A DNA stretch of 64,000 bases from Massilia cavernae (GTDB taxonomy: Bacteria > Pseudomonadota > Gammaproteobacteria > Burkholderiales > Burkholderiaceae_D): the NCBI RefSeq assembly GCF_003590855.1, contig NZ_QYUP01000119.1:1-64000 (forward strand), written 5' to 3'. Every line of letters starts with the position of its first letter. The first letter of the stretch is position 1. The notes beneath the pieces were generated by a model, which saw nothing but the letters and a program-made list of their open reading frames with translations, made no database searches and was not told the origin of the DNA. Of this stretch, positions 1 through 64,000 are shown piece by piece. The translations under genes and the position numbers were made by a program.

Positions 1-710
1 GCACTTCGGTCAAGAGCGGCGAGCCGGTGCTGGACCTGATCCTGCAGCACTTCCCGGTGACCGCCCAGATCGTCCTCGCGGCCACCTTGCTGTCCTGCCT
101 GATCGCGCTCCCGGCCGGCATGTTTGCCGCATGGCGGCAGAACCGCTGGCCCGACCTGACCATCGTCTCGAGCGCGATTTTCATGGTGTCGATCCCGAGC
201 TTCTGGGCTGGCATCATGCTGATCTGGCTGTTCGGGGTAAAGCTCAACTGGCTGCCCACATTCGGCTTTGAATCGTTCGCCACGGTTGGCTGGCCTGCCA
301 TTCAATACATGGTGTTGCCGGTCATCGCGATTACCCTGACCGAGATTGCCGCCCTGTCGCGGATGATGCGCGCGAGCACGATCGACGTCCTGCGGCTCGA
401 ATATATCGCGCATGCCCGCGCCAAGGGACTGCCGGAAAGCCGCGTGATGTTGCGGCATGCATTCCCGAATGCGTTCGGCCCGACGCTGACGGTGATCGGG
501 CTGGTGCTCGGCCACCTGCTGTCGGGCGCGGCCGTGATCGAGACCGTGTTTACACTGCCCGGCATCGGGCGCCTGCTGGTCGAGAGCATTTATGCGCGCG
601 ACTATCCGGTGGTGCAGGGTTGCCTGCTGTTCGTGGCCCTCCTGTATGTCTTCGTCAATCTGGTAATCGACCTGCTGTATCCGCTGTTCGATCCACGCAT
701 CAAGCTCTAG
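1..710 (+). CDS. Peptide-type ABC importer permease (DppB/OppB-like), 5' truncated by window edge
   Basis: Inner-membrane permease of a dipeptide/oligopeptide-family ABC importer. The reading frame is open to the left edge, so the start lies outside; about 236 C-terminal residues are visible. Several hydrophobic segments are seen. The cytoplasmic EAA loop that docks on the ATPase reads EYIAHARAKGLPESRV at about nt 400-450. The C-terminus LYPLFDPRIKL is typical of the family. The partner permease originally began 3 nt after this stop codon, but a 323-bp transposon remnant now separates them. The substrate could be peptides, nickel or other small solutes and cannot be told from the permease alone. 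Confidence 0.9.
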   Translation, partial: TSVKSGEPVLDLILQHFPVTAQIVLAATLLSCLIALPAGMFAAWRQNRWPDLTIVSSAIFMVSIPSFWAGIMLIWLFGVKLNWLPTFGFESFATVGWPAIQYMVLPVIAITLTEIAALSRMMRASTIDVLRLEYIAHARAKGLPESRVMLRHAFPNAFGPTLTVIGLVLGHLLSGAAVIETVFTLPGIGRLLVESIYARDYPVVQGCLLFVALLYVFVNLVIDLLYPLFDPRIKL

Positions 711-713
711 GCC

Positions 714-1036
714 TTGACATCCTCCCCTTCGTGAACGAAAGGGGATTCCCACTGCTGGCGTCTGATGCCCCAGACGGAAGCCGGACTGAAAGAGCCCAGC
801 TTCTTATTCAATCCGCAGGATATCTCTCGACCTCGCCTAAGGCGACTGCGGATTGGAAAAAGCGGTACTGGTAAATCATGCCCAGCGCGTAATCGCATAC
901 TGAAGCACTTATGGAGTTTGACCGTGAACCAACACCAAAGTTCAAAACATTTTTTTACTTGGACGGCTGCGGGCGCTACGCGCCCGGCTCCTTTCACTCC
1001 CTGCCCTGAAGTACAGGGTTTCTCGGAGCAATTCTG
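714..1036 (-). mobile_element. IS200/IS605-type remnant (both ends kept, transposase gone)
   Basis: A 323-bp non-coding insertion read on the minus strand. Its left end abuts the start codon of the next permease (nt 1037). It has a CCCTG/CAGGG hairpin (1004-1018) and a second hairpin GGGCGC-tac-GCGCCC (971-985). Its right end has a CCCCTTCG/CGAAaGGGG hairpin (724-744) and finishes in TCAA (reverse complement of 714-717), as in IS608-type right cleavage sites. The left end matches the intact element at 18471 closely, including GGTTTCTCGGA and TCTGATGAA read outward. No transposase gene remains, only a degenerate reading frame. It resembles a palindrome-associated MITE derived from a tnpB element. 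Confidence 0.8.
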
Positions 1037-1861
1037 ATGAAACTCAACTTCAAACGCGTCAACCTTGTCATCGGCGTCCTGTTCGTCGGCCTGGTGCTGT
1101 TCCTGGCAATCGCCGGTTTCATCTACACGCCTTATGATCCGGTCGATGGCGACCTGATGGCCAAGTTTGGCGCGCCCTCATGGGATCACCTGCTGGGCAC
1201 CGACGAGTTCGGGCGCGACGTGCTGTCGCGCATCATGGCCGGGGCCGGCGTGAGCGTGGCGGTCAGCCTGGGCACCGTGCTGTTCGCTACCCTGGCCGGC
1301 ACCTTCATCGGCGTACTCACCGGCTACCTGGGCGGCTGGACCGATCGCATCGTGATGATCTTCCTCGAGTCGCTGATGGCATTTCCGGGCCTGCTGCTGG
1401 CGCTGGGCATCATGGCCATCATCGGCCCGTCCAAACTCGGCGTGGTGCTGGCGCTGGGCCTGGCGTACACGCCGTCGGTGGCGCGCATCGCCCGCGCTAC
1501 CGTGTTCTCCCTGCGCCAGCGCGATTTCGTGATCGCGTCCCAGGCCATGGGCAACAGCGGCCTGTGGACCGTCGCGCGCCACATCCTGCCCAACTGCGTG
1601 GCGCCGCTGATCATTTTCTCGACCTCGCTGTTCGGCTCGGCGCTGCTGTCGGAGAGCGCACTGAGTTTTCTCGGACTCGGCGTGCCGCCGCCAGCGCCGT
1701 CCTGGGGCGGCATGCTGTCCGATGCCCGCAACTCGATGGAGCAGGCGATCTGGCTGTCGGTGTTCCCCGGTGCAATGATTTCGTTTGCCCTGCTGGGTAT
1801 CAACATGCTGGGCGATGCAGTGCGCGACCTGCTTGATCCGCGCATGAAAGGAGCGATGTGA
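1037..1861 (+). CDS. Peptide-type ABC importer permease (DppC/OppC-like)
   Basis: Second membrane subunit of the importer, 274 residues. A first membrane span lies near residues 10-30, followed by the DppC-type periplasmic motif HLLGTDEFGRDVLSR (about residues 50-65). Five further hydrophobic segments follow. The EAA loop reads ASQAMGNSGLWTVARHILPN, and the tail LLDPRMKG is typical. The start codon touches the left end of the IS remnant, whose outward-reading CGGAG (1024-1028) now serves as a Shine-Dalgarno. The stop codon overlaps the ATPase start (TGATG). It pairs with the upstream DppB-like permease. Confidence 0.93.
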   Translation: MKLNFKRVNLVIGVLFVGLVLFLAIAGFIYTPYDPVDGDLMAKFGAPSWDHLLGTDEFGRDVLSRIMAGAGVSVAVSLGTVLFATLAGTFIGVLTGYLGGWTDRIVMIFLESLMAFPGLLLALGIMAIIGPSKLGVVLALGLAYTPSVARIARATVFSLRQRDFVIASQAMGNSGLWTVARHILPNCVAPLIIFSTSLFGSALLSESALSFLGLGVPPPAPSWGGMLSDARNSMEQAIWLSVFPGAMISFALLGINMLGDAVRDLLDPRMKGAM

Positions 1862-3633
1862 TGAGCGAGCTGTTATTGAGCGTGCGCGACCTGACGATCG
1901 CGTTTCCCTGCCCGCAAAACGGTTCTAGGGCCGTGGTCAACCAGATCGGCTTCGACCTCGCCGCCGGCCAGTCGCTGGCGATCGTCGGCGAGTCCGGCAG
2001 CGGCAAGACGATGATCGGCAAAGCGCTGCTGGGCCTGCTGCCGGATGCGGCAACGGTGCAGCGCGGCAGCGCCTGCTTCAACGGCCGCGACTTGTTCCAG
2101 AATACGCCGGCGCAATGGCGCGCCTTGCGCGGCACCGAAATCGGCATGGTGTTCCAGGAACCGATGGTGTCGCTGAATCCTGCGTTCCGGATCGGCGACC
2201 AGCTGACCGAAGGCCTGGTCTGCCGGCGCGGGCTGTCGCGCCAGCAGGCCCGTACGCAAGCGATCGCGATGCTGGAACGGGTGCTGGTGCGCAATCCGCG
2301 CGACTGCATGCAGCGCTTTCCGCATGAGTTTTCGGGCGGCATGCGCCAGCGCATCATGCTGGCCGCGGTGATGCTGCTCAAGCCGAAGCTGCTGATCGCC
2401 GACGAACCGACCACCGCGCTCGATTGCGTGGTCCAGAAAGAAGTGCTGGACCTGATGCTGGAGCTGACGGTGCAGGAAGGCACCGCGCTGATTTTTGTCA
2501 GCCACAACCTGTCGCTGGTGGCCGAATACACCGAGCGCGTGCTGGTCATGCGGCGCGGCGATGCGGTGGAAACCGGCCCGGTGCGCCAGGTCCTGTCGCG
2601 CCCTGCCCACGAGTACACGCTCAAGCTGCTCGATGCGCTGCCCAAGCGCGACCCCGATGCCGTGCCGCCGCTGCCGAAGCCTCCCATCCTGGAAGTGAAC
2701 AACCTGACCGTCGACTACGAGTCGCGCCACGGCTGGTGGGGCAAGCGCATGCTGCGTGCGGTGCATGCGACCTCGTTCTCGGTGTCGCCCGGCGAGACGC
2801 TGGCCATCGTCGGCGAATCCGGCAGCGGCAAGACCACCCTGACCAAGGCCATCCTCGGCCTGCTCAAGCCATCGGGCGGCGCTATCCGTTTCGAGGGCAA
2901 GGACCTGCTGGCCGCCAGCAAGGATGAAATCCGGGCCGCGCGGCGCCGCATCCAGATGGTGTTCCAGGACCCGTACTCGTCGCTCGATCCGCGCATGCAA
3001 GTAGGCGCCCTGGTCGCGGAAGGACTGCGGCTGGACCGCAGCCTGAGCGCGGCCGAACGCAGGGCGCGCGTCAGGAAAGCGCTGGATGATGTCCAGCTGG
3101 GTGGCGATTTTTCTGAGCGCTACATCCACGAGCTGTCCGGCGGGCAGCGGCAGCGGGTTGCGATCGCGCGTGCGCTGGTGGTACGGCCGGACATCATCAT
3201 CGCCGACGAGCCGGTCTCCGCGCTGGACGTGACGGTGCAAAAGCAGGTGCTCGATATCCTGGTCTCGCTGCAGGATGCATATGGCTTTGCCTGCCTGCTG
3301 ATCTCGCATGACCTCGGCGTGGTGGAACAGATCGCGGACCGCGTGATCGTCATGCTGCGCGGCCACGTGGTAGAGGAGGGCACGCGCGACCAGGTGTTCG
3401 ATGCGCCCTGCCATCCATATACCCAGCGCCTGCTGCAGGCCGTGCCTGAACTGTATGGCAACCGCGAGGACGGTTTCCGCGTCGAGACGCGCAAGCTGCC
3501 GCCGGCGCGCCGCGACCTGCAGTATTTTCAGCCGGAGGCGGACGGCGATCGCGCCCGCAGCCTGGTTCCAGTCGCTACCCGCCCCGAGCCCGGCGGAGGC
3601 AACCCGCCGCACCGCGCGGCGGTGCTTGCCTGA
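1861..3633 (+). CDS. Fused double ATPase of peptide-type ABC importer (DppD-DppF)
   Basis: A single 590-residue polypeptide carrying both nucleotide-binding domains that drive the importer. Domain 1 has Walker A GESGSGKT (about residue 43), signature FSGGMRQR (about 156) and Walker B LLIADEPTTALD (about 178). Domain 2 has Walker A GESGSGKT (about 317), signature LSGGQRQR (about 425) and Walker B IIIADEP (about 446). Both keep the C-terminal oligopeptide-ABC extension. ATG 1861 is preferred over GTG 1858 because AAAGGAG lies 7 nt upstream and it overlaps the previous stop. Tandem fusions of this kind are common in the family. No solute-binding protein is visible; it is probably encoded left of the window. 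Confidence 0.93.
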   Translation: MSELLLSVRDLTIAFPCPQNGSRAVVNQIGFDLAAGQSLAIVGESGSGKTMIGKALLGLLPDAATVQRGSACFNGRDLFQNTPAQWRALRGTEIGMVFQEPMVSLNPAFRIGDQLTEGLVCRRGLSRQQARTQAIAMLERVLVRNPRDCMQRFPHEFSGGMRQRIMLAAVMLLKPKLLIADEPTTALDCVVQKEVLDLMLELTVQEGTALIFVSHNLSLVAEYTERVLVMRRGDAVETGPVRQVLSRPAHEYTLKLLDALPKRDPDAVPPLPKPPILEVNNLTVDYESRHGWWGKRMLRAVHATSFSVSPGETLAIVGESGSGKTTLTKAILGLLKPSGGAIRFEGKDLLAASKDEIRAARRRIQMVFQDPYSSLDPRMQVGALVAEGLRLDRSLSAAERRARVRKALDDVQLGGDFSERYIHELSGGQRQRVAIARALVVRPDIIIADEPVSALDVTVQKQVLDILVSLQDAYGFACLLISHDLGVVEQIADRVIVMLRGHVVEEGTRDQVFDAPCHPYTQRLLQAVPELYGNREDGFRVETRKLPPARRDLQYFQPEADGDRARSLVPVATRPEPGGGNPPHRAAVLA

Positions 3634-3771
3634 ATGGCAGCGTCGCACGACCCAGCCACACAGCCACGCACTTTCATTCCAGCTTCGGGTTGTCGAAGCA
3701 CAGGCGCAATCGCAGCCAGCTGCCGCGCCTGGAATCCTGCGCCCTGCGCCAACCCGTCCGAGGAGAACATC

Positions 3772-4800
3772 ATGTATGTAGTACGTCCCGTAGAGATGGC
3801 AGACTTGCCGCGGCTGGAGATGCTATGCCGGCGTGACAACCAGCGCGTGCACACGCTGCCGCAATCGCGCCATGGGCTTGCCGCGCTGGTCGAGCAGTCG
3901 GTCGCCTCGTTCCAGAGCCGTCCGGCGCTGCCGGCCGACGAACGCTATACCTTCGTACTCGAATCGGCCGCCGATGGCGCGCTCGCGGGCACCGCCTCGC
4001 TGGTGGCGCAAGCCGGCGGGGGCGCGAGCTTCCTCGCGTTCAGGCAGGACATGATGCAACAGGTCTCGCCCGATCTGGATGTGAGCAATAATGTCGACAT
4101 GCTGATGCTGTGTTCGGACCTGAGCGGGTACTCGCAGCTGGCCGGCTACCATGCGCCTGGCCCCGCCATCGGCCATGAGCACAAATGCCTGCTCGGGCGT
4201 GCCCGCCTGATGTATGCCGCGCTGGCGCCGCAGCGTTTCGCCCACAAGTTTTTCGCGTCCTTGCCGGGAGCGACCGACGGCAGCAAGCGCTCGCCGTTCT
4301 GGGATGCAATCGGCCGTAACTTTTTCCACATGGATTTCATGCAGGTGGAGAAGCTGCTCGGCGGCGCGCGCAATCGCGCGCTGATCGCCGGCTTGATGCC
4401 GCACTATCCGGTGTATGTCTCGCTGTTGCCGGCCGACGCAAGGGCTGCGCTGGCGACGGTCGATCCGCTTGCACGGGGCGGGTTCGAGATGCTGTGCGAC
4501 GAGGGTTTCGAAGCGAACGATTACGTCGATATCTGCGACGGTGGACCCTTGCTCCAGGCCAGCCGGCACGCACTCAAATCGTACTCGTCGTCGATGCGGC
4601 GAGGCGTGTCGCAGCGCGAACACGCCAGCGCGGCAGGCGCCCGGCGCTACCTGGTCTGCAATGCGCGCGAACAGGGCTTCCGTGCGATTGCCGCTGCCTC
4701 CGATCCGGTCGAGCAGCAGGAATTTATCACCTTGACGCTTGAAGAACGGCGCTTGCTGGACGTTGGCGCTGGCGACGAGGTCGTTTGCATTCAATTATGA
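3772..4800 (+). CDS. aruF: Arginine N-succinyltransferase, alpha subunit-like (AruF)
   Basis: 342-residue AstA/AruF-family acyltransferase. The family transfers succinyl from succinyl-CoA to the alpha-amino group of arginine or ornithine, the first step of the arginine succinyltransferase pathway. Family marks visible here are the N-terminal MYVVRPVEMADLPRLE, the core FWDAIGRNFFHMDF (about residues 180-193), MPHYPVYVSLLP and the YVDICDGGP motif. The start follows GAGGAG at about 9 nt. It is more diverged than its neighbour, as expected for the alpha subunit. No other ast/aru genes are nearby, so the real acceptor may differ. Confidence 0.75.
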   Translation: MYVVRPVEMADLPRLEMLCRRDNQRVHTLPQSRHGLAALVEQSVASFQSRPALPADERYTFVLESAADGALAGTASLVAQAGGGASFLAFRQDMMQQVSPDLDVSNNVDMLMLCSDLSGYSQLAGYHAPGPAIGHEHKCLLGRARLMYAALAPQRFAHKFFASLPGATDGSKRSPFWDAIGRNFFHMDFMQVEKLLGGARNRALIAGLMPHYPVYVSLLPADARAALATVDPLARGGFEMLCDEGFEANDYVDICDGGPLLQASRHALKSYSSSMRRGVSQREHASAAGARRYLVCNAREQGFRAIAAASDPVEQQEFITLTLEERRLLDVGAGDEVVCIQL

Positions 4801-4807
4801 GATCACC

Positions 4808-5851
4808 ATGTTAATCGTACGAAACGCCGGGCCGGCTGACCTCGACGCCGTTCTTGAACTTGCGCGCCAGGTTGGCCCCGGCATGACCACCCTGAAAGCG
4901 GATCGGGGCGCGCTCGAACGGCGCCTGGAAATCGCATCCGCTTCGTTTGACGGCACGGCAAGCGCGAGCGAGTGCGACTACGTGTTCGTGATGGAAGACA
5001 GCGCCAACCAGCGCGTGGCCGGCATGTGCGCGATCAAGGGAGCGGTCGGCCTCGATGAGCCGTTCTACAGCTACCGCCTTGGCACCCTGGTCCATTCGAG
5101 CGTGGAGGCGAATCGCCTTGCAAGTATGCAGGCGCTGTACCTGTGCTATGACATGACCGGTTGCGCCGAGCTGTGCTCGCTGTTCCTGCATCCGGACTAC
5201 CGCAAGGGCATGAACGGCAAACTGTTGTCGAAGAGCCGCTTCCTGTTCATCGCACAATTTCCCGAACTATTCTCCGAGAAAATCTTCGCCGAGATGCGCG
5301 GCTTTCAGGATCCCGATGGCAGCGCGCCGTTCTGGGAGAGCCTGGGGCGGCACTTCTTCAAGATGGATTTCCATGCGGCCGACGACTTGTGCGGGCAGGG
5401 CGGGAAATCCTTCATCTCGCAACTGATGCCGAGACACCCCTTGTACACCGCCTTCCTCACGCCCGAAGCGCGCGCGGCGATCGGCAAAACCCATGTGGAT
5501 ACCGCGCCCGCGCGCCGCCTGCTGGAACAGGAGGGCTTGTGCTACGAGGGCTACGTCGATATCTTCGACGGCGGCCCGGTGCTGCAGGCGCGGGTGAGCG
5601 CGCTGCGCGCCAGCAGGGAAAGCGCCTTGGCGATACTGGAAGCGGGGGATAGGGCGGCGCCGCCCGCTGCGACGCGCCTGATCGCGACCACCGCGATGCA
5701 AGACTTCCGCGTCATCGCCGCGCCTGCCGGGCCGGAGAGCGGGCGCCTGGTCCTGCCGCAAGGCCATCTGGATGCGCTCGCTTGCAGCGCAGGCGACCCA
5801 GTGCGCACGATGCCGATTGACGCCATGGCGAGCGTCGCGCAAAAAATCTGA
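4808..5851 (+). CDS. aruG: Arginine N-succinyltransferase, beta subunit-like (AruG)
   Basis: 347-residue second AstA-family subunit, starting 7 nt after the alpha-subunit stop codon and so probably translated with it. It matches classical AstA closely: GTLVHSS, CAELCSLFLHPDYRKG, NGKLLSKSRFLFIAQF, EMRGFQDPDG, FWESLGRHFFKMDF, MPRHPLYTAFL and YVDIFDGGPVLQAR occur in order. AruF and AruG form a heterodimer in pseudomonads. Their position behind a peptide-type importer suggests the imported solute is, or releases, arginine or another amine (inference). Confidence 0.8.
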   Translation: MLIVRNAGPADLDAVLELARQVGPGMTTLKADRGALERRLEIASASFDGTASASECDYVFVMEDSANQRVAGMCAIKGAVGLDEPFYSYRLGTLVHSSVEANRLASMQALYLCYDMTGCAELCSLFLHPDYRKGMNGKLLSKSRFLFIAQFPELFSEKIFAEMRGFQDPDGSAPFWESLGRHFFKMDFHAADDLCGQGGKSFISQLMPRHPLYTAFLTPEARAAIGKTHVDTAPARRLLEQEGLCYEGYVDIFDGGPVLQARVSALRASRESALAILEAGDRAAPPAATRLIATTAMQDFRVIAAPAGPESGRLVLPQGHLDALACSAGDPVRTMPIDAMASVAQKI

Positions 5852-6002
5852 TACGGGCATTGCAAATATCCTGCACTCGGTCTATATTGTATTAAATCGT
5901 GAATAAAAACATTCCGTAAATACCAAATGAAGGAACCGCAGCACGATTGAAGTGAATTTATTGAGCCAATAATACATAACCCTGTTTACCGAAGGAACGA
6001 CA

Positions 6003-6794
6003 GTGAACCAATCAATGACTTTGTGGCGCAAGCTGGCGCTGATGTGCATGACCATCCTTGCCGCCCTGTGCGCGTCGGCCCAGGCTGCGCCGGCCGCATC
6101 GCCCACCGACGCGGGCACCACGACGCTGGTGCTGGAATACCATGCGGCGCCTGCGAACCGCTTGGCATTGCGCCAGTTCATGCAGGGTGAAGGCTTGCAA
6201 CAGCTGGAACGCTGGAAGCGCGAAGGCTTCCTGCGCGAGTACAAGGTGCTGTTCAACCGCTTTGTCGATAACAAGAACTGGGACATGCTGACCCTGCTGA
6301 ATTTCCCTGATGCCAAAACCGCGGCCAAGTGGAAGGAAGTCGAGGCCAACATGCCTGCCGGCTTGCCGCCACAGGCACTGGCACTGGTCAGTGAGATCGA
6401 CACCAATCCGGGCGACCTCTACCTCCAGGGCGGCACCAGCAAGGGTTCCGGCGTGTATGTGGTGATTCCGTACGATTACCTGGTCCCCACCGATAAATAC
6501 CTGAGCTACCTGCGCGGCTATCTGACGCCCCAGCTGGACGGCTGGCTGAAGGAGGGGGTGCTGAACCAGTACAGCGTCTATTTCGGCCGCTATGTGGTGG
6601 GCCGCCACTGGTCCGCGCTGATGATCTACGAGTACAACGGCGACGAAGGCCTGGGCCTGCGCGAGCAAACCCAGGCGAAAGTACGCGCGACGCTGGTGGA
6701 AACCAATCCCGACTGGGTCAACTGGAGCAAGGACAAGGGCCAGTACCGCATCAACCGCCAGTACATCATCGCTGACGAGCTCAAGGCTAAGTAA
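6003..6794 (+). CDS. Secreted protein of unknown function with two internal repeats
   Basis: 263 residues, not assigned to a named family. The N-terminus is a Sec signal peptide (hydrophobic LALMCMTILAALCASAQA, cleavage near AQA/AP). The mature part is two similar halves. Each contains an element of the type W-x(n)-G-x-L-x-x-Y-x-V-x-F-x-R-x-V followed about 5 residues later by W: EYKVLFNRFVDNKNWDML in the first, QYSVYFGRYVVGRHWSALM in the second. This suggests a duplicated ferredoxin-like (dimeric alpha/beta barrel) fold. GTG 6003 is chosen because GAAGGA lies 7 nt upstream; ATG 6015 is too far. The cytochrome b561 gene starts 32 nt downstream, hinting at a periplasmic redox role (inference). 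Confidence 0.7.
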   Translation: MNQSMTLWRKLALMCMTILAALCASAQAAPAASPTDAGTTTLVLEYHAAPANRLALRQFMQGEGLQQLERWKREGFLREYKVLFNRFVDNKNWDMLTLLNFPDAKTAAKWKEVEANMPAGLPPQALALVSEIDTNPGDLYLQGGTSKGSGVYVVIPYDYLVPTDKYLSYLRGYLTPQLDGWLKEGVLNQYSVYFGRYVVGRHWSALMIYEYNGDEGLGLREQTQAKVRATLVETNPDWVNWSKDKGQYRINRQYIIADELKAK

Positions 6795-6826
6795 GCAATC
6801 CACGCCGCAAATTTGAGGAGATACGC

Positions 6827-7378
6827 ATGAAAACGACCACCCCTGCCGCAGCGCTGCATTACGACCGCAAGACGATCTGGTTTCACTGGGTGACTGCGGT
6901 GCTTGTCGTGCTGCTTTGGCTGAGCGCGCAATTCATCGACTATTTTCCGAAGGGGCCATCCCGCTGGAATATGCTGGGCGTGCACCTGACCATGGGTGTT
7001 GCTCTGGCAGTTATCCTGGCCTGCCGCCTGCGCTGGAAGAGCATGGCCAGGAATGCGCGCGGCCTGGGGCCGCAGCCGGTATCGTCCAGACTGGCCAGCG
7101 CCGGACATGCGCTGCTGTATGTGATCCTGATTGTTGCCATCGTGCTGGGGTTTGCCAATACGTGGGTACGGGGCGAGTGGGTGTTCAATTTCTTCAAGAT
7201 TCCGGCTTTCGACCCCGGCAACAAGGAATTGCGCAAGGCGGCTGGCCAGGTGCATCTGATCGCGGCGTATGCGATCCTGGCGCTGGCCGGCGTGCACGCG
7301 GTGATTGCGTTCTTCCACCAGTACGCACTGCGTGACCGCCTGATGGAACGCATGCTTCCATCGACCGGGAAAAAATAA
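6827..7378 (+). CDS. Cytochrome b561 family membrane protein
   Basis: 183-residue di-heme b-type cytochrome of the bacterial CybB family, which shuttles electrons between quinol and periplasmic partners. Four membrane spans carry the expected histidines in FHWVTAVLVVLLW, HLTMGVALAV, HALLYVILIVAIVLG and VHLIAAYAILALAGVHAVIAFFHQ. The length matches the family (about 180). GAGGAGATACGC precedes the ATG. It lies between two secreted proteins of unknown role and probably shares a transcript with both. Confidence 0.92.
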   Translation: MKTTTPAAALHYDRKTIWFHWVTAVLVVLLWLSAQFIDYFPKGPSRWNMLGVHLTMGVALAVILACRLRWKSMARNARGLGPQPVSSRLASAGHALLYVILIVAIVLGFANTWVRGEWVFNFFKIPAFDPGNKELRKAAGQVHLIAAYAILALAGVHAVIAFFHQYALRDRLMERMLPSTGKK

Positions 7379-7402
7379 GGTGGCGTGGGTGAGGTACTTC
7401 TG

Positions 7403-8134
7403 ATGCGCGCAGTTCAGTGGAAGGCACTCGCGCCGCTTCTGCTGGCGGCCCTCGCAGGCAGCGCGGCGGCCACCGAGGACACCGGGACCCCGGGCAATGG
7501 AATGTGGGAAATAAATGTCGGCATCGGCGGCCAGCGCAGCAGCGGCATGTGGGAGCTGACCGCGCCCGAAACCGACTTCAATTACGGCTGGGGCGAGAAT
7601 GCCCAGCTGGTGCTGGGACTGCAGCGGGTGCAACTGCGCGAACGCGGCCAGGACCCGGTGCGCGGCTGGGGCAGCGCGACGGCGGGCGTCAAATGGCGCT
7701 TCGCCGACCAGGACAAGAGCGGGATCGACCTGGCGCTGTTCCCGGCCTTCAGCTGGAACCCGTCGTCCAGTGCGGAGCGGCGCGGCCTGGTGGAACCGGG
7801 GCGCAGCCTGGTGCTGCCGCTGGTCGTCGGGTTCAGGCGCGGCGGCACCGGCTGGTATGCCGAGGCCGGCCGCAACCTGATCGAGGACGGCGACGATGAA
7901 TGGCTGGCCGGGTTCAAGGTCACGCACGCCTGCCTGCCGTCGGTGGAGTGCAGGGTCGAGCTGCAGCACAGCGTCGTGCGGCGCCAGTTCGGCCACACCG
8001 AGGCCAGCGCCGGCTTCAAGTGGAGCCTTTCCGGGAACCTGATCCTGCAGGCGAGCGCCGGGCGCGACCTGCATCCGCACGACGCCACCCAAAATCAGGT
8101 GGTTGTGTATATCGGCATCCAGCTGTTGCGCTGA
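7403..8134 (+). CDS. Outer-membrane beta-barrel-like protein
   Basis: 243 residues from ATG 7403 (TGAGG about 9 nt upstream; the GTG at 7385 is an alternative). An N-terminal signal peptide ends near GSAAATE. The rest consists of alternating amphipathic beta strands with many glycines and aromatics, for example WEINVGIGGQRSSGMWELTA, SATAGVKWRFADQ and ASAGFKWSLSGNLILQASAG, ending in a strand with hydrophobic termini (VVVYIGIQLLR). This is the pattern of the outer-membrane transporter/OmpL-like proteins encoded beside cytochromes. The two cysteines in HACLPSVECRV could form a loop disulfide. The substrate is unknown. Confidence 0.65.
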   Translation: MRAVQWKALAPLLLAALAGSAAATEDTGTPGNGMWEINVGIGGQRSSGMWELTAPETDFNYGWGENAQLVLGLQRVQLRERGQDPVRGWGSATAGVKWRFADQDKSGIDLALFPAFSWNPSSSAERRGLVEPGRSLVLPLVVGFRRGGTGWYAEAGRNLIEDGDDEWLAGFKVTHACLPSVECRVELQHSVVRRQFGHTEASAGFKWSLSGNLILQASAGRDLHPHDATQNQVVVYIGIQLLR

Positions 8135-8169
8135 CTAGCTCCGCCTGGCGGCGGATACGGCGACAAAAC

Positions 8170-8350
8170 ATGACAACGACAAACACGGCGCCGGGCTTTC
8201 CGGACCGAATGCGACCTGCTGGGTGAACGCCAGGTCCCGGCAGCGGGGCGCGGTATTGCCGAACTTGTGCTTGAAAAAGGATGGGTGAGCGGAGCGCAGC
8301 TCGACGAGCTCCTGCAGCCGGAACCGCTGACCATGCCGCGTGGACCCAGG
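8170..8350 (+). pseudogene. aspA: Aspartase (aspA) remnant, internal deletion plus frameshift
   Basis: About 180 bp retain only the two ends of an aspartate ammonia-lyase gene. After ATG 8170 a shifted frame reads FRTECDLLGERQVPA, the conserved aspartase N-terminus. It continues directly into GRGIAELVLEKGWVSGAQLD and ELLQPEPLTMPR, the conserved C-terminus. Roughly 400 central codons are missing, and a frameshift separates the ATG from the N-terminal match. It is non-functional. Assignment rests on recognition of short conserved end motifs, so a related fumarase/aspartase family member is possible. Confidence 0.6.
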
Positions 8351-8419
8351 ATGCGCTGCTCCCGTTCGACGACGAAGGCCGGGGTCTGCTGCTAATGCCG
8401 CTAAGTTAAGCCGCTCAAG

Positions 8420-8501
8420 TTCGGGGACACAAGTTCGGGGACAGACCCGGGGACAGACCCCAACATCGGGGACAGACCCCAGACGTGGGGTCTGTCCCCG
8501 A
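8420..8501. repeat. GGGGACAGACCCC palindromic repeat cluster
   Basis: Four tandem or partial copies of TCGGGGACAGACCCCA. The last two form a perfect inverted repeat with 16-bp arms at 8466-8481 and 8486-8501 around the spacer GACG. It lies between the aspA remnant and the 3' end of the minus-strand binding-protein gene, so a transcript would form a strong hairpin. Related copies occur at 56311 and 61142. The rest of the 8135-8534 gap holds the aspA remnant and nothing else recognised. Confidence 0.85.
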
Positions 8502-8534
8502 TGTATCCCGAGATCGTGCCGCCGAATCGGATCC

Positions 8535-9635
8535 TTATTTTTTACCCGTAGCTTCTTTCCAGCGTTTGATGAATGCCAGCCGCTTGGACTGCTCCATCGA
8601 AGCGAGGATGGAAGGATGGACTGGAATCGGCTTCAGCCTGGCGCCGTGCAAGCGGACAAGTCCGGCCGCCGTTGCTTCGCCTAGTACGTCCGCGCGAATC
8701 GAAAACAGCTGCGCGTCGTTGGCGATGATGGTCTGTCCGCGTTTCGACAGCGTGTAGTCAAGCCACAGCTTGGCGGCGTTCGGATTGCGCGCTGTCTTGT
8801 TGATCGACATCACGCGCGACAGCACCAGCACATAGTCGGACGGTACCGCATAGCCCAGCGAGGTATCCTGCTTCGCCCGAGCGTGGACATACGAACCCAG
8901 AATGTTATAGCCGATCAGCTGCTCGCCCGACGAAATGCGCTCCATCATCGTCCCATTCGAGGACTGCACGCGCACGCCGGCCTTGCCCATTGCCGCCGCC
9001 AAGTCCCAGAACTGCTTGTTCTCCATCGAATCGTGGGTGGTCAGCAGGAAGCCGACGCCCGACTTTTCGATATCGTAGGTGGTGACCTTGTCCTTGTACT
9101 TGTCCGGCTTTGCCTTCAGGAGCGCCAGCAGGGCGGCGTGTGACGCCGGCACATCGCCGGCCGGCACCAGGCGCTTGTTGTAGACGATCACCGCGGGTTC
9201 AAACGTGGTGCCGAATGCCATGTCCTGGTAGTTGGCCCAGGCTGGAATCGCAGCCGCTTCCGGTGACTTGTAGGGCAGCGCGAAGCCCTCGGCCACCAGC
9301 TTCATCTGCAGGTCCATTCCCGAGTTCCACAGCAAGTCGGCGGAGCTGCCGCCGGCTGCCGCTTCCGAGATGAAGCGGCTGTACATTTCGGTCGAGTTCA
9401 TGTCGTTGTACTCGACCTTGATGTCCGGGTACATGGCTTTGAAGTCCTTGAGCAGCGAGCCGGCAATCTTGGTGTCGGTGGTGGCGTAGATGACCAGGCG
9501 GCCTTCTTTCTTCGCCGCTTCGACGGTCTTTGCGTAGGCAGCGGGATAGCCCGCAGGGACCTGGGCCGCGCTGAACGGCGCGGCCAGGATGGAGGCCGAC
9601 GCGAGCAGCGTGGCAAGCAGTTTCGGGGATGTCAT
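8535..9635 (-). CDS. Periplasmic solute-binding protein, Fe3+/AfuA-type, orphan
   Basis: 366-residue extracellular solute-binding protein of the iron(III)/2-aminoethylphosphonate type. The signal peptide is TSPKLLATLLASASILAAPF with cleavage near SAAQ. The mature protein begins with the typical EGRLVIYATTDTKIAGSLL and continues with DFKAMYPDIKVEYNDMNSTE, DLLWNSGMDLQMKLV and a C-terminal AAKLWLDYTLSKRGQ. A GGAGAC Shine-Dalgarno precedes ATG 9635. No permease or ATPase gene is adjacent; its only companion is the second binding protein 20 nt upstream, so it must work with a transporter encoded elsewhere or act as a sensor. Confidence 0.85.
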   Translation of the reverse strand: MTSPKLLATLLASASILAAPFSAAQVPAGYPAAYAKTVEAAKKEGRLVIYATTDTKIAGSLLKDFKAMYPDIKVEYNDMNSTEMYSRFISEAAAGGSSADLLWNSGMDLQMKLVAEGFALPYKSPEAAAIPAWANYQDMAFGTTFEPAVIVYNKRLVPAGDVPASHAALLALLKAKPDKYKDKVTTYDIEKSGVGFLLTTHDSMENKQFWDLAAAMGKAGVRVQSSNGTMMERISSGEQLIGYNILGSYVHARAKQDTSLGYAVPSDYVLVLSRVMSINKTARNPNAAKLWLDYTLSKRGQTIIANDAQLFSIRADVLGEATAAGLVRLHGARLKPIPVHPSILASMEQSKRLAFIKRWKEATGKK

Positions 9636-9655
9636 GATGTTGTCTCCTGGTGGTG

Positions 9656-10399
9656 TCATAAAGGAGCGGCCGGCGCAACCACTGCGCCGTCGATCCGGTG
9701 GTGCGCCAGCGACCTGGCGACAAAACCCGTCTGTTTCATTTCTTCGATGAAGGCGGACAGGAAGCGCCATGCTTCGTCGCTGTACTGTCCTGGAATTCCC
9801 ATGGCCTGGTTGATCACCATGAAGCGGCCGTCCAGCACGCGCAGGCCGGGGAAGCGTTGCGCGTCGTGTTCCAGTTGCTGGCGCACGCCGGCGGCCACTT
9901 CGAGCTGCTGCTCGATGAAGGTGTCGACCACGGTGGGCGAGGTAGGGGCGCGCACGATCTGCGCGTGTTTCAGCGAGCGGCTCAGGTGCAGGTCGTAGGC
10001 GCTGCCCGCGCCGACCGTGACGCGGTTGCCCAACTGGTCCACATCGTCGTTGCTGGCGACCGGCGAGCCGGCGCGCACAAGGTAGCTGCCCTCGATCTGC
10101 ACATATGGATGCGAGAAGCGGATGCCTTCGCCGCGCAACGGGTCGAGCGCCACGAAGCCGATATCGACGTCGCGGTTTTTCAGCGCCTCGGCCGCCTTTC
10201 CGGCTGCGTCGAACAGCACCAGTTCGATCTCGACGCCAAGGCGTCTGGCAAATTCGGTGGCAAGGTCGACCGATACGCCGGCTGGCTTGGCCGAGGGGGC
10301 CGGCTGCCTGGCCAGGATAGGGTTGCCAAGGTTTATCGAAGCGCGCAGCTTGCCGGCGCTTGCGAATTCCCTGACCAGCTTGTCGCTGGTGGTTTCCAT
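9656..10399 (-). CDS. Family-3 substrate-binding protein without signal peptide
   Basis: 247 residues with the fold signature of amino-acid-type binding proteins (SBP_bac_3): GKLRASINLGNPILA, GVSVDLATEFARRLGVEIEL, DVDIGFVALDPLRGEGIRFS and HPYVQIEGSYLVRAGS. The start METTSDKLVREFA has GGAG 7 nt upstream. Neither this start nor the upstream in-frame codons encode a hydrophobic signal sequence, so the protein is predicted to stay in the cytoplasm. It is co-transcribed with the Fe3+-type binding protein 20 nt downstream and diverges from the aconitase gene across a palindromic operator. Confidence 0.8.
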   Translation of the reverse strand: METTSDKLVREFASAGKLRASINLGNPILARQPAPSAKPAGVSVDLATEFARRLGVEIELVLFDAAGKAAEALKNRDVDIGFVALDPLRGEGIRFSHPYVQIEGSYLVRAGSPVASNDDVDQLGNRVTVGAGSAYDLHLSRSLKHAQIVRAPTSPTVVDTFIEQQLEVAAGVRQQLEHDAQRFPGLRVLDGRFMVINQAMGIPGQYSDEAWRFLSAFIEEMKQTGFVARSLAHHRIDGAVVAPAAPL

Positions 10400-10425
10400 T
10401 TTATCTCCAGTTCGATTATGCGAAT

Positions 10426-10463
10426 TCATTATTGCACTTTTTGGAGATTAAATGCAATAATGA
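10426..10463. promoter_or_regulatory. Perfect 11-bp inverted repeat in divergent promoter region
   Basis: TCATTATTGCA at 10426-10436 and TGCAATAATGA at 10453-10463 are perfect reverse complements with a 16-nt spacer. The repeat fills the 71-nt space between the divergent starts of the binding-protein gene (10399) and the aconitase gene (10471). The AT-rich arms and position suggest an operator for a dimeric regulator controlling both directions. No regulator gene is adjacent, so its identity is unknown. Confidence 0.6.
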
Positions 10464-10470
10464 TCGTACC

Positions 10471-13107
10471 ATGCGAACAAATGATCCCATCTACCCTGCC
10501 GCCCAGCTGGCGTTGAACGGCTTGACTTATCAGCTGGTCGACTTGCCCGCCTTGTTCGGCGAGCGCCTGTACCGCCTGCCGGTCGTGCTACGTATATTGC
10601 TGGAGAATACAATCCGCAATAGAGAGGGGGCGGAGCGGGATCATGCCGTGGCGGCGCTGTTCGGCTGGCTGGAGCACGGCAGCAGCGAAGCCGAGATCGC
10701 CTTCCAGCCGGGCCGGGTGCTGATGCACGATACGACCGCCACTCCCGCGCTGGTCGACATCGCCGCGATGCGCGATGCGCTGGCCGAGGCCGGGGCCGAT
10801 CCCGCGTTGCTGAACCCGATGCTGCCGGTGGACGTGTCGGTCGACCATTCGCTGGCGGTGGAAGCGTACGCGCAGGCGGACGCCGCCAGTGTCAACCTGG
10901 GCTATGAAATGCGCCGCAACGCCGAGCGCTATCGCTTCCTGCGCTGGGCCTCGAAGGCACTCGATGGCGTGCGCATCCACCCGCCCGGCACCGGCATCAT
11001 GCACACCATCAACCTGGAACAACTGGCCACCGTGGTCGCAACGGAACCGGGCAATGAGAGTCGGCCCGGCTGGCTGGTGCCCGATACGCTGATCGGCACC
11101 GACAGCCACACGCCGATGATCAACGGCATCGGCGTGCTGGGCTGGGGAGTCGGGGGGCTGGAGGCGCAGACCGTCATGTTCGGCATGCCGACCATGCTGC
11201 GCATTCCCGCCGTCGTTGGCGTGCGGCTGAGCGGGACGCTGCGTGCCCCGGCTATGTCGACCGACTTGGCGCTGACCGTCACGCAGCGTTTGCGGGCCTT
11301 GGGCGTGGCCGGCGACTTCGTTGAATTCTTCGGTCCTGGGGTGTCCGGGCTGAGTGCCGGCGATCGCGCGGTGGTGGCGAACATGGCGCCGGAATATGGC
11401 GCTACCACCGGCTACTTTGCGATCGACGAGCAAACCTTGGACTACTTGCGTACAACCGGCCGCAGCGAAGTGCAGATCGCGCTGGTGCGTGCCTATGCAC
11501 AGCAGGTGGGGCTGTGGAACGACCCGGCCGGCGAAGCGCGCTACACCAGGGTGGTCGAGATCTGCCTCGACCAGATCGGCATCGAGGTCGCGGGACCGGC
11601 GCGGCCGCAGGACCGGCTTCACTATGCGCAGACCGCGGCAGCATTGCACGCGCTTGGCTTTGTGGCGCAATCGGCATCCGGCGCGCTGCCGCTGCATCCG
11701 GTCGCCATCGCGGCGATCACCAGTTGCACCAATACCTCCGACCCACGGCTGCTGATTGCCGCCGGGCTGCTTGCCAGGAAGGCGCGCCAGCTTGGACTGA
11801 AACCGGCGGCGTGGGTGAAAACCTCGCTGGCGCCGGGATCGCCGGCGGCGGCCTCCTACCTCAAGCGGGCCGGTTTGCTGGACGAGCTCGACGCACTGGG
11901 ATTCGGCATCGTCGGCTTCGGCTGCACGACCTGCATCGGCAATTCGGGACCGCTCACGGCGCCGATCCGCGACATGCTGCGGGCCGGCAGCGGCAAGCCG
12001 GTGGCGATGTTGTCGGGCAACCGCAATTTCCCGGGGCGGGTGCATCCCGATCTCGACCTTGGCTTCATCATGTCGCCGCCGCTGGTCATTGCGTTTGCGC
12101 TCGCCGGCGACGCGGCGCTCGACCTGAGCAGCGATCCGGTCCAGTTCGCTCCGGACGGCACGCCGGTCTACCTCGGCGACCTGTGGCCCGATAGCGACGA
12201 GCTGGATCGCTACGTGCGGCTGGCCGGCGACCCCGGCGATTTCAGGCGCGACTTCGAGAATGCATCGCTAAACCCGGTGTGGCATGCAATGGAAGCGCCG
12301 GACTCGCCACTGTACCCATGGGATCCGGCGTCGAACTACCTGCAGCGTCCGCCGTTTGCCGCTGCATCGCAGGGCAGCCTGCTCGGCGCCTATACCGCGT
12401 ATCCCTTGCTGGTGCTGGGCGACGACGTTACCACCGACCATATCTCGCCGGCCAGCGCGATCCCGCCCGACAGCTTGGTGGCCGACTACCTGGTACAGCG
12501 TGGCGAGGACCGGGGCGACCTGAATGTATTCGCATCGCGCCGCGGGAACTGGCAGGTCATGCTGCGCGCAGCCTTCCACAATCGCACCCTGGTCAATCAT
12601 CTGCAAGGCGGGATACCGCTGGCGCATACGCTGCATGTTCCGTCCGGGCAGCTGCTGCCGATCTGGGAAGCAGCCCAGCGCTATCGCGACGAAGGCGATT
12701 CCGTGGTGCTGGTTGCGGGCGAACGGTATGGCACCGGCTCATCGCGCGACTGGGCCGCGAAGGGCTTGCGCCTGCTCGGCGTGCGCGCGGTACTGGCCGT
12801 CAGTTTCGAACGCATCCACCGCTCGAACCTGATCGGCATGGGCATCCTGCCGCTGCGGGTGCCGGCCGGCGCCCTGTCCGGCGCGGCCGCATTAAGGCCG
12901 GGCGACCGGATTGCGCTCAGTGCCGAGGCGGCCTCGCTGCGGCCGCGCATGGCTGTCCAGGTCCGGCTTCACAGGCGCGATGGCAGGACGGACATCGTCG
13001 AGGCGGTCGCGGCCATCGAGACTTTGCTTGAGCTGAAGCTGCTCGGCGATGGCGGGGTTATGCCTTCCATACTCAAACAGGGCATTCAGGGAATCACACG
13101 GCCGTGA
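10471..13107 (+). CDS. Aconitase-family hydratase (AcnA-type paralogue)
   Basis: 878-residue [4Fe-4S] dehydratase that interconverts citrate-type hydroxy acids. Cluster cysteines are seen in AITSCTNTSDP (about residue 418) and in GFGCTTCIGNSGP (about 483). Other family motifs are DTLIGTDSHTPMINGIGVLGWG near the N-terminus (in two parts) and the swivel-domain sequences SSRDWAAKG and SFERIHRSNLIGMGILPLR. The swivel motif LNVFASRRGNWQVML differs from the SYGSRRGN form of classical AcnA, marking a paralogue clade; the substrate might be 2-methylisocitrate or another homologue. ATG 10471 fits the N-terminal homology but has a weak ribosome site. Its place in an amine-catabolism cluster is notable. 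Confidence 0.85.
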   Translation: MRTNDPIYPAAQLALNGLTYQLVDLPALFGERLYRLPVVLRILLENTIRNREGAERDHAVAALFGWLEHGSSEAEIAFQPGRVLMHDTTATPALVDIAAMRDALAEAGADPALLNPMLPVDVSVDHSLAVEAYAQADAASVNLGYEMRRNAERYRFLRWASKALDGVRIHPPGTGIMHTINLEQLATVVATEPGNESRPGWLVPDTLIGTDSHTPMINGIGVLGWGVGGLEAQTVMFGMPTMLRIPAVVGVRLSGTLRAPAMSTDLALTVTQRLRALGVAGDFVEFFGPGVSGLSAGDRAVVANMAPEYGATTGYFAIDEQTLDYLRTTGRSEVQIALVRAYAQQVGLWNDPAGEARYTRVVEICLDQIGIEVAGPARPQDRLHYAQTAAALHALGFVAQSASGALPLHPVAIAAITSCTNTSDPRLLIAAGLLARKARQLGLKPAAWVKTSLAPGSPAAASYLKRAGLLDELDALGFGIVGFGCTTCIGNSGPLTAPIRDMLRAGSGKPVAMLSGNRNFPGRVHPDLDLGFIMSPPLVIAFALAGDAALDLSSDPVQFAPDGTPVYLGDLWPDSDELDRYVRLAGDPGDFRRDFENASLNPVWHAMEAPDSPLYPWDPASNYLQRPPFAAASQGSLLGAYTAYPLLVLGDDVTTDHISPASAIPPDSLVADYLVQRGEDRGDLNVFASRRGNWQVMLRAAFHNRTLVNHLQGGIPLAHTLHVPSGQLLPIWEAAQRYRDEGDSVVLVAGERYGTGSSRDWAAKGLRLLGVRAVLAVSFERIHRSNLIGMGILPLRVPAGALSGAAALRPGDRIALSAEAASLRPRMAVQVRLHRRDGRTDIVEAVAAIETLLELKLLGDGGVMPSILKQGIQGITRP

Positions 13108-13318
13108 CGGAGATCCAGCAGATGTGCCGCATGCCGGGTCCTAATGAGTGAACCTCAATTCTATGTTGTGCCATAACGCATCCTTTGGAAATATAAGTTG
13201 TTGATTTAGTACATGTTTATTGTTCCCTAGGACAAAAATGGGTTAAGAGTCACTCGCATTCGGATGAGATAGCATTTAAGATGGATTCGAATACGTTACA
13301 AACGGAAGGTGAGACATC

Positions 13319-14080
13319 ATGCGCCGCCCAATCGTTATCGTTCCTGCCTGCACCCGCGAACTGGGGAACCACCCCTACCACGCAGTGCAGTGCAAGTACA
13401 TCGACGCTGTCGTCCAGGGAGCTGGCTGCGCGCCCCTGATCATGCCGGCGCTGGGCGACGCATCCGACTTTGAAACCGCGCTTGCGGTCGCCGACGGCAT
13501 CATGCTGACCGGCTCTGCGTCGAACGTCCATTCCAGCTACTATCAGCAGGACCTGCGCGACCCGGCGCTGCCGCTCGATCCGGCGCGCGACGCCACCACC
13601 TTGCCCCTGATCCGTGCCGCCCTCAAGCGCGGCGTGCCGATCTTTGCTGTCTGCCGCGGCTTCCAGGAGATGAACGTGGCGCTCGGCGGCAGCCTGCACC
13701 AGGCGGTGCAGGAGGTCGAGGGCATGATGGACCACCGCGAAAATCCGGCCGACACGCTCGACAACCAGTACCGGCCCAAGCACCCGGTCGACCTGGTTGC
13801 CGGCGGCCTGATGCAGCGCATCCTCGACGGCGCCAGTGAGATCGTCGTCAACTCCCTGCACGGCCAGGGCATCGACCGCCAAGGCAAGGGCATCGCCATC
13901 GAAGCCACCGCGCACGACGGACTGGTGGAGGCGTTTTCCGTACCCGGCGTGCCGTTTGCGCTGGCCGTCCAGTGGCACCCGGAGTGGCACCTGATGCAGA
14001 ACCCCGATTCGCTGCGGCTGTTCCGCGCCTTCGGCGAGGCTTGCCGCGCCTATCAGAAACAACGCCCGGAGCCCGCATGA
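13319..14080 (+). CDS. puuD: Gamma-glutamyl-gamma-aminobutyrate hydrolase (PuuD)
   Basis: 253-residue class I glutamine-amidotransferase-like hydrolase that releases GABA and glutamate from gamma-glutamyl-GABA, a late step of putrescine breakdown. The nucleophile cysteine lies in FAVCRGFQEMNVALGG (about residue 114), and the catalytic His/Glu pair in VQWHPEWHL (about 220). LTGSASNVHSSYY and VNSLHGQGID are also typical of the family. GGAAGGTGAGAC precedes ATG 13319. It opens a puuD-puuA-aminotransferase run on the plus strand. The 210-bp leader from 13108 is AT-rich and probably holds the promoter. Confidence 0.92.
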   Translation: MRRPIVIVPACTRELGNHPYHAVQCKYIDAVVQGAGCAPLIMPALGDASDFETALAVADGIMLTGSASNVHSSYYQQDLRDPALPLDPARDATTLPLIRAALKRGVPIFAVCRGFQEMNVALGGSLHQAVQEVEGMMDHRENPADTLDNQYRPKHPVDLVAGGLMQRILDGASEIVVNSLHGQGIDRQGKGIAIEATAHDGLVEAFSVPGVPFALAVQWHPEWHLMQNPDSLRLFRAFGEACRAYQKQRPEPA

Positions 14081-14200
14081 TGAATCCCTGCCAGAAGTTC
14101 GCCGCCTGCCGCGTGCCTTAGCGCCGCTCCCGACCTGCGTTTCACGCGCGCCCGTGGCCGTTTTTCCCGGCGCTCCGAGCAAGACAATCGAGAGAGCATC

Positions 14201-15571
14201 ATGGCAATACGAGAGAACTTCACTTACACCGATATGGATTTGTGGCTCAATGAAAAGCGAGTCACCGAAATTGAATGCCTGGTCCCCGACCTGACCGGCG
14301 TCGCGCGCGGGAAGATCCTGCCGCGCGCCAAATTCACCCAGGACCGCGGCATGCGCATCCCGGAAGCGGTGCTGGGCATGACCGTGACCGGCAACTACCC
14401 GGTCAACGACGGCCCCTACGACCGCGCCATTTCCGCCACCGACCGCGACATGATCCTGAAGGCCGATCCCACCACCATTACGATGGTGCCGTGGGCCGCC
14501 GACCCGACCGGACAGGTCATCCACGACTGCTACTTCGCCGACGGCAAACTGGTCGACTTCGCGCCGCGCACCGTGCTGCGCCGCGTGCTCAAGCTGTACG
14601 ACGACAAGGGCTGGAAGCCTGTGGTCGCGCCCGAACTCGAGTTCTACCTGACCGCCAAGAACATCGACCCCGACCTGCCGCTGAAGGCCCCGATCGGGCG
14701 CAGCGGCCGGGCCGAAACCAGCCGCCAGGTGTACAGCATCGACGCGGTCAACGAGTTCGACCCGCTGTTCGAGGACATCTACGACTACTGCGAAATGATG
14801 AACCTCGACGTCGACACCCTGATCCACGAGATCGGCGCCGGCCAGATGGAGATCAACTTCCTGCACGGCGACCCGATGGGCCTTGCCGACAAGGTGTTCT
14901 ACTTCAAGCGCACCTTGCGCGAAGCGGCGCTCAAGCATGACATGTACGCCACCTTCATGGCCAAGCCGATGGCGGGCGAGCCGGGATCCGCGATGCATGT
15001 GCACCAGAGCGTGGTGGACGCCGCGACGGGCCTGAACATCTTCAGCAACGAAGACGGTTCCGCATCGAGCCTCTTCAAGCACTACATCGGCGGCCTGCAG
15101 CGCTACATGCCGTCGGCGATGGCGATCGTCGCTCCCTACGTCAATTCGTACCGCCGCATCGTGCGCCACACTGCCGCGCCGATCAACATCCAGTGGGGCC
15201 TGGACAACCGCACCGTCGGTTTCCGCGTGCCGGAATCGGGCGTGCAGGACCGCCGCGTCGAGAACCGCATCATCGGCGCCGACGCCAACCCCTACCTGGC
15301 GCTGGCCGTCACGCTGGCCTGCGGCTACCTCGGCATGACCGAACAGCTCGACCCGACCCCGATGATGGGGGGCAGTGCCTACGACTTGCCGTTCGAGCTG
15401 CCGCAAGGCCTGCCCGAGGCGCTGGCGCTGCTGCGCGGCGAAGACAAGCTGCGCACCGTGCTGGGCGAGCGCTTCATCGACGTCTACGCGGCCATCAAGG
15501 ACCTGGAGCACCAGGAATTCATGACCGTCATCAGTCCGTGGGAACGTGAGCACCTGCTGCTGCACGTCTGA
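14201..15571 (+). CDS. puuA: Gamma-glutamylputrescine synthetase (PuuA, glutamine-synthetase family)
   Basis: 456-residue glutamine-synthetase-fold ligase that joins glutamate to putrescine with ATP. The N-terminal beta-grasp has VTEIECLVPDLTGVARGK. Catalytic-domain motifs include APELEFYL (about residue 145), EIGAGQMEINF (about 210), MAKPMAGEPGSAMHVHQS (about 250) and NRTVGFRVPESG (about 335). It lacks the adenylylation tyrosine segment of GlnA (inference from the short C-terminus), as do other PuuA/GlnA3-type enzymes. Neighbours puuD, aminotransferase and puuC support the polyamine role over nitrogen assimilation. Confidence 0.88.
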   Translation: MAIRENFTYTDMDLWLNEKRVTEIECLVPDLTGVARGKILPRAKFTQDRGMRIPEAVLGMTVTGNYPVNDGPYDRAISATDRDMILKADPTTITMVPWAADPTGQVIHDCYFADGKLVDFAPRTVLRRVLKLYDDKGWKPVVAPELEFYLTAKNIDPDLPLKAPIGRSGRAETSRQVYSIDAVNEFDPLFEDIYDYCEMMNLDVDTLIHEIGAGQMEINFLHGDPMGLADKVFYFKRTLREAALKHDMYATFMAKPMAGEPGSAMHVHQSVVDAATGLNIFSNEDGSASSLFKHYIGGLQRYMPSAMAIVAPYVNSYRRIVRHTAAPINIQWGLDNRTVGFRVPESGVQDRRVENRIIGADANPYLALAVTLACGYLGMTEQLDPTPMMGGSAYDLPFELPQGLPEALALLRGEDKLRTVLGERFIDVYAAIKDLEHQEFMTVISPWEREHLLLHV

Positions 15572-15597
15572 CGGACCGAGAACAATGGGAGGAAATC

Positions 15598-17037
15598 ATG
15601 ACGACGAATACACCCGACGCGGCGTTTCTCGCATCCATCAAGACACCACAGCAGGACTTCGACACGGCCGCGATTCGCCAACTGGATTCGGCCCACTTCC
15701 TGCACCCGTTCACCGACCACGGCTCGCTCGCGGAAAAAGGCGCGCGCGTGATGGTGCGCGGTGAAGGCATCTACCTGTGGGATTCGGAAGGCCACAAGAT
15801 CCTCGACGGCATGTCGGGACTGTGGTGCGTGAACGTGGGCTACGGCCGCACCAGCATCTCGCAGGCGGTGTACCGCCAGATGGAGACGCTGCCGTTCTAT
15901 AACAGCTTCTTCAACACCACCAACGTGCCGGCGGTGACCCTGGCGGCGCAGCTGGCGCAACTGGCGCCGGCGCCGTTCAAGCACGTATTCTTCACCAGCT
16001 CGGGCTCCGAGGCCAACGACACCAACGTGCGGCTGGTGCGGCGCTACTGGGACCTGCTGGGCCACCCGGAACGCCACACCATCATCGGCCGCGTCAACGG
16101 CTACCACGGCAGCACCATGGCCGGGGCTTCGCTGGGCGGAATGGCGGGAATGCACGCGCAGGGCGGGCTGCCGATACCGGGCATCGTCCACATCGGCCAG
16201 CCCAACTATGCCGAAGCGCCGAAGGGCATGACGGAGGCCGAATTCGGCATCGTGGCTGCCGGCTGGCTGGAACAGAAAATCCTCGAACTGGGGCCGGACA
16301 AGGTGGCGGCCTTCATCGGCGAGCCGGTGCAGGGAGCGGGTGGCGTGATCATCCCGCCGCCGACCTACTGGCCCGAAATCCAGCGCATCTGCGACAAGTA
16401 CGACGTGCTGCTGATCGCCGACGAAGTGATCACCGGCTTCGGCCGGCTGGGCACCTGGTTCGGCTCGGAACTGATGCAGATCCAGCCCGACCTGATCACC
16501 TTCGCCAAGGGCGTCACCTCAGGCTATGTTCCGCTCGGCGGCGTGCTGGTGGGCAGCCGCGTGGCGCACGTGCTGATCGAGAAGGGCGGCGAGTTCAATC
16601 ACGGCTTCACCTACTCCGGCCACCCGGTCGCCTGCGCGGCGGCGCTGGAGAACCTGCGCATCATCCAGGACGAGCAGCTGGTGAACGCGGTGGCGGTCGA
16701 TACGGGACCTTACCTGAAGCAGAAGTTCGCGTCGCTCTCCGACCATCCGCTGGTGGGGCATGCCGACAGCCTTGGTTTCGTGGCGGGCCTGAACCTGGTG
16801 CGCAAGAAGGCGGAGCACCTGCACGACTGCGTGCCGTTCGACCAGGCGCTGCATGTGGGGATGATCTGCCGCGGCTACATGTTCGCCAACGGGATCATCA
16901 TGCGCGCGGTGGGTGACCGCATGATCGTCGCGCCGCCACTGGTGATGACGCAGGCGCAGGTGGACGAGATGGTGGACAGGATCCGCCAGAGCCTGGATGA
17001 CACCCTGGCGGACCTGATAAAGCGGGGCTGGGTCTAG
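15598..17037 (+). CDS. spuC: Class III aminotransferase, SpuC/putrescine-pyruvate type
   Basis: 479-residue PLP enzyme that moves the terminal amino group of putrescine or a related polyamine to pyruvate. SpuC-like marks are IYLWDSEGHKILDGMSGLWC, FTSSGSEANDTNVRLVRRY, NGYHGSTMAGASLGGM, the DEVITGFGR Asp region (about residue 280) and the PLP lysine in FAKGVTSGYVPLGG (about 304). It starts 26 nt after puuA with GGAGG upstream. Its stop codon shares the palindromic CTAG with the stop of the convergent symporter. With no puuB oxidase in the cluster, it may deaminate putrescine or gamma-glutamylputrescine (inference). Confidence 0.85.
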   Translation: MTTNTPDAAFLASIKTPQQDFDTAAIRQLDSAHFLHPFTDHGSLAEKGARVMVRGEGIYLWDSEGHKILDGMSGLWCVNVGYGRTSISQAVYRQMETLPFYNSFFNTTNVPAVTLAAQLAQLAPAPFKHVFFTSSGSEANDTNVRLVRRYWDLLGHPERHTIIGRVNGYHGSTMAGASLGGMAGMHAQGGLPIPGIVHIGQPNYAEAPKGMTEAEFGIVAAGWLEQKILELGPDKVAAFIGEPVQGAGGVIIPPPTYWPEIQRICDKYDVLLIADEVITGFGRLGTWFGSELMQIQPDLITFAKGVTSGYVPLGGVLVGSRVAHVLIEKGGEFNHGFTYSGHPVACAAALENLRIIQDEQLVNAVAVDTGPYLKQKFASLSDHPLVGHADSLGFVAGLNLVRKKAEHLHDCVPFDQALHVGMICRGYMFANGIIMRAVGDRMIVAPPLVMTQAQVDEMVDRIRQSLDDTLADLIKRGWV

Positions 17038-18470
17038 AGTTCCCGGCGGTTCTGCAGCACCTGAGGCGCCAGCGAACCGGCGATGATGCCGATGAAAGCG
17101 GCGATCAGGCCGGCCAGCTGGCCCGGGAACAGTTCGCCCAGGGGCGAGACCTGCGGGAAGAACAGGATCCAGGTGCCGATGCCCAGCGTTACCGATGCAA
17201 TCGCGCCCTGGGTGGTGGCGCGCTTCCAGTACAGGCCCATTACCAGCGGCACGAACGCGGCCACCAGGGTTACCTGGTAGGCGGTCGATACCAGTTCGTA
17301 GATCGAGGTGCCCCTCATGGCGATGGCATACGCCAGCACCAGCGCCGCGAAGGCGACGATGGAGATGCGGGTGGCGAGCAGCTGCTGGCGGTCGGTCATG
17401 CCGGGACGAAGGTGCTTGAGAATGTTCTCGACGAAGCTGGTGGAAGGCGCCAGCAGCGTTGCCGACGAGGTGCTCTTGATCGCGGAGAGCAGCGCGCCAA
17501 AGAAGATGATCTGCATGCCCAGCGGCATCTTGGTCAGCACGAAGGTCGGCAGCAGGCGCTGGTAGTCGTTCTTGGCCAGCTCAAGGCCGGCGTCGCCCAG
17601 CACCAGCACCGCGCTGGCCACGATGAACATCGGGACGAAGGCGAACATGATGTAGCTGGCGCCGCCGATGATGGCGCCGGCGCGCGCGGTCGGCGCGTCC
17701 TTGGCCGACATCACGCGCTGGAACACGTCCTGCTGCGGGATACTGCCGAACATCATGGTCACGCCGGCGGCGATGAACATCGCGATGTCGGTGAAGGTCG
17801 GCGGCGGCAGGAAGTTCCACAGGTTGCGCTGTTCGGCCATCGCCAGCACGTTGCCGGCGCCGCCGGCCAGGTCGGCCGAGACGAAGGCGATGATGGTCAG
17901 GCCGATCACCAGCACGATCATCTGGATGAAGTCGGTGAACGCCACGGCCAGGAAGCCGCCGATGACGACGTAGATCAGCACCGCCAACGTACCGACGATC
18001 ATGCCGACGGCTTCGGACATGGCGCCGTTGGTCAGCACCGTGAACACCAGGCCGAGGGCGGTGATCTGCGCGGCGACCCATCCAAGGTAGCTGAGGATGA
18101 TCGCGACGGAGCAGAATACCTCGATGCCGCTGCCATAGCGCTTGCGGAAGTAGTCGCCGATGGTGAGCAGGTGGAGCTTGTATAGACGGGCCGCGAAGAA
18201 CATGCCGACCAGGATCAGGCAGGTGCCGGCGCCGAACGGATCTTCGACAATCGCGTTCAGGCCGCCCTCGACGAATCTTGCCGGGATGCCCATCACCGTC
18301 TCGGCGCCGAACCAGGTCGCGAAGGTGGTGGTGACCACCATGACCAGCGGCAGGCTGCGGCCCGCGATCGCGAAGTCGGTGGTGTTTTTGATGCGGGTTC
18401 CGGCCCATACGCCCACCGCGAGCGTGCCGAGCAAGTAGATTACGACAGAGGTTATCAGTGTGTAATTCAT
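17034..18470 (-). CDS. Sodium:solute symporter (SSS family)
   Basis: 478-residue, about 13-span Na+-coupled transporter beginning MNYTLITSVVIYLLGTLAVG. Family landmarks are DFAIAGRSLPLVMVVTTTFATW, the AETVMGIPA segment, GGFLAVAFTDFIQMIVLVIG and a C-terminal tail ending LQNRREL. Its location in the puu cluster suggests uptake of putrescine, GABA or a similar amine. The start codon directly abuts the left end of the tnpB element (from 18471), so its native promoter was displaced by more than 1.1 kb. The ribosome site is now a weak CGGA contributed by that element. Confidence 0.9.
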   Translation of the reverse strand: MNYTLITSVVIYLLGTLAVGVWAGTRIKNTTDFAIAGRSLPLVMVVTTTFATWFGAETVMGIPARFVEGGLNAIVEDPFGAGTCLILVGMFFAARLYKLHLLTIGDYFRKRYGSGIEVFCSVAIILSYLGWVAAQITALGLVFTVLTNGAMSEAVGMIVGTLAVLIYVVIGGFLAVAFTDFIQMIVLVIGLTIIAFVSADLAGGAGNVLAMAEQRNLWNFLPPPTFTDIAMFIAAGVTMMFGSIPQQDVFQRVMSAKDAPTARAGAIIGGASYIMFAFVPMFIVASAVLVLGDAGLELAKNDYQRLLPTFVLTKMPLGMQIIFFGALLSAIKSTSSATLLAPSTSFVENILKHLRPGMTDRQQLLATRISIVAFAALVLAYAIAMRGTSIYELVSTAYQVTLVAAFVPLVMGLYWKRATTQGAIASVTLGIGTWILFFPQVSPLGELFPGQLAGLIAAFIGIIAGSLAPQVLQNRREL

Positions 18471-19656
18471 CAGATTTGGTCCGAGAAACCTTGTCCTTCA
18501 GGACGGGGAGTGAAAAGAGGAGCCGACTGCGCAGCAGTCGATGCCTTGGATTTAAGAGTGGAACCATGGTCGACAATGGCTGTCGAACCTGGATGAAACT
18601 GGTTTACCGCTACCGCGTCAAGTCGCTGACTGGCTTGCTGAACAAGCAGGCCCGGGCAGTCAACTTTGTCTGGAACTACTGCAACGACAGGCAAAAGGAT
18701 GCGCTGCGTTTCGGTCGCCGCTGGCATACCGGTTTTGATCTGATCAAGCTCACCACGGGATGCAGCAAGGAGCTTGGCCTTCACTCGGGTACGGTCAACG
18801 ACGTGTGCCAGCAGTACGCCAGGTCGCGCTCCCAGTCGCATCGGCCCTACCTTCGCTATCGCGGCAGGAAGACCTTGGGCTGGGTGCCGTTGAAAGGGCG
18901 TGAGCTGAAACGCGAAGGCAATGCTTTCCGCTTCGCCGGCAATACCTTCCGCGTGTTCTATTCGCGCGCGCTGCCCGAGGGCAAAATCACCGACGGGACC
19001 AACTTCTCGCGCGACCGGTGCGGCAACTGGTTCCTCAATATCGTCCTTGAAGTACCGGCGCCGCCTGCCCGCTTGCCGGTGCGCGGTGTGGGAATCGACC
19101 TTGGCCTGAAAGACCTGGCCACACTGAGCGACGGCAGCCGCATCGCGGCGCCTCAGATCTACCGTGCCAGCGAGGCGGCGCTGGCGGTGGCCCAGCGCGC
19201 CCGTAAGAAGAAGCGGGTCGCGGTGCTCCACGCCAAGATCGCCAATCGCCGCCGCCATTACCTGCACACATGCACCAGCGCCATCGTCGGCGCGTTCGAC
19301 TATATTGTGGTTGGAAATATCAATGCAGCGGCTCTCGCCAGAACCAGCATGGCGAAGTCCGTCTACGATGTCGGCTGGTCGTCCTTCCGAGCACAACTGG
19401 CGTACAAGGCTGTTAAGCATGGCGCCTGGTTTGAAGAAGTGAACGAGAGCTTTACCACCCAGATCTGCTCGAATTGCGGCGCAGTTCCCGATTCGAGGCC
19501 GAAAGGTATCGCAGATCTTGGAATAAGAGAATGGCGTTGCTGTGATTGCGGAGCGGTACATGATCGTGATATCAATGCTGCTTTAAACATTCTCCGTCGC
19601 GGACGTGCGACGCTAGCTGTAGGAATCCCCGATCGCTAGGTCGGGGGGGACGTCAA
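18471..19656 (+). mobile_element. IS200/IS605-type tnpB-only element (IS1341-like)
   Basis: 1186-bp element with subterminal hairpins and no tnpA. The left end at 18471 follows the pentamer TTCAT. It contains an AACCTTGTCCTTCAGGACGGGG stem region described as imperfect GTCC/GGAC pairing at 18493-18506 and ACTGC-gca-GCAGT at about 18526-18538. The right end has CCCCGA-tcgcta-ggTCGGGG (about 19627-19646) and terminates in TCAA (19653-19656), matching IS608-type right cleavage sites. No target duplication is expected for this family. Mobility would need a Y1 TnpA supplied in trans. It separates the symporter start from puuC. Confidence 0.85.
18566..19639 (+). CDS. tnpB: RNA-guided nuclease TnpB (OrfB, IS605 family) with altered RuvC-II
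   Basis: About 357 residues from ATG 18566; ATG 18593 (MKLVYRYRVK) is an equally plausible start. It has the N-terminal OrfB helix-turn-helix region and a RuvC-like domain. Asp178 lies in VGIDLGLKDLA (RuvC-I) and Asp335 in VHDRDINAALNIL (RuvC-III). A Cys4 zinc finger is formed by QICSNCG and CCDCG. The RuvC-II position, normally Glu in a V-V-E-D-L-N motif, reads VVGNIN; glutamates occur instead in WFEEVNESFTTQ, the arrangement of TnpBs with rearranged catalytic centres. The stop codon lies inside the right-end hairpin, so the omega-RNA should overlap the gene's 3' end. Confidence 0.9.
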   Translation: MVDNGCRTWMKLVYRYRVKSLTGLLNKQARAVNFVWNYCNDRQKDALRFGRRWHTGFDLIKLTTGCSKELGLHSGTVNDVCQQYARSRSQSHRPYLRYRGRKTLGWVPLKGRELKREGNAFRFAGNTFRVFYSRALPEGKITDGTNFSRDRCGNWFLNIVLEVPAPPARLPVRGVGIDLGLKDLATLSDGSRIAAPQIYRASEAALAVAQRARKKKRVAVLHAKIANRRRHYLHTCTSAIVGAFDYIVVGNINAAALARTSMAKSVYDVGWSSFRAQLAYKAVKHGAWFEEVNESFTTQICSNCGAVPDSRPKGIADLGIREWRCCDCGAVHDRDINAALNILRRGRATLAVGIPDR

Positions 19657-19832
19657 GTATCTTTGCTATTTATAAAATATAACCGGGACAAAACACGGGC
19701 AGGACGCAATTTCCCGTCTGGAAAATCCGCGATTATAGCGGTAGAACCCGGGTGGAATGACGATGTAGGCTGAAAAATGTCGCACTTGCATCACAATGCG
19801 AGGGCGGGTAATCCTAACTTCAGGAGCGAAAC

Positions 19833-21311
19833 ATGGCACTTTGGCATGAGCGCGCGGAAGCGCTGAAAATCGACGGACGCGCCTTCATCGGCGGGCGCCG
19901 GGTGTGGGCGCAGTCGGAACAGCAGTTCGAGGACATCTCCCCGGTCGACGGACGCCGGCTGGGCATGGTGGCGCGCTGCGGTGCGCAGGACGTGGATGCG
20001 GCCGTTGCCGCGGCCCGCGCCGCCTTCGAGGACAGGCGCTGGGCCGGCATGCCTCCGGCATCGCGCAAGCGCACCCTGATCAAGTTCGCCGAGCTGATGA
20101 TGAAGCACGGCGAGGAGCTGGCGCTGCTCGAAACCCTCGACATGGGCAAACCGATCAAGTATAGCCAGAGCATCGATGTGCCGCTGGCGGCCAACTGCAT
20201 CCGCTGGTACGGCGAGGCGATCGACAAGGTCTACGGTGAGATCGCGCCCACAGGCGATTCCAGCCTGGCGTTGATCACGCGCGAGCCGGTTGGCGTGGTG
20301 GCGGCCATCGTCCCGTGGAATTACCCGATGCTGATGGCCGCGTGGAAGATCGGGCCGGCGCTCGCGGCGGGCAACAGCCTGGTGCTCAAGCCATCCGAAA
20401 AATCGCCGCTGACGGCCTTGCGGCTGGCGGAGATCGCGATGGAGGCGGGGCTGCCGGACGGCGTGTTCAACGTGGTGCCGGGGTACGGCAACGAGGCGGG
20501 CAGCGCGCTGGGAATGCACATGGATGTCGATGCGATCGGCTTCACCGGCTCAACGCGCACCGGCAAGCTGATACTGCAGATGGCCGGGCAGTCGAACCTG
20601 AAGCGCGCCTGGACCGAGCTTGGCGGCAAATCGGCCAATATCGTTTGCGCCGATTGTCCCGACCTCGATGCCGCGGTGAGTGCGGCGGTAGGTTCGATCT
20701 ACTTCAACCAGGGCGAGAGCTGCAATGCGCCTTCGCGCCTGTTTGTCGAGGAATCGATCCGCGAAGAATTCCTTGAAAAAGCGCTGGCGTTGATCCCGCG
20801 CTATGCGCCGGGTGATCCGTTGGATGAGGCGACCATCATGGGCGCGATTGTCGACGAAACGCAGATGAAGACGGTGATGAGCTACATCCAGGCTGGCAAG
20901 GACGGCGGCGCGACGGTGCTGGCCGGAGGCGAGGCTGCGCGGCTCGGAAGCGGCGGCTACTATGTGGCGCCCACGCTGTTCGACAAGGTCGACAACAGCA
21001 TGAAGATCGCGCAGGAGGAAATCTTCGGGCCGGTGCTGTCGGTGTTGTCGTTCACCGACGTGAACGAGGCGGTGAAGCAGGCGAATGCGACGCCATACGG
21101 GCTGGCGGCGGGGCTGTGGACGTCGGATATCAGCAAGGCGATCAAGGTGTCGCGGGCGCTGCGGGCGGGGACGGTGCACGTGAACCAGTACGACAGCGAC
21201 GACATCACGGTGCCGTTCGGCGGCTACAAGCAGTCAGGCAACGGCCGCGACAAGTCGCTGCACGCATTCGACAAATATACGGAGTTGAAAACGACCTGGA
21301 TCCAGATCTAA
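19833..21311 (+). CDS. puuC: Aldehyde dehydrogenase, PuuC-type
   Basis: 492-residue NAD(P)+-dependent dehydrogenase that oxidises gamma-glutamyl-gamma-aminobutyraldehyde or a related aminoaldehyde. It has the Rossmann/active-site motifs IVPWNYPMLMAAWKIGPALA (about residue 155), GFTGSTRTGK (about 240), the catalytic Glu in TELGGKSAN (about 265), the nucleophile Cys in QGESCNAPSR (about 297) and EEIFGPVLSVLSF (about 395). CAGGAG precedes ATG 19833. It completes the puu set beyond the tnpB element; the 176-bp leader is the only promoter space. The stop overlaps the convergent thpR stop by 4 nt. Confidence 0.9.
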   Translation: MALWHERAEALKIDGRAFIGGRRVWAQSEQQFEDISPVDGRRLGMVARCGAQDVDAAVAAARAAFEDRRWAGMPPASRKRTLIKFAELMMKHGEELALLETLDMGKPIKYSQSIDVPLAANCIRWYGEAIDKVYGEIAPTGDSSLALITREPVGVVAAIVPWNYPMLMAAWKIGPALAAGNSLVLKPSEKSPLTALRLAEIAMEAGLPDGVFNVVPGYGNEAGSALGMHMDVDAIGFTGSTRTGKLILQMAGQSNLKRAWTELGGKSANIVCADCPDLDAAVSAAVGSIYFNQGESCNAPSRLFVEESIREEFLEKALALIPRYAPGDPLDEATIMGAIVDETQMKTVMSYIQAGKDGGATVLAGGEAARLGSGGYYVAPTLFDKVDNSMKIAQEEIFGPVLSVLSFTDVNEAVKQANATPYGLAAGLWTSDISKAIKVSRALRAGTVHVNQYDSDDITVPFGGYKQSGNGRDKSLHAFDKYTELKTTWIQI

Positions 21312-21817
21312 CGGAATTGTTCGACGACGGTGTATCCACTCGCTGCGGATTCCATGAGCGCGAAGCCGTCGACAGCCCACTTGAGGGCCGGTCCTGGCTC
21401 CGGCACCTCCGCCTTCACGGCACGCCGCGCCAAGGTCACATGCGGCTTGTAAACCCGCTCTTCCACCGGCATCCGCAGCGACTCGAGCGCAGCACCAGTA
21501 TCCTGATGAAGGCGTAAAAGCTGCTCCGGCGCGGAAAGCGGCTCCATCACCGCAATCCCGTGCGGCCACAGCTTCTGCACGCCAAACTCCAGCTCAAACG
21601 CCTCGGACCGCACCCGGCTTAGCGCCTCGCGCAACTCCAGAATCCGCCCCACGCTGACACTGCCCAGGAAATGCAGCGTCATATGCAAGCGTTCCGGCTT
21701 AACCGGCGACGACCCGCGCGGCCACTGCCACGCATCGCGCCATTCGCGCAGCGCATGGCGCACCTGCGCATCCGGCCACAGTGCGATAAACAGCCTTGCC
21801 TGCGGGTCGCCGTGCAT
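21308..21817 (-). CDS. thpR: RNA 2',3'-cyclic phosphodiesterase (ThpR/LigT)
   Basis: 169-residue 2H phosphoesterase. The two hallmark H-x-T-x motifs are HMTLHFLG (about residues 45-52) and HVTLARR (about 125-131). RLFIALWPD at the N-terminus and the length are typical. The enzyme opens 2',3'-cyclic phosphates in RNA; its in vivo role is unclear. It lies 9 nt upstream of panB in the same direction and converges on puuC, overlapping its stop by 4 nt. Confidence 0.92.
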   Translation of the reverse strand: MHGDPQARLFIALWPDAQVRHALREWRDAWQWPRGSSPVKPERLHMTLHFLGSVSVGRILELREALSRVRSEAFELEFGVQKLWPHGIAVMEPLSAPEQLLRLHQDTGAALESLRMPVEERVYKPHVTLARRAVKAEVPEPGPALKWAVDGFALMESAASGYTVVEQFR

Positions 21818-21826
21818 GTCGATCCC

Positions 21827-22693
21827 TTAGAAGCAGTGCTCCGGCGCCGGGAAACTGCCGTCCCTGACCGCATCGACATACGCCGTCACCGCGGCCTCGA
21901 TGCTGGTCTGCCCGTCCATGAAGTTTTTCACGAACTTGGCCTTACGGCCTGGGAACACGCCCAGCATGTCGTGCATGACCAGTACCTGGCCCGAGCAGTC
22001 AGGACCCGCGCCGATGCCGATGGTCGGAATCGCCAGCATTTCGGTCACTTCCTTGCCAAGGCCGGTCGGAATCGCCTCCAGCAGCACGATGGCGGCGCCG
22101 GCTTCGGCAACCACCAGCACATCGGCCTTCAGGCGTTCCGCGCTTTCGATGGTCTTGCCCTGCACCTTGTAGCCGCCCATCTGGTGCACCGACTGCGGCG
22201 TCAGGCCGAGGTGGGCGCAGACCGGGACGGCGCGGTCGGTCAGGAAGCGGATGGTGTCGGCCAGCCATGCACCGCCTTCGAGCTTGACCATGTGCGCGCC
22301 GGCCTGGATCAGCTGGACAGCATTGTTAAAGGCGGCTTCCGGCGTGCCGTAGGAACCGAACGGCATGTCGGCCATGACCATCGCGTTCTTGTTCCCGCGC
22401 GCGACCGAAGCGGTGTGGTAGACCATGTCGGCCATCGTGACGGGCAGCGTGGACTGGTGGCCCGCGCAGACCATGCCCAGCGAGTCGCCGATGAGCAGGA
22501 TGTCGACGCCCACGCGGTCCATCAGGGACGCGAAGCTGGCGTCATAGCAGGTCAGCATCGAGATCTTGGTGCCCGCCGCGCGCATTGCGTTCAGCGATGG
22601 GATCGTGACCGCCTTGTTGACCACTGGTGGCTTGGAAGGTGCCGGAGTGTTCTCGCCGCCAGCCATGTCCTTACCCTGCAGGTATCCGCTCAT
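21827..22693 (-). CDS. panB: 3-methyl-2-oxobutanoate hydroxymethyltransferase (PanB)
   Basis: 288-residue TIM-barrel enzyme that transfers a hydroxymethyl group from methylene-THF to alpha-ketoisovalerate to give ketopantoate, the first committed step of pantothenate synthesis. Motifs: [60 protein letters not shown], and the catalytic Glu in LLEAIP. The start MSGYLQGKD is chosen because AAAGGATAA precedes it; the frame remains open upstream without homology. It has an N-terminal extension of about 25 residues before VTIPSL, common in betaproteobacteria. Confidence 0.95.
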
Positions 22694-22796
22694 ATTTATC
22701 CTTTGATATCGAAATTGACGCCAACGCGCTAGTGTAATGCCAACCGCGAGACCTTGCCGGATCGGCTGCGGAAGGCGAAGGATCCGGGCTTGATGG

Positions 22797-23270
22797 TCAG
22801 GAGAGGCGGGTGACGCCCTGGCCATTGACGGCGGCGACAAAATGCTGCGCCGGGCCGCGGCCGGGAACCTGTATGCCGGGTGCGATCTCGAGCAGGGGAA
22901 TCAGCACGAAGCCGCGTTCCAGCATGCGCGGATGCGGCACCTGGAGCGTGGGGGTGCCGATGATCTCGTCGCCATACAACAGCACGTCGAGGTCGAGCGT
23001 GCGCGGCGCGTTGCGGTACGGCCGTTCGCGGCCGTGCGCCAGTTCGATGGCGTTCAGCGCCGCCAGCAGCTCGTGCGCGCCAAGCGCGGTGTCGATGCTG
23101 GCCACTGCGTTGATGTAGTCGGGCCCCGACGAATCGATGGGGGCGGTGCTGTATTTGGACGAGCTGGCAAGCAGGCGCGTGCCGGGCAGCGCTGCAAGGC
23201 GCGCCAGCGCGTCGTCGACGTTGGCCAGCGCATCGCCCAGGTTGGCGCCGATGCCGATGTAGGCGATCAT
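22797..23270 (-). CDS. folK: HPPK: 2-amino-4-hydroxy-6-hydroxymethyldihydropteridine pyrophosphokinase
   Basis: 157-residue enzyme of folate synthesis that transfers pyrophosphate from ATP to hydroxymethyl-dihydropterin. It begins [18 protein letters not shown]. Signature motifs are [35 protein letters not shown] (Mg2+-binding Asp pair) and [16 protein letters not shown]. The ATG overlaps the pcnB stop codon (ATGA), so it is translationally coupled to pcnB. Confidence 0.95.
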
Positions 23271-24631
23271 TCCTCGCTCGGCGCGCTTTCGGCCTCGGCG
23301 CCCGCGCCCTTGTTGCGCGGTGCGCGGCGCGGCGCGCGCTTGCGCTTGGCGCCCGCCGGCGCCGAGTTGGCGGCGACGACCAGGTGTTCGCGCTCGGTGG
23401 CGTCGCCTTCGTAGAACGCGGTCCACCACTCGCCCAGTTCCATCTCGATTTCACCGGACTCGCAGCGCAGCAGCAGGAAGTCGTAGCCGGCGCGGAAGCG
23501 CGGGTGTTCCAGCAGCTTGTACGGGGTCTTGCCGTTGCGGCGCTCGAAGCGCGGCTGCATCGACCAGATGTCGCGCATGTCGGAGGCGATGCGGCGCTGC
23601 AGCGCCAGTTGTTCGGTTTGCGAATCGAGCACGTCGTCCGCCGCCAGGTGCAGGGCAGGGATCGGCGATTCGCCGGCGGCGCGGTAGGCGGTCCACTTCT
23701 CGACCACCTGGTGCCATAGCAGCGAGGCAAACAGGAAGCCCGGCGACACGCCCTTGCCGGCCTTGACGCGGTTGTCGGTCGATTCCAGCGCCAGGGTGAC
23801 GAACTTCATTCCGATCGGCTGCTCCAGCACGACGTCGAGCAGCGGCAGCAGGCCGTGGTGCAGGCCTTCCTTGCGCAGCTGCTGCAGGCAGGCCAGCGCG
23901 TGGCCGCTCATCAGGAGCTTGAGCATTTCGTCGAACACGCGTGCGGCAGGCACATTGTCGATCAGCGGCGCCATCACGGGAATCGGCTCGCGCGTGGTGG
24001 GCTCGATGGTGAACTGCAGCTTGGCCGCGAAGCGCACCACGCGCAGCATGCGCACCGGGTCTTCGCGGTAGCGCGCTTCCGGCTGGCCGATGATGCGCAA
24101 GATCTTGTCGCGGATGTCGGCGATGCCGCCGTGGTAGTCCAGCACTTCCTGCGTGGCAGGGTCGTAGTACATCGCGTTGATGGTGAAGTCGCGGCGCATC
24201 GCGTCTTCGTGCTGCGGCCCGAAGCTATTGTCGCGCAGGACGCGGCCGTGTTCATCCTTGGGCGCGTTGGCGGCGCCGGCGCCGCGGAAGGTGGTCACCT
24301 CCAGCAGGTCCTGGCCGAACATCACGTGCACGATCTGGAAGCGGCGCCCGATGATGAAGGCGCGGCGGAACAGCTTCTTCACTTCTTCCGGCGTGGCGTT
24401 GGTGGCGATGTCGAAGTCCTTCGGCTTCACCCCCAGCAGCAGGTCGCGTACGGCGCCGCCCACCACGAAGGCCTTGAAGCCGGCTTCCTGCAAGGTTTGC
24501 GTCACGCGGATCGCGTTCGACGACAGCAGCTTCGGGTCGATTCCGTGTTCGGCTGCGCCCAGGATCAGGGGTTCGGTCGGGTCGCGCTGGTCTTTAACGC
24601 CAAGGAACTTGCGGATTAATTTTTTAATCAT
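23267..24631 (-). CDS. pcnB: Poly(A) polymerase I (PcnB)
   Basis: 454-residue class II nucleotidyltransferase that adds poly(A) tails to RNA 3' ends and promotes decay. The start MIKKLIRKFLGVKD fits the family. Key motifs: FVVGGAVRDLLLGVKPKDFD (substrate and metal binding, Asp pair), AFIIGRRFQIVHV, and RRDFTINAMYYDP (about residue 145). The tail is very basic (AKRKRAPRRAPRNK), typical of PcnB and likely to bind RNA. It overlaps the upstream HAD gene by 8 nt and folK by 4 nt. Confidence 0.95.
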   Translation of the reverse strand: MIKKLIRKFLGVKDQRDPTEPLILGAAEHGIDPKLLSSNAIRVTQTLQEAGFKAFVVGGAVRDLLLGVKPKDFDIATNATPEEVKKLFRRAFIIGRRFQIVHVMFGQDLLEVTTFRGAGAANAPKDEHGRVLRDNSFGPQHEDAMRRDFTINAMYYDPATQEVLDYHGGIADIRDKILRIIGQPEARYREDPVRMLRVVRFAAKLQFTIEPTTREPIPVMAPLIDNVPAARVFDEMLKLLMSGHALACLQQLRKEGLHHGLLPLLDVVLEQPIGMKFVTLALESTDNRVKAGKGVSPGFLFASLLWHQVVEKWTAYRAAGESPIPALHLAADDVLDSQTEQLALQRRIASDMRDIWSMQPRFERRNGKTPYKLLEHPRFRAGYDFLLLRCESGEIEMELGEWWTAFYEGDATEREHLVVAANSAPAGAKRKRAPRRAPRNKGAGAEAESAPSEE

Positions 24632-25298
24632 TGAATAAGTGAAGTGAAGGCCAGCCAAGGTTCGCCGCGTGCGCCGCCAGGGCAGCGTTCGGGTTGGTCG
24701 CGACAGGGTGGGTGACGACGGACAGCAGCGGGATGTCGTTATGCGAATCGCTGTAGAAGTGGCTGCGTTCGAACGCGGAAAGCGGCTTGCCGATTTTTTC
24801 AAGCCAGGCGTGGGTATGCACCACCTTGCCGGGGCCGGAGGTCGGCACGCCCAGCAGCTTGCCAGTGATGTTGCCCTGCGCGTCTTCCTCGGGAATCGCG
24901 GCAATCAGGTGTTCGACACCCAGCGCCTGCGCGATCGGCGCGGTGACGAAGCGGTTTGTTGCGGTGATGATGGCCACCAGGTCACCCTGGTCGAGATGGC
25001 GCAGCAGCAGGTCGAGCGCGCGCCGGCGGATGGCCGGCTTGATGACTTCGGCCATGAACTGCTCGTGCATCGCATTGAGCTGGGTGCGCGGGAAGCGCGC
25101 CAGCGTGCCGAGCGCGAATTCGAGGTATTCGGCCGGGTCCAGCGTGCCTGCCTGGTACTGGGCGAAGAATTCGTCGTTGCGGCGCTTGAATTCCACCGGA
25201 TCTACGGCGCCGGTGCGGACCAGGAACTGGCCCCATTCGTAATCCGAATCGATCGGAAGGAGGGTGTGGTCGAGGTCGAACAGCGCCAGGTTTTTCAT
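24624..25298 (-). CDS. HAD-IB family phosphatase (SerB-like)
   Basis: 224-residue haloacid-dehalogenase hydrolase. Motif I is LALFDLDHTLLPIDSDYEWG (nucleophile Asp8), motif II VAIITATNRFVTAPIA, and motif III/IV HFYSDSHNDIPLLSVVTHPVA. The size and the cap insert place it with the HAD-IB subfamily found next to pcnB/hda in Burkholderiales. The substrate is unknown; a phosphoserine- or histidinol-phosphate-type monoester is likely (inference). It overlaps hda by 4 nt and pcnB by 8 nt. Confidence 0.88.
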   Translation of the reverse strand: MKNLALFDLDHTLLPIDSDYEWGQFLVRTGAVDPVEFKRRNDEFFAQYQAGTLDPAEYLEFALGTLARFPRTQLNAMHEQFMAEVIKPAIRRRALDLLLRHLDQGDLVAIITATNRFVTAPIAQALGVEHLIAAIPEEDAQGNITGKLLGVPTSGPGKVVHTHAWLEKIGKPLSAFERSHFYSDSHNDIPLLSVVTHPVATNPNAALAAHAANLGWPSLHLFND

Positions 25299-25966
25299 TC
25301 TTTCGGTTCCGATTGAAGCAGCAAATCGCGCAGCAGCGGCAGCGTGACCGGGCGCTGGGTCTCCAGCGAATATTGGTCAAGTGCGTCGAGCATCGTCGAT
25401 AGCGAGCGCATATCGCGCTTGAAGTGGGATAGCAGGTAGGGTAACACGGAGGCCGACAGCGTCAGTCCGCGCGACTCGGCGGCATGGGTGAGGGCGGCGA
25501 TCTTCTCGTCGTCCGACAGCCCGTGGATCTGGTAGATCAGGCCCCAGCCCATGCGGGTGCGCAGGTCTTCGCGCACGTGCAGCACAGCCGGCGGCACCGG
25601 GCCGGTGCTGACCATGTAGGCGCCGTGCTCGCGGATCTGGTTGAACAGGGCGAAGGCGTCGATCTGGGCCCGGCTCGAGAGCAGGTTGCAGTCGTCCAGC
25701 AGGTACAGGGAGATATCGGGGCTGTAGGCGAAGTCGGCGGCCGGGGCGTCGGCGGCGATGTAGCGCGAGCCGGGCGTGGCGGCCAGCGCCTGCAGCAGGT
25801 GGGTCTTGCCGGCGGCGGCCTCGCCCCACAGGTAGGCGAAATGTTCGCGCGACGAACGCTCGGCGAACTGATGCATCAGATGCGCCAGTTCGGCGTTCTG
25901 TCCCACCTCGAACGAATCGAGGCTTTGCGCCTGGTCTGCGCCTAGATCGAGCACCAGCTGTTTCAT
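25295..25966 (-). CDS. hda: DnaA regulatory inactivator Hda
   Basis: 223-residue AAA+ protein related to DnaA domain III. With the beta clamp it stimulates ATP hydrolysis by DnaA and so limits re-initiation. The N-terminal clamp-binding motif is QLVLDLG (residues 3-9). Walker A is GEAAAGKTHLLQA (about residue 48) and Walker B LYLLDDCNLL (about 92). A sensor segment TRMGWGLIYQIHGLSDDEK follows. It heads the hda-HAD-pcnB-folK operon and diverges from purM across 263 bp. Confidence 0.9.
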   Translation of the reverse strand: MKQLVLDLGADQAQSLDSFEVGQNAELAHLMHQFAERSSREHFAYLWGEAAAGKTHLLQALAATPGSRYIAADAPAADFAYSPDISLYLLDDCNLLSSRAQIDAFALFNQIREHGAYMVSTGPVPPAVLHVREDLRTRMGWGLIYQIHGLSDDEKIAALTHAAESRGLTLSASVLPYLLSHFKRDMRSLSTMLDALDQYSLETQRPVTLPLLRDLLLQSEPKE

Positions 25967-26129
25967 GGCGTTCGTTTCATCCTGAATTCCCTGCTTTCCG
26001 CATCATTTGCATCCGGCATTATAAAAGCTGTTGCCCTGGCCCGTGGAATTCCCAGCTGGCAGGATGCGAATGAAAAGGGCATGTATGTGTTGTAATCTCG
26101 GTAAACCGGCTGCGGGCGGGGCATTTTGA

Positions 26130-26135
26130 TAAAAT
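26130..26135 (+). promoter_or_regulatory. Putative -10 box of purM
   Basis: TAAAAT followed by AGCG, about 95 nt upstream of the purM ATG. The same TAAAATAGCG string occurs upstream of azlC (52293) and pgk (53542), which suggests a shared promoter form. No good -35 was found at the usual distance. The remaining 263-bp hda-purM gap shows no gene. Confidence 0.4.
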
Positions 26136-26229
26136 AGCGGATTGACCAGTTCCTGGCCTCGGCGGCACGCCGAAATGGCCGGGCTGATTCACCGCCTTCT
26201 ATTTTACCGCCTCCGCTGCGAAATACACC

Positions 26230-27273
26230 ATGAGCCAACCTTCAAATGTTTCCCTTTCCTACCGCGATGCCGGCGTCGATATCGATGCGGGCGACGCCCT
26301 GGTCGAAGCAATCAAGCCGTTTGCCAAGCGCACCATGCGCGAAGGTGTCATGGGCGGGCTTGGCGGCTTCGGCGCCATGTTCGAGATCAGCAAGAAGTAC
26401 AAGGAGCCAGTCCTGGTCTCCGGCACCGACGGCGTCGGCACCAAACTCCGCCTCGCCTTCGACCTGAACCGCCATGACACGGTCGGCATCGACCTGGTCG
26501 CGATGAGCGTCAACGACATCCTGGTGCAGGGCGCCGAGCCGCTGTTCTTCCTCGACTACTTCGCATGCGGCAAGCTGGACGTGCCGACCGCCACCGCCGT
26601 CGTCAAGGGCATCGCCCAGGGCTGCGAGCAGGCAGGCTGCGCGCTGATCGGCGGCGAAACCGCCGAGATGCCGAGCATGTACCCCGCCGGCGAATACGAC
26701 CTGGCCGGCTTCGCGGTCGGCGCGGTCGAAAAGTCGCAGATCATCGACGGCACCAAGATCGTTCCGGGCGACGTCATTCTCGGCCTGGCATCGTCGGGCG
26801 TGCACTCGAACGGCTACTCGCTGGTCCGCAAGATCATCGAAGTGGCCAAGCCTGACCTGGAAGCCGACTTCCACGGCCGCAAGCTGTCGGACGTGCTGAT
26901 GGAGCCAACCCGCATCTACGTCAAGCCGCTGCTGGCGCTGATGGCCTCGATGGAAGTCAAGGGCATGGTGCACATCACCGGCGGCGGCCTGGTGGAAAAC
27001 GTGCCGCGCGTACTGCAGCCGAACGTCACCGCGGTGCTGGATTCGAAGGCATGGACCATGCCGCCGCTGTTCCAGTGGCTGCAGCAGCATGGCGGCGTGG
27101 CCGACGCCGAGATGCACCGCGTGTTCAACTGCGGTATCGGCATGATCGTCATCGTCTCGAAGGAAAATGCGGATGCGGCGTTTGCGCAGCTGCAGGCGGC
27201 TGGTGAGACTGTGTACCGCGTCGGCGCTATTCGCGAACGTCAGGGCGACGAGCACCAGACCATTGTCGAATAA
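26230..27273 (+). CDS. purM: Phosphoribosylformylglycinamidine cyclo-ligase (PurM, AIR synthetase)
   Basis: 347-residue ATP-dependent enzyme that closes the imidazole ring to form AIR in purine synthesis. Motifs: [13 protein letters not shown] near the N-terminus, [59 protein letters not shown], and [15 protein letters not shown]. The length is standard. It is followed by a Rho-independent terminator, so it is monocistronic. Confidence 0.97.
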
Positions 27274-27294
27274 GTCTTCGGCAGCAATGAACAT

Positions 27295-27322
27295 AACGGC
27301 GCCTTCGTGGCGCCGTTTGTTT
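27295..27322 (+). terminator. Rho-independent terminator of purM
   Basis: AACGGCGCC-ttcgt-GGCGCCGTT forms a perfect 9-bp stem followed by TTTGTTT, 22 nt after the purM stop codon. Confidence 0.85.
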
Positions 27323-27360
27323 AGGTGCTCGGCAATCAACACGAGCGATCAGATTGCATA

Positions 27361-27503
27361 TTCAGCATGGATTCCCGCGGAGCCGCCGAGGCGTGCGCGG
27401 GAAGTCGGGTCCGCCAATGGCGGGCACGACGGACCTGGTGCCACGGGTCCTAAACTTGTCGTTCCCGCGGAAGCCTCGGCGGCCCCGCGGGAACCCATGC
27501 TGA
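27361..27503. repeat. Inverted pair of TTCCCGCG-type palindromic repeats
   Basis: Two related units in opposite orientation. TCAGCATGGATTCCCGCGG with closing CGCGGGAA lies at about 27362-27402. GTTCCCGCGG with closing CCGCGGGAACCCATGCTGA lies at about 27460-27504. A third copy, GTTCCCGCGcaCGCGGGAGC followed by CCATGCTGA, lies at 44300-44332. They resemble dispersed REP-like hairpins. The 308-bp purM-pfp gap holds the purM terminator and these repeats; no gene was seen. Confidence 0.7.
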
Positions 27504-27581
27504 CTCATCGAAGTCGTGCGAGCCGCTTAGCACGATCAGCGAACGCTTTCTCCATAGCGAGCGTTTCGGTTTCGTGAGTGC

Positions 27582-28796
27582 TCACTTGTTGAGGATTTTT
27601 TCCACCGGCGCTGGCCTCAGTCGGTACGCATCCGGCATGTGCGATCCGAGCAAAGGCCGCAGGTACAGGCGGAACGCGTCGGTCACGTCGGTGCCTTCGG
27701 CGCTCAGGAACTCGTCCTCCATCACGCGGGTCTTGCCTGCCACCGCTTCAAGCGGCATCAGTTCATAGTCGACCGAGTAGTAACCAGTGCGCTTGATCGC
27801 CACCGACCCGTCGCGGTCGCCCCACATTGCGAATTGCACCGCTTTCTCGCCGACCTCGCGCGCCTCGCGCTGGTCAACGTCCGACACGCAGCCGATGAAG
27901 GAGCGCTGCAGGTAGCCGAAGGTATCGCCGCGTACCCGCTTGATGCCCAGCTTCGATTTGATCTCGTCGCACAGCAAATCGGCCAGCGCGCCGGTGCCGG
28001 ACAGCTGCACGTTGCCGTGCGCATCGCGCTCGACTTCCTTGGCCAGCAGCGTCGCAATTGCCTCGCCCGATTCATCGTGGATGCCTTCGGACACCGCGAT
28101 CACGCAACGGCCATGGCGCTCGTAAGCTGCCTTCACATCGGCCAGGAACTTCTCCAGGTCGAACACGCGCTCAGGCACGTAGATCAGGTGCGGCCCGTCG
28201 TCCGGGAACTTCTTGCCCAGCGCGGAAGCGGCGGTCAGGAAGCCCGCATGCCGGCCCATGACGACGCCGACGTAGATGCCCGGCAGCGAAGCGTTGTCGA
28301 GGTTCGCACCTGCGAACGCCTGCGCCACGAAGCGTGCGGCCGACGGGAAGCCCGGCGTGTGGTCGTTGCCGACCAAATCGTTGTCGATGGTCTTGGGAAT
28401 GTGGATGCAGCGCAGTGGGTAACCTGCCTTGCGCGCCTCTTCGCTGACGATACGCACAGTGTCGGACGAGTCGTTTCCGCCGATGTAGAAGAAGTGCTCG
28501 ATCTCGTGCGCGCGCAGCACCTCGAAGATCTTGTGGCAATAGGCCAGGTCGGGCTTGTCGCGGGTGGAGCCAAGCGCCGAAGACGGTGTATTGGCCACCA
28601 GCTCCAGGTTGTGGCTGGTCTCCTGCGTCAGGTCGACGAAATCCTCGTTGACGATGCCGCGCACGCCGTGCAGTGCGCCATAGATCCGCGTCACGTGGCG
28701 GAAGCGCCGCGCTTCGAGCACGACGCCGGCCAGCGACTGGTTGATCACGGCGGTAGGCCCGCCTCCCTGTGCGACGAGGATTTTTCCGGACGACAT
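27582..28796 (-). CDS. pfp: Phosphofructokinase, pyrophosphate-dependent type
   Basis: 404-residue PfkA-superfamily enzyme interconverting fructose 6-phosphate and fructose 1,6-bisphosphate. ILVAQGGGPTAVINQSLAG opens the chain. IGGNDSSDT and IPKTIDNDLVGNDHTPGF carry the lysine of the P-K-T-I-D motif, usual in PPi-dependent enzymes rather than the Gly of ATP-PFKs. The Asn in GGNDS at the position of the second Asp of GGDD is a variation to check. The start at ATG 28796 has AAGGAG 7 nt upstream; the earlier in-frame start at 28814 is TTG. It could supply reversible glycolytic flux together with the pgk/pyk/fba block at 53-57 kb. Confidence 0.85.
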   Translation of the reverse strand: MSSGKILVAQGGGPTAVINQSLAGVVLEARRFRHVTRIYGALHGVRGIVNEDFVDLTQETSHNLELVANTPSSALGSTRDKPDLAYCHKIFEVLRAHEIEHFFYIGGNDSSDTVRIVSEEARKAGYPLRCIHIPKTIDNDLVGNDHTPGFPSAARFVAQAFAGANLDNASLPGIYVGVVMGRHAGFLTAASALGKKFPDDGPHLIYVPERVFDLEKFLADVKAAYERHGRCVIAVSEGIHDESGEAIATLLAKEVERDAHGNVQLSGTGALADLLCDEIKSKLGIKRVRGDTFGYLQRSFIGCVSDVDQREAREVGEKAVQFAMWGDRDGSVAIKRTGYYSVDYELMPLEAVAGKTRVMEDEFLSAEGTDVTDAFRLYLRPLLGSHMPDAYRLRPAPVEKILNK

Positions 28797-28857
28797 GCGC
28801 AGCTCCTTGGACAAGTGTTGGCGATGCCGTCCAGATTACCGCAAAACTGCCGCTGTG

Positions 28858-30864
28858 TTACGGCTTGCCGATATGCTTGTCGAGGAATTTTTCGACACGG
28901 GTCCAATAGTCGTACTTATTTTCCGGCACCACCCAGCCGTGTCCTTCCCTCGGGTACGCGATCCATTCGACGTTCGGATTGTTCTTCTTCACGGCCGCGT
29001 GGAAGCGTTCGCCGTAGCGCAGCGGCACGCGCCGGTCGGCGCCGCCGAAGGACAACAGCAGCGGCTGGGTAATCCGGCCGGCGTGTTCGAGCGGCGACGC
29101 CGCCTTCAACAGCGCCGCCTCCTTGTCCGGGTCGCCGATCAGTTGCGGCACTACATACTTGCGGTAGCGCTCCATCGTCTCTCCCTCCGTGAACCAGCCT
29201 GGCTCGGTCAGAATGCTCATCTCGGTCACCGCGTAACTGGCGATGCCGCACTTGAAGATGTCTCGGTCCTTCGCCAGTCCCATCAGCGCCGCATACCCGC
29301 CGTAGCTGGCGCCGACGATGCAGACCCGATTCGGATCTGCCACGCCCTGCGCCACTGCCCATTTCGCGCCGTCGGCCAGGTCGTCCTGCATCGCCATGCC
29401 GTACTGCTTCCAGCCAGCGCGGAAGTGCGCATGGCCGAAGCCCCGGCTTCCGCGGAATTCCGGCTCAATCACGGCATAGCCGCGCGAGGCGAGGAACTGC
29501 GGCACCTGGGTCCATCCCCAGCTGCTGCCTCGGATGAACGGGCCGCCGTGCACCAGCACGATCAGCGGCAGGCCGGTGCGCTGTCCACCCGGCGGCAACG
29601 TGAGCACTGCCGGCACCTGCAGCCCGTCGCGCGCTGCGTAGCTTACCGTCTGCTGGCGGCCCATTTGCGAGGCCTTGATGCCCGGCCGGCTGGCGCCTAC
29701 CGGCTTGATCGCGCCGGTCTCGGAATTGAACAGCGACCAGGCCTTCGGCTGCACGTCGGAATACGATTCCACCAGCACCCATGGCGTTTCCGGCCGCGCC
29801 GGCAGCGACACCAGGTTGACGGTGTCCGGCAGGCGCTGGTCGATCCTGGCCTGCATCGCCTTCATGCCCTCGTCGAACCACACGGTATTCTCACCATCAG
29901 TGGTCACCCGCACGCCCAGCAGCTTGCCCTGGCCGATGATGAGTCGACCGCTGAAGTCGTGGTCCTCGGTCACCACCAGCGGCTTGCCGCTTACCTTGCC
30001 GGCGGCGAGGTCGAAGGCGTGCACGGCCGTTTTGTCCTTGCCGGCGGCGGCAACGACGTACAGGATGCCGTCCGGACCGAATGCGAGCGGGCGTATGACG
30101 TCCTGCTTGCCGATGAAGGTGCCGAAGCTGGCGCTCTTGCGCCATTCGCCGCTGGCGTGGTCGCGGTAATGGATGCTGGCGATGCCGTCGTCGGCGGCGA
30201 CGGCCAGGCGCGGTTCGCCGCGTTCGTCCAGCAGCCACGATTGGGCATGGTCCGGCCGCGGCACCAGCGCCGTCTTGCCGGAATAGGTATCGAGGCGCAT
30301 CAGGTTGACGTGGCTGATGCCGTCCACGCCGGCGAAGTTCGGGCTGTAGACGTACACGCTGTCGGAATCCTGTGCGCCGTCCTGGTTCATCATGAAGGTC
30401 GTCACCTTCTGCACCTTCTGCGGACGGCCGGAGTTGTTGGAAGGGCCCGGGTAGCTGCGCCGCTCCGCCAGCAGCCGCAGCTTGCCGCCGTTGCGGTCGA
30501 CAGCGTACAGCCCCGGGCCATACTGCCAGTCCGCCTGTCCCACGGTCAGGTCGATGGTGTCGAAGATCAGGCGTCCCTTGTTCACCCAGCGCACCTTGCC
30601 GATGTCGACGTCGGTGAAGCGCGTGCTGCTGATCACCTTGTCGGTGGCCAGGTCGATCACGGTCAGCGCCGACCGCTGCCCCCGCTTGGCGACGCGCATG
30701 GCCAGCGAACGGCCATCGGGCGACAGCACCGCGCCGTCAAGTTCTGCGTTCTCGAAAAAGCGTTCGACCGGAGAACGTGCGTCGGCGGCGTACGCGGCAG
30801 GGAAGCCACCGGCGACAAGGGCAAACACGCAAAGACCGATGGCGCGGGTGAAGGGCAGGGACAT
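28858..30864 (-). CDS. S9 family prolyl oligopeptidase-like peptidase, copy 1
   Basis: 668 residues, exported: signal peptide FTRAIGLCVFALVAGGFPAA cleaved near AYA. A beta-propeller-like N-terminal half (about 30-400) is followed by an alpha/beta-hydrolase domain. Catalytic residues are Ser in GASYGGYAALMG (about 519), Asp in FGGADRRVPLRYG (about 610) and His in REGHGWVVPENK (about 641). Oxyanion-side motifs are VLVHGGPFIRG and EPEFRGSRGFG. CCGGAGAA precedes the ATG. It lies 11 nt behind a paralogue, forming a tandem pair. Role: probably periplasmic peptide trimming. Confidence 0.92.
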   Translation of the reverse strand: MSLPFTRAIGLCVFALVAGGFPAAYAADARSPVERFFENAELDGAVLSPDGRSLAMRVAKRGQRSALTVIDLATDKVISSTRFTDVDIGKVRWVNKGRLIFDTIDLTVGQADWQYGPGLYAVDRNGGKLRLLAERRSYPGPSNNSGRPQKVQKVTTFMMNQDGAQDSDSVYVYSPNFAGVDGISHVNLMRLDTYSGKTALVPRPDHAQSWLLDERGEPRLAVAADDGIASIHYRDHASGEWRKSASFGTFIGKQDVIRPLAFGPDGILYVVAAAGKDKTAVHAFDLAAGKVSGKPLVVTEDHDFSGRLIIGQGKLLGVRVTTDGENTVWFDEGMKAMQARIDQRLPDTVNLVSLPARPETPWVLVESYSDVQPKAWSLFNSETGAIKPVGASRPGIKASQMGRQQTVSYAARDGLQVPAVLTLPPGGQRTGLPLIVLVHGGPFIRGSSWGWTQVPQFLASRGYAVIEPEFRGSRGFGHAHFRAGWKQYGMAMQDDLADGAKWAVAQGVADPNRVCIVGASYGGYAALMGLAKDRDIFKCGIASYAVTEMSILTEPGWFTEGETMERYRKYVVPQLIGDPDKEAALLKAASPLEHAGRITQPLLLSFGGADRRVPLRYGERFHAAVKKNNPNVEWIAYPREGHGWVVPENKYDYWTRVEKFLDKHIGKP

Positions 30865-30875
30865 GGATTCTCCGG

Positions 30876-32906
30876 TTACTTGGATTGAGTGCCGGATGGC
30901 CCGATATGGCGATCGAGGAACTTCTCGACGCGGGACCAGAAGTCCACGCGGGTCTTCGGCTGGGTCCAGCCGTGGCCTTCGTCGTCGTACACGATCAGTT
31001 CCACATCTGGATTCCCTGGCTTGACCGCATCGTAGAACTTGCGGCCGTGGTAATGCGGGACGCGCTGGTCGACGCCGCCGTAGGCCATCAACAGCGGCTG
31101 CTTGATGCGCGCCGCCTGTTCCAGTGGCGATGTGGCCTTGAAGCGGGCCGCATCTTCCTTGGGATCGCCGATCAGGACCGGCATGCCGTACTGCTTGTAG
31201 GTCTGGCCTGCGTCGTCGATGGCGCTGCCGTGGCCGGTGAAGAGGAGGTTGATGTCGGTGACGCCAATCCAGTTGATGCCGCATTTGTACAGGTCAGGAT
31301 CGTTCACCAGGCCCATCAGCGTGGCGTAGCCGCCGTAGCTGGCGCCGGCGATGCAGATGCGCTTCGGATCGGCGATGCCCTGTGCGATGGCCCAGCGCGT
31401 GCCGTCGGCGATATCGTTCTGCATCGCCAGGCCCCATTGCTTCCAGCCGGCGCGGAAGTGCCTCTCGCCGTAGCCTTTGCTGCCGCGGAATTCAGGTTCG
31501 AGCACAGCATAGCCGCGCGAGGCGAGGAACTGCACATCGGATTTCCAGCCCCATTCTCCGCCGCGCACATGTGGGCCGCCATGGACCAGCACGACCATCG
31601 GCAGGTCCTTGCGCTTGCCTCCCTTCGGTATCGTCAGCCAGGCGGGAATGTCCATGCCGTCGCGCGTCTTGTAGCGCACCAGTTCCTGGCTTGCCATCTG
31701 CGATGCCACGATCCTTTCATGGAAGTCGCCGACCTTGTTCAGCTTGCCGGTCTCGGCGTTGAACAGCGCAATAGTGGTCGGCTGCACGTCGGAATACGAG
31801 GTGACCAGCACCCACGGCGTCTCCGCGCGGGCGGCGACGTCGAGCAGGTTCACCGTCGATGGCAGCAGGGCATCCACCTTGGCCTGGAGCGCTTTCATGT
31901 CGGGGCCGAACCAGGCGGTCGCGCGTGCGTCGCTCAGGTAGCGCACGCCCAGCAGCTTGTCGCGGCTGGTGACCAGGCTGCCGCTGAAATCGAAGTCGGC
32001 AAGCTTGATGACCGGCTGTGCGCTCACGCGGCCAGTGGCGAAGTCGAAAGTATGCAAGCCGGACTTGTCATCGGAACTCCAGGCGCTGACATAGAGCGTG
32101 CCGTCCGGGCCGAAGGCAACCGGGTTGAAGACGTTCTCATTGTCCTTGTACAGGTTGAACGAGGCCAGCTTGCGCCAGTTGCCGTCAGCCGGGTCGCGGT
32201 ACATGAGGGTCTGGATGTCCTTGTCGACCAGCGTGGCCAGGCGCGGTTCGCCCTTGTGGTCGAGCGTCCATCCCTTGACCAGTCCCGGGCGCTTCACGTG
32301 CTCGGTGCGTCCGGTCAGGGTGTCAAGGCGCATCAGGTTAATGTATTCGACTTCGTCATTGTTGCCGTTGCCAAACTTCGCGTTGGTGATGTAGACCGAT
32401 TTCGAATCCTGCCTGCCGAACTGCTGTACCAGGTAGTGGTCCGACCGCAGGATCGTATTGGTGCGACGGGAGGCATCGCGCGGCCCATCGCTGACGGCGA
32501 TGAGTTGCATGAAGCCGCTGCCGTCGCGGTTCACCGCGAACAGGCCGGGCGCAAACTGGCGCGCCCCGGGGCCGAGCCGTTTGTCGTTGGTGTCGTACAC
32601 GAGCCGCTCGTTGTCGATCCAGTAGAAGTTACCGATATCGGCAGACTGGAACTGCGCCACCACCTTGATCGCATTCTTGTCGAGGTCGACCACGGCGAGG
32701 CGGTCGCGCGTTCCCTTGCCGCCAAAGCGGACCGCCAGCGAACGTGCATCAGGCGCCAGCGCGGCCGAACTGAATTCCGGATTGTCGAAGAAGTATTCGA
32801 TCGGTACCGGCGCCGCAGCCGGTGCCGGCGATTGGGAATGGGCCGCGGACAAGGATGCCAGGGCAAGCACGGCGGCGCTCACGGTCAACAAGAATGCTGT
32901 ACGCAT
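30876..32906 (-). CDS. S9 family prolyl oligopeptidase-like peptidase, copy 2
   Basis: 676-residue paralogue of the downstream gene with the same layout. The signal peptide is LLTVSAAVLALASLSAAHSQ. The propeller half begins IEYFFDNPEFSSAALAPDAR. The catalytic triad is Ser in GASYGGYATLMG (about 521), Asp in YGGVDQRVPHYHG (about 610) and His in DEGHGWTQPKT (about 647). The two copies align over their full length, including EPEFRGS(R/K)G and HFRAGWKQ(Y/W)G, indicating an old tandem duplication. The gene starts 63 nt after the symporter stop codon and could belong to the same transcript. Confidence 0.92.
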   Translation of the reverse strand: MRTAFLLTVSAAVLALASLSAAHSQSPAPAAAPVPIEYFFDNPEFSSAALAPDARSLAVRFGGKGTRDRLAVVDLDKNAIKVVAQFQSADIGNFYWIDNERLVYDTNDKRLGPGARQFAPGLFAVNRDGSGFMQLIAVSDGPRDASRRTNTILRSDHYLVQQFGRQDSKSVYITNAKFGNGNNDEVEYINLMRLDTLTGRTEHVKRPGLVKGWTLDHKGEPRLATLVDKDIQTLMYRDPADGNWRKLASFNLYKDNENVFNPVAFGPDGTLYVSAWSSDDKSGLHTFDFATGRVSAQPVIKLADFDFSGSLVTSRDKLLGVRYLSDARATAWFGPDMKALQAKVDALLPSTVNLLDVAARAETPWVLVTSYSDVQPTTIALFNAETGKLNKVGDFHERIVASQMASQELVRYKTRDGMDIPAWLTIPKGGKRKDLPMVVLVHGGPHVRGGEWGWKSDVQFLASRGYAVLEPEFRGSKGYGERHFRAGWKQWGLAMQNDIADGTRWAIAQGIADPKRICIAGASYGGYATLMGLVNDPDLYKCGINWIGVTDINLLFTGHGSAIDDAGQTYKQYGMPVLIGDPKEDAARFKATSPLEQAARIKQPLLMAYGGVDQRVPHYHGRKFYDAVKPGNPDVELIVYDDEGHGWTQPKTRVDFWSRVEKFLDRHIGPSGTQSK

Positions 32907-32969
32907 AAGTATGAGTTATTAATAAATGAATAACTCTCAGAATAACATTGCCCCGGTTGTATATGCCAG

Positions 32970-35018
32970 CTACTCCGGCGAGCGGATGTGGTCGACCAGC
33001 GCGTCGGAGCGGCGCCCCGGCGGTGCCGTCAGCAGGCTGACAACGATCATCACCGCGATCCCGGCAGGTACGCCGAAAATGCCCGCGGATATCGGCGCGA
33101 TGTGGAACCACTGGCCGGCCGCCGAGCCGCCCGCCATCGGCAGCGTGTGCAGCATGTAATACACACAGACGACGAAGCCCGCGGCCATTCCGGCGATCGC
33201 GCCCTGATGGTTGGCGCGTTTCCAGAACACGCCCAGCACCAGCGCCGGGAACAGCGTCGACGCCGCGAGCGAGAACGCCGCCCCCACCAGCGACAGGATG
33301 TCGGCCGGTTTCTGCGAAGCGGCGTAGGCCGCGATGAAGGCCACCGCCAGCAGCAGCAGCTTGGAAATCGTCACCCGCTTCTGGGTCGATGCGGCCGGGT
33401 CGACCATCTTGTAATAGACGTCGTGCGACAGCGCGTTGGAGATCGCCAGCAGCAGGCCGTCCGCGGTCGACAGCGCGGCAGCCAGCCCGCCCGCCGCCAT
33501 CAGCCCCGAGATCACATACGGCAGGCCGCCGATTTCGGGCGTGGCCAGCACCAGCACGTCGCCGTCGATGGCGATTTCGGCCAGCTGCAGGATGCCGTCG
33601 CGGTTGATGTCGGTGATGCTGATCAGGGGATTGACCTTGTCCACATTGGCCCAGTACGAGATCCAGTCGGGCAGGCGCGCGAATTCGGCGCCCACCAGCG
33701 AACTGTAGATGTCGTACTTGACCAGCACCGCCAGCGCCGGGATGGTCAGGTACACCAGCAAAATGAAGAACAGGGTCCAGAACACCGAGCCGCGGGTTTC
33801 GCGCACCGACGGCGTGGTGTAGGAGCGCATCAGGATGTGCGGCAGCGCGGCCGTGCCCAGCATCAGGCAGAACACCAAGGCGAGGAAGTTGTTGCGGCGG
33901 ATATCGGACTGTTCGCGGTCTTCGCCGGGAAAGGGCGTGGCGTGCGGCACCGGCGCGCGCGAGCGGGCCAGGTTGGCGGCGCGCCTGGCGGTCCACAATT
34001 CCGCCGCCTCCTCGGCATCCTTCGGGTAGGCGGCAAGCGTCCGTTCGGCGGCGCGGATTTCGGCCAGCGAGGCATCGCGCAGGCGGACTTCGTCAAGCCT
34101 GCGCTGGGCGTCCACCTTGCCGCTTTCCCACGACGCCGGCAGCGCCGCCAGCCGGGCGCCGTAGTCGTCGGCGCGCTGGCGGAACACCGCGCGCACCTCC
34201 AGCTCCTTCGGATCGACGGCCAGCGCCGCCTCGCGCTGCGCCAGCTTGGGCATCACCGAGCCGTAGGCCAGCTGGGGCAGCGGGTTGTCCGCGTGCTTCA
34301 CCGACAGCCACATGGTCGGTATCAGGAAGGCGACCAGGATGATGATGTACTGCGCCACCTGGGTCCAGGTGATGCCGCGCATCCCGCCCAGGAAGGAGCA
34401 CACCAGGATGCTGGCCAGGCCGAGGAAAATTCCGACCGAGAAGTCGACGCCCGTGAAGCGCGAGGCGATCAGCCCCACCGCGTAGATCTGCGCCACCACG
34501 TAGGTGAACGACACGATGATGGTGGCGCCTACCGCCATCGCCCGCACCGGTCCGCCGCGCCCGCCCGCGCCGCCGCCGTAGCGCGCGGCCAGGAAGTCGG
34601 GGATGGTGTACTGGGCGAAGCGGCGCAGGTAGGGCGCGATCAGCAGCGCCACCAGGCAGTAGCCGCCGGTCCAGCCCATGATGTAGGCCAGGCCGTCGAA
34701 GCCGTGCAGGTACAGGCCGCCGGCCAGGCTGATGAAGCTGGCGGCCGAGATCCAGTCGGCCGCGGTGGCCATGCCGTTGAACAGCGACGGTACCCGCCGT
34801 CCCGCCACGTAGTACTCGGACACGTTGGAAGTGCGGCTGATGACGCCGATCGCCGCGTACAGCATGATGGTGGCGAACATGAAGGAATAGCCGATCCACA
34901 GGCGCGGCATGCCTTCCTGCTCCAGCAGCGCGATCGCGGCAATGAAGCCGCCGAAGCCGGCGGTGTACCAGAGATAGTAGCGGCGCAGCTTGAGGAAATA
35001 GGGAGAGGCGGTGATCAT
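32970..35018 (-). CDS. Large Na+/solute symporter, VC_2705 subfamily
   Basis: 682-residue SSS transporter. MITASPYFLKLRRYYLWYTAG is followed by about 13 membrane spans with YYVAGRRVPSLFNGMATAAD and WISAASFISLAGGLY. A hydrophilic insert of roughly 115 residues rich in Glu/Arg/Ala (REAALAVDPKELEVRAVFRQ through HATPFPGEDREQSD) interrupts the spans about residues 270-390, as in the large VC_2705-type members. A small DUF4212 subunit gene overlaps upstream by 4 nt, which is the standard pairing. The upstream two-component genes suggest regulated uptake of a carboxylate such as acetate (inference). Confidence 0.9.
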   Translation of the reverse strand: MITASPYFLKLRRYYLWYTAGFGGFIAAIALLEQEGMPRLWIGYSFMFATIMLYAAIGVISRTSNVSEYYVAGRRVPSLFNGMATAADWISAASFISLAGGLYLHGFDGLAYIMGWTGGYCLVALLIAPYLRRFAQYTIPDFLAARYGGGAGGRGGPVRAMAVGATIIVSFTYVVAQIYAVGLIASRFTGVDFSVGIFLGLASILVCSFLGGMRGITWTQVAQYIIILVAFLIPTMWLSVKHADNPLPQLAYGSVMPKLAQREAALAVDPKELEVRAVFRQRADDYGARLAALPASWESGKVDAQRRLDEVRLRDASLAEIRAAERTLAAYPKDAEEAAELWTARRAANLARSRAPVPHATPFPGEDREQSDIRRNNFLALVFCLMLGTAALPHILMRSYTTPSVRETRGSVFWTLFFILLVYLTIPALAVLVKYDIYSSLVGAEFARLPDWISYWANVDKVNPLISITDINRDGILQLAEIAIDGDVLVLATPEIGGLPYVISGLMAAGGLAAALSTADGLLLAISNALSHDVYYKMVDPAASTQKRVTISKLLLLAVAFIAAYAASQKPADILSLVGAAFSLAASTLFPALVLGVFWKRANHQGAIAGMAAGFVVCVYYMLHTLPMAGGSAAGQWFHIAPISAGIFGVPAGIAVMIVVSLLTAPPGRRSDALVDHIRSPE

Positions 35019-35332
35019 GCGATTTCCCGCTGGCGCTGCTCGAATTCGCGGTCGGCGCGCAGCATCACGGCGGCGTACACGCCGATGATGGCGAGGTAGG
35101 CCAGCGAGGCGCCTTGTGCGGCGAGGTAAAACGACAGCGGCCAGCCAAGGATGGACAGCCCGGCCAGCTCGCGCGCGAAGAACACCGTGCCGAAAGTGGT
35201 GGCAAACCAAAGCGCCAGCAGCAGTCCGGTGACGCGGCGGGTGCGGCGCCAGTGGGCGGCGCGCGCGGTCACCAGTTCGTGCATGCGGCGGGCGGCGAGG
35301 CCCGCGTCTTCGTGTTCTGCTGCTTCGGTCAT
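35015..35332 (-). CDS. DUF4212 small subunit of Na+/solute symporter
   Basis: 105-residue membrane protein with two spans (LLLALWFATTFGTVFFA and ASLAYLAIIGVYAAVML). It contains the DUF4212 marks HWRRTRRVTGLL, ILGWPLSFYLAAQG and a C-terminal D-R-E-F-E-Q-R segment. It is always encoded directly upstream of VC_2705-type symporters and is presumed to be their partner. The start overlaps the kinase stop (ATGA), and the stop overlaps the symporter start. Confidence 0.9.
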   Translation of the reverse strand: MTEAAEHEDAGLAARRMHELVTARAAHWRRTRRVTGLLLALWFATTFGTVFFARELAGLSILGWPLSFYLAAQGASLAYLAIIGVYAAVMLRADREFEQRQREIA

Positions 35333-36852
35333 TCGGCGTCCTCGATGGCGGCGGGCGGCGGCGGGAAGGTAACCCGCATCAGGCAGCCCGGCAGCTTGCG
35401 CGCGAAGCCGCGCGGATTGGAAAACACGTCGACCTCGGCGCCGTGCTGCTGCGCGATCTCGCGCACGATGGACAGCCCCAGCCCGCTGCCGCTGGCGCTG
35501 CTGCCCAGGATGCGGTAGAAGCGCTCGAACACGTTGGCGCGTTCGGCGGGCGCGATGCCGGGGCCGGTGTCTTCCACTTCCAGGATGGCCTGGCCGGCGT
35601 CGCTGCGCACCCGAACCGTGACGCTGCCGCCGGCCGGCGTGTAGCGGATCGCGTTGTCGATCAGGTTGGACAGCAGCTCGCGCAGCATCATCGCGTTGCC
35701 GTCGATGTTGACGCTGGTGTCGCCGGCTTCGAAGCCGAGGTCGATCCGGCTGGCGAACGAGGCCTGGACCCAATCCTGCACCACGCCGCGCGCCAGTTCG
35801 TTGAGGTCGATCTGCTCGAACGCCAGGCCGGTGTGCGGCTGGTTCTCGGCGCGCGCGAGTGCCAGCAGCTGGTTGACCAGGCGGGTGGCGGACTCCGAAC
35901 TTTTGGCCAGCTGTTCGAGCGAGCGGTGGATTTCGTCCGGGTCGAGCTGGCGCAGCGCCAGTTCCGACTGCATGCGCATGCCGGCCAGCGGTGTCTTCAT
36001 CTGGTGGGCGGCATCCGCGATGAAGCGCTTCTGCATGTCGATGGTCTGCGACAGGCGCCCGAGCATGTCGTTGAGCGAGCCGACCAGCGGCGAGATCTCT
36101 TCCGGCACCTGGCGCGAATCGATCGGCGACAGGTCGTCCGGCCGGCGCGCGCGGATGCGCGCCTGCAGTTCGGCCAGCGGCGACAGGCCGCGCGCCAGCG
36201 CGAACCACACCAGCGCAAGCACGATCGGCAGGATGATGAACTGGGGCAGGATCACGCCCTTGATGATTTCGTTGGCCAGGTGGGCGCGCTTGTCGAGCGT
36301 TTCGGCCACCTGCACCAGCGCGGCGTGAGGTGCGGTGTCCTGCGCGGCCGGGCGCAGGTTGACGTAGCTGAACGCCACTCGCACCTCGGCGCCGTGCATC
36401 ACGTCGTCGCGGAAGTGCACGCCGCCGCTGCGGTAGTTCTCTGGGTCGGGAGGGCGCGGCAGGTCGCGGTCGCCGTCGACGTATTCGCCGCGCGGGCCAG
36501 CCACCTGGAAGTAGATGCTGTCGGTGTCGTCGGCGCGCAGGATGTCGCGCGCGCTGCCGGCCAGCCGCGCCACAGTGCGGCCGTCCACCTCGCGCACCTG
36601 TTGCGCCAGCACTGTCACGCTGTCTTCCAGCGCGTGGTCGAAAGGCTGGTTGGCGATCGACTTGGCCACCAGGTAGGTGATCGCGATACTCATTGGCCAC
36701 AGCAGCAGCAGCGGCGCCAGCATCCAGTCGAGGATTTCGCCGAACAGCGAATGCTGGATGCTCTCTTCGGGTTCGGCGCCGGGCGGCTGGTACAGCTCGG
36801 GCGGCAGCGGCGGCTCGGTGGCGCCGGACAGCCCGGCGTCGCGCTCGTTCAC
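35329..36852 (-). CDS. Sensor histidine kinase (TctE-like, two-span)
   Basis: 507-residue kinase. A first membrane span lies near residues 42-64, then a periplasmic 2CSK_N-type sensor of about 140 residues, a second span near 205-225 (LPQFIILPIVLALVWFALA) and a HAMP. The phospho-acceptor His is in FIADAAHQMKTPLAGM (about 283). ATPase boxes are LSNLIDNAIRYTP (N), EVEDTGPGIAPAE (G1) and GSGLGLSIVREIA (G2). It starts with GTG overlapping the regulator stop (GTGA). It presumably senses the substrate of the adjoining symporter or a metabolite signalling its need. Confidence 0.93.
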   Translation of the reverse strand: MNERDAGLSGATEPPLPPELYQPPGAEPEESIQHSLFGEILDWMLAPLLLLWPMSIAITYLVAKSIANQPFDHALEDSVTVLAQQVREVDGRTVARLAGSARDILRADDTDSIYFQVAGPRGEYVDGDRDLPRPPDPENYRSGGVHFRDDVMHGAEVRVAFSYVNLRPAAQDTAPHAALVQVAETLDKRAHLANEIIKGVILPQFIILPIVLALVWFALARGLSPLAELQARIRARRPDDLSPIDSRQVPEEISPLVGSLNDMLGRLSQTIDMQKRFIADAAHQMKTPLAGMRMQSELALRQLDPDEIHRSLEQLAKSSESATRLVNQLLALARAENQPHTGLAFEQIDLNELARGVVQDWVQASFASRIDLGFEAGDTSVNIDGNAMMLRELLSNLIDNAIRYTPAGGSVTVRVRSDAGQAILEVEDTGPGIAPAERANVFERFYRILGSSASGSGLGLSIVREIAQQHGAEVDVFSNPRGFARKLPGCLMRVTFPPPPAAIEDAE

Positions 36853-37559
36853 TTCGAATCGGGAGGCAGGTCCGTGCCGGCGCGCGCGGCATCGGGGTAT
36901 TTTTCAAGGCAGTAGCCCAGCCCGCGCACGGTGGCGATGCGCACGCCGCCCACCTCGATCTTCTTGCGCAGGCGATGCACGTACACCTCGATGGCGTTGT
37001 TGGACACTTCCTCGCCCCATTCGCACAGGTGGTCGACCAGCTGCTCCTTCGACACCAGCCGGCCGGTACGCGCCAAAAGAATCTCGAGCAGGCCCAGTTC
37101 GCGCGCCGACAGGTCGAGCATCTGGTCGTTGACGTAGGCGCTGCGGCCGACCTGGTCGTACACCAGCGGGCCATGGCGGATCACGGTGGGGCCGCCGCCG
37201 GCGCCGCGCCGGGTGAGGGCGCGCACCCGCGCTTCCAGCTCGGACAGGGCGAACGGCTTGGCCATGTAGTCGTCGGCGCCGAGGTCGAGGCCATTGACGC
37301 GCTGTTCGATCGAATCGGCGGCGGTGAGGATCAGCACCGGCAGCAGCGACGAGCGCGCGCGCAGGCGGCGCAGCACTTCGAGGCCGGACATGCGCGGCAG
37401 GCCAAGGTCGAGGATCAGCAGATCGAATTCCTGGGTGGACAGGGCGGTGTCGGCCTCCTGGCCGTTGCGCACGCAGTCGATCGCGTAGCCCGACTGGCGC
37501 AGGGAACGGGTCAGTCCGTCGGCAAGTACACTATCATCTTCGGCAAGTAAAATACGCAT
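36849..37559 (-). CDS. OmpR-family response regulator (TctD-like)
   Basis: 236 residues. The receiver domain has the acidic pair in LLAEDDSVLADG, the phospho-Asp in LLILDLGLPRMSG (about 51), a Thr/Ser region LILTAAD and Lys in GADDYMAKPF (about 103). The C-terminal winged helix ends with NAIEVYVHRLRKKIEVGGVR and ATVRGLGYCLEK. It heads the regulator-kinase-DUF4212-symporter operon, all joined by 4-nt overlaps, and diverges from recA. Confidence 0.95.
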   Translation of the reverse strand: MRILLAEDDSVLADGLTRSLRQSGYAIDCVRNGQEADTALSTQEFDLLILDLGLPRMSGLEVLRRLRARSSLLPVLILTAADSIEQRVNGLDLGADDYMAKPFALSELEARVRALTRRGAGGGPTVIRHGPLVYDQVGRSAYVNDQMLDLSARELGLLEILLARTGRLVSKEQLVDHLCEWGEEVSNNAIEVYVHRLRKKIEVGGVRIATVRGLGYCLEKYPDAARAGTDLPPDSK

Positions 37560-37682
37560 GAGGCACCGGAACAGTCGGGCTGGCAGGGAGGTCTATTGTG
37601 TTTCATTTTCCCCAACCCTGCGAGAGTAATCATGATTTTTGACCTATTCCGCGATATATGCAAGTAGCGCTTGCAAAGAACA

Positions 37683-37698
37683 CTGTTTTTTTATACAG
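37683..37698. promoter_or_regulatory. LexA (SOS) box of recA
   Basis: CTGT-TTTTTTAT-ACAG matches the consensus CTGT-N8-ACAG exactly and lies 50 nt upstream of the recA ATG. It indicates SOS control of recA-recX. Confidence 0.92.
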
Positions 37699-37747
37699 TA
37701 TCGACTGATTCGAGTGAACCCGCCCTTTTTCAGACTGAAAGAAGATT

Positions 37748-38830
37748 ATGGACGACAAAAAAAACGTGTTGAATGCCGCTGAAAAGGGCAAGGCGCTGGC
37801 CGCCGCCCTGGCGCAGATCGAAAAGCAGTTCGGCAAGGGTTCCGTCATGCGCATGGACGCCAGCACCCCGGTCGAGGAAGTCCAGACCGTGTCGACCGGC
37901 TCGCTGGGCCTCGACATCGCCCTCGGCGTCGGCGGCTTGCCGCGTGGCCGCATCGTCGAAATCTACGGCCCTGAATCCTCGGGTAAAACCACGCTGACCC
38001 TGCAGACCATCGCCCAAATGCAAAAGCTGGGCGGCACCTGCGCCTTCATCGACGCGGAGCACGCGCTCGACGTCACCTACGCACAAAAGCTGGGCATCAA
38101 CCTGTCCGAGCTGCTCATTTCCCAGCCGGACACCGGCGAACAGGCGCTTGAAATCACCGACGCGCTGGTGCGCTCGGGTTCGGTCGACCTGGTGGTCATC
38201 GACTCGGTGGCGGCACTGACCCCGCGCGCCGAAATCGAAGGCGACATGGGCGACTCGCTGCCGGGGCTGCAGGCACGCCTGATGTCCCAGGCGCTGCGCA
38301 AGCTGACCGGCTCGATCAACCGCACCAACACGCTGGTCATCTTCATCAACCAGATCCGCATGAAGATCGGCGTGATGTTCGGCAGCCCGGAGACCACCAC
38401 CGGCGGTAACGCGCTGAAGTTCTACGCGTCGGTACGCCTGGACATCCGCCGCACCGGCTCGATCAAGTCGGGTGACGAAGTGATCGGCAACGAAACCAAG
38501 GTCAAGGTCGTCAAGAACAAGATCGCGCCGCCGTTCAAGGAAGCGCACTTCGACATTCTTTATGGAGAAGGCACGTCGCGCGAAGGCGAAATCCTGGACC
38601 TGGGCGCCGACAACAAGGTCATCGAGAAGTCCGGTTCCTGGTACAGCTACAACGGCGAACGTATCGGCCAGGGCAAGGACAACGCGCGCATCTTCCTGAA
38701 GGAACGCCCGGCTCTGGCGCGCGAAATCGAAAACAAGGTACGCGCCGCGTTGGGCGTGCGCGAACTGCCGCCGCCAGTGGGCGAAGAAGCTGCACCAAAG
38801 GCAGCCAAGCTGAAAGCGGTTGCCGAGTAA
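37748..38830 (+). CDS. recA: Recombinase RecA
   Basis: 360-residue DNA strand-exchange ATPase and LexA co-protease. It begins [20 protein letters not shown]. Motifs: GKGSVMRMD, Walker [14 protein letters not shown] (about residue 75), [31 protein letters not shown] (loop 1/Walker B) and [20 protein letters not shown] (loop 2). The C-terminal tail is less acidic than in E. coli RecA ([11 protein letters not shown]). A LexA box precedes it and recX follows 6 nt after the stop codon. Confidence 0.98.
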
Positions 38831-38836
38831 TCGGCG

Positions 38837-39286
38837 ATGCGGCCCAAGCTTAGCCTGAAAGGCCGTGCCCTCCGCTACCTGTCGATGCGGGAGCACAGCC
38901 GGCTGGAACTGGGGCGCAAGCTGTCGCGGTATGCGGAAGAGGGCGACGACGTCGACGCCCTTCTGGATTTTCTAGAGAAGAACAACTGGCTGTCGCAGGA
39001 GCGTTTTTCCGAATCGCTGGTACACCGGCGGTCCGCGCGCTTCGGCAACAGCCGCATCATGGCCGAGCTGCAAAGCCACGGCGTGGGCGGCGAAGCCTTG
39101 CAGGAAGTGAAGGCCGAGCTGGCCGACACCGAATTAAAGCGCGCGCGCGATTTATGGCGGCGCAGGTTTGGCGAGGTCGCGACCGACCCGGCCGAGCGCA
39201 ACAAGCAGATGCGATTCCTGATGCAGCGCGGTTTCTCGCAGCGCGCCATCTTTACCGCGCTGAAGGGTGAAGAGGACGACGACTGA
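38837..39286 (+). CDS. recX: RecA regulator RecX
   Basis: 149-residue helical-repeat protein that caps RecA filaments. It contains the RecX marks [40 protein letters not shown], the [16 protein letters not shown] segment and [18 protein letters not shown]. It starts 6 nt after the recA stop codon and shares its SOS promoter. The length is normal for the family. Confidence 0.95.
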
Positions 39287-39423
39287 AAGCGCCCGAGGCT
39301 TCCTGCGAGGCCGCCTTCCGTTGTTGATGGGCAGCCCGCGCCGCCCATCTCCTCACCAACAGCGGGCGGCCCCGCCGGCGGCAACGACCACGTTCCCGAT
39401 GTTTTCCCGTTTCGGGAAGTCGA

Positions 39424-39525
39424 TTCGGCGGATGCGCGGCCTCGGCGGCAGCCGCGTTATCCGCCCTACAGGTATTTCGGTTAGGAAACTGTAGGGCGGA
39501 TAAGCGCCTGCGCGCATCCGCCGAA
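39424..39525. repeat. Long GTAGGGCGGATAA-type inverted repeat
   Basis: An imperfect hairpin. The outer arms TTCGGCGGATGCGCG (39424-39438) and CGCGCATCCGCCGAA pair, and the inner arms GCGTTATCCGCCCTACA and TGTAGGGCGGATAAGCGC pair around about 20 nt. A degenerate half copy with GTCCGCCCTACGGAT lies at 49966-50015 after bepA. The rest of the 357-bp recX-chemoreceptor gap shows only presumed promoter sequence for the chemoreceptor. Confidence 0.75.
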
Positions 39526-39643
39526 CTTCGATGTCCTGCCTCTGAATTTGTTGGCTTACGGAAATTTTTGAGCTACATCAAAGATTTCCCGCACCCAAAT
39601 CCCTATCCTGCCTATTGACTAAGATCAAAGACAGGATAGACCC

Positions 39644-41284
39644 ATGCTCCGCAACCTCACCATCAAATCCCGCCTGCTGTTCGTCATCGGATTTATGTCG
39701 ATCCTGCTCGTCAGCGGCGGCGTCATCGGCATTTTCAGCCTCGGCATGGCCAACCAGGCGATGAAATCCAACTACGAACACCGCCTCGTTCCCGTGGAAT
39801 ACCTCGACCAGGTGATCCGCATCGTCGACAAGAACCAGCTGTCCGTGGCGCTGGCCCTGACCAGCGACCCCGCCGCCATCGCGCGTGAAGTCGCCGACAT
39901 CGAAAAGCGCGCCGCCCTGGTCGGCCAGATCTGGCAGCGTTACCAGGCCATCGCCCCTGTTGGCGAGGAGAAGGAAGTCGCTGACAAATTCATCGCCAGC
40001 CGCAGCAGGTATGTGGCGCAGGGCCTGAACCCCGCACTCGCCGCCCTGCGCGCCGGCGACATCGAAGCCGCGCGCCAGGTGCTGCACGGCCCGATGAAGC
40101 AGCTGTTCAAACCCGTGCAGGAAAACATGGACCTGCTGCTGCGCCACCAGATCGAACTGGCCCGCGCTGAATTCGAGGACAGCCAGCGCATCTACAAGCT
40201 GGTGCGCATCAGCTGCATCACCGGCATCGTCTTCGGCGTCATCATCTCCAGCCTGGTCGGCCTGTGGCTGATCCGCGCTATCTCGCGCCCGGTCGGCAAG
40301 GCAGTCAAGGTTGCCCGCAGCGTGGCCCAGGGCGACTTGACCCAGCAAATCGAAGTGAGCACCCAGGATGAAACCGGCCAGCTGATGGCCGCACTGAAGG
40401 ACATGAACGCCAATCTTGTGGCCATGGTGCGCAAGGTCCATGCCGGGTCCGACGAAATCTCGTCCGCCTCGACCCAGATCGCCTCGCGCAACGCCGACCT
40501 CTCCGGCCGCACCGAGCAGCAGGCCAGCTCGCTGGAGGAAACCGCGGCGTCGATGGAGGAACTGACTTCCACCGTGCGCCAGAACGCCGACAACGCCCGC
40601 CAGGCCAACCAGCTGGCCCAGTCCGCGTCCGACGTGGCGCTCAAGGGCGGCGAGGTGGTGGCGCAGGTGGTCACCACCATGGGCTCGATCAACGCGTCGT
40701 CGACGAAGATCGTCGACATCATCGGGGTAATCGACAGCATCGCCTTCCAGACCAATATCCTCGCCTTGAACGCGGCAGTGGAGGCCGCCCGCGCCGGTGA
40801 ACAGGGCAGGGGCTTTGCCGTGGTCGCCTCCGAGGTGCGCCACCTGGCCCAGCGCTCCGCGGCGGCCGCCGGCGAAATCAAGACCCTGATCGGCGATTCG
40901 GTGGACAAGGTCGAAAGCGGCACTCGCCTGGTCGACGAAGCTGGTGCCACGATGGCGGAGATCGTCGAGCGCGTGCGCCGCGTCACCGACATCATGGGCG
41001 AAATCACGTCGGCCAGCGCCGAGCAGAGTTCCGGCATCGAGCAGGTCAACCGCGCCATCGCCCTGATGGACGAAGCCACCCAGCAGAACGCGGCCCAGGT
41101 GGAGGAAGCCGCCGCGGTGGCCGAACTGCTGCGCGACCAGGCCCACTCGCTGGCCCAGGCAATCAGCGTCTTCAAACTGGGCGAGCCGGCCCCGCAGGCG
41201 CAGCCAACCGAAGGCGCTGCACCGGTGCCACGCCGGCGCCGCAGCGCACAAACGCCGCGCCTGGCCACCGCGATGCAATATTGA
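39644..41284 (+). CDS. Methyl-accepting chemotaxis protein
   Basis: 546-residue chemoreceptor. Membrane spans lie at about residues 10-32 and 187-209, flanking a four-helix-type periplasmic sensor with [25 protein letters not shown] domain follows ([20 protein letters not shown]). The signalling hairpin tip reads [20 protein letters not shown] (about 365-384), followed by [20 protein letters not shown]. It lacks a C-terminal CheR-tethering pentapeptide. No che genes are nearby, so it is an orphan receptor for an unknown ligand. Confidence 0.95.
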
Positions 41285-41475
41285 CGGCATTGCAATTATG
41301 CCAAAGGCGGCAGGGGCAAAAGCATGTTCGGCCGCAATGGCGGTCCTACATGTGATAAACTTTTGGGGTTTAAGCAGCGCCGCATGAGCGGTGTTCGTCC
41401 GCAGAAGCTGCGGCGACGTGCATCAGCACACTAGCTGCATACTATTTATTGCCGTATTTGCGGCATCCGGTTCTT

Positions 41476-42045
41476 ATGCCCCTGTCACCTCCCGTCGCGC
41501 GCGTATTACGGCACACCCGCGCCATCCAAGTCGAAGCGTTCAAACGCGACGATGGCCTATGGGATCTCGACGCGCGCATCACCGACATCAAGGACAAGGA
41601 AGTCACGCTCGCCTCGGGTGTCCGCGAAGCGGGAACGCCGCTGCACGACCTGCGCCTGCGCATCACCATCGACCTGAACCTGAACATCGTCGACGCCGAA
41701 GCCGCGTCTGACGCGGTTCCCTATCCCGGCTATTGCGACGTGATCGGCCCTGCCTACAAGCAGCTGGTCGGCCTATGCCTGATGAAGGGTTTCCGCGCCG
41801 GCCTGAAGGAACGCCTGTCGGGCGTGCTGGGCTGCACCCACCTGACCGAGCTGGCCCAGGTGCTGCCGACCGCCGCCATCCAGGCCTATGCCAACGATGT
41901 CATCAAGACACGCGACGGCGACAGCGACGACGATCTGCTGCCGAACCGCCCATTCCAGATCGACAAGTGCCACGGCCTGCGCGCCGATGGCCCTGCGGTC
42001 GAAAAATATTACCCACGCTGGTACGTCAAGCCGGCGGCAAATTAG
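41476..42045 (+). CDS. DUF2889 domain protein
   Basis: 189 residues from ATG 41476 (a TTG start 27 nt earlier is possible). It matches the DUF2889 pattern: RHTRAIQVEAFKRDDGLWDL, DLRLRITIDLNLNIVDAEAA, CDVIGPAYKQLVGLCLMKGF, GLKERLSGVLGCTHLTELA and a C-terminal FQIDKCHGLRADGPAVEKYY segment. The conserved Cys and His residues suggest metal or small-molecule binding, but no biochemical role is known. It is monocistronic between the chemoreceptor and sucC. Confidence 0.85.
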   Translation: MPLSPPVARVLRHTRAIQVEAFKRDDGLWDLDARITDIKDKEVTLASGVREAGTPLHDLRLRITIDLNLNIVDAEAASDAVPYPGYCDVIGPAYKQLVGLCLMKGFRAGLKERLSGVLGCTHLTELAQVLPTAAIQAYANDVIKTRDGDSDDDLLPNRPFQIDKCHGLRADGPAVEKYYPRWYVKPAAN

Positions 42046-42129
42046 CGTCAGATTCACCGTTTTTCCGAAGTCCCATTTTGCATCTCAACCGTATTTCTAC
42101 AAATCAGCAACATAAGAAGGGAAGCCAGC

Positions 42130-43299
42130 ATGAAAATCCATGAGTATCAAGGCAAAGAAATCCTCCGGCAATTCGGAGTGACGGTACCGCGCGGCATCCC
42201 GTGCATGTCCGTGGAAGAAGCTGTCAAAGCTGCTGAAACGCTGGGCGGCCCGGTATGGGTAGTCAAGGCGCAGATCCATGCTGGCGGCCGCGGCAAAGGC
42301 GGCGGCGTCAAGGTTGCCAAGTCGCTGGAACAAGTCAAGGAATACGCTGACCAGATCATGGGCATGCAGCTGGTAACGCACCAGACCAGCCCTGAAGGCC
42401 AGAAAGTACGCCGCCTGCTGGTTGAAGAAGGCGCGGACATCAAGAAAGAACTGTACGTGTCGCTGGTTACCGACCGCGTCAGCCAGAAGGTCGTGCTGAT
42501 GGCGTCGTCGGAAGGCGGCATGGACATCGAAGAAGTCGCCCACTCGAACCCGGAAAAAATCCACTCGATCGCGATCGACCCGGCTGTCGGCCTGACCGAC
42601 GCGGAAGCGGACGACATCTCGGCCAAGATCGGCGTGCCTGCCGCTTCGATCGCCGACGCGCGCAAGCAGCTGCAAGGCCTGTACAAGGCGTACTGGGAAA
42701 CCGACGCATCGCTGGCTGAAATCAACCCGCTGATCCTGACCGGCGACGGCAAGGTCATCGCACTGGACGCCAAGTTCAACTTCGACGCGAACGCGCTGTA
42801 CCGCCAGCCAGAAATCGTCGCTTTCCGCGACCTGGACGAAGAAGACCCGGCTGAAGTCGAAGCATCGAAGTTCGACCTGGCCTACATCTCGCTCGACGGC
42901 AACATCGGCTGCCTGGTCAACGGCGCCGGCCTGGCTATGGCCACCATGGACACCATCAAGCTGTTCGGCGGCGAGCCAGCCAACTTCCTCGACGTGGGCG
43001 GCGGTGCGACGGCAGAAAAAGTGACCGAAGCATTCAAGATCATGCTGAAGAACCCTGGCCTGAAAGCCATCCTGGTTAACATCTTCGGCGGCATCATGCG
43101 CTGCGACGTGATCGCCGAAGGCGTGATCACCGCATCCAAGGCCGTTTCCCTGCAAGTGCCGCTGGTCGTGCGCATGAAGGGCACCAACGAAGACATCGGC
43201 AAGAAGATGCTGGCCGACTCCGGCCTGCCGATCATCTCGGCCGATACGATGGAAGACGCAGCGAAGGCCGTGGTTGCCGCTGCTGCTGGTAAAGCCTAA
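42130..43299 (+). CDS. sucC: Succinyl-CoA synthetase beta subunit
   Basis: 389-residue ATP-grasp subunit of the TCA enzyme that makes ATP or GTP from succinyl-CoA. It begins [17 protein letters not shown]. Motifs: [73 protein letters not shown] and [27 protein letters not shown] precedes the ATG. sucD follows after 15 nt. Codon use is strongly biased, consistent with high expression. Confidence 0.98.
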
Positions 43300-43314
43300 T
43301 TCGAAGGAAATAAC

Positions 43315-44196
43315 ATGTCGATCCTGATTAATAAAGATACAAAAGTTGTCACCCAAGGGATTACCGGCAAGACCGGTCAGTTCCACACCCGCATGTGCCG
43401 CGACTACGCGAACGGCAAGGCCGCATTCGTTGCTGGCGTGAACCCGAAGAAAGCCGGCGAAGACTTCGAAGGCATTCCAATTTTCGCCAACGTCACCGAA
43501 GCGAAAAAAGAAACCGGCGCGAACGTGTCAGTCATCTACGTACCGCCAGCAGGCGCGGCTGCCGCGATCTGGGAAGCTGTCGAAGCCGAGCTGGACCTGG
43601 CGATCTGCATTACCGAAGGCATTCCTGTCCGCGACATGATGGCCCTGAAGGACCGCATGGCAAAAGCAGGTTCCAAGACCCTGCTGCTGGGCCCTAACTG
43701 CCCAGGCCTGATCACCCCTGACGAAATCAAGATCGGCATCATGCCGGGCCACATCCACAAGAAGGGCCGCATCGGCGTGGTATCGCGCTCCGGCACCCTG
43801 ACCTATGAAGCAGTCGGCCAGCTGACCGCACTGGGCCTGGGCCAGTCTTCGGCAGTGGGCATCGGCGGCGACCCGATCAACGGCCTGAAGCACATCGACA
43901 TCATGAAGATGTTCAATGACGATCCTGATACCGACGCGGTTATCATGATTGGCGAGATCGGCGGCCCGGACGAAGCCAACGCGGCGTACTGGATCAAGGA
44001 CAATATGAAGAAGCCGGTGGTTGGCTTCATCGCCGGTGTAACCGCACCTCCGGGCAAGCGCATGGGCCACGCCGGTGCGCTGATCTCGGGCGGCGCAGAC
44101 ACCGCGCAAGCCAAGCTGGACATCATGGAAGCCTGCGGCATCAAGACCACCAAGAACCCGTCGGAAATGGCGAAGCTGCTGAAAGCAATGCTGTAA
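43315..44196 (+). CDS. sucD: Succinyl-CoA synthetase alpha subunit
   Basis: 293-residue CoA-binding subunit. It starts MSILINKDTKVVTQGITGKT. Motifs include GVNPKKAGEDFEGIPIF, AAIWEAVEAELDLAICITEG, LLGPNCPGLITP, RIGVVSRSGTLTYEAV, IGGDPINGLKHIDIM, and the phospho-histidine region GVTAPPGKRMGHAGALISGG (His about 247). A strong terminator follows, ending the sucCD operon. Confidence 0.98.
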   Translation: MSILINKDTKVVTQGITGKTGQFHTRMCRDYANGKAAFVAGVNPKKAGEDFEGIPIFANVTEAKKETGANVSVIYVPPAGAAAAIWEAVEAELDLAICITEGIPVRDMMALKDRMAKAGSKTLLLGPNCPGLITPDEIKIGIMPGHIHKKGRIGVVSRSGTLTYEAVGQLTALGLGQSSAVGIGGDPINGLKHIDIMKMFNDDPDTDAVIMIGEIGGPDEANAAYWIKDNMKKPVVGFIAGVTAPPGKRMGHAGALISGGADTAQAKLDIMEACGIKTTKNPSEMAKLLKAML

Positions 44197-44227
44197 TTTG
44201 TAACCAGGTACAAAGGTAGTCAATAAT

Positions 44228-44257
44228 AACGGGGAGCGTTTTCGCTCCCCGTTTTTT
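44228..44257 (+). terminator. Rho-independent terminator of sucCD
   Basis: AACGGGGAGCG-tttt-CGCTCCCCGTT forms an 11-bp perfect stem followed by TTTTTT, about 32 nt after the sucD stop codon. Confidence 0.95.
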
Positions 44258-44299
44258 CTGTGTCGGTATGTGTGAACTGAATTGCTACACGTTATTCCG

Positions 44300-44332
44300 T
44301 CGTTCCCGCGCACGCGGGAGCCCATGCTGAGA
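44300..44332. repeat. Dispersed TTCCCGCG palindromic repeat
   Basis: GTTCCCGCG-ca-CGCGGGAGC followed by CCATGCTGA; same family as the inverted pair at 27361-27503. Confidence 0.6.
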
Positions 44333-44392
44333 CTGCTATGTAGTAGCGCTTGCGAAAGACACAGCATGGCGCCCGGCCCTTGGAGACCTGAA

Positions 44393-44965
44393 GTGCCCAA
44401 AATCATCATCTCGCACGGCGACACAGTGGAGCAGGAGGTCGAGCTGACCAAGCCGCGCATGACCATCGGACGCCATCCTCACAACGACATCGTGATCGAC
44501 CACCGCGCCATCAGCGGCCAGCATGCCGCCATTACTTTCGATGGCGGCGTTACACAGGTAGAAGACCTGGGCAGCACCAATGGAACCTTGGTCAATGGCC
44601 AGCGGATCGCGCGCCAGACCCTGGCCGACCGCGACGTTATTACCTTGGCACTGCACACCTTGAGCTATGTCGGCACCGCAGCTCCCCCGCAAGCCCCTGC
44701 TGCCCCGCTGAAGGCGTCGGTCGAGGTTATGAACGGCCCCAACGCCGGCAAAACCCTGAAACTGGTGAAACCACTTACCACCCTCGGCACCCCCGGGGTA
44801 ATGGTCGCAGTGATTGGCCGCCAGGCGGAACGATTTTTTGTCGACCAGGTCGAAGGTACTGCAGCGCTGCTCGTCAATGGGCTGCCCACTGAGCAACGCG
44901 AGCTTCTCGACGGAGATACGATTGATCTCTCCGGAACCCAGATGAAATTTTCTGTCACATCTTGA
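44393..44965 (+). CDS. FHA-domain protein (one canonical, one degenerate FHA)
   Basis: 190 residues from GTG 44393 (GGAG 9 nt upstream); ATG 44366 is an alternative. Residues about 20-95 form a forkhead-associated phosphothreonine-binding domain with MTIGRHPHNDIVIDHRAISG, QHAAITF and DLGSTNGTLVNGQRI. After a Pro/Ala-rich linker a second domain repeats the pattern weakly: NGPNAGKTLKLVKPLTTLG, VIGRQAERFFVDQ, LVNGLPTEQRELLDGDTIDL. The second lacks the G-R-x-x-x-x-D and S-x-x-H motifs. It is cytoplasmic and without a kinase domain. The neighbouring pilA hints at a role in surface regulation, but this is not shown. Confidence 0.8.
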   Translation: MPKIIISHGDTVEQEVELTKPRMTIGRHPHNDIVIDHRAISGQHAAITFDGGVTQVEDLGSTNGTLVNGQRIARQTLADRDVITLALHTLSYVGTAAPPQAPAAPLKASVEVMNGPNAGKTLKLVKPLTTLGTPGVMVAVIGRQAERFFVDQVEGTAALLVNGLPTEQRELLDGDTIDLSGTQMKFSVTS

Positions 44966-45007
44966 TCCGTGACAAATTGCGCCTCGGCAACTGACAAAAA
45001 ATGTCAG
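44955..45007. promoter_or_regulatory. PilR-like upstream activator sites of pilA
   Basis: Three TGTC/GACA boxes precede the pilA promoter: CTGTCAC (about 44954), GTGACAA (about 44970) and the palindrome TGACAAAAAATGTCA (44993-45007). PilR of Pseudomonas binds repeated (C/G)TGTC boxes at this distance upstream of the pilA -24 element, so these are candidate enhancer sites. Confidence 0.6.
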
Positions 45008-45080
45008 TAAACCGGACGAAAAATGGCGGTTTTGATCGGTTTTGATATCGCCGAGCTAATAAAAACGGGTTGAAACGAGC

Positions 45081-45096
45081 TGGCACGCCAATTGCT
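45081..45096 (+). promoter_or_regulatory. Sigma-54 (-24/-12) promoter of pilA
   Basis: TGGCACG-CCAA-TTGCT fits the RpoN consensus TGGCAC-N5-TTGC(A/T) with the invariant GG and GC, 74 nt upstream of the pilA start. Confidence 0.88.
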
Positions 45097-45154
45097 CATA
45101 TGGAAGAGCGGTAGCACTGCACAACACAAATTAACCCCTGACGGAGAGACCACC

Positions 45155-45601
45155 ATGAAATCGATGAAAATGATGAAGAAACAAGCACAAGCCGGCTTCA
45201 CCCTGATCGAACTGATGATCGTTGTTGCAATTATCGGTATCCTGGCAGCGGTAGCAATTCCTGCATACCAGAACTACGTCGCCAAGTCGAAGTTCGCTGC
45301 AGCACTGGGTGAAGTCTCGGCGGCCAAGACTCCGTTCGATGTCATGATGAACGACGGCGCGGGACCCGCTGCAATCGGCGATCTGCCAGTCCAGGCATCG
45401 ACCGCTAACTGCACCCTGGCACTTGTTGCTGCAAATGGCGGCCTCACGTGCACGATCGTCGGCGGTCCAACTGCTGTCGCAACCAAGGTTATCACCCTGA
45501 CCCGTACGGCTGCTGGCGCATGGACCTGCGCAGCTAACGTCCTGGCTGCAGACCAGACCAAGATCATCGGCCCAGCAGCTGTCTGCACCGCCAACGGCTA
45601 A
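45155..45601 (+). CDS. pilA: Type IVa major pilin (PilA)
   Basis: 148-residue prepilin. A short basic leader [14 protein letters not shown] is cut by PilD before Phe, leaving [20 protein letters not shown] as the hydrophobic stalk with Glu5. The globular part is Ala/Thr-rich with four cysteines (ANCTLA, LTCTIV, WTCAAN, AVCTAN), so two disulfides including the C-terminal D-region loop are likely. It starts with GGAGAGACC upstream, under a sigma-54 promoter, and ends with its own terminator. Adhesion and twitching motility are the expected roles. Confidence 0.95.
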
Positions 45602-45631
45602 TATCAGCCCGCTGCTCACGCAGCCATCCTG

Positions 45632-45665
45632 AAAATCCCGCGTGCGCAAACACGCGGGATTTTTC
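45632..45665 (+). terminator. Rho-independent terminator of pilA
   Basis: ATCCCGCGTG-cgcaaa-CACGCGGGAT, a perfect 10-bp stem followed by TTTTC, 31 nt after the pilA stop codon. Confidence 0.92.
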
Positions 45666-45734
45666 TATGGGCGAACGGTTTTTGATGTTCGGCGTATCTT
45701 GCAACCACGACGTGCGGAAATTTGGCCGCGATAC

Positions 45735-45826
45735 CGACAAAAAATGTTATGTCGGCGACGAGAATTGGCGATATGGCCATCCGTAAAGGCAGAGCGATTC
45801 CACAAATTGCTGGCACGCCATTTGCT
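45735..45826 (+). promoter_or_regulatory. Second sigma-54 promoter with PilR-like box, no pilin downstream
   Basis: TGGCACG-CCAT-TTGCT at 45811-45826 is a second strong -24/-12 element, nearly identical to the pilA one. Seventy-six nt upstream, CGACAAAAAATGTTATGTCG (45735-45754) repeats the GACAAAAAATGT box found 88 nt upstream of the pilA promoter. Downstream, before the ArsR gene, only a 25-codon frame without a ribosome site (ATG 45828) is seen. The transcript could lead into the arsR operon or be a small RNA. The rest of the 371-bp pilA-arsR gap holds the pilA terminator and the arsR promoter. Confidence 0.7.
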
Positions 45827-45901
45827 GATGAAGTCAGCAGGTAACGGCTTCAACCAGCCGCTCGCCGCTATCGTGATGACCCGACTGGAGCGAGGTCGCT
45901 C

Positions 45902-45942
45902 TTGACTTCCTTTCACGTGTAAACTATTCTTTACACGTGAAA
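45902..45942 (+). promoter_or_regulatory. Sigma-70 promoter with perfect palindromic operator
   Basis: TTGACT (45902-45907), a 17-nt spacer and TATTCT (45925-45930) form a good -35/-10 pair. TTTCACGTGTAAA (45911-45923) and TTTACACGTGAAA (45930-45942) are perfect 13-bp inverted arms with a 6-nt spacer. They cover the spacer and flank the -10, the expected position for autorepression by the ArsR-type regulator encoded 30 nt downstream. Confidence 0.88.
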
Positions 45943-45972
45943 GTAAAACCCCAACCACCCGAAGGAGATCAA

Positions 45973-46269
45973 ATGCTGGCGATGCTGTCGGCGCTTGCCA
46001 ATCCGCACCGGCTGCGCATCATCGCGGCGCTGGCGGAGGGCGGACGCAACTACGTCAGCCAGCTTGCGCGCGAGATCGGCATCAGCCGGCCGCTTTTGCA
46101 TTTGCACCTGCAAAAGCTCCAGAACGTCGGCCTCGTCACCAGCCAGCTTGAACTGTCGGACGGTGGCAAAGCGTTTAACTACTTCGAAGTAAGCAACTTC
46201 AATTTCGAGCTCACGCCAACCGCCATCGCGGAAGCCGTGAAGACCCTGACCATCAACCTTGAGAAGTAG
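45973..46269 (+). CDS. ArsR-type winged-helix repressor
   Basis: 98 residues. MLAMLSALANPHRLRIIAAL opens an ArsR winged helix; the recognition helix lies in YVSQLAREIGISRPLLHLHL with the wing at VGLVTSQLELSDGGKAFNYF. No CxC metal site is present, so it probably senses a non-metal signal. GAAGGAG lies 6 nt upstream of ATG 45973. It is followed by two small membrane-protein genes at 8 and about 45 nt spacing, forming a three-gene operon under the palindromic operator. Confidence 0.85.
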   Translation: MLAMLSALANPHRLRIIAALAEGGRNYVSQLAREIGISRPLLHLHLQKLQNVGLVTSQLELSDGGKAFNYFEVSNFNFELTPTAIAEAVKTLTINLEK

Positions 46270-46277
46270 GAGTTCCT

Positions 46278-46535
46278 ATGCCTGAACATGTGTTCTTCAT
46301 CACCCTCAGTATCTTCTTCGGCACGATCTTGCTCATCTTCGGCATGAAGTATTTCTCGGCCATCCAGCAGGCCAAGGCGCGCAGTGCGAGAGATGAGGCC
46401 TACCGCGATATCGCAGCAAAAGCGGTAGCGGCACAGGCTGAAACCGCGGCGACGCTGGCTGCCGTCAATGCAACGCTCGCGGACCTCAAGACCCGCCTGG
46501 CGGCAGTGGAAAAGATGCTGCGCGAAGTTGAGTAG
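46278..46535 (+). CDS. Small membrane protein with C-terminal coiled coil
   Basis: 85 residues, not recognised. One N-terminal membrane span (VFFITLSIFFGTILLIFGM) is followed by an Ala/Glu/Lys-rich amphipathic helix (about 30-85) with heptad spacing in AAVNATLADLKTRLAAVEKM. GTAGGAG lies upstream of the ATG. The single-span plus coiled-coil layout suggests a subunit that oligomerises or recruits a partner at the membrane, likely the next gene product. Confidence 0.75.
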   Translation: MPEHVFFITLSIFFGTILLIFGMKYFSAIQQAKARSARDEAYRDIAAKAVAAQAETAATLAAVNATLADLKTRLAAVEKMLREVE

Positions 46536-46580
46536 TACTTGGCCGTCTACCGTCTAACTAACCGGAAAGGAAGTGATGCC

Positions 46581-46997
46581 GTGTCTGAAGTCAGCACCTT
46601 GAGGCTCTATCTGTTGAGAGCCATGTATCTGTTAATCGCGGTGGGCCTGGCCCTGAGCATTTGGCCATCGATCATCTTCCCGCCGTCCGTCACCGCCAAT
46701 TCGAGCACGGTGGTCCGCTCGCTGCTCGGCGCGCTCGCGCTGATGTCCTTGCTTGGCTTGCGCTATCCCCTCCAGATGCTCCCGTTACTGATGTTCGAGC
46801 TGGTCTGGAAAGTCATCTGGATCGTCGCGTTCGCTTTGCCAATGTGGATGGGGCCCGGCCTCGATGCCTACGCCAGCGAAACCTTGTTCGCCACCGCCAT
46901 GGGCGTGATCCTTGTTCCGCTGGTGCTGCCGTTTGGTTACATACTTCGCCATTACTTCAAGGCACCTTCGACGCCAGCGAAAACCGCACCCAGCTAA
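46581..46997 (+). CDS. Four-span membrane protein of unknown function
   Basis: 138 residues from GTG 46581 (AAGGAAG upstream); the frame is open slightly further. Four hydrophobic segments are visible: YLLRAMYLLIAVGLALSIW, VVRSLLGALALMSLLGL, MFELVWKVIWIVAFALPMW and TAMGVILVPLVLPFGYIL. No catalytic motif is seen. It is the third gene of the ArsR operon and so presumably part of the response that the repressor controls. The stop codon is followed at once by an RHS fragment. Confidence 0.75.
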   Translation: MSEVSTLRLYLLRAMYLLIAVGLALSIWPSIIFPPSVTANSSTVVRSLLGALALMSLLGLRYPLQMLPLLMFELVWKVIWIVAFALPMWMGPGLDAYASETLFATAMGVILVPLVLPFGYILRHYFKAPSTPAKTAPS

Positions 46998-47192
46998 AAT
47001 TGGGCGCTATTCCTTACGCAAACTCGATCAGCCCGACCAGCAACCGGCTGATGATCACGGCACGACCCGATCAAAGTACCAGTAATGCTTACGACGCGGC
47101 CGGCAATCTTGTTGGCGACGGCGTGAACACTTATGTCTACAACGACCGCGGGCGTCTCAAGAGCGCCAGCAACGGACTCGTCCGGTGCTGCA
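46998..47192 (+). pseudogene. RHS/YD-repeat core fragment
   Basis: A stretch without its own start encodes the typical RHS-core sequence IPYANSISPTSNRL, then YDAAGNLVGDGVNTYVYNDR, then GRLKSASNG, and then degenerates. This is the YD-repeat stretch near the toxin junction of RHS proteins. Nothing of the remaining large protein is present. It directly precedes a small gene with the position of an RHS immunity gene. Confidence 0.8.
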
Positions 47193-47227
47193 TATGGAGC
47201 CGGCGGTGCTGGACAGGCGGAGTGCGA

Positions 47228-47656
47228 ATGTCGTCGCTGATTGATGCACTAAAATGCTTACTTCTCCCAAGCGCTAAGTTGTCACCGCTTGAGCGGGTTA
47301 TTTTCGACGCGGTACGGGTGAAGCTGTCGACTCCGGATGCTGAACTTTGGGCAAAGCAGCTCCAAGTCATCAATAAGATTCACCGAAGTCCAGACAAACG
47401 CGAAGTGAATTTGTTTGTGATGCGTAATGGTAAGTCAGAGTTCCCTCGCGAATTATGCTTTGAAAAGGACGGCGAATTCAAAGTCGCTGTGGTCGATCTC
47501 ATGGCAAAGAGAAGTGCAACGAAGTTACGAGCCCGAGTATGGTGCGTAAATGGTCACGTGTTCTCAATCGAGTACAAGACTTCCTCCCGAGTATTCGAGG
47601 AAATGGCGCAGGGTGAATGGGAAGTCAGTTGTCACATTGAAACTAATCCTTCCTGA
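47228..47656 (+). CDS. Orphan immunity-like protein downstream of RHS fragment
   Basis: 142 residues, no family recognised. ATG 47228 has GGAG 6 nt upstream. The sequence is soluble, mixed alpha/beta and charged (ALWAKQLQV-type helices, then VNLFVMRNGKSEFPRELCFE and HVFSIEYKTSSRVFEEMAQG). Its base composition is visibly lower in GC than the neighbours, a sign of transfer. A small gene directly after an RHS core is normally the toxin's immunity gene; here the toxin part is lost. Confidence 0.65.
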   Translation: MSSLIDALKCLLLPSAKLSPLERVIFDAVRVKLSTPDAELWAKQLQVINKIHRSPDKREVNLFVMRNGKSEFPRELCFEKDGEFKVAVVDLMAKRSATKLRARVWCVNGHVFSIEYKTSSRVFEEMAQGEWEVSCHIETNPS

Positions 47657-47764
47657 TCACCGACAGCTCTTGGTCTGGTCCCGTTTGAGCGGTGATGTCG
47701 CGGGCGCCTCTCCCTGAAGTGGAAAACCGAAAAATGGACTTGGTGGGCCAAGCTATGGTTCCGC

Positions 47765-48271
47765 TTACACGTCAGCCGACCAATCTCCCGACTTGCCGCC
47801 ATGCTTTTCGAGCACCCTGACGTCGGTCATCACCATGCCCCGGTCGACGGCCTTGCACATATCGTAGATGGTCAGCAGCCCAACCTGCACAGCAGTCAGT
47901 GCCTCCATCTCCACGCCGGTCTTGCCGACAGTCTCGACTTGCGCGCGGCAATGTACCTTCGACCCCGCCTCATCGACCTCGAAATCGACCGCCACCCGCG
48001 TCAGCGCCAGCGGATGGCACAAGGGCACCAGGTCGCTGGTCCGCTTGGCTGCCATGATGGCCGCGATGCGCGCGATCCCCAGCACATCGCCTTTCTTCGC
48101 CGTGCCGGACACCACCAGGGCCAGCGTTTCCGGCTTCATCCGGATCGTGCCGGCCGCCACCGCAATCCTGTGGGTCTCGTTCTTGGCGGCTACGTCCACC
48201 ATATGTGCCTGGCCGCCGGCGTCGAAATGGGTCAGGCCGCCGGAGCCGGCAGGGGTATCGCTTGTCGTCAT
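47765..48271 (-). CDS. moaC: Cyclic pyranopterin monophosphate synthase (MoaC)
   Basis: 168-residue enzyme that converts 3',8-cyclo-GTP to cyclic pyranopterin in molybdenum-cofactor synthesis. Motifs: [71 protein letters not shown], and [13 protein letters not shown]. The start [12 protein letters not shown] was chosen over an upstream TTG. It diverges from the bepA-like gene by 84 nt. Confidence 0.95.
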
Positions 48272-48355
48272 AGGTAGGGAATTGATAGGTGGTAACAAAA
48301 TGTTTCATTCCACGGGCACTGATGCAGGTTCTGCGGATGCAGGTATCATAGCATC

Positions 48356-49951
48356 GTGAAAACGAATCCAGCTCCAGCTCTTCGGCGGCTCACAGTCCGC
48401 GTGCGGCGCACCTTCACGGCCGTTTCCGTCGTGGCCATCGCATCCCTGCTGGCGGCCACGCCCGCCGGCTATGCTCAGGCCACCGGTTCGCCCAGCTTGC
48501 CCACGCTCGGCGACGCCGCCCGCGAAGACCTTTCACCCGTGTTCGAGCGCAAGCTTGGCGAGGAAATCATGCGCGATATCCGGCGCGACAAGGATTTTCT
48601 CGACGACGACGCCGTCCTCGAGTACATGAACAATTTTGGCAATGCGCTGGTCGCCGCCTATCCCGGCGCGCGCGGCGAGACCAATGCCGACTTTTACTTC
48701 TTTGCCGTTCGCGACCCGCTGCTCAATGCGTTCGCGCTTCCGGGCGGCTTCATCGGTGCGCACTCCGGGTTGCTGATCGCGGCCCAGAGCGAGTCCGAAC
48801 TGGCCTCAGTCATGTCGCACGAAATTGGCCACGTCACGCAGCGCCACATCGCGCGCATGCTGGGGAAGCAGAAACAGGATGCCTTGATCCCGCTGGCCGC
48901 CATGCTGCTGGCCGCGCTGGCATCCAAGGCCAGCACCGATGCGGCCATGGGCGTGTTCATGGGCGGCCAGGGCCTGGCCATCCAGCGGCAACTCGACTTC
49001 TCGCGCGACGCCGAGCGCGAGGCCGACCGGGTTGGCTTCCAGATCATGGGCAAGGGCGGCTACGACACTACCGGCATGGTGGAATTCTTCCAGCGCTTGC
49101 AGTCGGCCAGCCGCAACTATTCCGATCTCATGCCGGCCTACCTGCGCAGCCACCCCCTGACCTCGGAACGCATTTCGGACATCCAGTCGCGCATCCGCGA
49201 AACGCCGTACAAGCAGCGCGTGGACAGCATCGAGTTCCACCTGGTACGTGCCCGCGTGCGCGTGCTGCAGGACGAGAGCACGCAGGGCTTGCGCGATACT
49301 TACGCGGCGTTCGAAAGTCAGCTCAATCAGTTGAGTCGCCAGCAGAAGGCTGGGGCGCAATACGGTTTGTCCTTCCTTGAACTGAAGCGTGGTGACCCCG
49401 CCAAGGCGCAGGCGTGGCTGGACAAGGCGCGCGCCACGCTCAAGCCGCCCGAAAAGGGCGTGTTGTCGGCCGCGCACAAGGACAGCAACGGTGCGGCGAT
49501 GTTCGCCAGCCTTGGCATCGAAATCAAGCTGGCGCCATCGCAGAGTGCGGAAATGAAGCTGCAGGGCTTGAAGGATGCGGAACTGGCGCATCTGCAGTTC
49601 CCGCTGTCGCGTGGCATCGCGCGGCAGTATGCGGATGCGATGATCGTCAATGGCAAGCTGGATGATGCGGCGAAGTTCTTGCGCGACCAGGCGCAGTTGT
49701 ATCGGGAGGAGCCGAAGCTGCATGATTTGCTGGCACGGACTTATGCGGCGCAGGGGAAGATCACGTTGCAGCACATCGCGCTGGCGGAGTCGTATGCGCT
49801 TGGGGGCAGCATGCTGGCGGCGCTGGACCAGTTGAATATCGCGCGCAAGTCGAAGGATGCGTCGTTTTATGACATGTCGCTGATCGATGCGCGCGAGCGG
49901 GAGTGGCAGGCCAAGCGCAGGGAAGAGTTGGAAGAGGCTAAGAAGAATTAG
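48356..49951 (+). CDS. M48 metalloprotease with TPR tail (BepA-like)
   Basis: 531-residue periplasmic zinc protease involved in outer-membrane protein quality control in the family. It begins at GTG 48356 with a signal peptide (VSVVAIASLLAATPAGYAQA). The zinc site is SHEIGHVTQRHIAR (about residues 154-167) with the third ligand Glu in DAEREADRVGFQIM (about 221). Residues about 300-520 form tetratricopeptide-like helices, which carry substrates to LptD/BamA in BepA. The length exceeds E. coli BepA (487). It is monocistronic. Confidence 0.9.
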   Translation: MKTNPAPALRRLTVRVRRTFTAVSVVAIASLLAATPAGYAQATGSPSLPTLGDAAREDLSPVFERKLGEEIMRDIRRDKDFLDDDAVLEYMNNFGNALVAAYPGARGETNADFYFFAVRDPLLNAFALPGGFIGAHSGLLIAAQSESELASVMSHEIGHVTQRHIARMLGKQKQDALIPLAAMLLAALASKASTDAAMGVFMGGQGLAIQRQLDFSRDAEREADRVGFQIMGKGGYDTTGMVEFFQRLQSASRNYSDLMPAYLRSHPLTSERISDIQSRIRETPYKQRVDSIEFHLVRARVRVLQDESTQGLRDTYAAFESQLNQLSRQQKAGAQYGLSFLELKRGDPAKAQAWLDKARATLKPPEKGVLSAAHKDSNGAAMFASLGIEIKLAPSQSAEMKLQGLKDAELAHLQFPLSRGIARQYADAMIVNGKLDDAAKFLRDQAQLYREEPKLHDLLARTYAAQGKITLQHIALAESYALGGSMLAALDQLNIARKSKDASFYDMSLIDAREREWQAKRREELEEAKKN

Positions 49952-49965
49952 TCCGTTGGCGTCGC

Positions 49966-50015
49966 TGGCGGATCGCGCGGAGGCGGTCTTCGACCTTGTC
50001 CGCCCTACGGATGAG
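49966..50015. repeat. Partial GTAGGGCGGATAA-type repeat
   Basis: GGCGGATCGCGCGGAGGCGG continuing to GTCCGCCCTACGGAT resembles one arm of the hairpin at 39424. It lies in the short convergent gap after bepA and runs into the 3' end of the next gene. Confidence 0.4.
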
Positions 50016-50592
50016 GAATTCGCTGGAAGCCGAATGTCGCGTTGACTTCGTCGCGATGGACGCGCTCCACCGCCACCTCGGCGCCGCCGGTGCGCAGTGT
50101 CAGTTTTCCTGCGCCACCCTCAAGCCACGCCATCAAGGCATCGTCGGACGCACGATGTCCGTCAATCTCCATCGCATCCATCAGCTGCGTCATATCGCGG
50201 TCGTCAAGCTGCGCGACCTTGCCATCACTAGCCAGTATCAGCTCGCCCGCTTCCGTCAGCGCCGCCCGTTCAATGGTCCCCAGCGGCTCACCTGTCTGCA
50301 CCACCAGCCCCTGCAGCGGATCGGTGCGCGCGATGAAGGGCGTCGCTTCCAAATTCAGGTAAACCCGCTGCGGACCGTTCTGGAAATACCAGCAGCCGCG
50401 CTCGTCCGCCGCGTAGTTGCGGTTGATGAAGCCAAGCAGGGCGGGCTGGTTCAGCTTGTCGCCCGGGAGGTTCAGCTGCTGCGCGCGTTCGTCGCGCATG
50501 CGCCACGCGCCGCGCGCGTCGAGCGCCAGCCAGCCGTAGCAGTGCGGTACGTTGGGCCATTTCGCGATGGCCTGTTTAACAATGTCATCCAT
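50005..50592 (-). CDS. Conserved hypothetical protein (betaproteobacterial, DUF type)
   Basis: 195 residues without a signal peptide or membrane span; no family named with confidence. The N-terminal part has NVPHCYGWLALDARGAWRMR, LLGFINRNYAADERGCWYFQ and NGPQRVYLNLEATPFIART, with many conserved-looking aromatics. The second half, LGTIERAALTEAGELILASD, reads like a beta-rich domain. The start overlaps the end of the YheT-like hydrolase gene by 8 nt, so the two are translationally coupled. Function unknown. Confidence 0.75.
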   Translation of the reverse strand: MDDIVKQAIAKWPNVPHCYGWLALDARGAWRMRDERAQQLNLPGDKLNQPALLGFINRNYAADERGCWYFQNGPQRVYLNLEATPFIARTDPLQGLVVQTGEPLGTIERAALTEAGELILASDGKVAQLDDRDMTQLMDAMEIDGHRASDDALMAWLEGGAGKLTLRTGGAEVAVERVHRDEVNATFGFQRIPHP

Positions 50593-51574
50593 GGTCGCCA
50601 GCTTCGCACAATTCGGGCGCTGTCGCCCGCACAGAATTGCCGCCTTCGAGGAAATGCATCACGCGCTGCGGCAGCCAGTCCAGCCGGCCGGGCATGCCGC
50701 CGGTGGCAAAGCCGACGTGGCCGCCATGCGCGGGATACTCCAGGGTGACGTACGGCGAGGCCTTGCGCGGCAGGTAGCGGCCGGGCAGGAAGGGATCGTT
50801 CTGCGCATTGAGTACAAGGGTCGGCACCGTGATGTCTTGCAGGATGTGCTTGGCGCTGGCGCGGTTCCAGTAGTCGTCGGTGTCCTTGTAGCCGTGCAGC
50901 GGCGCCGTCACCACGTTGTCGAAGTCGTACAGGTCGCGCGCGGCCATCATCGCGTCGCGGTTGAACAGACCGGGATGCTGGTCCAGCTTGGCCAGGCACT
51001 TGGGCTTCAGCGAGCGCAGGAACATGCGCGTGTACAGCATATTGAGGCCGGCCCCCAGCGACTCGCCACCACGCGCCAGGTCGAGCGGAGCAGAGATTGA
51101 TACGGCTGCGTCAACAATCTCGGCCTGGTGCTGCGATTCTCCCAGCCAGCGTAACAATGCATTTCCGCCAAGCGAAACGCCGACCGCATAAAACTTGTCC
51201 TGGGCGCGCGGGCGCAGGCGCCGGATGATCCAGTCGATTTCCTGGGCGTCGCCTGAATGGTAGAAGCGCGGCGCCAGGTTCGGCTCGCCCGAACAGCCGC
51301 GAAAGTGCGGTACCGCGCCCGACCAGCCGCGCGCGGCGACGGCGGCCATCATCGCGCGCGCATAGTGGCTGCTCGACGACCCTTCCAGTCCGTGGAACAT
51401 CACCAGGAAAGGTTTGCCCGGGTCGCCGTCGACGAAATCGACGTCGACGAAGTCGCCGTCGGCCGCATCCCAGCGCTCGCGGCGGAACTTTACCGGCGGC
51501 TTGGGTATCGCAATCGCGGGGTAGATCGTCTGCAGGTGTCCGCTGGGCAGCCAGAGCGGGGCCGTGTAGTGCAT
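50585..51574 (-). CDS. YheT-family alpha/beta hydrolase
   Basis: 329 residues of the YheT/embryogenesis-associated EMB8 type. It starts MHYTAPLWLPSGHLQTIYPA, a family hallmark. HGLEGSSSSHYARAMM forms the oxyanion region. The nucleophile Ser is in GVSLGGNALLRWLG (about 145), the Asp in LVLNAQNDPFLPG (about 270) and the His in PAHGGHVGFATGG (about 298). It is probably a carboxylesterase or lipid hydrolase; the physiological substrate is unknown. Confidence 0.92.
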   Translation of the reverse strand: MHYTAPLWLPSGHLQTIYPAIAIPKPPVKFRRERWDAADGDFVDVDFVDGDPGKPFLVMFHGLEGSSSSHYARAMMAAVAARGWSGAVPHFRGCSGEPNLAPRFYHSGDAQEIDWIIRRLRPRAQDKFYAVGVSLGGNALLRWLGESQHQAEIVDAAVSISAPLDLARGGESLGAGLNMLYTRMFLRSLKPKCLAKLDQHPGLFNRDAMMAARDLYDFDNVVTAPLHGYKDTDDYWNRASAKHILQDITVPTLVLNAQNDPFLPGRYLPRKASPYVTLEYPAHGGHVGFATGGMPGRLDWLPQRVMHFLEGGNSVRATAPELCEAGDHG

Positions 51575-51581
51575 CGGGGCC

Positions 51582-52004
51582 TTAATGCAGGTTCGAGGGC
51601 ATGGCTGCACCGGCGCTGGCCGGGCCCGGCGCCACCGACACATGGCGCGAGGCGATGCGCCAGCCTTGCGGCGTCTTCATGTAGATATTGGTGGCGACCA
51701 GGTGCGCAGGTTCTTCGGCGCTGGAAGTCACGCCCTCGACCATGCTGTGCACGGCGCACATCATGTTGTGGGTTTCGTGCAGCTGCGAAGGCCGGATCTG
51801 CAAGCCGCCGCGCTCCAGGATCGCCTGCCACGAGGCGTGGATGGCGGCGTGGCCGCACAGGCGCGGGCCGCCCGGGTGGATGCAGTAGATCTCGTCGTCA
51901 TCTGCCCACAGGTCCATCAGCGCGTCGACGTCGCCCCGATTGAGGGCGTCATAGAAGGCAGCTTCGACGTCCGCAGCGGTTCCCAGGTGTAGCTTGCTTT
52001 TCAT
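51582..52004 (-). CDS. NTF2-like (SnoaL/DUF4440) protein
   Basis: 140-residue single-domain protein of the NTF2-like fold. DVEAAFYDALNRGDVDALMD and LWADDDEIYCIHPGGPRLCG form the N-terminal helix and first strands; IYMKTPQGWRIASRHVSVAP forms the last strands. Such proteins act as small ketosteroid-isomerase-like enzymes or ligand binders. No specific substrate can be read from the sequence. It is encoded 7 nt upstream of the YheT-like hydrolase. Confidence 0.85.
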   Translation of the reverse strand: MKSKLHLGTAADVEAAFYDALNRGDVDALMDLWADDDEIYCIHPGGPRLCGHAAIHASWQAILERGGLQIRPSQLHETHNMMCAVHSMVEGVTSSAEEPAHLVATNIYMKTPQGWRIASRHVSVAPGPASAGAAMPSNLH

Positions 52005-52025
52005 GGCCTGTCGCCAGGTTCGGAA

Positions 52026-52220
52026 TTAGTGATGCGACACCACGGTGCCCGGCTTGAGCATGTACTCGGTGCCGCAGTACGGGCACTTGGCCAAGCCGTC
52101 GTGGCCGAAGTCGAGGAACACGCGCGGATGCGACGACCACAGCGGCATTGCCGGGTTTGGGCAGTGGGCCGGCAGGTCTTTCGCTTCAAGTTCGACAGCA
52201 GGCACTTTCTTGTGATTCAT
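52026..52220 (-). CDS. Zinc-finger CHCC-type small protein
   Basis: 64 residues of the zf-CHCC family related to the NDUFS6 zinc-binding domain. Ligand candidates are Cys in HCPNPAMPLWSSHP, His in DFGHDG, and the CPYCGTEYML pair. AATTCATGAATC surrounds the start. It lies upstream of the NTF2-like gene by 21 nt and may share its transcript. Role unknown; related proteins support respiratory complex assembly. Confidence 0.85.
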   Translation of the reverse strand: MNHKKVPAVELEAKDLPAHCPNPAMPLWSSHPRVFLDFGHDGLAKCPYCGTEYMLKPGTVVSHH

Positions 52221-52292
52221 GAATTCTCCGAATAACGCTATGGGTCAAGACCTCGATTTTAGCGGATTCGGGCAGGCATCCGAAATGGCCGC

Positions 52293-52298
52293 TAAAAT
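52293..52298 (+). promoter_or_regulatory. Putative -10 box of azlCD
   Basis: TAAAAT followed by AGCGG, about 140 nt upstream of azlC, same form as at 26130 and 53542. No clear -35. The 218-bp gap from 52221 shows no gene. Confidence 0.35.
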
Positions 52299-52438
52299 AG
52301 CGGCTTGACCATCCCGGCCGTGCCCGAAGTTTTCCCCCGAAGACAGGCCGCGGCGCCTCACAAAGAATTGCGCTTCATGGCCGACCGCCCCGTACTCCCC
52401 GCCGCGACTCCACACGCATGCTGTGGCAAGAAAACAAC

Positions 52439-53188
52439 ATGAGCGGCGGCGCACCGGGCGCGCAAGCCCACGTCCTTCCTGCGGATGAAGATCCCGCGAT
52501 TTACCGCGAAGGCTTCAAGGTCGGCATTCCCACCCTTTTCGGCATCGGCGCCTGGGGCCTGGTGGTCGGTATCGCCATGGTCAAGACCGGGCTGACCGTC
52601 CCGCAATCGCTGGCGATGACGCTGCTGGTGTTCGCCGGCTCCGCGCAACTGGCTTCGCTGCCGCTGATTGCCGCCGGCGCCCCGATCTGGGTCGTGTTCG
52701 CCACCTCGCTGGTGGTCAACCTGCGTTTCGTTATCTTCTCCGCACTGCTGGCGCCGCACTTTTCCCACCTGCCGTGGAAACAGCGCCTCGCGCTGGGCTA
52801 TGTGTCCGGCGACATGACGGTGGCGCTGTTCCTGCAGCGTTTCCCGACCGAAGCGCCGGCGCTGGGCAAGCTGTCCTACCTGAAGGGCCTGCTGTATCCG
52901 AACTGGGCCGCGTGGCAGGTCGGCTCGATCGCCGGCATCTTCCTGGGCAGCGCCGTTCCGCCCGAATGGGGCCTTGGCTTTGCCGGCACCCTGGCCATCA
53001 TCTGCATCACGGTACCGATGGTCATCAACAGCGCCGCGCTGTGCGGGGTAGTGGTGGCGTCGGCCACGGCGGTGCTGGCCTACGGGCTGCCCTACAAGCT
53101 GGGCCTGCTCGCGGCCGTGCTGGCCGGCATGGTGACGGCGATGTTCGTCGAGGAATCGCTGGAACGCCGGAAGGGCAGCCATGTCTGA
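52439..53188 (+). CDS. azlC: AzlC-family branched-chain amino-acid exporter, large subunit
   Basis: 249-residue membrane protein of the LIV-E/AzlC type with about six spans. It has REGFKVGIPTLFGIGAWGLV, FAGSAQLASLPLIAAGAPIW and NLRFVIFSALLAPHFSHLPW, the family hallmark segments. It exports branched-chain or related amino acids together with AzlD. ATG 52439 fits the homology although its ribosome site is weak; ATG 52418 is an alternative. azlD overlaps its end by 8 nt. Confidence 0.92.
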   Translation: MSGGAPGAQAHVLPADEDPAIYREGFKVGIPTLFGIGAWGLVVGIAMVKTGLTVPQSLAMTLLVFAGSAQLASLPLIAAGAPIWVVFATSLVVNLRFVIFSALLAPHFSHLPWKQRLALGYVSGDMTVALFLQRFPTEAPALGKLSYLKGLLYPNWAAWQVGSIAGIFLGSAVPPEWGLGFAGTLAIICITVPMVINSAALCGVVVASATAVLAYGLPYKLGLLAAVLAGMVTAMFVEESLERRKGSHV

Positions 53189-53513
53189 CCTGGAAATCTG
53201 GATCACGATCATCGTGATGGCTGTGGCCACCGCCGCCACCCGCAGCACCTTCTGGCTGGTCGGCCACCACATCAACATCCCGAAGCGGGTGCAGGAGATG
53301 CTGCGCTACGCGCCGTCGTGCGCGCTGGCGGCGATCATCGCGCCCGACCTGCTGCTGGGAACCCAGGGCGACCTGCAGCTTTCGTTCACCAACCTGCGGC
53401 TGGTGGCAGGCGTCGCCGCTGTCGGCTATTACCTCTGGCGCCGCAGCATGCTGGAAACCATCATCTTCGGCATGCTGTTCTTTACCGGTCTGAGACTGTG
53501 GCTCCAGCAATGA
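53181..53513 (+). CDS. azlD: AzlD-family branched-chain amino-acid exporter, small subunit
   Basis: 110-residue, three- to four-span membrane protein. WITIIVMAVATAATRSTFWL, then RVQEMLRYAPSCALAAIIAP (the conserved AzlD pore-like motif), and ending RRSMLETIIFGMLFFTGLRL. It overlaps azlC by 8 nt, a normal arrangement for the two-subunit exporter. Confidence 0.92.
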   Translation: MSDLEIWITIIVMAVATAATRSTFWLVGHHINIPKRVQEMLRYAPSCALAAIIAPDLLLGTQGDLQLSFTNLRLVAGVAAVGYYLWRRSMLETIIFGMLFFTGLRLWLQQ

Positions 53514-53541
53514 CGGTGGCGAAGCTGTATTGTTCATGAGT

Positions 53542-53547
53542 TAAAAT
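53542..53547 (+). promoter_or_regulatory. Putative -10 box of pgk
   Basis: TAAAAT followed by AGCG, 37 nt upstream of the pgk start; same string as before purM and azlC. Confidence 0.4.
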
Positions 53548-53583
53548 AGCGATCTTCTTTTACCTTCGACCGTTTAGGCAGCC

Positions 53584-54789
53584 ATGCACTCCGTTCTCAA
53601 CTTTACCCGACTGCAAGACCTGATCGACCAAAACGCCCTGCAGGGAAAGCGCGTGTTCATCCGCGCCGACCTGAACGTACCGCAGGATGACGCCGGCAAC
53701 ATCACCGAAGACACGCGCATCCGCGCCTCGGTGCCTGCCATTGCCGCCGCCGTCAAGGCCGGCGCCGCCGTCATGGTCACTTCCCACCTTGGTCGTCCGA
53801 CCGAAGGCGAGTTCAAGCCGGAAGACACGCTGGCGCCGGTCGCCGCGCGCCTGTCCGAGCTGCTGGGCCAGCCGGTCGAACTGAAACAGAACTGGGTTGA
53901 CGGCGTCGACGTGGCGCCGGGCCAGGTCGTGCTGCTGGAAAACTGCCGCGTCAACAAGGGCGAAAAGAAGAATTCCGACGAACTGGCCCAGAAGATGGCC
54001 AAGCTGTGCGACGTCTACGTCAACGACGCTTTCGGCACCGCGCATCGCGCCGAAGCCACCACCCACGGCATCGCCAAGTTCGCGCCGGTAGTTGCGGCCG
54101 GCCCGCTGCTGGCCGCTGAACTCGATGCGCTGGGCAAGGCGCTGGGCGCCCCGGCGCGTCCGCTGCTGGCCATCGTGGCAGGCTCCAAGGTGTCGTCCAA
54201 GCTGTCGATCCTGAAGGCGCTGGCCGGTAAGGTGGATAATCTGATCGTCGGCGGCGGCATCGCCAACACCTTCATGAAGGCAGTTGGCCTGAACATCGGC
54301 AAGTCGCTGGTCGAGGCCGAGCTGGTAGGCGAGGCCAAAGCCATCATCGACATGATGGCCGAGCGCGGCGCCCAGGTGCCGATTCCGGTCGACGTGGTGT
54401 GCGCGAAGGAATTCTCGCCGACCGCGGCTGCCACCACCAAGGACGTGGCCGACGTGGCCGACGACGACATGATCCTCGACATCGGCCCGAAAACGGCGGC
54501 CATGCTGGCGGAACAGATCAAGGCGGCCGGCACCATCGTCTGGAATGGCCCGGTCGGCGTGTTCGAGTTCGACCAGTTCGGCGAAGGCACGAAGACGCTG
54601 GCGCTGGCCATCGCCGGCTCGAAGGGCTTCTCGATCGCAGGCGGCGGCGACACCCTGGCGGCGATTGCAAAATACGACATTACCGATAAAATCGGGTATA
54701 TCTCTACCGGCGGCGGCGCCTTCCTCGAATTCCTCGAAGGTAAAACCCTGCCTGCCGTAGACATCCTGTTGCAACGCAGCTCGAAGTAA
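53584..54789 (+). CDS. pgk: Phosphoglycerate kinase
   Basis: 401-residue glycolytic kinase making ATP from 1,3-bisphosphoglycerate. Motifs: [20 protein letters not shown] (N-terminal substrate site), [66 protein letters not shown] and the nucleotide loop GGGDTLAAI. It starts the pgk-pyk-fba glycolytic block. A hairpin terminator follows, so read-through to pyk may be partial. Confidence 0.98.
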
Positions 54790-54794
54790 CAACC

Positions 54795-54823
54795 AGCGCA
54801 GCCCTACCGGCTGCGCTTTTTCT
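54795..54823 (+). terminator. Rho-independent terminator between pgk and pyk
   Basis: AGCGCAGCC-ctacc-GGCTGCGCT, a 9-bp perfect stem, then TTTTTCTTC, 6 nt after the pgk stop codon. pyk begins 13 nt later, so it may act as an attenuator. Confidence 0.88.
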
Positions 54824-54835
54824 TCAAGGACAACC

Positions 54836-56284
54836 ATGTATCGTGGCACCAAGATCGTTGCAACCATCGGACCGGCTTCGACCGACTTCGACATCCTCGT
54901 CAAGATGATCCGCGCAGGCGTCGACGTCGTCCGCCTGAACTTCTCGCACGGCAAAGCGCAGGACCACATCGACCGCGCCACCCTGGTACGCCGCGCCGCC
55001 GCCGAGTGCGGCAAGGAAGTGGCGATCATGGCCGACATGCAGGGTCCGAAGATCCGCGTCGGCAAGTTTGAAGAGGGCAAGATATTCCTGAACAACGGCG
55101 ACCGCTTCATCCTGGACGCCAAGTGGGGCGACAACGGCGAGCTGGGCAACCAGGAACGCGTGGGCCTCGACTACAAGGCGCTGCCGCGCGACGTGCGTCC
55201 CGGCGACAAGCTGCTGCTCAACGACGGCCTGATCGTGCTGGTCGTCGACCGCGTGGCCGGCCACGAGATCTTCACCACCGTCAAGATCGGCGGCGAGCTG
55301 TCAAACAACAAGGGCATCAACCGCCAGGGTGGCGGGCTGACCGCGCCGGCGCTGACCTCGAAGGACATGGAAGACATCAAGACCGCGATGTCCTTCCAGG
55401 CCGATTACCTCGCGATCTCGTTCCCGAAGAGCGCGACCGACATGGAAATGGCGCGCCAGCTGGCCAACATCGCCGGCGAGCCGTTCCACCACAAGCCGAT
55501 GATGATCGCCAAGATCGAGCGCGCCGAAGCGATTCCTGTACTGCAGGAAATCCTGGACGCCTCCGACGGCATCATGGTCGCGCGCGGCGACCTGGCCGTT
55601 GAAGTGGGCAACGCCGCGGTACCGGCGCTGCAGAAGCGCATGATCCGCATGGCGCGCGAATCGAACAAGCTGGCCATTACCGCCACCCAGATGATGGAAT
55701 CGATGATCGTCAACGCCGTGCCGACCCGCGCCGAAGTATCGGACGTGGCCAACGCGGTGCTGGACGGCACCGACGCGGTGATGACCTCGGCCGAAACCGC
55801 GTCGGGCAAATACCCGATCGAGACGGTGGAAATGATGGCCGCGATCTGTGCCGAAGCCGAGCAATCCGAATACAACAAGCTCGACGCCGACTTCCTGAAC
55901 GTGCAATTCACCCGCATCGACCAGTCGATCGCCTACGGCACGCTGTTCACCGCGCACCACCTGCGCGTGAAGGCGATCGTGGCGCTGACCGAATCCGGCT
56001 CGACCGCGCTGTGGATGAGCCGCCACAGCATCGACACCCCGATTTTCGCGCTGACCCCGTCGCAAGCGACGCAGCGCAAGGCATCGCTGTATCGTAACGT
56101 GCAGGCTTATCATTTGCTACAGGAAGGCGGCAGCCACGCCGTGCTGCGCCACGCCGAGGAACTGCTGATGAAACACGGCGTCGTGCGCAAGGGCGACACC
56201 ATCGTCGTCACCTGGGGTTCGCCGATGGGCCAGGCTGGCGGCACCAACGCACTGAAGATCGTGCGTGTTGGAGAATTCGATTAG
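54836..56284 (+). CDS. pyk: Pyruvate kinase
   Basis: 482-residue glycolytic enzyme converting PEP and ADP to pyruvate and ATP. Motifs: TKIVATIGPASTDFDILVKM, VVRLNFSHGKAQDH, ADMQGPKIRVGKFEEG, the catalytic Lys in MIAKIERAEAIPVLQEI (about 222), GIMVARGDLAVEVG, AITATQMMESMI, and DAVMTSAETASGKYPIE. The C-terminal domain (about 350-480) is the regulatory/tetramer domain. It starts 13 nt after the pgk terminator. Confidence 0.98.
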   Translation: MYRGTKIVATIGPASTDFDILVKMIRAGVDVVRLNFSHGKAQDHIDRATLVRRAAAECGKEVAIMADMQGPKIRVGKFEEGKIFLNNGDRFILDAKWGDNGELGNQERVGLDYKALPRDVRPGDKLLLNDGLIVLVVDRVAGHEIFTTVKIGGELSNNKGINRQGGGLTAPALTSKDMEDIKTAMSFQADYLAISFPKSATDMEMARQLANIAGEPFHHKPMMIAKIERAEAIPVLQEILDASDGIMVARGDLAVEVGNAAVPALQKRMIRMARESNKLAITATQMMESMIVNAVPTRAEVSDVANAVLDGTDAVMTSAETASGKYPIETVEMMAAICAEAEQSEYNKLDADFLNVQFTRIDQSIAYGTLFTAHHLRVKAIVALTESGSTALWMSRHSIDTPIFALTPSQATQRKASLYRNVQAYHLLQEGGSHAVLRHAEELLMKHGVVRKGDTIVVTWGSPMGQAGGTNALKIVRVGEFD

Positions 56285-56310
56285 AGACGGCGCCGCAGAG
56301 GTGGGAAAAA

Positions 56311-56360
56311 TTGGGGTCAGACCCCGATTTTGCTTGATTGGGGTCTGACCCCGATTTTTC
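56311..56360. repeat. GGGGTCAGACCCC palindromic repeat pair
   Basis: GGGGTCAGACCCC (56313-56325) and GGGGTCTGACCCC (56340-56352), each itself near-palindromic and mutually inverted, followed by GATTTTTC. It lies between pyk and fba and could end transcription. Related to the GGGGACAGACCCC units at 8420 and 61142. Confidence 0.8.
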
Positions 56361-56408
56361 TCACCGCAGTTGGCCAACACAGTTTTTTCTATTGTTTGGA
56401 GTACTACC

Positions 56409-57473
56409 ATGTCCCTCGTATCCATGCGTCAGCTGCTGGACCATGCCGCCGAAAACGGCTATGGCTTGCCGGCATTTAACGTCAACAACCTCGAACAGGT
56501 GCAGGCCATCATGGCTGCCGCCGACGCGGTCGGTTCCCCGGTCATCATGCAAGCGTCGGCAGGCGCGCGCAAATACGCCGGCGAAGCTTTCCTGCGCCAC
56601 CTGATCGACGCCGCTGTCGAATCCTACCCGCACATCCCGGTCGTCATGCACCAGGACCACGGCCAGTCGCCGGCGGTCTGCATGGCGGCGATCCGCTCCG
56701 GCTTCACCTCGGTGATGATGGACGGCTCGCTCGAAGCCGACGGCAAGAGCGTCGCTTCCTACGACTACAACGTGGAAGTGTCGCGTGAAGTGGTCAAGTT
56801 CGCGCACTCGATCGGCGTGACCGTCGAAGCCGAACTGGGCGTGCTCGGTTCGCTCGAAACCATGAAGGGCGACAAGGAAGACGGCCACGGCGCCGACGGC
56901 ACCATGACCCGCGAACAGCTGCTGACCGACGTAGCCCAGGCCGCCGACTTCGTGCAGCGCACCCAGTGCGACGCGCTGGCGATCGCGATCGGCACCTCGC
57001 ACGGCGCCTACAAGTTCTCGCGCAAGCCGACCGGCGACATCCTGGCGATCGACCGCATCAAGGAAATCCACGCACGCATCCCGAACACCCACCTGGTGAT
57101 GCACGGCTCCTCGTCGGTGCCGCAGGAACTGCTGGCGATCATCCGCGAATTCGGCGGCGACATGAAGGAAACCTACGGCGTGCCGGTCGAAGAGATCCAG
57201 GAAGGCATCCGCCACGGCGTCCGCAAGATCAACATCGACACCGACATCCGCCTGGCGATGACGGCTGCGATCCGCAAGTACCTGTTCGAAAATCCATCCA
57301 AGTTCGACCCGCGCGACTACCTCAAGCCTGCGCGCGAAGCGGCAACGGAAATCTGCAAGGCGCGCTTCCTGTCGTTCGGTTGCGAAGGCCAGGCAGGCAA
57401 GATCAAGCCGGTCACCATGGAAAAGATGGCCGAGCGCTACAAGAAGGGCGAACTGGCCCAGATCGTCAAGTAA
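56409..57473 (+). CDS. fba: Class II fructose-bisphosphate aldolase
   Basis: 354-residue zinc-dependent aldolase. [20 protein letters not shown] and [15 protein letters not shown] open the barrel. Zinc and catalytic motifs are [18 protein letters not shown] (Asp/His), [34 protein letters not shown] and [28 protein letters not shown] binds phosphate. TTGGAG precedes ATG 56409. It lies between pyk and purC in the conserved betaproteobacterial block. Confidence 0.97.
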
Positions 57474-57483
57474 ATCAGACCAA

Positions 57484-57509
57484 TGCACGCGCCCCCAGGG
57501 GCGCGTGCA
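57484..57509. terminator. Strong hairpin between fba and purC
   Basis: TGCACGCGCCCC-ca-GGGGCGCGTGCA forms a perfect 12-bp stem 10 nt after the fba stop codon. No T-run follows, so it may be an RNA-stabilising or Rho-assisted end rather than a classical terminator. Confidence 0.65.
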
Positions 57510-57535
57510 GCTTCTGGCATCACCAAGGATTCAAG

Positions 57536-58432
57536 ATGGCAAGTGTTCTCGAAACAAACCTCAAATCGCTCCCCTTCCTGCACCGCGGCAAAGTGCGCGA
57601 CATCTACGCCGTCGGCGACGACAAGCTGCTGGTCATCCAGACCGACCGCCTGTCCGCGTTCGACGTCATCCTCGACGACCCGATTCCTGCGAAGGGAAAG
57701 ATCCTCACGTCGATGTCGAACTTCTGGTTCAAGAAGTTCGCCGACCTGATGCCCAACCACGAAACCGGAATCGACCCGCTGTCCGTGGTGGCGCCCGAAG
57801 AGCGTGCCCAGGTCGAAGGCCGCGCCATCGTCGTCAAGAAGTTCAAGCCGCTCGGCATCGAAGCGATCGTGCGCGGCTACCTGATCGGCTCCGGCTGGAA
57901 GGACTACCAGAAGACCGGCAAGGTATGCGGCATCGCGCTGCCGGCGGGCCTGAAGGAAGCGGACAAGCTGCCGCAGGTGCTGTTCACGCCATCGACCAAG
58001 GCGCCGGTGGGCGCGCATGACGAGAACATCTCGTTCGAGGAAGCCGAGAAGATCGTCGGCGCCGACGTCGCCAAAACCGTGCGCGACTACGCGATCAAGC
58101 TGTACACCGAAGCTGCCGAATACGCGGCCGAACGCGGCATCATCATCGCCGACACCAAGTTCGAATTCGGCCAGGATGCCGACGGCAAGGTCTACCTGAT
58201 CGACGAAATCCTGACCCCGGACTCCTCGCGCTTCTGGCCGGTGGAAAGCTATCAGACCGGCATGTCGCCGCCGTCCTACGACAAGCAGTTCGTGCGCGAC
58301 TACCTGGAAACGCTGAAGGACTGGAACAAGGCGCCGCCAGCGCCGCCGGTGCCCGCGGATGTCATCGCCAGGACCCAGGCCAAGTACCTGGAAGCGCTTG
58401 AGCGCCTGACTGGCGAAAAGCTGAAGGTCTGA
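57536..58432 (+). CDS. purC: SAICAR synthetase (PurC)
   Basis: 298-residue phosphoribosylaminoimidazole-succinocarboxamide synthase. The long (yeast-like) form is shown by [80 protein letters not shown], and [23 protein letters not shown] 57536 was chosen by homology. It leads the purC-purE-purK run. Confidence 0.97.
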
Positions 58433-58433
58433 G

Positions 58434-58931
58434 ATGGAAAATACCGTTAAGCCCCTGGTCGGCGTCGTAATGGGATCGTCGTCCGACTGGGACGTGATGC
58501 AGCATGCGGTCGCCATCCTCAAGGACTTCGGCGTGCCGTTCGAAGCGCAGGTGGTATCCGCGCACCGCATGCCTGACGAGATGTTCGCGTATGCAGAAAG
58601 CGCGCGTGCGCGCGGCCTGCGCGCGATCATCGCCGGCGCCGGCGGCGCCGCCCACCTGCCTGGCATGATCGCCGCCAAGACGATCGTGCCGGTGCTGGGC
58701 GTGCCGGTACCGTCCAAATACCTGCGTGGCGAAGACTCGCTGCTGTCGATCGTGCAGATGCCCAAGGGCGTGCCGGTGTCCACCTTCGCCATCGGCGAAG
58801 CGGGCGCCGCGAATGCCGCGCTCGCCGCTGTCGCGATGATCGCGAGCCTGGACGACGCCATGGCCGACAAATTGCAGGACTTCCGCAACAAACAGACTGA
58901 GGCCGCAAAGGCCATGACCTTGCCAGTATGA
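58434..58931 (+). CDS. purE: N5-CAIR mutase (PurE)
   Basis: 165-residue class I PurE that moves the carboxylate from N5-CAIR to C4. Motifs: VVMGSSSDWDVMQHAVAILK, VVSAHRMPDEMFAYA, IIAGAGGAAHLPGMIAAKTI and PVLGVPVPSKYLRGEDSLLS. It starts 1 nt after the purC stop codon and overlaps purK by 4 nt. Confidence 0.97.
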   Translation: MENTVKPLVGVVMGSSSDWDVMQHAVAILKDFGVPFEAQVVSAHRMPDEMFAYAESARARGLRAIIAGAGGAAHLPGMIAAKTIVPVLGVPVPSKYLRGEDSLLSIVQMPKGVPVSTFAIGEAGAANAALAAVAMIASLDDAMADKLQDFRNKQTEAAKAMTLPV

Positions 58932-60118
58932 GTGAAAAGCAGTATTCCCCAGCCTTGCCGCCGGCGACGCTGGGCGTGATGGGAGGCGGCCAGCTTGGCC
59001 GCATGTTCGCGCACGCCGCGCAGTCGATGGGGTTCAAGGTCGCCGTGCTGGAGCCGTCTTCCGACTGCCCGGCAGGGCAGGCCGCCGACAGCATGATCGT
59101 GGCGGGCTACGACGACCAGTCGGCACTGGCCGCGCTGGGCGCGCAGTGCGTCGCGGTGACCACCGAGTTCGAAAACGTACCGGCCGACAGCCTCGCCTTG
59201 CTGGCGCAGCAGACTTTCGTCGCTCCTGCCGCGCAATGCGTGTCGGTGGCGCAGGACCGCCTCCTTGAAAAGCGCTTCTTCGTCGACTGCGCGCCCCTGT
59301 CGGGCGTGATGCCGGCGCCGCACAAGACCATCGCATCGACGGAAGACATCGACGCGATTCCGGACGACCTGCTGCCGGGGATCCTGAAGACCGTGCGCAT
59401 GGGTTACGACGGCAAGGGCCAGGTGCGCGTGAAGACGCGCGCGGACGTCGCCGCCGCCTTCGCGGCGATGAACGGCGTGACCTGCCTGCTCGAGAAGATG
59501 CTGCCGCTGGCGTACGAAGTGTCAGTGCTGACGGCGCGCGGCGCGGATGGCGAATCGGTGGTGTACCCGATCGCCGAGAACGTCCACCGCGACGGTATCC
59601 TGTTCACGACCACCGTGCCGGGGCCGAACGTTTCGGACGAATGTGCGCTGCGCGCACAGGACGCGGCGCGTTCGATCGTCGCGCAGCTTGGCTATGTGGG
59701 CGTGCTGTGCATCGAATTCTTCGTGCTCCAAGACGGCACGCTGGTGGTCAACGAAATGGCGCCGCGCCCGCATAACAGCGGGCACTACACCATCGACGCC
59801 TGCGTCACCAGCCAGTTCGCGCAGCAGGTTCGCGCGATGGCGCGGCTGCCGCTGGGCGACGTGCGCCAGCATTCGCCGGCGATCATGCTCAACATCCTGG
59901 GCGACGTCTGGTACGAAGGCAGCGGCGACGCGGTGCGTGAACCCGACTGGGCCAAAGTGCTGGCGCTGCCGGGCGCCTGCCTGCACCTGTACGGCAAGGA
60001 AGAACCGCGCCGCGCCCGCAAGATGGGGCACCTGACGCTGGTGGCGCCATCGCTGGCCGAAGCGCACGCCAAGCTGCGTTCCGCCTGCGCCATCCTGAAC
60101 ATCGGGCTGGACGAATGA
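58928..60118 (+). CDS. purK: N5-CAIR synthetase (PurK)
   Basis: 396-residue ATP-grasp enzyme that carboxylates AIR to N5-CAIR. Motifs: LGVMGGGQLGRMFAHAAQSM, VTTEFENVPADSLALLA, VKTRADVAAAFAAM, LEKMLPLAYEVSVLTARG, ENVHRDGILFTTTVPG and NEMAPRPHNSGHYTIDACVT. The ATGA overlap with purE and the 4-nt overlap with the next gene indicate one operon. Confidence 0.97.
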   Translation: MSEKQYSPALPPATLGVMGGGQLGRMFAHAAQSMGFKVAVLEPSSDCPAGQAADSMIVAGYDDQSALAALGAQCVAVTTEFENVPADSLALLAQQTFVAPAAQCVSVAQDRLLEKRFFVDCAPLSGVMPAPHKTIASTEDIDAIPDDLLPGILKTVRMGYDGKGQVRVKTRADVAAAFAAMNGVTCLLEKMLPLAYEVSVLTARGADGESVVYPIAENVHRDGILFTTTVPGPNVSDECALRAQDAARSIVAQLGYVGVLCIEFFVLQDGTLVVNEMAPRPHNSGHYTIDACVTSQFAQQVRAMARLPLGDVRQHSPAIMLNILGDVWYEGSGDAVREPDWAKVLALPGACLHLYGKEEPRRARKMGHLTLVAPSLAEAHAKLRSACAILNIGLDE

Positions 60119-61134
60119 AGGAGCAGGACCCGGTCGCCGCCGCCGCACGCATGCTGGAGCAGGGCGGGCTGGTAGCGTTTCCGACCGAGACCGTGTACGG
60201 CCTTGGCGCCGACGCCGAAAACCCGGCCGCGGTGGCGAAGATTTATGCCGCCAAGGGCCGTCCGATGGATCATCCCGTCATCGTGCACATCGCGCCCGAC
60301 GCCTCGCTCGACCACTGGGCCACCGACATCCCGATTGAGGCGCGCGAGCTGGCCGCGGCCTTCTGGCCTGGCCCGCTGACGATGATCCTCAAGCGCGCGC
60401 CCGGCATTCCGGACGCTGTATCGGGCGGCCAGGACACGGTCGGCGTACGCTGCCCGTCGCACCCGGTCGCGATCGCGCTGCTGCAAGCCTTCAAGGGCGG
60501 GCAGGGCGGCCTGGCCGCACCTTCCGCCAATAAGTTCGGCAACGTCAGCCCGACGACGGCGCAGCACGTGCGCGACGAATTCGGCGCCGACGGCACGGTT
60601 GGCGCAGTGCTCGATGGCGGCCAGAGCGAAGTCGGCATCGAATCGACGATCGTGGACCTGTCGCGGCTGGCGACGCACGGCCCGGTGCTGCTGCGTCCCG
60701 GCCACATCAGCGCGGCCGCGATTGCGGCCGTGATCGACCAGGAACCGGCCGCCCCGGACGTCGCCGCCCCGCGCGCCTCCGGCACGCTCGAATCGCACTA
60801 CGCGCCGCACACGCCGGTAGCGATGCAAGCCACGGCACAGCTCGCGCAAACGCTGGCCCAGCTGCAGCAAAATGGCCGCAAGGTCGCGCTGGTGCACTAC
60901 AGCGACCTGCCGTCGGCGCACGCCGCGGTCAAGCTCCCGGCCACGCCGGAAGGCTTCGCGCACGCGCTATATGCCGCGCTGCGCGAGATGGACCATGCCG
61001 GCGCCGACGTCATCCTGGTCGAAGCGCCGCCGCAGGATGGCGCCTGGATGGGCGTCAACGACCGCCTGCGCCGCGCCGCGCACGGCTCGACCGGCATCGT
61101 CCACGGCCTCCTCAACCACGACGCCCCCGACTAA
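60115..61134 (+). CDS. L-threonylcarbamoyladenylate synthase, Sua5 type
   Basis: 339-residue YrdC/Sua5 enzyme that makes threonylcarbamoyl-AMP for the tRNA t6A37 modification. The YrdC domain (1-205) has LVAFPTETVYGLGADAENPA, KIYAAKGRPMDHPVIVHI, FWPGPLTMILKR, GVRCPSHPVA and APSANKFGNVSPTTAQHV. A linker ASGTLESHYAPHTPV leads to the C-terminal Sua5 domain (about 240-335). It is the long, two-domain form rather than the short TsaC. It overlaps purK by 4 nt and ends the operon before a large hairpin repeat. Confidence 0.93.
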   Translation: MKEQDPVAAAARMLEQGGLVAFPTETVYGLGADAENPAAVAKIYAAKGRPMDHPVIVHIAPDASLDHWATDIPIEARELAAAFWPGPLTMILKRAPGIPDAVSGGQDTVGVRCPSHPVAIALLQAFKGGQGGLAAPSANKFGNVSPTTAQHVRDEFGADGTVGAVLDGGQSEVGIESTIVDLSRLATHGPVLLRPGHISAAAIAAVIDQEPAAPDVAAPRASGTLESHYAPHTPVAMQATAQLAQTLAQLQQNGRKVALVHYSDLPSAHAAVKLPATPEGFAHALYAALREMDHAGADVILVEAPPQDGAWMGVNDRLRRAAHGSTGIVHGLLNHDAPD

Positions 61135-61141
61135 AAGCGAA

Positions 61142-61216
61142 TCAGGGACAGACCCCAACATCAGGGACAGACCCCGACGCTGGGGTCTGTCCCTGATGTT
61201 GGGGTCTGTCCCCGAA
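61142..61216. repeat. Long hairpin built from four GGGACAGACCCC units
   Basis: Two direct units TCAGGGACAGACCCC face two inverted units, giving arms of about 34 bp (61142-61175 against 61181-61216) with a single mismatch and a short GACGC-type loop. It follows the Sua5 stop by 7 nt and is a larger version of the repeats at 8420 and 56311. It may stop or stabilise the purine operon transcript. Confidence 0.9.
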
Positions 61217-61359
61217 TCGTCTGAATCGGCGTGCTTCTGTTGTGCTAACGTTACGTCCTAACAAGTTTATCGATGTACAAGTTTCGCTAACACTGGCATA
61301 TTAGAGTAAGTGCAAATAGCACGGACGTTCGCTTCATGAAAAATCAAACAGGAGACACA

Positions 61360-62778
61360 ATGCGTCACACCAAACTCGCGCTGGCAGTGCTGGCGGCGGC
61401 AATTCTTTCGGCATGCGGCAGCAGCGACGGCGATAACAATGTTCAGCCGGCTAAACCACGCTTTGCGTCCCAGGTCTCGTTCGGCGACAGCCTGTCCGAT
61501 GTCGGTACCTACAACGTCGGCACCGTCGCCAACCTGCGCGGCGGCCGTTACACCATCAACGGCAACAACACCGCCGTGAATGCCGCATTGACCGGCAAAA
61601 ACTGGACCGAACTGCTGGCGACCCAGCTGAGCCTGCCTGCGCCTTGCGCGGCGGTCACCGGCCTGGACGGCGACCCGAGCAAGGGCTTCGCAGTGCCGGT
61701 CACGAACAACCTCAATTGCACCGGCTACGCACAGGGCGGCGCCCGCGTCACCAATCCTGTCGGCCCCGGCAACAAGCTGGCCGGCTCCGCACTCGGCCAG
61801 CTGACCCACCCGGTAGCAGCCCAGGTGGCGAACCACCTGGCCCGCAACGGCGGCAAGTTCAAGGGGGATGAAGTGGTCCTCGTCATGGCAGGCGGTAACG
61901 ATGCGCTGTCCCTGCTGGCCGAGCTGACCGCCGCCGCGACCGCCGCGGGCAATGCCGCAGGCAAGATCGAAGGCGACAAGGTGGGCGCAGAAACCTTCGC
62001 CACCGGACTGGCAACCGGCTTGGCGGCCGGCGCAACCAGCCCGTCGACCGCCGCCGCGGCGATCGGCGCTGCCATCGCGACCGAATCCAAGCGCCCAGGC
62101 AGCACCTCGCAGTCCATCGTCGGCGTGGCTGTCGCTACCGCGGCAGCTCAACCAGGCAATATGGCGGTCGGTTCCCCGGCCGTCTACGGCCCGATTGTCG
62201 CCAAGGCACAGGCTGACGCTGCCACCGCCGGCGCCGCCGCAGGCGCCAAGGCCGGCGCTGCGGCAGGCCTTGCCTACGCCACCGAGAACGGTCCGAAGAT
62301 GGTGCCGCGCATCGGCACAGCCGGCCACGAGCTGGCCGACATCATCCGCAACCAGATCATCGCCAAGGGCGCGACCCACGTCGTGATCGTCAACCTGCCA
62401 GACCTGGGCGGCACGCCGTTCGCGAAGTCGCAGTCGGCATCGACCCAGACCCTGGTCAACGGCATGGTCAACTCCTACAACATCGCGCTGCGCGTCGCCC
62501 TCGATGGACTGGACAGCAAGATCGCCTACGTCGATGTGTTCGCCCAGTTCCAGGACATACTGGCGAATCCGTCCAGGTACGGCGTCACCAACACCGCCAA
62601 GCCGGCTTGCGGCCTCAACGCGCTGGACGGAAACTCGCTGGCTTGCAACGGCACCAACCTCATCGCCGGCGACGTCAGCCACTACCTGTTCGCCGACGGC
62701 GTGCACCCGACCCCGTTCGGCTACTCGCTGATCGCGAAGGCCGTGTCGGACGCGATGATCGCGCGCGGCTGGCTGTAG
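61360..62778 (+). CDS. GDSL/SGNH-family lipoprotein esterase with Ala/Gly-rich insert
   Basis: 472 residues. ATG 61360 has AGGAG about 6 nt upstream. The lipoprotein signal LALAVLAAAILSAC puts lipidated Cys near residue 19. SGNH blocks: SFGDSLSDVG (catalytic Ser, about 44), GGNDAL (about 180) and the Asp-His pair in FADGVHPTPFGYS (about 445). Between blocks III and V, about residues 190-310 are an Ala/Gly/Thr-rich low-complexity insert with repeating TGLATGLAAG, AAAAIGAAIAT and AGAAAGAKAGAAAGLA, not usual for the family. It probably hydrolyses esters or lipids at the cell surface. Confidence 0.88.
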   Translation: MRHTKLALAVLAAAILSACGSSDGDNNVQPAKPRFASQVSFGDSLSDVGTYNVGTVANLRGGRYTINGNNTAVNAALTGKNWTELLATQLSLPAPCAAVTGLDGDPSKGFAVPVTNNLNCTGYAQGGARVTNPVGPGNKLAGSALGQLTHPVAAQVANHLARNGGKFKGDEVVLVMAGGNDALSLLAELTAAATAAGNAAGKIEGDKVGAETFATGLATGLAAGATSPSTAAAAIGAAIATESKRPGSTSQSIVGVAVATAAAQPGNMAVGSPAVYGPIVAKAQADAATAGAAAGAKAGAAAGLAYATENGPKMVPRIGTAGHELADIIRNQIIAKGATHVVIVNLPDLGGTPFAKSQSASTQTLVNGMVNSYNIALRVALDGLDSKIAYVDVFAQFQDILANPSRYGVTNTAKPACGLNALDGNSLACNGTNLIAGDVSHYLFADGVHPTPFGYSLIAKAVSDAMIARGWL

Positions 62779-62827
62779 TTTTTCCGCTTGTTTCTCCCGC
62801 TTTGGCGCCGCAAGGCGCCCGCCCAAG

Positions 62828-62850
62828 AAACCCGCTGCGGCGGGTTTTCT
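62828..62850 (+). terminator. Rho-independent terminator after GDSL gene
   Basis: AAACCCGC-tgcg-GCGGGTTT, 8-bp stem followed by TCTTATT, about 50 nt after the stop codon. Confidence 0.85.
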
Positions 62851-62913
62851 TATTGTTCTGTATAGTCGAAGCATGCAACCTGGACCAGGAACAATGCGTA
62901 TGCGGGAGAAACA

Positions 62914-63246
62914 ATGGGTAAGTTGGCCGGCTGGGCAGCCATAGGCGTCGCGGTATTCGCGCTGGGACCAAGCTGGATGCGCGGCGGCATGTCGCTCATC
63001 GGCCTGCTGGTGGCGCTGGCTGCGCTGTTCCTGTCGCTGCTGTCGGTACGCAGCAGCGGCTACCGCTATTTCTATCCGACCGCCGCCATCGTGGTGTTCG
63101 GCGTCCTGCTGGTAAACGATGCATTGCGCGTCTGGGATCCCTTGCCGGCCTTCGCGTCGAGCCGGCCAAGCTGGTATGCCGCGATCGCCGTCCTGGTCGG
63201 CGCCTGCTTCTTTTTCGCCCGCATGCTTGCTTCCCGCGGGCGCTGA
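62914..63246 (+). CDS. Small membrane protein of unknown function
   Basis: 110 residues, three to four hydrophobic segments: GWAAIGVAVFALGPSW, SLIGLLVALAALFLSLLSV, YPTAAIVVFGVLLVNDAL and WYAAIAVLVGACFFFARML. GGGAG precedes the ATG. No motif was recognised. It lies between the GDSL gene terminator and the convergent EAL gene. Confidence 0.7.
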   Translation: MGKLAGWAAIGVAVFALGPSWMRGGMSLIGLLVALAALFLSLLSVRSSGYRYFYPTAAIVVFGVLLVNDALRVWDPLPAFASSRPSWYAAIAVLVGACFFFARMLASRGR

Positions 63247-63248
63247 CC

Positions 63249-64000
63249 CTAGGCCGGCGCCGGTGCGCTTGCGATCATCCGCTCCAGCATGTTCACATCC
63301 ATCGGCCGTCCAAACAGATAGCCCTGGCAGCAGTCGCATCCCAGCTCGGCCAGGAAGGCGCGCTGCGATTCGGTTTCGACGCCTTCCGCGATGATGCCCA
63401 GCCCCAGCGCCTGCCCCAGCGCCACGATGCTGCGCGCGATCGAGGCGTCGTTCGGATCGCTCAGCACGTCGCGCACGAAGGAGCGGTCGATCTTCAGCTG
63501 GTCCAGCGGCAGCCGCTTCAGGTAGCTCAGCGACGAATAGCCGGTGCCGAAATCGTCCAGCGAAAAACCGATGCCGTGCTCCTTCAGCTGGAGCATCTTG
63601 TCGATCGTATCCTCGACGTTGTCGATCAGGAGGGTTTCGGTCAGCTCCAGCTTGAGCCGGTGCGGGTCGGCGCCGGTTTCCTTCATCACCGCCAGCATCT
63701 CGGCAACGAAGTCGGGCAGGCGGAACTGGAGCGCGCTGACGTTGACGGCCAGGGTCAGGTGCGCCAGCGCGGGCGAGTCCGCCCAGTCGGCCAGCTGCAC
63801 GCAGGCGCTGCGCAGCACCCAGTTGCCAAGCGGGATGATCAGCCCCGAGCTTTCGGCGATCGGCACGAACACGGCCGGCCCAACCACGCCGCGCTTGACG
63901 TGGTTCCAGCGCAGCAGCGCCTCGGCGCCCAGGATGCAGCCGCGTCCGTCCACCTGCGGCTGGTAGTGCAGCATGAATTGCGACTGCACCAGCGATTCGC
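63249..64000 (-). CDS. EAL-domain cyclic-di-GMP phosphodiesterase, 5' part beyond window
   Basis: About 250 C-terminal residues are visible and the frame is open at the right edge. The EAL domain is complete in its catalytic part: LHYQPQVDGRGCILGAEALL with EALLRW, VNVSALQFR, LKLELTETLL (metal Glu), SLDDFGTGYSSLSYLKRLPL (Asp-Asp and loop 6), LKIDRSFV (Lys-Asp), and IIAEGVETESQRAFL. All expected metal ligands are present, so it should hydrolyse c-di-GMP. Upstream sensory or GGDEF domains would lie outside. Confidence 0.93.
   Translation of the reverse strand, partial: ESLVQSQFMLHYQPQVDGRGCILGAEALLRWNHVKRGVVGPAVFVPIAESSGLIIPLGNWVLRSACVQLADWADSPALAHLTLAVNVSALQFRLPDFVAEMLAVMKETGADPHRLKLELTETLLIDNVEDTIDKMLQLKEHGIGFSLDDFGTGYSSLSYLKRLPLDQLKIDRSFVRDVLSDPNDASIARSIVALGQALGLGIIAEGVETESQRAFLAELGCDCCQGYLFGRPMDVNMLERMIASAPAPA

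Follow-up and report, generated by a model that had tools for sequence, protein, structure and literature searches.

Between the pilin gene pilA and an ArsR operon of Massilia cavernae lies a second sigma-54 promoter that is not followed by a pilin gene. Judged from its letters, this orphan is a genuine, intact-looking pilin-type sigma-54 promoter without a pilin. It probably is the relic promoter of a second pilin that was lost, with the ArsR operon now standing behind it. The window that we analysed, a stretch of 64,000 nucleotides, is part of contig C23 in a draft genome of 5.44 Mb (201 contigs, 93.65% complete). The gene order around the promoter is sucC, sucD, the gene of an FHA protein, pilA, the orphan promoter, arsR, the genes of an 85-aa and a 138-aa protein, an RHS-like fragment, a 142-aa ORF, moaC and an M48 peptidase gene (assigned by Pfam; sucC was named by us).

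Layout of the pilA and orphan promoters

The features of the two promoters are as follows.

44993-45004, + strand: pilA box 1, GACAAAAAATGT, within CTGACAAAAAATGTCAG (12-mer pattern search)
45015-45028, + strand: pilA box 2, GACGAAAAATGGCG (local alignment)
45081-45096, + strand: pilA sigma-54 core, TGGCACGCCAATTGCT (core pattern search)
45155-45601, + strand: pilA, type IV pilin of 148 aa (Pfam Pilin and N_methyl)
45632-45663, + strand: hairpin with a T tail 3′ of pilA, a likely terminator (inverted repeat I2; T tail by eye)
45736-45747, + strand: orphan box 1, GACAAAAAATGT (12-mer pattern search)
45757-45770, + strand: orphan box 2, GACGAGAATTGGCG, 21 nt after box 1 (local alignment)
45811-45826, + strand: orphan sigma-54 core, TGGCACGCCATTTGCT (exact match to TGGCACG-N4-TTGCT)
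45828-45905, + strand: 25-codon frame, not regarded as a gene (the predicted +1 lies about 9 nt past its ATG)
about 45837, + strand: predicted +1 of the orphan promoter (placed at the usual distance from the -12 element)

From box 1 through the core the orphan element spans 45736-45826. It lies about 730 bp from the pilA promoter and repeats its order of box, box and core, and in both promoters box 2 starts 21-22 nt past the start of box 1. The distance from box 1 to the core is 88 nt at pilA and 75 nt at the orphan, a difference of 13 nt; from box 2 it is 66 nt and 54 nt, a difference of 12 nt. The original prediction, made from this DNA alone, had placed a sigma-54 promoter TGGCACG-N4-TTGCT at 45811 with an upstream box in a pilA-like layout, and the exact core and the 12-mer found at both promoters bear this out. 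Its spacing difference of 12 nt holds for box 2, but not for box 1. The core at 45811 also matches the consensus core of sigma-54 pilin promoters, TGGCAC(G)-N4-TTGC, exactly, and the boxes at 75 and 54 nt are phased as in such promoters. As had been predicted, no pilin follows: there is none within about 130 nt of the core, and the next gene is arsR, at 45973.

The 12-mer GACAAAAAATGT occurs twice in the 5.44-Mb draft, at the pilA and orphan promoters only, and not at all on the other strand. The reversed pattern had no match in the draft, and 0.07 matches are expected under an i.i.d. model. The exact core TGGCACG-N4-TTGCT had six matches in the genome against an i.i.d. expectation of 1.4. Because 58 matches appeared when one mismatch was allowed, compared with 45 for the reversed control, the sigma-54 core by itself proves little. 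The other exact matches precede four ORFs, which are nrtA-like (Pfam NMT1_2), prpB (PEP_mutase), the gene of an exported protein (no Pfam family) and a narK-like transporter gene (MFS_1); the names nrtA-like, prpB and narK-like are our own, given beside the Pfam matches.

The stretches upstream of the pilA and orphan cores aligned better with each other than all of 1000 dinucleotide shuffles. When box 1 was left out, 67 of 1000 shuffles aligned as well. It had been suggested that the element is a duplicate of the pilA regulatory region, which is right for the layout but not for the sequence. The orphan's upstream stretch had a score of 29 with the resident pilA promoter and of up to 32 with pilin promoters of other genera, and a recent copy of the resident promoter was rejected on these scores. 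With the boxes masked it scored 18 against the resident promoter, and the best of the 72 distinct pilin promoters compared reached 23. As a benchmark, the pilA promoter scored 116 against its ortholog in the near relative G002.

Helical phasing of the boxes

We sought a box together with a core at 58-88 nt in 294 genomes, with matches in 32, and at 89-119 nt and 28-57 nt in 288 genomes each, with matches in 24 and 8, respectively. Loci L163-L226 were read, and a match in G264 was left out. The distinct pilin promoters, including that of the resident pilA, gave 45 spacing values, to which some promoters contributed two. The values fell at 35, 45, 54-55, 62-67, 74-77, 86-88, 97-100, 109-110 and 118 nt. 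In a circular test of the 45 values with the period left free from 9 to 13, the best period was 10.7 (R = 0.80), and none of 5000 uniform draws was as high. The 19 distinct values alone gave R = 0.69, again with 0 of 5000 uniform draws as high, and this figure is the safer one because related promoters are not independent. The 75 nt of the orphan lies 42-50 degrees (about 1.5 nt) off the mean phase, and the 88 nt of pilA lies 27-35 degrees off on the opposite side. The box spacing of the orphan is in phase with the pilin promoters of the family.

The matches that did not precede pilins gave 19 distinct spacing values, made up of 12 from an exported protein, one from the orphan and six others. 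Some of these six are out of phase and may have arisen by chance. The exported protein, of about 120 aa, belongs to genus g6 (L168-L172, L195-L206), where its gene has a boxed sigma-54 promoter in front of it, with a spacing of 87 or 97 nt. There are 17 such loci before near-identical ones are removed, leaving the 12 distinct values, and a BON domain was found in the one member that was tested. This protein is a candidate for a target of the pilin regulator other than a pilin. At other loci, too, genes that do not encode pilins have boxed sigma-54 promoters before them, which counts against a lost pilin at the orphan.

For the family, the spacings amount to a rule that the distance between a pilin-promoter box and the sigma-54 core changes by about 10.7 nt at a time, and such a rule would help to find genes under common control. 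Among the titles and abstract openings covered, we found none on the helical phasing of PilR boxes or on pilin arrays of Massilia.

The pilin locus in relatives

Twenty pilin loci from 19 genomes, 16 of them genus relatives, were fetched around pilin matches. The interval from sucD through pilA to moaC holds 2-8 pilin signatures in 10 of the 16 relatives (G001, G003, G005, G006, G007, G009, G012, G014, G015 and G016), where the counts for G003, G007 and G009 are lower bounds, since the interval is split or cut. G012 has eight signatures, one of which, judging from its translation, is apparently broken. Five relatives (G002, G004, G008, G010 and G011) have a single pilin in the interval, and the remaining one, G013, could not be assigned. 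Across the 20 loci, all 32 sigma-54 sites with a strict core face a pilin and a looser core added 10 sites without one, in a set of loci that were chosen for holding pilins and so are not a neutral sample for this association. Some pilins in the 20 loci have no scored sigma-54 site. None of the 20 loci contains arsR.

The orphan promoter occupies the place of the second pilin in the array of the genus. It resembles the tandem pilin arrays at the sucD-FHA-moaC locus in place, in order and in having a boxed sigma-54 promoter at the second-pilin position; it differs from them in that this second promoter faces an ArsR operon and not a pilin. In this genus, pilin genes stand in tandem in the sucD-FHA-pilA-moaC interval, and several of them have a boxed sigma-54 promoter of their own. 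A second pilin would have been lost in this lineage, and the ArsR operon, about 1.1 kb long, would have come to lie directly behind the promoter that was left over. Three readings had been offered for the element, of which the loss of a second pilin has the best support, considering the arrays in 10 of 16 relatives, the in-phase boxes and the absence of arsR from every other pilin locus examined.

The three nearest relatives (G002, G004 and G008) have one pilin each, with no further sigma-54 promoter at this locus. Because of this, the second pilin must either have been acquired and then lost again in this lineage, or have disappeared from theirs too. The original prediction had named relatives without the element as grounds for its refutation, and these three genomes lack it, which speaks against deep conservation. 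A conserved regulatory RNA fits this less well than does a relic or an element specific to the lineage. When the region 45640-45888 was compared with the 16 genus relatives at E 0.01, only the surroundings of the core, 45809-45848, had matches.

No recognisable remnant of a pilin was found downstream of the orphan promoter, where peptide and DNA comparisons with pilA did no better than shuffles (2321 of 5000 and 149 of 1000, respectively). The 25-codon frame was considered as a remnant of a pilin start and rejected, as its scores were at shuffle level. Relics decay and this promoter looks intact, so the loss would be recent or the site would be under selection.

The ArsR operon and its position

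Behind the orphan promoter are the following features.

45889-46997, + strand: ArsR block, located elsewhere in the nearest relatives (blastn)
45902-45930, + strand: sigma-70-like promoter of the ArsR operon, TTGACT-17-TATTCT (pattern scan)
45910-45943, no strand: perfect palindrome with 14-bp arms, likely ArsR operator, overlapping the sigma-70-like promoter (inverted-repeat search)
45973-46269, + strand: ArsR-family regulator of 98 aa (Pfam HTH_5)
46278-46535, + strand: 85-aa protein, no family above cut-off (by eye, its N-terminus is hydrophobic and a coiled coil is apparent)
46581-46997, + strand: 138-aa hydrophobic protein, third gene of the operon, no family (found near arsR in relatives)

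The operon had been predicted to have a sigma-70 promoter of its own, and the sigma-70-like promoter overlapping the palindrome agrees with this. A similar arrangement of promoter and palindrome was seen by eye in most of the 10 relative loci, of 17, whose start could be located. Like other autoregulated operons of the ArsR type, this one encodes an HTH_5 protein, has a palindrome over its promoter and looks similar in relatives. It differs from them in lying behind a sigma-54 promoter. Its regulator is above the Pfam cut-off for HTH_5 and scored 48.0 bits with the NCBIfam metalloregulator model, for which the cut-off is 55.

Blastn homology to the ArsR loci of the nearest relatives begins at 45889-45901 and ends at 46963-46975. 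The homologous block takes in the sigma-70-like promoter and the palindrome and leaves out the sigma-54 promoter. Arrival of the sigma-54 promoter together with the ArsR block was rejected, since the homology starts downstream of it.

In G002 and G004 the operon is flanked by the genes of a histidine kinase and an M61 peptidase, and in G008 it adjoins the M61 gene. The source genome has its kinase and M61 genes side by side on contig C188 (by Pfam), with about 110 bp between them and no operon. The M61 gene adjoins the ArsR operon only in these three relatives, among flanks of about 1.5-4 kb compared. The M61, kinase and FHA proteins place the source genome outside the trio, and moaC, M48, sucC and pilA do not resolve its position relative to them. 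Because arsR occurs at no other pilin locus examined, its position behind pilA is, by parsimony, taken as the derived state. The odds of a lost pilin do not depend on the direction in which the operon moved.

Gain of the operon from a foreign source is possible but not needed. The identity of its three proteins with those of G002, G004 and G008 is 77, 74 and 77%, and with those at L020 in G012 it is 74%, so the margin is small. Megablast against a plasmid collection gave no match, and no convincing flanking repeats of a mobile element were found. The RHS-repeat-like fragment behind the operon (47006-47224 of the window, Pfam match below cut-off) is a hint of an insertion-prone interval. The 142-aa ORF at 47228-47656 had no family above cut-off and no relative among the loci compared.

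It is extremely improbable that the ArsR operon stands next to the pilA region only through an error in the assembly of the contig. The draft does consist of 201 contigs and is 93.65% complete, but the genes that come next, moaC and that of the M48 peptidase, have the same order as in relatives. In addition, this draft shows no gap at the site where the nearest relatives have the operon, and two wrong joins would be needed, unless the operon was never there.

Possible output of the orphan promoter

If the promoter works, RNA polymerase would start at about 45837, make a leader of 136 nt and pass the ArsR operator to reach arsR. Transcription from a live promoter should extend into arsR because no terminator was seen between them. 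Such read-through would make the ArsR operon partly dependent on pilus signalling, and operator-bound ArsR could act as a roadblock to the sigma-54 transcript.

This leads to the possibility that the orphan promoter has been kept in order to serve the operon, giving arsR and two small membrane-protein genes a second, pilus-linked promoter driven by a PilR-like activator and sigma-54. We regard this as doubtful. The core is intact and the boxes are in phase, and in one other genus boxed sigma-54 promoters precede the exported protein family at 17 loci. A pattern scan of 44900-47800 found two terminator-like sites, both on the - strand, and by eye there was no T run from 45840 to 45973; however, the scan did not flag the hairpin after pilA and is therefore not sensitive. 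Against such service, the operon is accompanied by its own sigma-70-like promoter and palindrome both here and in relatives, and the palindrome would form a strong hairpin that may be a roadblock in the leader. Moreover, no consensus sigma-54 site was found up to 500 bp upstream at any of 80 ArsR loci elsewhere, among the matches listed from a public genome set, 3 of the 80 holding less than 500 bp upstream. A pilin signature was likewise absent from the fetched stretches of all 80, among the matches listed. The proposed tie between the ArsR operon and piliation thus has the lack of a visible terminator on its side and the 0 of 80 loci against it. It would be a possible by-product, private to this lineage. 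A fuller version has the left-over PilR/sigma-54 promoter capturing an arriving ArsR membrane-protein operon, so that sensing of the pilus subunit would drive the operon and the operator would serve both as repressor site and as roadblock or leader hairpin; such live rewiring is unlikely, though within reach.

A PilR-controlled small RNA or short peptide as the product of the promoter, another of the readings proposed, is very unlikely. In its favour, a strong promoter is followed by 136 nt without an obvious gene, and when 45837-45990 was folded, it did better than 199 of 200 shuffles (z = -3.39). However, the longest helix of this fold is the 14-bp hairpin of the ArsR operator palindrome. 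The only Rfam match was far below its gathering score and lay over the end of pilA, the pattern scan found no terminator-like site on the + strand, and beyond the core there was no match in the 16 genus relatives. The predicted 25-codon frame is present, but it begins before the predicted +1.

The relic promoter of a lost second pilin remains our preferred explanation. It would catch a step of regulatory evolution in which a strong activator-dependent promoter outlives its gene and an unrelated operon comes to stand behind it. The case is one of ordinary promoter orphaning, unusually well documented.

Regulators

In Pseudomonas aeruginosa, PilR acts with sigma-54 at pilA (PMC6058289), and the sections of that paper covered give TGT-N11-AGA with nearby GTCT elements as hallmarks of the PilR site. 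The orphan shares with PilR/sigma-54 pilA promoters of P. aeruginosa and others a sigma-54 core and upstream sites of the TGTC/GACA type, and its genome has a PilS/PilR-like pair and sigma-54 activators. It differs in having no pilin behind it, and the box sequence of this group was not met in the parts of the literature covered. Ten strong and four weak matches to sigma-54 activators were found in the genome. On contig C125, a receiver-AAA-Fis protein follows a kinase whose PilS-like transmembrane match does not reach the Pfam cut-off. By its architecture the receiver-AAA-Fis protein appears PilR-like, and it would be the kind of activator that acts at the boxes; no PilR model was among the NCBIfam hits shown.

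The domains of rpoN (PF04552 and PF04963) had no match in the 93.65%-complete draft, and both were present in all three nearest relatives. The missing match counts against our preferred explanation. We infer that an assembly gap is likelier than a true loss, because ten activators and several canonical promoters have been kept. If rpoN were truly absent, the orphan promoter would be dead.

Similarity of the core to nrtA-like promoters

The matches around the core raise the question of whether it was derived from an NtrC-type promoter of nitrate assimilation and not from a pilin promoter. A stretch of 22 nt around the core recurs without a mismatch in front of nrtA-like genes in 4 of the 16 genus relatives, within their promoters; two more have gapped similarity before nrtA-like genes, and one has 27 nt at 90% before a narK-like gene. 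On the other hand, both boxes upstream belong to the pilin type and keep the helical phase, the identical core letters also occur in a pilin promoter of another genus (L163), and the nrtA-like promoter of the source genome itself is different. The nrtA-like genes of the relatives are preceded by a GGTGC...GCACC-like site, which we take to be of the NtrC type, and by eye this site is absent upstream of the orphan. Such a derivation is extremely doubtful.

The nrtA-like promoter and leader look alike in six Massilia genomes (L071-L074, L078 and L079), except for the upstream part of L073. A GC-rich hairpin was seen by eye in these leaders. The gene at L075 is a different one, narK-like.
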